Shown: positions 1-9,314 of the stretch, piece after piece
How positions within the stretch are numbered: position 1 is the first letter of the stretch
Layout: each line of letters opens with the position of its first letter
DNA from: a bacterium
GTDB lineage: Bacteria; Blakebacterota; Blakebacteria; Blakebacterales; Blakebacteraceae
Length of the DNA: 9,314 nucleotides
NCBI GenBank assembly: GCA_025774205.1
Contig: JALGWK010000082.1
Location: 1-9,314 of the forward strand
Direction: 5' to 3'
Notes under the pieces: generated by a model
What the model was told of the DNA's origin: nothing
Seen by the model: only the letters and a program-made list of their open reading frames with translations
Database searches by the model: none
Translations under genes and position numbers: made by a program

Positions 1-126
1 GATCCGCTCCAGAGTATCGGCGAGTTCATCCATCATCGCTCCCGTCAGGATATTCAGCGGGGGCGAGTCGAGGGTGAGGTACCCGATATTCTCGCGTGCT
101 TCGTAGAGGATGGTGCCTTCAGCCAT
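1..126 (-). CDS. Enoyl-CoA hydratase/isomerase (crotonase) family protein, N-terminal part only
   Basis: Only the first 42 codons lie in the window; the rest runs off at base 1. The translation starts MAEGTILYEARENIGYL and continues with LTLDSPPLNILTGAMMDEL. This is the usual crotonase opening: two beta strands, then the P-x-x-N-x-L turn that shapes the CoA pocket. The PPLNIL form resembles cyclohexa-1,5-diene-1-carbonyl-CoA hydratases (BamR/Dch type) as well as ordinary enoyl-CoA hydratases, and the catalytic part is not visible, so the substrate is open. The start ATG (124-126) has AGGAG eight bases upstream on the minus strand. It lies 50 bp downstream of the broken BamA-like gene in the same direction, so the two are probably co-transcribed with the TetR gene. 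Family confident, exact role inferred. Confidence 0.8.
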   Translation of the reverse strand, partial: MAEGTILYEARENIGYLTLDSPPLNILTGAMMDELADTLERI

Positions 127-157
127 CTTCAGACTCCTGGTTTGCCGGTTGCCGTTT

Positions 158-199
158 CCCGGTCACTTATTCCCGGTCACTCGTCCCCGGTCAGCTCCG
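158..199. repeat. Three direct repeats of CCCGGTCA with a 14-bp period
   Basis: CCCGGTCA occurs at 158, 172 and 186, exactly 14 bp apart; the first two copies continue as CCCGGTCACT. On the coding (minus) strand these are three TGACCGGG units. The first is within the last codons of the BamA-like gene, the second supplies its TGA stop, and the third is downstream. The period is not a multiple of three, so this looks like short tandem duplication across the stop codon rather than protein repeats. Confidence 0.6.
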
Positions 200-1119
200 C
201 GCCGCAAGCCCCGCAGTGCGAGAAATTGGCCGGGATACCCTTGGCTCCGCACTCGGCGCAGGTGTGACGGTACGGTCCCCAGAGGAACTCGACGCTCTTC
301 CCTTCACCGGCCATCTCCCGCAGTTCACGGTACCGCGCCGGGCGCTTCTCCACGAAGGAAGTCATGCCCTCATACGGTTCCAGGGAGGTGAAGTGGGTGG
401 TCAGCCAGTCACGGGCGTGACCGATGGTGCCGTACCAGGAGAGGTCCTTCCAGTAATTGAGTTGCGTCTTGGTGTAACGGGTGCACTCGGGGAACTTGTC
501 GAGTCCGATCTGCACCAGCTCATCCACGCCCGCGTCGAGCTCATCCCGTGGATACACCCGGTTCACCAGCCCCCAGTCGAGCGCTTTCTGCGCGTCGATC
601 CGCTGATTGAGGAAGAGGATCTCACGGGCCCGCCGGTCGCCGACAAGGAGGGGGAGCCACTGCGTGGCCGCTGGTGCCCACCTGGGAGATAAAGGTGTCG
701 TCGGCCATCACCGCCAGGTCGCAGGCCAGCTGGGACTCGTTCCCGCCGCCCACCGCCATGCCGTTCAGGCGTGCGATGGTGATCTTGCCGGTCCGGACGA
801 TGGCCTCGATATAGCCGGAGAAGAGCCCCATGTACTTCCAGTAATCACGGGGCGTCTGGGTGTAGACCTCGGCATACTCCTTGACGTCGCCGCCGGTGCA
901 GAATGCCTTGTCGCCGCTGCCGGTGTAGACGATCACCCCGACCTGGTCATCGGAAGCCGCGTCGGTGAAGGCGGCGATCAGTTCCTGGAGCGTGTTGGTG
1001 GTGTAGGCATTGTAGGCCTGCGGGCGGTTGAGGGTGATCGTGGCGACCAGATCCTTCTTCTCGTAAAGGATGTCCTGGAAGCCGAATTCCTCGGGCGGTT
1101 TCGAGGGAAAGAGGGACAT
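177..1119 (-). pseudogene. BamA/Oah-like 6-oxocyclohex-1-ene-1-carbonyl-CoA hydrolase family protein, frameshifted, with C-terminal zinc ribbon
   Basis: The crotonase-fold reading frame starts at ATG 1119 (AGGAAAGGA upstream) and runs well to QVGTS (residues 146-150). It then goes out of frame and stops at 622. The homologous continuation, ATQWLPLLVGDRRAREILF, lies in another minus frame, joins near base 669 and runs to the TGA at 177-179. Restoring the frame needs 2 mod 3 bases. As I recall the family pattern QxGxxHGSxxxGG, eight residues are missing, which fits a 23-bp deletion and an original length near 321 residues. BamA-like features are NAYTT (37-41), CTGGDVKEY (74-82), RLNGMAVGGGNE (117-128) and QVG where ordinary hydratases have the second catalytic Glu (QPE). 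The C-terminus has CAECG and CGACG, a CxxC-x11-CxxC zinc ribbon that I do not know from classical BamA (about 375 residues). BamA opens the alicyclic ring of a benzoyl-CoA pathway intermediate; MenB-like ring chemistry is an alternative. A sequencing deletion cannot be excluded. Confidence 0.75.
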
Positions 1120-1161
1120 GTCCTGTAATCCTTTCCTGACCAGGGTGCCGATGTGATGCTC

Positions 1162-1800
1162 TCAGGCCGGCGGGGGAGGTGCCCCCGTCAAACCGTGCAG
1201 CGCGAGATGAATGAGTCTGTCACACAGATCCTCCAGCGGAGCGTCACGCTCCGGATCGAACCACATGAAGATCCAGTTGAGCATGCCGAAGATGAAGAGA
1301 GTGTAATGCCGGGCTTCAGCCTCATGCTCCACGTCAGTACTGTCACCGGCGAGGATGTCTCCCACGATACCCGCCGTGAGCCTGAAGTATCGTCGACGGA
1401 GTTCCTCCACTTCCCGGTAGCGCTCGCCGGTCAGGCTCTGGAGCTCGAAGGTGCAGATCTTCATCTCGTTGAAATGCCGGGTATAGAAGGAGAGGTGGGT
1501 CCCGATCAGGCGGCGCAGGCCCTCCCTGCCGTCGAGGTCACCTGAAGCCACCTCTTCCTGCTCCTCGAGGAGCGAGGCGAAGGTCCGGTGCTGGATCTTG
1601 TAGAGCAGATCCTCTTTGCTCTGGAAGTAGTAATACATGCCGGCGAGGCTGAGTTTCGTCTCCCGCGCCACATCCCGGATCGAGGTCTGCCCGTAGCCGT
1701 TCCGGGCCATGAGGGAGGCCGCCGAGGTGAGAATCAGCTCCAGCCGGGGCCCCGACCGGGTTCCGGTTTTGTTGTTCTCTCCGGCGGTGGTTTCTGCCAT
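1162..1800 (-). CDS. TetR/AcrR-family transcriptional regulator
   Basis: A 212-residue protein starting MAETTAGENN at ATG 1798-1800, with GGAG just upstream on the minus strand. The frame stays open to 2073 but the extra N-terminus is low-complexity and unlike TetR proteins, so I chose the start 18 residues before the domain. The N-terminal helix-turn-helix is clear at about residues 21-65: ILTSAASLMARNGYGQTS, then IRDVARETKLSLAGMYYYF and SKEDLLYKI. The rest is helical and should form the ligand-binding and dimer domain, ending in a Pro-rich tail. Regulators of this type next to crotonase, dehydrogenase and thiolase genes often sense acyl-CoA thioesters and repress the pathway. That role is inferred here from position: it heads the leftward operon, 42 bp before the BamA-like gene, and is divergent from the dehydrogenase and thiolase genes. 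Confidence 0.92.
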   Translation of the reverse strand: MAETTAGENNKTGTRSGPRLELILTSAASLMARNGYGQTSIRDVARETKLSLAGMYYYFQSKEDLLYKIQHRTFASLLEEQEEVASGDLDGREGLRRLIGTHLSFYTRHFNEMKICTFELQSLTGERYREVEELRRRYFRLTAGIVGDILAGDSTDVEHEAEARHYTLFIFGMLNWIFMWFDPERDAPLEDLCDRLIHLALHGLTGAPPPPA

Positions 1801-1876
1801 GGCTCCGGCTCCGGGCGGGTCGATCGTGATCGCTGGCGCTCGCCGTGGAACGATTGGAACAGACGTTCGATAACGC

Positions 1877-1905
1877 ATCGTATCCCGATACCGGACGGGC
1901 GTCAA
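1877..1905 (-). promoter_or_regulatory. Candidate sigma-70 promoter of the leftward TetR operon
   Basis: On the minus strand TTGACG (1905-1900) is followed after exactly 17 bp by TACGAT (1882-1877). These match the -35 and -10 consensus at 5/6 and 4/6. The TetR start codon lies about 77 bp downstream. Two inverted repeats overlap this promoter, as expected for autoregulation. No equally good rightward promoter was found; TTGACT at 1925 and TTGACG at 1962 lack a convincing -10. Confidence 0.5.
1880..1891. promoter_or_regulatory. Inverted repeat GTATC-CC-GATAC, candidate TetR operator
   Basis: A 5-bp perfect inverted repeat with a 2-bp centre overlaps the -10 region and spacer of the candidate leftward promoter. 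Its size and position suit an autorepression operator for the adjacent TetR protein, but no second identical copy was seen in the window. Confidence 0.35.
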
Positions 1906-1914
1906 TGCGTCCGG
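1891..1914. promoter_or_regulatory. Inverted repeat CCGGACG-N10-CGTCCGG, candidate operator
   Basis: Two perfect 7-bp arms (1891-1897 and 1908-1914) are separated by 10 bp in the divergent gap between the TetR gene and the dehydrogenase/hydratase gene. The element covers the candidate -35 box of the leftward promoter. It could be the operator coordinating both directions, or it could be chance in GC-rich DNA. Confidence 0.35.
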
Positions 1915-2014
1915 ACCGGGCTCCTTGACTGATTGCGAAGGGAACCCGAATGGCGTTACTGTTGACGGTAACCAACCAGTGTCCTGACTCAGGCCACCAG
2001 GAAGGAGTTGCCTG

Positions 2015-3982
2015 ATGATTGTCGGCATTATCGGCTCCGGTTCGATCGGTCCCGACCTGGCGTATGGATTCATCTCCGCGCTGGGGGGGTCGGATGAGAA
2101 CCGTCTCTATCTCCACGATATCAGCGCGGAAGCCCTGGAAGCGGGGGTGGAACGGATCGAAGGGTACATGGCCAAGGGGCTCGATCGGGGTAAACTGAGC
2201 CGGAAGCAGGTCGACCGGATGAAGGGGGTCCTGGTCTCCACGCTCGACCTGGACGACCTGGCGGAATGCGAATTTGTCCTGGAGGCGGCCACCGAGGATC
2301 TCACCATCAAGCAGGCGATCCTGAAGGATCTGGAGGCGGTCGTCGGGGCGGATTGTCTTATCGGCTTCGCCACCTCCGGTATCCCGCGGGCGGTGATAGC
2401 CGCCGGGACCACCCACCCCGATCGATGCTTCGTGAACCATCCCTTCTTCCCGGCCTGGCGGGCCCAGCCGATAGAGGTGGTGCTCTCCGGGGACGAGACG
2501 CTGAGCGAACGGATGATCACAACCCTGAAACGGTTGGGCAAGGTGCCGATCGTCACCACCGACGTGCCCTGTTTCGCGGCCGACGATGTCTTCTGCAACT
2601 ACACCGCCGAAGCGGCGCGTATCTTCGCCGAAGGAGTGGCAACCCCGGCCCAGGTGGATGAAATCGTGAACGGCGCCATCGGCGGCGGGGGACCATTCAA
2701 CGTCCTCGACCTGACCGGTGGAAACCTGCTGACGGCCCACTGCCAGGTCCTTATGACCGAAGCCGACACCGGCAGCGAATGGTTCGAACCGCCGGCGATT
2801 CTCTATGAGCAGGCGGATACCCCCTGGCACGACCGGAACGAGCCCGGTGATCCTGCTCACGATGAGGCCCTGGGGGAGAAGGTCCTTGACCGCATCCTGG
2901 CAGTACTGTTCGCCCGGACCATGTTCGTGGTCGATAACGGGATCTGTGACGCCTCCGATTTCAACTGGCTCTGCGCCAACGCGCTCGGATTCAGGCGCGG
3001 TCTGCTCGATCTGGTCGCGGAGTATGGCATGGACCGGGTTCATGCGATCTGCACCGCCTACGCTGCCGACAACCCCGGTTTCGAGGTGCCCCGAAGCATC
3101 GCCTCGAAGGAGTTCCCCGACTTCTACCGGAACCTGCTGGTGGAGAGTGATGAGGGTATCGCGACGGTCACGATCAGGCGGCCCGAGGTGCTGAACGCGC
3201 TCAACGAACAGACCATGCAGGAACTGCAGGCGGTCTTCACCGGCCTGGAAGAGGATGCTTCCGTCAACGGGATCATCCTCACCAGCTACGACGGCTCCAT
3301 CGCCGGAGCCGACATCATGGAACTGGCGGTCCTCGAAACCCCGGAGGCCGCCGCCGACAAATGCCGCCGCGGGCATTCCGTGCTCGACGTGATCGCCGGG
3401 CTCTCGAAGCCGGTCGTCGCGGCGGTGAACGGCCCCGTTCTGGGAGGCGGTTCGGAACTGGCAATGGCGTGCCATGCCCGCGTGGTCGGGCAGCGGCTGA
3501 TAGCCGGTCAGCCGGAGGTGAATCTCGGCATCATCCCCGGGTACGGCGGGACGCAGCGGCTCCCCCGGCTGGTGGGAGCGGAAGCGGCCCTCGGGATGCT
3601 GCGGAGCGGTCAGCCGGTGGGAGCTGAGGAGGCCTGCGAACTGGGCTGGGCGACGGGGGAACCGGCCGATGACATCATCGCGGCAGCTCGCGACCTGCTG
3701 ACCAGGCATCTGGCCGGTGAGGTCACGCTGACGGCCGTAGATTCCGCTCCGGTGGCATTTCCCGATCCGGTGCCCGAGACCGATATCGGGCATCGCTCAC
3801 TCGTTATCGATTCGATCCTGGTCGCCGCGGTCAGGGAGGGCCTGAGCCGCTCGCTCGCCGACGGGCTGGAGGTGGAGGCGACCGCGTTCAGCCGCTGCCG
3901 GGAGACGATCGACTACGATATCGGCATGACGAACTTCATCCAGAACGGCCCCCGGGTACCGGCGGCCTTCATGAACGAATAG
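2015..3982 (+). CDS. Bifunctional 3-hydroxyacyl-CoA dehydrogenase / enoyl-CoA hydratase, dehydrogenase domain first
   Basis: The 655-residue fusion hydrates 2-enoyl-CoA and oxidises the 3-hydroxyacyl-CoA with NAD+. The N-terminal Rossmann domain begins GIIGSGSIGPDLAYGF (GxGxxG at 7-12). The catalytic His is probably H142 in NHPFFPAW, with E154 in PIEVV as its dyad partner. The helical dehydrogenase domain runs to about residue 350. The hydratase domain (about 372-580) has the oxyanion-hole segments IAGADI (429-434) and NGPVLGGGSELA (472-483). Both hydratase glutamates are present, E481 (GSEL) and E501 (QPEVNLG), so this half should be active. The tail NGPRVPAAFMNE is a usual crotonase ending. 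The order is reversed compared with FadB/FadJ. The usual PGFxxN motif reads PCFAAD (185-190), replacing a conserved Gly and Asn. The start has AAGGAG seven bases upstream. The thiolase follows after 12 bp. Fused PimF-like or FadJ-like roles are possible; the substrate is unknown. Confidence 0.93.
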   Translation: MIVGIIGSGSIGPDLAYGFISALGGSDENRLYLHDISAEALEAGVERIEGYMAKGLDRGKLSRKQVDRMKGVLVSTLDLDDLAECEFVLEAATEDLTIKQAILKDLEAVVGADCLIGFATSGIPRAVIAAGTTHPDRCFVNHPFFPAWRAQPIEVVLSGDETLSERMITTLKRLGKVPIVTTDVPCFAADDVFCNYTAEAARIFAEGVATPAQVDEIVNGAIGGGGPFNVLDLTGGNLLTAHCQVLMTEADTGSEWFEPPAILYEQADTPWHDRNEPGDPAHDEALGEKVLDRILAVLFARTMFVVDNGICDASDFNWLCANALGFRRGLLDLVAEYGMDRVHAICTAYAADNPGFEVPRSIASKEFPDFYRNLLVESDEGIATVTIRRPEVLNALNEQTMQELQAVFTGLEEDASVNGIILTSYDGSIAGADIMELAVLETPEAAADKCRRGHSVLDVIAGLSKPVVAAVNGPVLGGGSELAMACHARVVGQRLIAGQPEVNLGIIPGYGGTQRLPRLVGAEAALGMLRSGQPVGAEEACELGWATGEPADDIIAAARDLLTRHLAGEVTLTAVDSAPVAFPDPVPETDIGHRSLVIDSILVAAVREGLSRSLADGLEVEATAFSRCRETIDYDIGMTNFIQNGPRVPAAFMNE

Positions 3983-3994
3983 GCGGAGCAGATC

Positions 3995-5278
3995 ATGGGC
4001 ATGGACAGACCAGTCGTCATCCTCGATGGCGGCCGCAGAACCCCCAGGGTGGATATCCTCGTCAGGAACAGCGCCCCCGGTCTCTTCTCGAGATTCTCGA
4101 CAACCCAGCTCGGCGGCATGGCGGTTACCGCGGCGCTGGAGCATACCGACGTCGATCCCGGCCTGATCGGGCATGTCGTAATGGGGATGGCCCAGCAGAC
4201 GCACCGTGATTCCATCTACGGCGCCCAGGGGATGCGCTGGCGAGGCGGGCTCGGTGATGATGTCCCGGCCCTGACCGTGGCCCGCATCTGCGGGAGCGGG
4301 GCAGAAGCGATCGCGGTCGGATCGGAGATGATGATGGCCGGTGTGCGTCACGACCGGGAACGGCCCTTCTCCGTGGTCGGCGGCGGCGAGAGCATGCAGA
4401 ACGCCTTCCACCTCTACAACTGGCGCGGCCGGAAGGTGGGCTCGGCGGTCCAGAAGTACGGACCGATCGACGTCCACCAGCTCCCGCCCGGGACCTATCT
4501 TCAAGATTCCCTGCTGACCTACCTCTACGACCCGGGGGCGCAGATGGGGATGGCCAATACCGCCGAGGAACTCGGTCGGCGCTACAGCATCACCCGGCAG
4601 GAGGCCGACGAGTTCGGGTTCCGCTCCCAGGTCAATGCCCGGCAGGCGCGCGACGAAGGATGGTTCTCCGAAGAGGTCGAGGTGGTCACCGTCGAGGGGA
4701 ACGGGGCGGAGGAATCGGTCACGGTCGAGCACGACACCCACATCATGGACAATGTCTCGATGGCGAAGATGGCCCGCCTGAGGGCGGCCTTCGAACCGGG
4801 CGGCATCATCACCGCCGGCAACGCCAGCGCCGTGGTCGACGGGGCGGCGGCGATGGTCATCGGTCTCGAAGCAGATGCTGCCGAGCACGGTCTGAAACCC
4901 CTGGCCCGGCTGATCGGCATGGGAGTGGCCGCCTGCGATCCGCAGATCATGGGGTGGGGGCCGGTGCCCGCCACCCGGATCGCGCTGGAGTCAGCCGGTA
5001 TCTCCGGGAGCGAACTCGACCACATCGAACTGAACGAAGCCTTCGCGCCCCAGGCCCTGGCCTGCATCCGCGACTTCGAGGAGATGGGGATCGATCCTGA
5101 GAAGGTCAATCCGATGGGCGGGGCAATCGGCCTCGGCCACCCGCTCGGGGCTACCGGCGCCATCCTCACCCTGACCTGCGCCTACGCGCTCCGTCGCAAA
5201 GGAGAGCGCTACGGCCTGGTAACGATGTGTATCGGAGGCGGGCAGGGGATCTCGCTGATCCTGGAGACGGTGACCTGA
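3995..5278 (+). CDS. Thiolase (acetyl-CoA C-acyltransferase)
   Basis: A 427-residue thiolase that should cleave 3-oxoacyl-CoA with CoA to give acetyl-CoA and a shortened acyl-CoA, completing the reactions of the preceding gene. All catalytic groups are visible: nucleophile Cys99 in RICGSGAEA, the NEAFAPQAL segment, His382 in GLGHPLGATG and Cys412 in MCIGGGQGIS. The protein is some 30 residues longer than the usual 390-400. Part of the excess seems to lie in the loop region after GGGESMQNAF (LYNWRGRKVGSAVQKYG), which in thiolases helps shape the substrate pocket. GGAG stands seven bases before the ATG. The 12-bp gap to the dehydrogenase/hydratase gene indicates one transcript. In a BamA-type pathway the expected substrate would be 3-oxopimeloyl-CoA, but that is inference; a general 3-ketoacyl-CoA thiolase is equally compatible. 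Confidence 0.93.
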   Translation: MGMDRPVVILDGGRRTPRVDILVRNSAPGLFSRFSTTQLGGMAVTAALEHTDVDPGLIGHVVMGMAQQTHRDSIYGAQGMRWRGGLGDDVPALTVARICGSGAEAIAVGSEMMMAGVRHDRERPFSVVGGGESMQNAFHLYNWRGRKVGSAVQKYGPIDVHQLPPGTYLQDSLLTYLYDPGAQMGMANTAEELGRRYSITRQEADEFGFRSQVNARQARDEGWFSEEVEVVTVEGNGAEESVTVEHDTHIMDNVSMAKMARLRAAFEPGGIITAGNASAVVDGAAAMVIGLEADAAEHGLKPLARLIGMGVAACDPQIMGWGPVPATRIALESAGISGSELDHIELNEAFAPQALACIRDFEEMGIDPEKVNPMGGAIGLGHPLGATGAILTLTCAYALRRKGERYGLVTMCIGGGQGISLILETVT

Positions 5279-5382
5279 TTACCGGCGCCGGATTCTCTCC
5301 AGCGGCGATCCTCCTGGCGAGCCTTCTGCCGGCCAGGAAGGTAACAAGGATCGATCCGGTGGAGACCCTCAGAAAGGAATAG
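5279..5382 (+). pseudogene. C-terminal remnant of an FtsX/MacB-type ABC transporter permease
   Basis: Directly after the thiolase stop a different plus frame reads about 34 codons that resemble the end of FtsX-like permeases: a hydrophobic stretch SPAAILLASLL, then PARKVTRIDPVETLRKE and TAG (5380-5382). The family typically ends its last membrane helix with PARxAxxxDPxEALRxE followed by the stop, and the match includes the stop position. There is no ATG, GTG or TTG start and no upstream permease sequence, because the thiolase occupies that space. I read this as the leftover end of a gene lost when the thiolase end was joined here. An assembly joint would look the same. Confidence 0.7.
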
Positions 5383-5433
5383 GCAGGGTCACTCCGGAGT
5401 CTGGGAGGCGGGTCGGCGGTCCGGGAATGTCCG

Positions 5434-6837
5434 TCAATGTCGGGGCGGCGGTTCCCACAGCGAGAGGGCTCGCTCCGGGTCACTCGCCCAGGCGGGGACG
5501 AAGATGCCGCGGCTGCCGGCTGCCACGCCGACCTCGAGGTCGAGCCAGGCATAAATGCTGTCCATGACCGCCTGCTGTTCCGCAAGATGCGCGATCCTCA
5601 CCCGGTGATCACCGCCCTCATGCATGATCCAGAGGGCGTTGGTCAGACCGAGCGGTTCCACAGCCCTTGCCGACCACGGATCGATGCTGCCGTAAATGTA
5701 GACGATCTCACTCCCCTCACTGAGCAGCCAGTCGTGGACATCCTGCACCGTGGAGGGATTGTAGGTGATCCCCGGATCATTCCCGGTGTTGTACTGGTAC
5801 TGGACCAGGTCACTCAGGTGGGCGACCGGGGTGGCCGGATAACCGAGTTCGGCCTGGGCCTGGTAGTAGTAGGGCTCGAAGAAGGTGTACCCTTCGTCGG
5901 AGGAGCGATCGAGACGGGCGACGAAGGCGAAATGCTCGAAGGCGAGGGAGTCGCTCATCGTCGGGGCGGGGATCGTGGACCAGTCCACCCGGTGGTACTG
6001 CCAGAAGTTCCACTGGTAGCTGACCACCCGGCTCTCGAACGTCCGGTCGGCGTACCCGGAGAAGCTCAGTTCGTTCCGATGAAACCAGGGACCGAGCATG
6101 TCCACGAAGGTCTCGCGGTTATCGAGCAGACGCCGCTGGAAGGTCCGGATGGCGGTCCGGCTCTCGGGCGTGCCGACCTCATCGAAGAACGACACGAATT
6201 CCCAGTCGGGAGCCCCGAAGACCAGGGGTGCGACATAGACCACGGTGGCCTCGACATCATCGGGATAGAAGCGGCGGTGGAAGAGGGCGGTCTCGCCACT
6301 CTTGCTGCCGCCGGTGGTGACCCAGGAACCGTCATAGATCCTCTTGAAAAGACTGATGATCCGGTGATGATCGGCAGCCGACTGCCGGATGGTGAGCTTT
6401 GAGTAGTCAGCCGGATAGGGGCGGGCGTACTCGAAGAAGCGGTGGACGGCACTGAGGTGGTTGGTCTGCAGCAGCTCCGCGAGTTCAGCCACGTAATCTT
6501 CGGGGATTCCATAGCCGTTGGTGGAGAAGACCACCGGCAGGGAGTCATCCACGTGGTGGAGGTAGAGGCGCTGGTTGAAGGCCTGACCACCCAGGTTCTC
6601 ATGATCCACCGGCTGACGGAAATCGATCTGGAAGGCTGCCGTATAACCGTGTTCCGGTATGAGTTCGGTGACCGAGACCACGCCGGGCAGGGCCCGCAGC
6701 CGGCCCAGAATGTCGGTCGGGGCCGGTTCGGTCGGGTTCTTTGTACACGATGAAAGAAAGAGGAGGGCCGCGAGGAGCGACGCTCTGCGAATCCCGGTCC
6801 ACAGCGGGAATCGGGCGGCGGGCTTCAGATGGGGCAT
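5434..6837 (-). CDS. Secreted lipoprotein, S37-family serine peptidase (PS-10-like prolyl aminopeptidase family)
   Basis: A 467-residue protein with a lipoprotein signal: basic N-terminus, hydrophobic ASLLAALLFLSSC, lipobox LSSC with lipidated Cys31, then a Thr/Pro linker. The mature part is an alpha/beta hydrolase. The nucleophile motif TGGSKSG (Ser178) is followed by ETALFHRRFYPDDVEA and VVYVAP, a hallmark of peptidase family S37 (Streptomyces PS-10 tripeptidyl aminopeptidases). The likely triad partners are Asp386 in YGSIDPWSARA and His411 in EGGDHRVRIAHL. It should hydrolyse peptides at the cell surface or in the periplasm, and length and motif order are normal. GGAG lies upstream of the ATG. 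It converges on the thiolase gene, with a 155-bp gap holding the permease remnant and a palindrome ACTCCGGAGT (5391-5400) but no T-tract terminator. Family confident; substrate preference not deducible. Confidence 0.88.
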   Translation of the reverse strand: MPHLKPAARFPLWTGIRRASLLAALLFLSSCTKNPTEPAPTDILGRLRALPGVVSVTELIPEHGYTAAFQIDFRQPVDHENLGGQAFNQRLYLHHVDDSLPVVFSTNGYGIPEDYVAELAELLQTNHLSAVHRFFEYARPYPADYSKLTIRQSAADHHRIISLFKRIYDGSWVTTGGSKSGETALFHRRFYPDDVEATVVYVAPLVFGAPDWEFVSFFDEVGTPESRTAIRTFQRRLLDNRETFVDMLGPWFHRNELSFSGYADRTFESRVVSYQWNFWQYHRVDWSTIPAPTMSDSLAFEHFAFVARLDRSSDEGYTFFEPYYYQAQAELGYPATPVAHLSDLVQYQYNTGNDPGITYNPSTVQDVHDWLLSEGSEIVYIYGSIDPWSARAVEPLGLTNALWIMHEGGDHRVRIAHLAEQQAVMDSIYAWLDLEVGVAAGSRGIFVPAWASDPERALSLWEPPPRH

Positions 6838-6889
6838 GGGGCGGCTCCGTTCGGTGATGACTCGGAACGATTTGATCCGATCCCCTCAT

Positions 6890-7051
6890 AGTGCCCTGTT
6901 ACGCAACATATGTCGCATTCGAGCGGCGCCGTATCTCACCCGACTGCGTTGTGTCTCCTCACCATAGCCACCGCTATGCTTCGTCGCCACGCCTTGCCGG
7001 TCAAGCACGGCGTCACTCTCGGTGCGGACATTTGTCACATAACATGACACT
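6890..7051. repeat. 162-bp quasi-palindromic intergenic element (MITE-like or structured noncoding repeat)
   Basis: The element begins AGTGCCCTGTTACG and ends CATAACATGACACT. Pairing base i with 13941-i, the outer 25 positions are complementary at 19 of 25. Allowing one bulge, GTTACGCAACATATGTCGCA (6898-6917) mirrors 7023-7043. The inner stem CATAGC (6963-6968), loop CACC, GCTATG (6973-6978) has the same centre, 6970.5. Between these, shorter blocks such as CGAG and, with a small shift, CGCCGT also mirror. No protein-like ORF is present; the plus frames through it are rich in Arg and Ser and lack family motifs. It starts only 53 bp before the peptidase start codon, so it may hold that gene's promoter or leader. 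No clear target-site duplication was seen. Confidence 0.7.
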
Positions 7052-7236
7052 CGTCAGTGGATACGACCGGCCGGGCGGTTTTGTTTACCGTTATCAGGCG
7101 CGTCTGTGCGTATCATTCAGGAGCGGTGATCACCCCGGAACCGGTCGGGAACGCAATGGTACTGAAGACAAAGCAGGCTCTGATTCGACCGTGGCGGAGC
7201 GGACATACTGGGGGCGCGGGATCATGACGGTGACTG
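7052..7236. other. Intergenic region upstream of mutM
   Basis: No gene is seen. ACCG-GCCGGG-CGGT followed by TTTTGTTT (7066-7086) looks like a weak rightward terminator but no rightward gene precedes it. TATCAT (7111-7116) is a fair -10 box without a convincing -35, so the mutM promoter is uncertain. GGTGATCACC (7125-7134) is a perfect 10-bp palindrome that could be a regulator site or chance. Confidence 0.35.
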
Positions 7237-8064
7237 ATGCCTGAGCTTCCGGAAGTGGAGACGGTCGTCCGCGGTCTTCGACCCATCCTCATGGGGAGGG
7301 CGATTGTCAGGGTGGATTCCACCGCTGCTCCGGCGACCTCGATCGTCGTCAGCCCCTCCCTGCCTGGTGGAACCCTGGAAGAAGTCCTGCCGGGGCGGAC
7401 CGTGCTGGGGATCAACCGGCGGGGCAAGAATATCCTTATCTCCCTCTCAGGTGATCTCACTCTCTGGGTGCACCTGAAGATGACCGGCCAGTTCCGGTTC
7501 ACAACCCGGGATGAGCCGCGCGACCGGCACGATCTGGTCTCCTTCGATCTGGCGCGGCCGGGGAGGGTGGGGGAGCGGTTCGGCCGGCTGCGTCTCTACC
7601 CCGATACCGAACTGTGGGACCAGCCGGGACTGGCCGACCTGGGCCCGGAGCCGCTCGAGTTGCCGGCTGAAGATTTCATCGAACTCTGTCACGGTCGGCA
7701 TCGTATGATCAAACCGGCCCTGCTCGATCAGACCTTCATCGCCGGGATCGGGAACATCTACGCCGATGAGGCCCTTTTCCTGAGCCGGATCCACCCGGCG
7801 CGACGGACCGATTCGATCGCCCAGCGGAAACTGATCGAACTCCATGGTCAGCTGCAGGATCTGCTGATCAGGTCGATCGAAAACGCGGGCACGACGATCA
7901 TCAACTTCGTCGATGTGGAAGGGGAGGGCGGTTCTTTCCAGCGCCTGCTGCAGGTCTATGGAAGGGAAGGGGAGCCGTGTGTAAGATGCGGCCACCCGAT
8001 CAGGCGGATCGTGATCGGATCGAGGTCATCGCATCTCTGTTCACACTGCCAGCGGAGGCGATAA
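7237..8064 (+). CDS. mutM: Formamidopyrimidine-DNA glycosylase / AP lyase (Fpg, MutM)
   Basis: A 275-residue base-excision repair enzyme that removes 8-oxoguanine and formamidopyrimidines and nicks the abasic site. The start MPELPEVETVVRGL gives the mature N-terminal Pro nucleophile and Glu3 (numbered with Met as 1: P2, E3). Lys64 in RRGKNI and Met82 in HLKMTGQF are in place. The helix-two-turn-helix reads ALLDQTFIAGIGNIYADEAL (161-180). The C-terminal zinc finger has C248, C251, C268 and C271, with the DNA-contacting Arg263 in GSRSS. The loop normally reading DPRRFG is GERFG (112-116), so one of the usual arginines is Glu and the strand before it looks about three residues shorter. Length is normal. 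The ATG follows a poor Shine-Dalgarno (GGGGGCGCGGG about 18 bases upstream), suggesting weak initiation. It stands alone, next to noncoding DNA on both sides. Confidence 0.96.
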   Translation: MPELPEVETVVRGLRPILMGRAIVRVDSTAAPATSIVVSPSLPGGTLEEVLPGRTVLGINRRGKNILISLSGDLTLWVHLKMTGQFRFTTRDEPRDRHDLVSFDLARPGRVGERFGRLRLYPDTELWDQPGLADLGPEPLELPAEDFIELCHGRHRMIKPALLDQTFIAGIGNIYADEALFLSRIHPARRTDSIAQRKLIELHGQLQDLLIRSIENAGTTIINFVDVEGEGGSFQRLLQVYGREGEPCVRCGHPIRRIVIGSRSSHLCSHCQRRR

Positions 8065-8244
8065 GACCGATCCTGCGACGCATGGGCTGTCGATCTGTGA
8101 GCGCCGGCGGTATCTGAAATGCTGCGGCACGACCGGCCTCTCCTGGCCGAAGGATCGTCTTCCAGCAGTCTTTGATCGAAGAGAAATCGTTGAGGATGCC
8201 ATTCGAATGGAGATGGCAAGATGGGTGCGGAATTGAGTTTTTGA
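8065..8244. other. Intergenic region after mutM, left of the palindrome array
   Basis: No coding sequence is recognised. Two small structures are present: CGGCC-tctcct-GGCCG (8134-8149), a hairpin without a T-tract so not a standard terminator, and the perfect 12-bp palindrome CCATTCGAATGG (8199-8210), whose centre is 50 bp left of the first array palindrome. The final 20 bases are AT-rich. Confidence 0.4.
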
Positions 8245-8375
8245 TGTACTACATTCCGCGTACAGGATTTGCCCGATGGGATGTACGCCATGAATCGTAC
8301 ATCCACGTCCGGCGGGGATGTACGCGTTAGCGCGTACACGTTATCCACAGAAGTATGTACGCTGTTTGTCGTACA
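8245..8375. repeat. Array of four 20-bp palindromes TGTAC-N10-GTACA with exact 37-bp period
   Basis: Copies are at 8245-8264, 8282-8301, 8319-8338 and 8356-8375; every start-to-start distance is 37 bp. Every copy is preceded by A (ATGTAC). Copies 2 to 4 extend to TGTACG...CGTACA; copy 2 has 9-bp arms (GGATGTACG / CGTACATCC) and copy 3 has 8-bp arms (TGTACGCG-TTAG-CGCGTACA). The 10-bp centres and the 17-bp spacers between copies are not conserved, so only the dyad arms and the spacing are held. That is the signature of a multi-site protein-binding array or of a row of RNA hairpins, not of a CRISPR. It lies in the gap after mutM, ending 13 bases before the open frame of the hydrolase gene. No fifth copy is found at the next position on either side. 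Confidence 0.85.
8341..8349 (+). other. Perfect DnaA-box sequence TTATCCACA
   Basis: The consensus DnaA-binding 9-mer TTATCCACA lies in the 17-bp spacer between palindromes 3 and 4. It is the only exact copy I noticed in the window. A 9-mer can occur by chance in a window this size, so its interest comes from its position inside the array. Confidence 0.4.
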
Positions 8376-8481
8376 GGGAAATCGATGATCGCACACCTCT
8401 CCCACGCCTCCCTGGGGCAGCGACACGGCTCGCTCACGGAGTGCTGGTGGAGGTCAACCTGATCGACTGGAATCGATCCGC

Positions 8482-9314
8482 TTGAAACTCGACATACCGG
8501 GATTTTCGGCCGCCATGGCCTCCCACGGGAAGATCGTATGGGCCCGTGGATTCGGCTGGGCGGACCGGGAGGACAGGATCGAGGCGGATCCCGAGACCAT
8601 CTACCACCTGGCTTCACTGACCAAACCCTTCGGTTCGATAATCCTCATGCAGCTGGTTGAATCGGGTCAGGTTGATCTGGATGATCCGGTCTCTGAATAT
8701 GGAGTTGAGCTCGATAGCCCGGGAGTGATCCGGGTACGGCATCTGCTGACCCACACCTCACTCGATATCCCAGGATCTTCCTATCAGTATCGGGGTGATC
8801 GTTTCGGGGAATTGGACCGGGTCATCGAGGAAACCACCGGAAGGACCTTCGCCGATCTCGTGGCTGAGAAGATCCTCAGGCCGCTCGGCATGGTTCAGAC
8901 AGCTCCCAATCCCCGGCAACGAGGTGCTTTCGCGTTCTCCGGACTCGACCAGAGCCGATTTCTGGCTGATGTCGCGCAGGGCTACGGACCTGACGGGGAG
9001 GAGAGGACGGAGTATTCCGGTTGGTTCGGAACCGCGGCAGGACTGCTTTCTTCAGCCACCGATATGGCCCGTTTCGCGCTGGCCCTCGATGAGGGACGAT
9101 TCCTTGAGCCGGAAACCTGGGAGAATGTCTACACACCGGCCCGCTCGAATGCCGGTGAAACGCTTCCGTACGGGTACGGCTGGTTCATCCACGAAGAGGC
9201 GGGGGTGAAGATCGTCTGGCACTATGGCTGGTGGACGGGCTGCTCCTCGCTGATTATCCGGATCCCCGACCGGGAACTCTCCTTCATCATCCTGGCCAAC
9301 ACCGATGCCCTCTC
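8482..9314 (+). CDS. Serine beta-lactamase-like hydrolase (class C / penicillin-binding type, PF00144), 3' end outside the window
   Basis: The frame has no stop to the window end. It shows IPGFSAAMASHGKIVWARGF, the nucleophile motif SLTK (SxxK, Ser codon 8614-8616), LLTHTS, a YQYRGDRF segment where YxN is expected, VIEETTGRTF, LSSATDMARFALAL and HYGWWTG (9220-9240) in place of the KTG or HxG motif. Proteins of this fold are esterases, D-amino peptidases or beta-lactamases; the true substrate cannot be told. The 5' end is unclear. The frame opens after TGA 8386-8388 without ATG or GTG before 8515, and homology-like sequence (DRLESIRLKL) precedes that ATG. I placed the start at TTG 8482; CTG 8467 has GGAGGT 12 bases upstream. 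No signal peptide is visible, so the N-terminus may be damaged or the protein cytosolic. Confidence 0.85.
   Translation, partial: MKLDIPGFSAAMASHGKIVWARGFGWADREDRIEADPETIYHLASLTKPFGSIILMQLVESGQVDLDDPVSEYGVELDSPGVIRVRHLLTHTSLDIPGSSYQYRGDRFGELDRVIEETTGRTFADLVAEKILRPLGMVQTAPNPRQRGAFAFSGLDQSRFLADVAQGYGPDGEERTEYSGWFGTAAGLLSSATDMARFALALDEGRFLEPETWENVYTPARSNAGETLPYGYGWFIHEEAGVKIVWHYGWWTGCSSLIIRIPDRELSFIILANTDAL

What the first reader, a model, noticed from the sequence alone, without database searches (positions are those of the whole stretch)
8245..8375. Four palindromes TGTAC-N10-GTACA at an exact 37-bp period
The sequence shows four 20-bp dyads whose arms are invariant over 5 bp, while centres and spacers diverge; starts are 8245, 8282, 8319 and 8356. 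Conserving arms and phase but not the filler implies selection by something that reads the arms at fixed spacing. 37 bp is about 3.5 helical turns, so neighbouring sites would face opposite sides of the helix, as in a wrapped or bridged nucleoprotein complex. Possible roles by inference: operator array for the downstream hydrolase, a partition or replication site, or tandem RNA hairpins. I know no named element with this rule.
Basis: partly seen in the sequence, partly recalled or inferred. Interest (0 to 1): 0.8.

Follow-up and report, generated by a model that had tools for sequence, protein, structure and literature searches.

The report
Operator array for antitoxin-like repressor
Four evenly spaced mirror-image DNA sites lie between two genes and recur at two other places in the same genome; they are most likely landing pads for an uncharacterised DNA-binding protein encoded beside one of the copies, whose distant relatives carry the same type of site in their own promoters.

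Summary
The genome holds 11 such dyads, all in three intergenic clusters. C222 has four at exactly 37 bp; C261 has three at 62 and 133 bp. The window and C222 arrays belong to one gapless 229-bp repeat (82% identity) whose arms diverge far less than the rest (1/48 against 40/181, P=5e-4). The 37-bp phase is thus shared ancestry, not a demonstrated rule; C261 breaks it.

Beside the C222 array lies a 216-aa gene with a CxxC/CxxC zinc ribbon and, by eye, a ribbon-helix-helix C-terminus. At that locus the sister species keeps only the gene's tail and one decayed dyad; it has no intact dyads. The protein's relatives on Rhizobium and Acetobacter plasmids are second genes of toxin-antitoxin-like pairs. 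Pair promoters carry TACG-N8-CGTA, the same half-site core and spacing, between -35 and -10 (no matches to the shared motif in 1.22 Mb background).

Best reading: dispersed operator arrays of an orphan antitoxin-like repressor, copied from its own control region. Binding is inferred, not shown. RNA hairpins, a transposon end or a replication site are less likely.

The parts
8163..8391 (.). Dispersed repeat unit shared with C222:4843-5071 (reverse strand), gapless, 82% identity
   Evidence: blastn and direct comparison
8163..8244 (.). 82-bp flank of the array; at C222 the matching stretch lies between array and the zinc-ribbon gene (probable part of its control region); 45% G+C against 63% for the window
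8245..8264 (.). Dyad 1, TGTACTACATTCCGCGTACA (position 6 is T, the only departure from TGTACG)
8282..8301 (.). Dyad 2, TGTACGCCATGAATCGTACA
8319..8338 (.). Dyad 3, TGTACGCGTTAGCGCGTACA
8356..8375 (.). Dyad 4, TGTACGCTGTTTGTCGTACA
8376..8391 (.). Short conserved right flank GGGAAAtCGATGATCG (1 change in 16 against C222)
7237..8064 (+). Upstream neighbour: formamidopyrimidine-DNA glycosylase (mutM/fpg)
   Evidence: Pfam Fapy_DNA_glyco, H2TH, zf-FPG_IleRS
8482..9312 (+). Downstream neighbour: beta-lactamase-family serine hydrolase, runs off the window end; start codon uncertain
   Evidence: Pfam Beta-lactamase 4e-53

Best explanation
The array is a cluster of four operator sites for a sequence-specific DNA-binding protein that reads the half-site TGTACG[A/C] twice in mirror image, with 8 bp between the 6-bp arms. 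The likely protein is the 216-aa zinc-ribbon protein with a ribbon-helix-helix-like C-terminus encoded at C222:5185-5835, about 195 bp from the C222 array. At C222 the array would be its own control region. The window array, together with the 82 bp that separate array and gene at C222, is a copy of that control region without the gene; C261 is a third, rearranged copy. The protein is a distant relative of the second gene of a two-gene, toxin-antitoxin-like operon on Rhizobium and Acetobacter plasmids, whose promoter carries one dyad with the same half-site core and spacing between -35 and -10, the place for an autorepressor. No partner gene was found here, so the protein looks like an orphan antitoxin-type regulator, and the extra clusters either act on neighbouring genes or titrate the protein. 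Shown: the sites, their confinement to three clusters, slower divergence of the arms, the gene beside one array, loss of most of both array and gene in the sister species, and the shared half-site in promoters of homologs. Inferred: that this protein binds the dyads, its fold, and any regulatory effect at the window locus.
For: 11 dyads in exactly 3 clusters and no excess of weaker sites: 37 other places with up to 2 mismatches against 34 for the control pattern. Arms 1/48 changed against 40/181 elsewhere, P=5e-4; arms intact in the rearranged C261 copy. Gene beside the C222 array, single copy in the host and not detected in three relatives, which also have no dyads. In sister species G001 the same gap keeps the gene's 3' end and a decayed dyad. 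Full-length homologs on plasmids. In six homolog operons the 150 bp before the first gene hold exactly one TACG-Nk-CGTA for k=0-20, always k=8, between -35-like and -10-like hexamers, with centres differing between Rhizobium and Acetobacter. Shared motif T.TACG[AC]-N6-[GT]CGTA.A: 0 matches in 1.22 Mb background.
Against: No binding data. The ribbon-helix-helix assignment is by eye; Pfam, NCBIfam and PDB searches give nothing significant. Homologs share only 21-23% identity and the plasmid dyads have T or A, not G, at position 2. The plasmid operons have one dyad on the promoter, not an array upstream. One cluster (C261) lies between convergent genes, where a classic operator has no obvious target. 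Relatives' genomes are incomplete (63-82%), so absences are weak.
Confidence: 0.6

Rival explanations
1. The dyads are operators of a different dimeric regulator, for example a TetR-family repressor, and the adjacency of the zinc-ribbon gene at C222 is incidental; the window array might then control the downstream hydrolase.
For: Tandem TGTAC-N10-GTACA dyads of other sequence and spacing (22-29 bp) occur in many unrelated bacteria and phages. A TetR-family gene lies in the window at 1162-2073 on the minus strand. From general knowledge, 20-bp dyads are typical of TetR-type operators.
Against: The window TetR gene is about 6 kb away beside fatty-acid oxidation genes and has no dyad near it. It does not explain the shared TACG[AC]-spaced dyad in promoters of the zinc-ribbon homologs or the joint decay of array and gene in G001.
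Confidence: 0.17
2. Non-autonomous mobile element: the array, with its outermost half-sites TGTACGAC...GTCGTACA, is the end structure of a miniature element copied by a transposase.
For: Three dispersed intergenic copies; the C261 copy is absent from the G001 gap; outermost half-sites all have A at position 7 against 2 of 16 inner ones; TG...CA termini.
Against: The 229-bp homology extends 82 bp and 16 bp beyond the array ends; no target-site duplication recognised; the 18-bp duplications at C261 repeat each flank separately rather than one target on both sides; at C222 the sister relic points to age and deletion, not recent insertion; only 3 copies; arms are conserved while the rest decays.
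Confidence: 0.1
3. Replication-control or chromosome-organising site (DnaA-titrating or centromere-like cluster).
For: A perfect TTATCCACA DnaA-box sequence lies in spacer 3 (8341-8349), and the C222 copy has TTTTCCACA, still within TTWTNCACA. Three clusters per genome, one of them between convergent genes.
Against: Only one box per array and not kept in the C261 copy; no replication or partition genes nearby; the homolog-promoter dyads are explained better by an operator.
Confidence: 0.07
4. Tandem RNA hairpins: the array is transcribed and each dyad forms a 6-bp stem with an 8-nt loop.
For: Both strands fold well (z -4.4 to -6.9); at C261 one dyad is followed by a T run and scores as terminator-like.
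Against: No compensatory change among 11 dyads: the arms are invariant, the one arm change (T at position 6 of dyad 1) breaks a pair, and most position 7/14 combinations do not pair. With arms held fixed the window array's folding is unremarkable (z -1.4 and -1.6; C222 -2.2 and -3.1). No Rfam match. No terminator found in the window or C222 arrays.
Confidence: 0.06

Closest known systems
Promoter dyad of the unnamed zinc-ribbon gene pair on Rhizobium and Acetobacter plasmids (e.g. NZ_CP006988.1, NZ_HF677572.1)
   Same: Homologous second-gene protein; promoter dyad TACG-N8-CGTA with the same half-site core, A/C at position 7 and spacing; arms kept while centres change.
   Different: One dyad only, directly between -35 and -10; a partner gene is present; protein identity 21-23%; position 2 of the half-site is T or A instead of G.
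MqsR/MqsA toxin-antitoxin system (PMC2791442)
   Same: Toxin-type gene first, antitoxin-type second in the plasmid relatives; second protein has an N-terminal four-cysteine zinc domain and a presumed C-terminal DNA-binding domain; MqsA binds palindromes in its own promoter and also other promoters.
   Different: MqsA has an HTH-XRE C-terminus; here it resembles ribbon-helix-helix. No family model links either protein to MqsR or MqsA. No toxin gene found in the host.
Ribbon-helix-helix operators with repeated subsites, e.g. RelB/relO (PMC2812701)
   Same: Short (6-bp) subsites in mirror image, several per operator, read by dimers; autoregulation of an antitoxin-type gene.
   Different: relO has adjoining 12-bp half-sites that tolerate no spacing, whereas here arms are 8 bp apart and dyads 37 bp apart; fold not confirmed.
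Other tandem TGTAC-N10-GTACA arrays in bacteria and phages
   Same: Same outer 5-bp arms and dyad length.
   Different: Different inner sequence, mostly 22-28 bp or multiples of short repeats; the only other 37-bp pair found (an Algoriphagus contig) is unrelated in sequence; none encodes a relative of the zinc-ribbon protein in the DNA held.

Membership tests
Operators of the plasmid zinc-ribbon gene-pair family | Dyad T.TACG[AC]-N6-[GT]CGTA.A | tested here: met
   Found in 10 of 11 host dyads and in 5 of 6 homolog promoters listed (the sixth, L213, keeps TACG-N8-CGTA); 0 in 1.22 Mb background
Operators of the plasmid zinc-ribbon gene-pair family | Site lies in the control region of a gene for a family member | tested here: met
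   Met for C222 (array about 195 bp before the gene start); the window and C261 copies are remote from the gene
Operators of the plasmid zinc-ribbon gene-pair family | Bound by the family protein | not testable with these tools
   Needs EMSA or footprinting
MqsR/MqsA toxin-antitoxin system | MqsR-family toxin gene beside the antitoxin gene | tested here: not met
   No partner gene beside C222:5185-5835 and none detected in the genome with the plasmid profile (the empty search has no positive control); no MqsR model matches the plasmid first gene
MqsR/MqsA toxin-antitoxin system | N-terminal four-cysteine zinc domain in the second protein | tested here: met
   CxxC...CxxC invariant in six aligned members; metal binding itself untested
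MqsR/MqsA toxin-antitoxin system | C-terminal HTH-XRE domain | tested here: not met
   No HTH model matches
Ribbon-helix-helix DNA-binding proteins | Ribbon-helix-helix fold | tested here: inconclusive
Miniature transposable element | Terminal inverted repeats flanked by target-site duplications | tested here: not met
   Homology runs past the array ends in two copies; no duplication of one target on both sides
Structured RNA | Compensatory changes in stems | tested here: not met
   Arms invariant; the only arm change breaks a pair

The most novel reading that the evidence does not exclude
An antitoxin-type zinc-ribbon repressor has no recognisable toxin and has become a stand-alone regulator or DNA-organising protein, with multi-site arrays copied to distant intergenic places, including a gap between convergent genes; the arrays may be bridged with one another through the protein.
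Probability: 0.25. Interest if true: 0.6.

Novelty: new variant of a known kind. Interest (0 to 1): 0.42.

Why it matters
It links an unexplained DNA array to a candidate binding protein through comparative genomics and predicts a shared half-site (TACG[A/C]) for an unnamed protein family seen in a sparsely sampled phylum and on rhizobial and acetic-acid-bacterium plasmids. If binding is confirmed, it is a clear case of an operator region copied around a genome without its gene, and of an antitoxin-type protein living without a recognisable toxin. It is not a new class of genetic element.

Tried and rejected
Rfam: no match. C69 near-matches at 1012 and 1092: one mismatch each, no homology to the clusters around them, treated as chance. 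None of those stretches encodes a relative of the zinc-ribbon protein. Array against phages: none. The protein in viral contigs, phages: none; in 386 genomes one weak match limited to the zinc-ribbon part. mutM and the hydrolase were not found in the relatives, so the window gap itself could not be compared. Coding reading of the 229-bp repeat: 41 substitutions fall 19/12/10 by position modulo 3, no clear coding pattern. Motif strings in the literature: none. A second ribbon-helix-helix in the middle of the protein: suspected by eye, not supported by profile comparison. First alignment scoring of the G001 relic was not significant (168 of 2000 shuffles); a gentler scheme on a shorter stretch was (0 of 5000), so the relic dyad rests on that plus the position; the gene-tail match is solid (E 5e-11).

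Full report
WHAT IS THERE. The four dyads are exactly as described; shuffles give 0.01 matches where 4 are found. The host assembly (3.09 Mb, 86% complete, 527 contigs, in a phylum with only four genomes held) contains eleven TGTAC-N10-GTACA dyads in all, in three clusters: the window (C280), C222:4859-4989 with four at exactly 37 bp, and C261:684-898 with three at 62 and 133 bp. With two mismatches allowed on the 6-bp arms there are 48 places in all, 37 of them outside the clusters, against 34 for the reversed control pattern. So there is no background population of weaker sites.

THE REPEAT IS LARGER THAN THE ARRAY. Window 8163-8391 aligns with C222:5071-4843 over 229 bp without a gap, 41 differences. 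Six-bp arms differ at 1 of 48 positions, 8-bp centres at 9 of 32, 17-bp spacers at 8 of 51, the left flank at 22 of 82 and the right flank at 1 of 16. Arms against the rest: P=5e-4; arms against centres plus spacers: P=0.003. The C261 copy is rearranged and mostly diverged: its first dyad resembles the first of C222 and its last the last, including short flanks, yet all three of its dyads have perfect arms. So the arms appear to be held by selection, while the 37-bp period is shared by descent in two copies and broken in the third. A reader of fixed phase is therefore not established.

HALF-SITE. The 22 half-sites read TGTAC in 22/22, G at position 6 in 21/22, A or C at position 7 in 22/22, then nearly free sequence. 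All six outermost half-sites have A at position 7 against 2 of 16 inner ones (P=4e-4); the copies are related, so this is a description more than an independent test. The arrays also show weak overall mirror symmetry beyond the arms (19 of 41 against about 10 expected).

WHERE THE CLUSTERS LIE. Window: between mutM (ends 8064) and a beta-lactamase-family hydrolase (from 8482), both on the plus strand. C222: between apbE of an rnf-type operon and, pointing the other way, a 216-aa gene at 5185-5835 followed by uvrB (apbE, rnf and uvrB named from their sequences, not from a family search). C261: between the converging ends of an FtsX-type ABC permease and a 2-oxoacid:ferredoxin oxidoreductase gene.

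THE SISTER SPECIES. G001 (same genus) has no dyad. Its C261 equivalent keeps both genes (79% and 81% DNA identity) with a gap of about 90 bp instead of about 390 bp, and no dyad. Its C222 equivalent keeps rnf, apbE and uvrB, but the stretch between the apbE start and the shared sequence before uvrB is about 140 bp instead of nearly 1.2 kb. There it holds the last 50 or so bp of the 216-aa gene (69-bp match running past the stop codon, E 5e-11) and what looks like one decayed dyad with its flanks, GTTTTC.CTGTAC...TGGAAAACGT. The dyad relic is significant in one of two scoring schemes. The simplest reading is a deletion in G001 that took most of the array and gene. G001 is 82% complete, so absence elsewhere is not proof.

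THE CANDIDATE PROTEIN. It has CxxC...CxxC near the N-terminus and a C-terminal stretch RLTVRLSPEQYGDFSWTLHRYRIENWSMVIRGLILVGAQ that by eye resembles a ribbon-helix-helix. No Pfam, NCBIfam, PHROGs, PADLOC or PDB sequence match is significant. tblastn finds relatives over most of its length on Rhizobium plasmids (best E 6e-7), and from those on Acetobacter plasmids (40% identity to Rhizobium). The four cysteines are invariant among six members. In Rhizobium and Acetobacter it is the second of two genes; the first encodes about 97 aa with no family match. The layout, a zinc domain first, a DNA-binding end last, and a partner gene upstream, recalls MqsR/MqsA, whose antitoxin binds palindromes in its own promoter and also other promoters (PMC2791442). 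Sequence tests do not make it a member.

THE LINK. In six plasmid operons (four Rhizobium, two Acetobacter) the 150 bp before the first gene contain exactly one TACG-Nk-CGTA for k from 0 to 20, always k=8. In five of them it sits between a TTGATT-like and a TATATT- or TATATA-like hexamer, the place for an autorepressor. A further Rhizobium copy with a rearranged promoter also keeps TACG-N8-CGTA with a changed centre. Rhizobium and Acetobacter differ in the centre while keeping the arms, the same behaviour as in the host arrays. The motif common to host and plasmids, T.TACG[AC]-N6-[GT]CGTA.A, occurs nowhere in 1.22 Mb of unrelated stretches. This support is independent of the DNA search, since those promoters were reached through the protein. 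The shared core was chosen after looking, so the background count overstates its strength somewhat.

MECHANISM. Most likely (0.6): the C222 protein binds each dyad as a symmetric complex; at C222 this controls its own gene; at C280 and C261, copies of the control region give extra binding platforms. What these do is open. In the window, the flank that faces the zinc-ribbon gene at C222 faces mutM, not the hydrolase, so control of the hydrolase is possible but without direct support. No sigma-70-like promoter was found there, which says little for this phylum.

ALTERNATIVES. Another dimeric regulator (0.17), mobile element (0.10), replication or organising site (0.07), RNA (0.06); reasons are given with each. 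Folding is strong on both strands, but most of that comes from the palindromic arms themselves.

NOVELTY. Operator arrays and autoregulated antitoxin-type repressors are known kinds. New here are the array family itself, the half-site for an unnamed protein family, and the dispersal of the operator region without its gene. No paper in the library holds the motif strings tried.

Noticed in passing
window 8341-8349; L012:4882-4900 region: A perfect DnaA-box sequence TTATCCACA lies in the third spacer; the C222 copy has TTTTCCACA at the same place. Not kept at C261.
   Followed up: partly
L013:593-637 and L013:957-1003: At C261 each flank of the cluster carries its own 18-bp direct duplication of the adjoining gene's end (GCGAGTGATCCGGCCTGG and GGCTTACTGCGATTCCCG), each including the stop codon region. 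Unexplained.
   Followed up: partly
L012:4685-4836: Beside the C222 array, towards apbE, lie a 9-bp tandem array (ACACTCTCT, 9 copies) and a 22-bp one (2.5 copies).
   Followed up: no
L215:3752-4042, L221:2693-2989: Small genes of about 97 aa without any family match precede the zinc-ribbon gene on Rhizobium and Acetobacter plasmids (55% identity between them); a candidate unnamed toxin of a toxin-antitoxin-like pair.
   Followed up: partly
L145, L157, L164, L169, L182, L185 and others: Several viral contigs carry tandem TGTAC-N10-GTACA dyads of the type TGTACTCTAATTAGAGTACA at 24 bp, probably phage operators of another regulator.
   Followed up: no
L050, L051, L053, L071, L074, L097, L098: A Tannerella MAG (JAISOP01) has many contigs with TGTAC...GTACA dyads at 23 or 46 bp whose centres vary, a high-copy tandem palindrome family unrelated to this one.
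   Followed up: no
window 8440-8500: The hydrolase reading frame begins at a TTG at 8482 just after a stop in another frame (..NLIDWNRSA* then KLDIPGF..), suggesting a frameshift or an unusual start.
   Followed up: no
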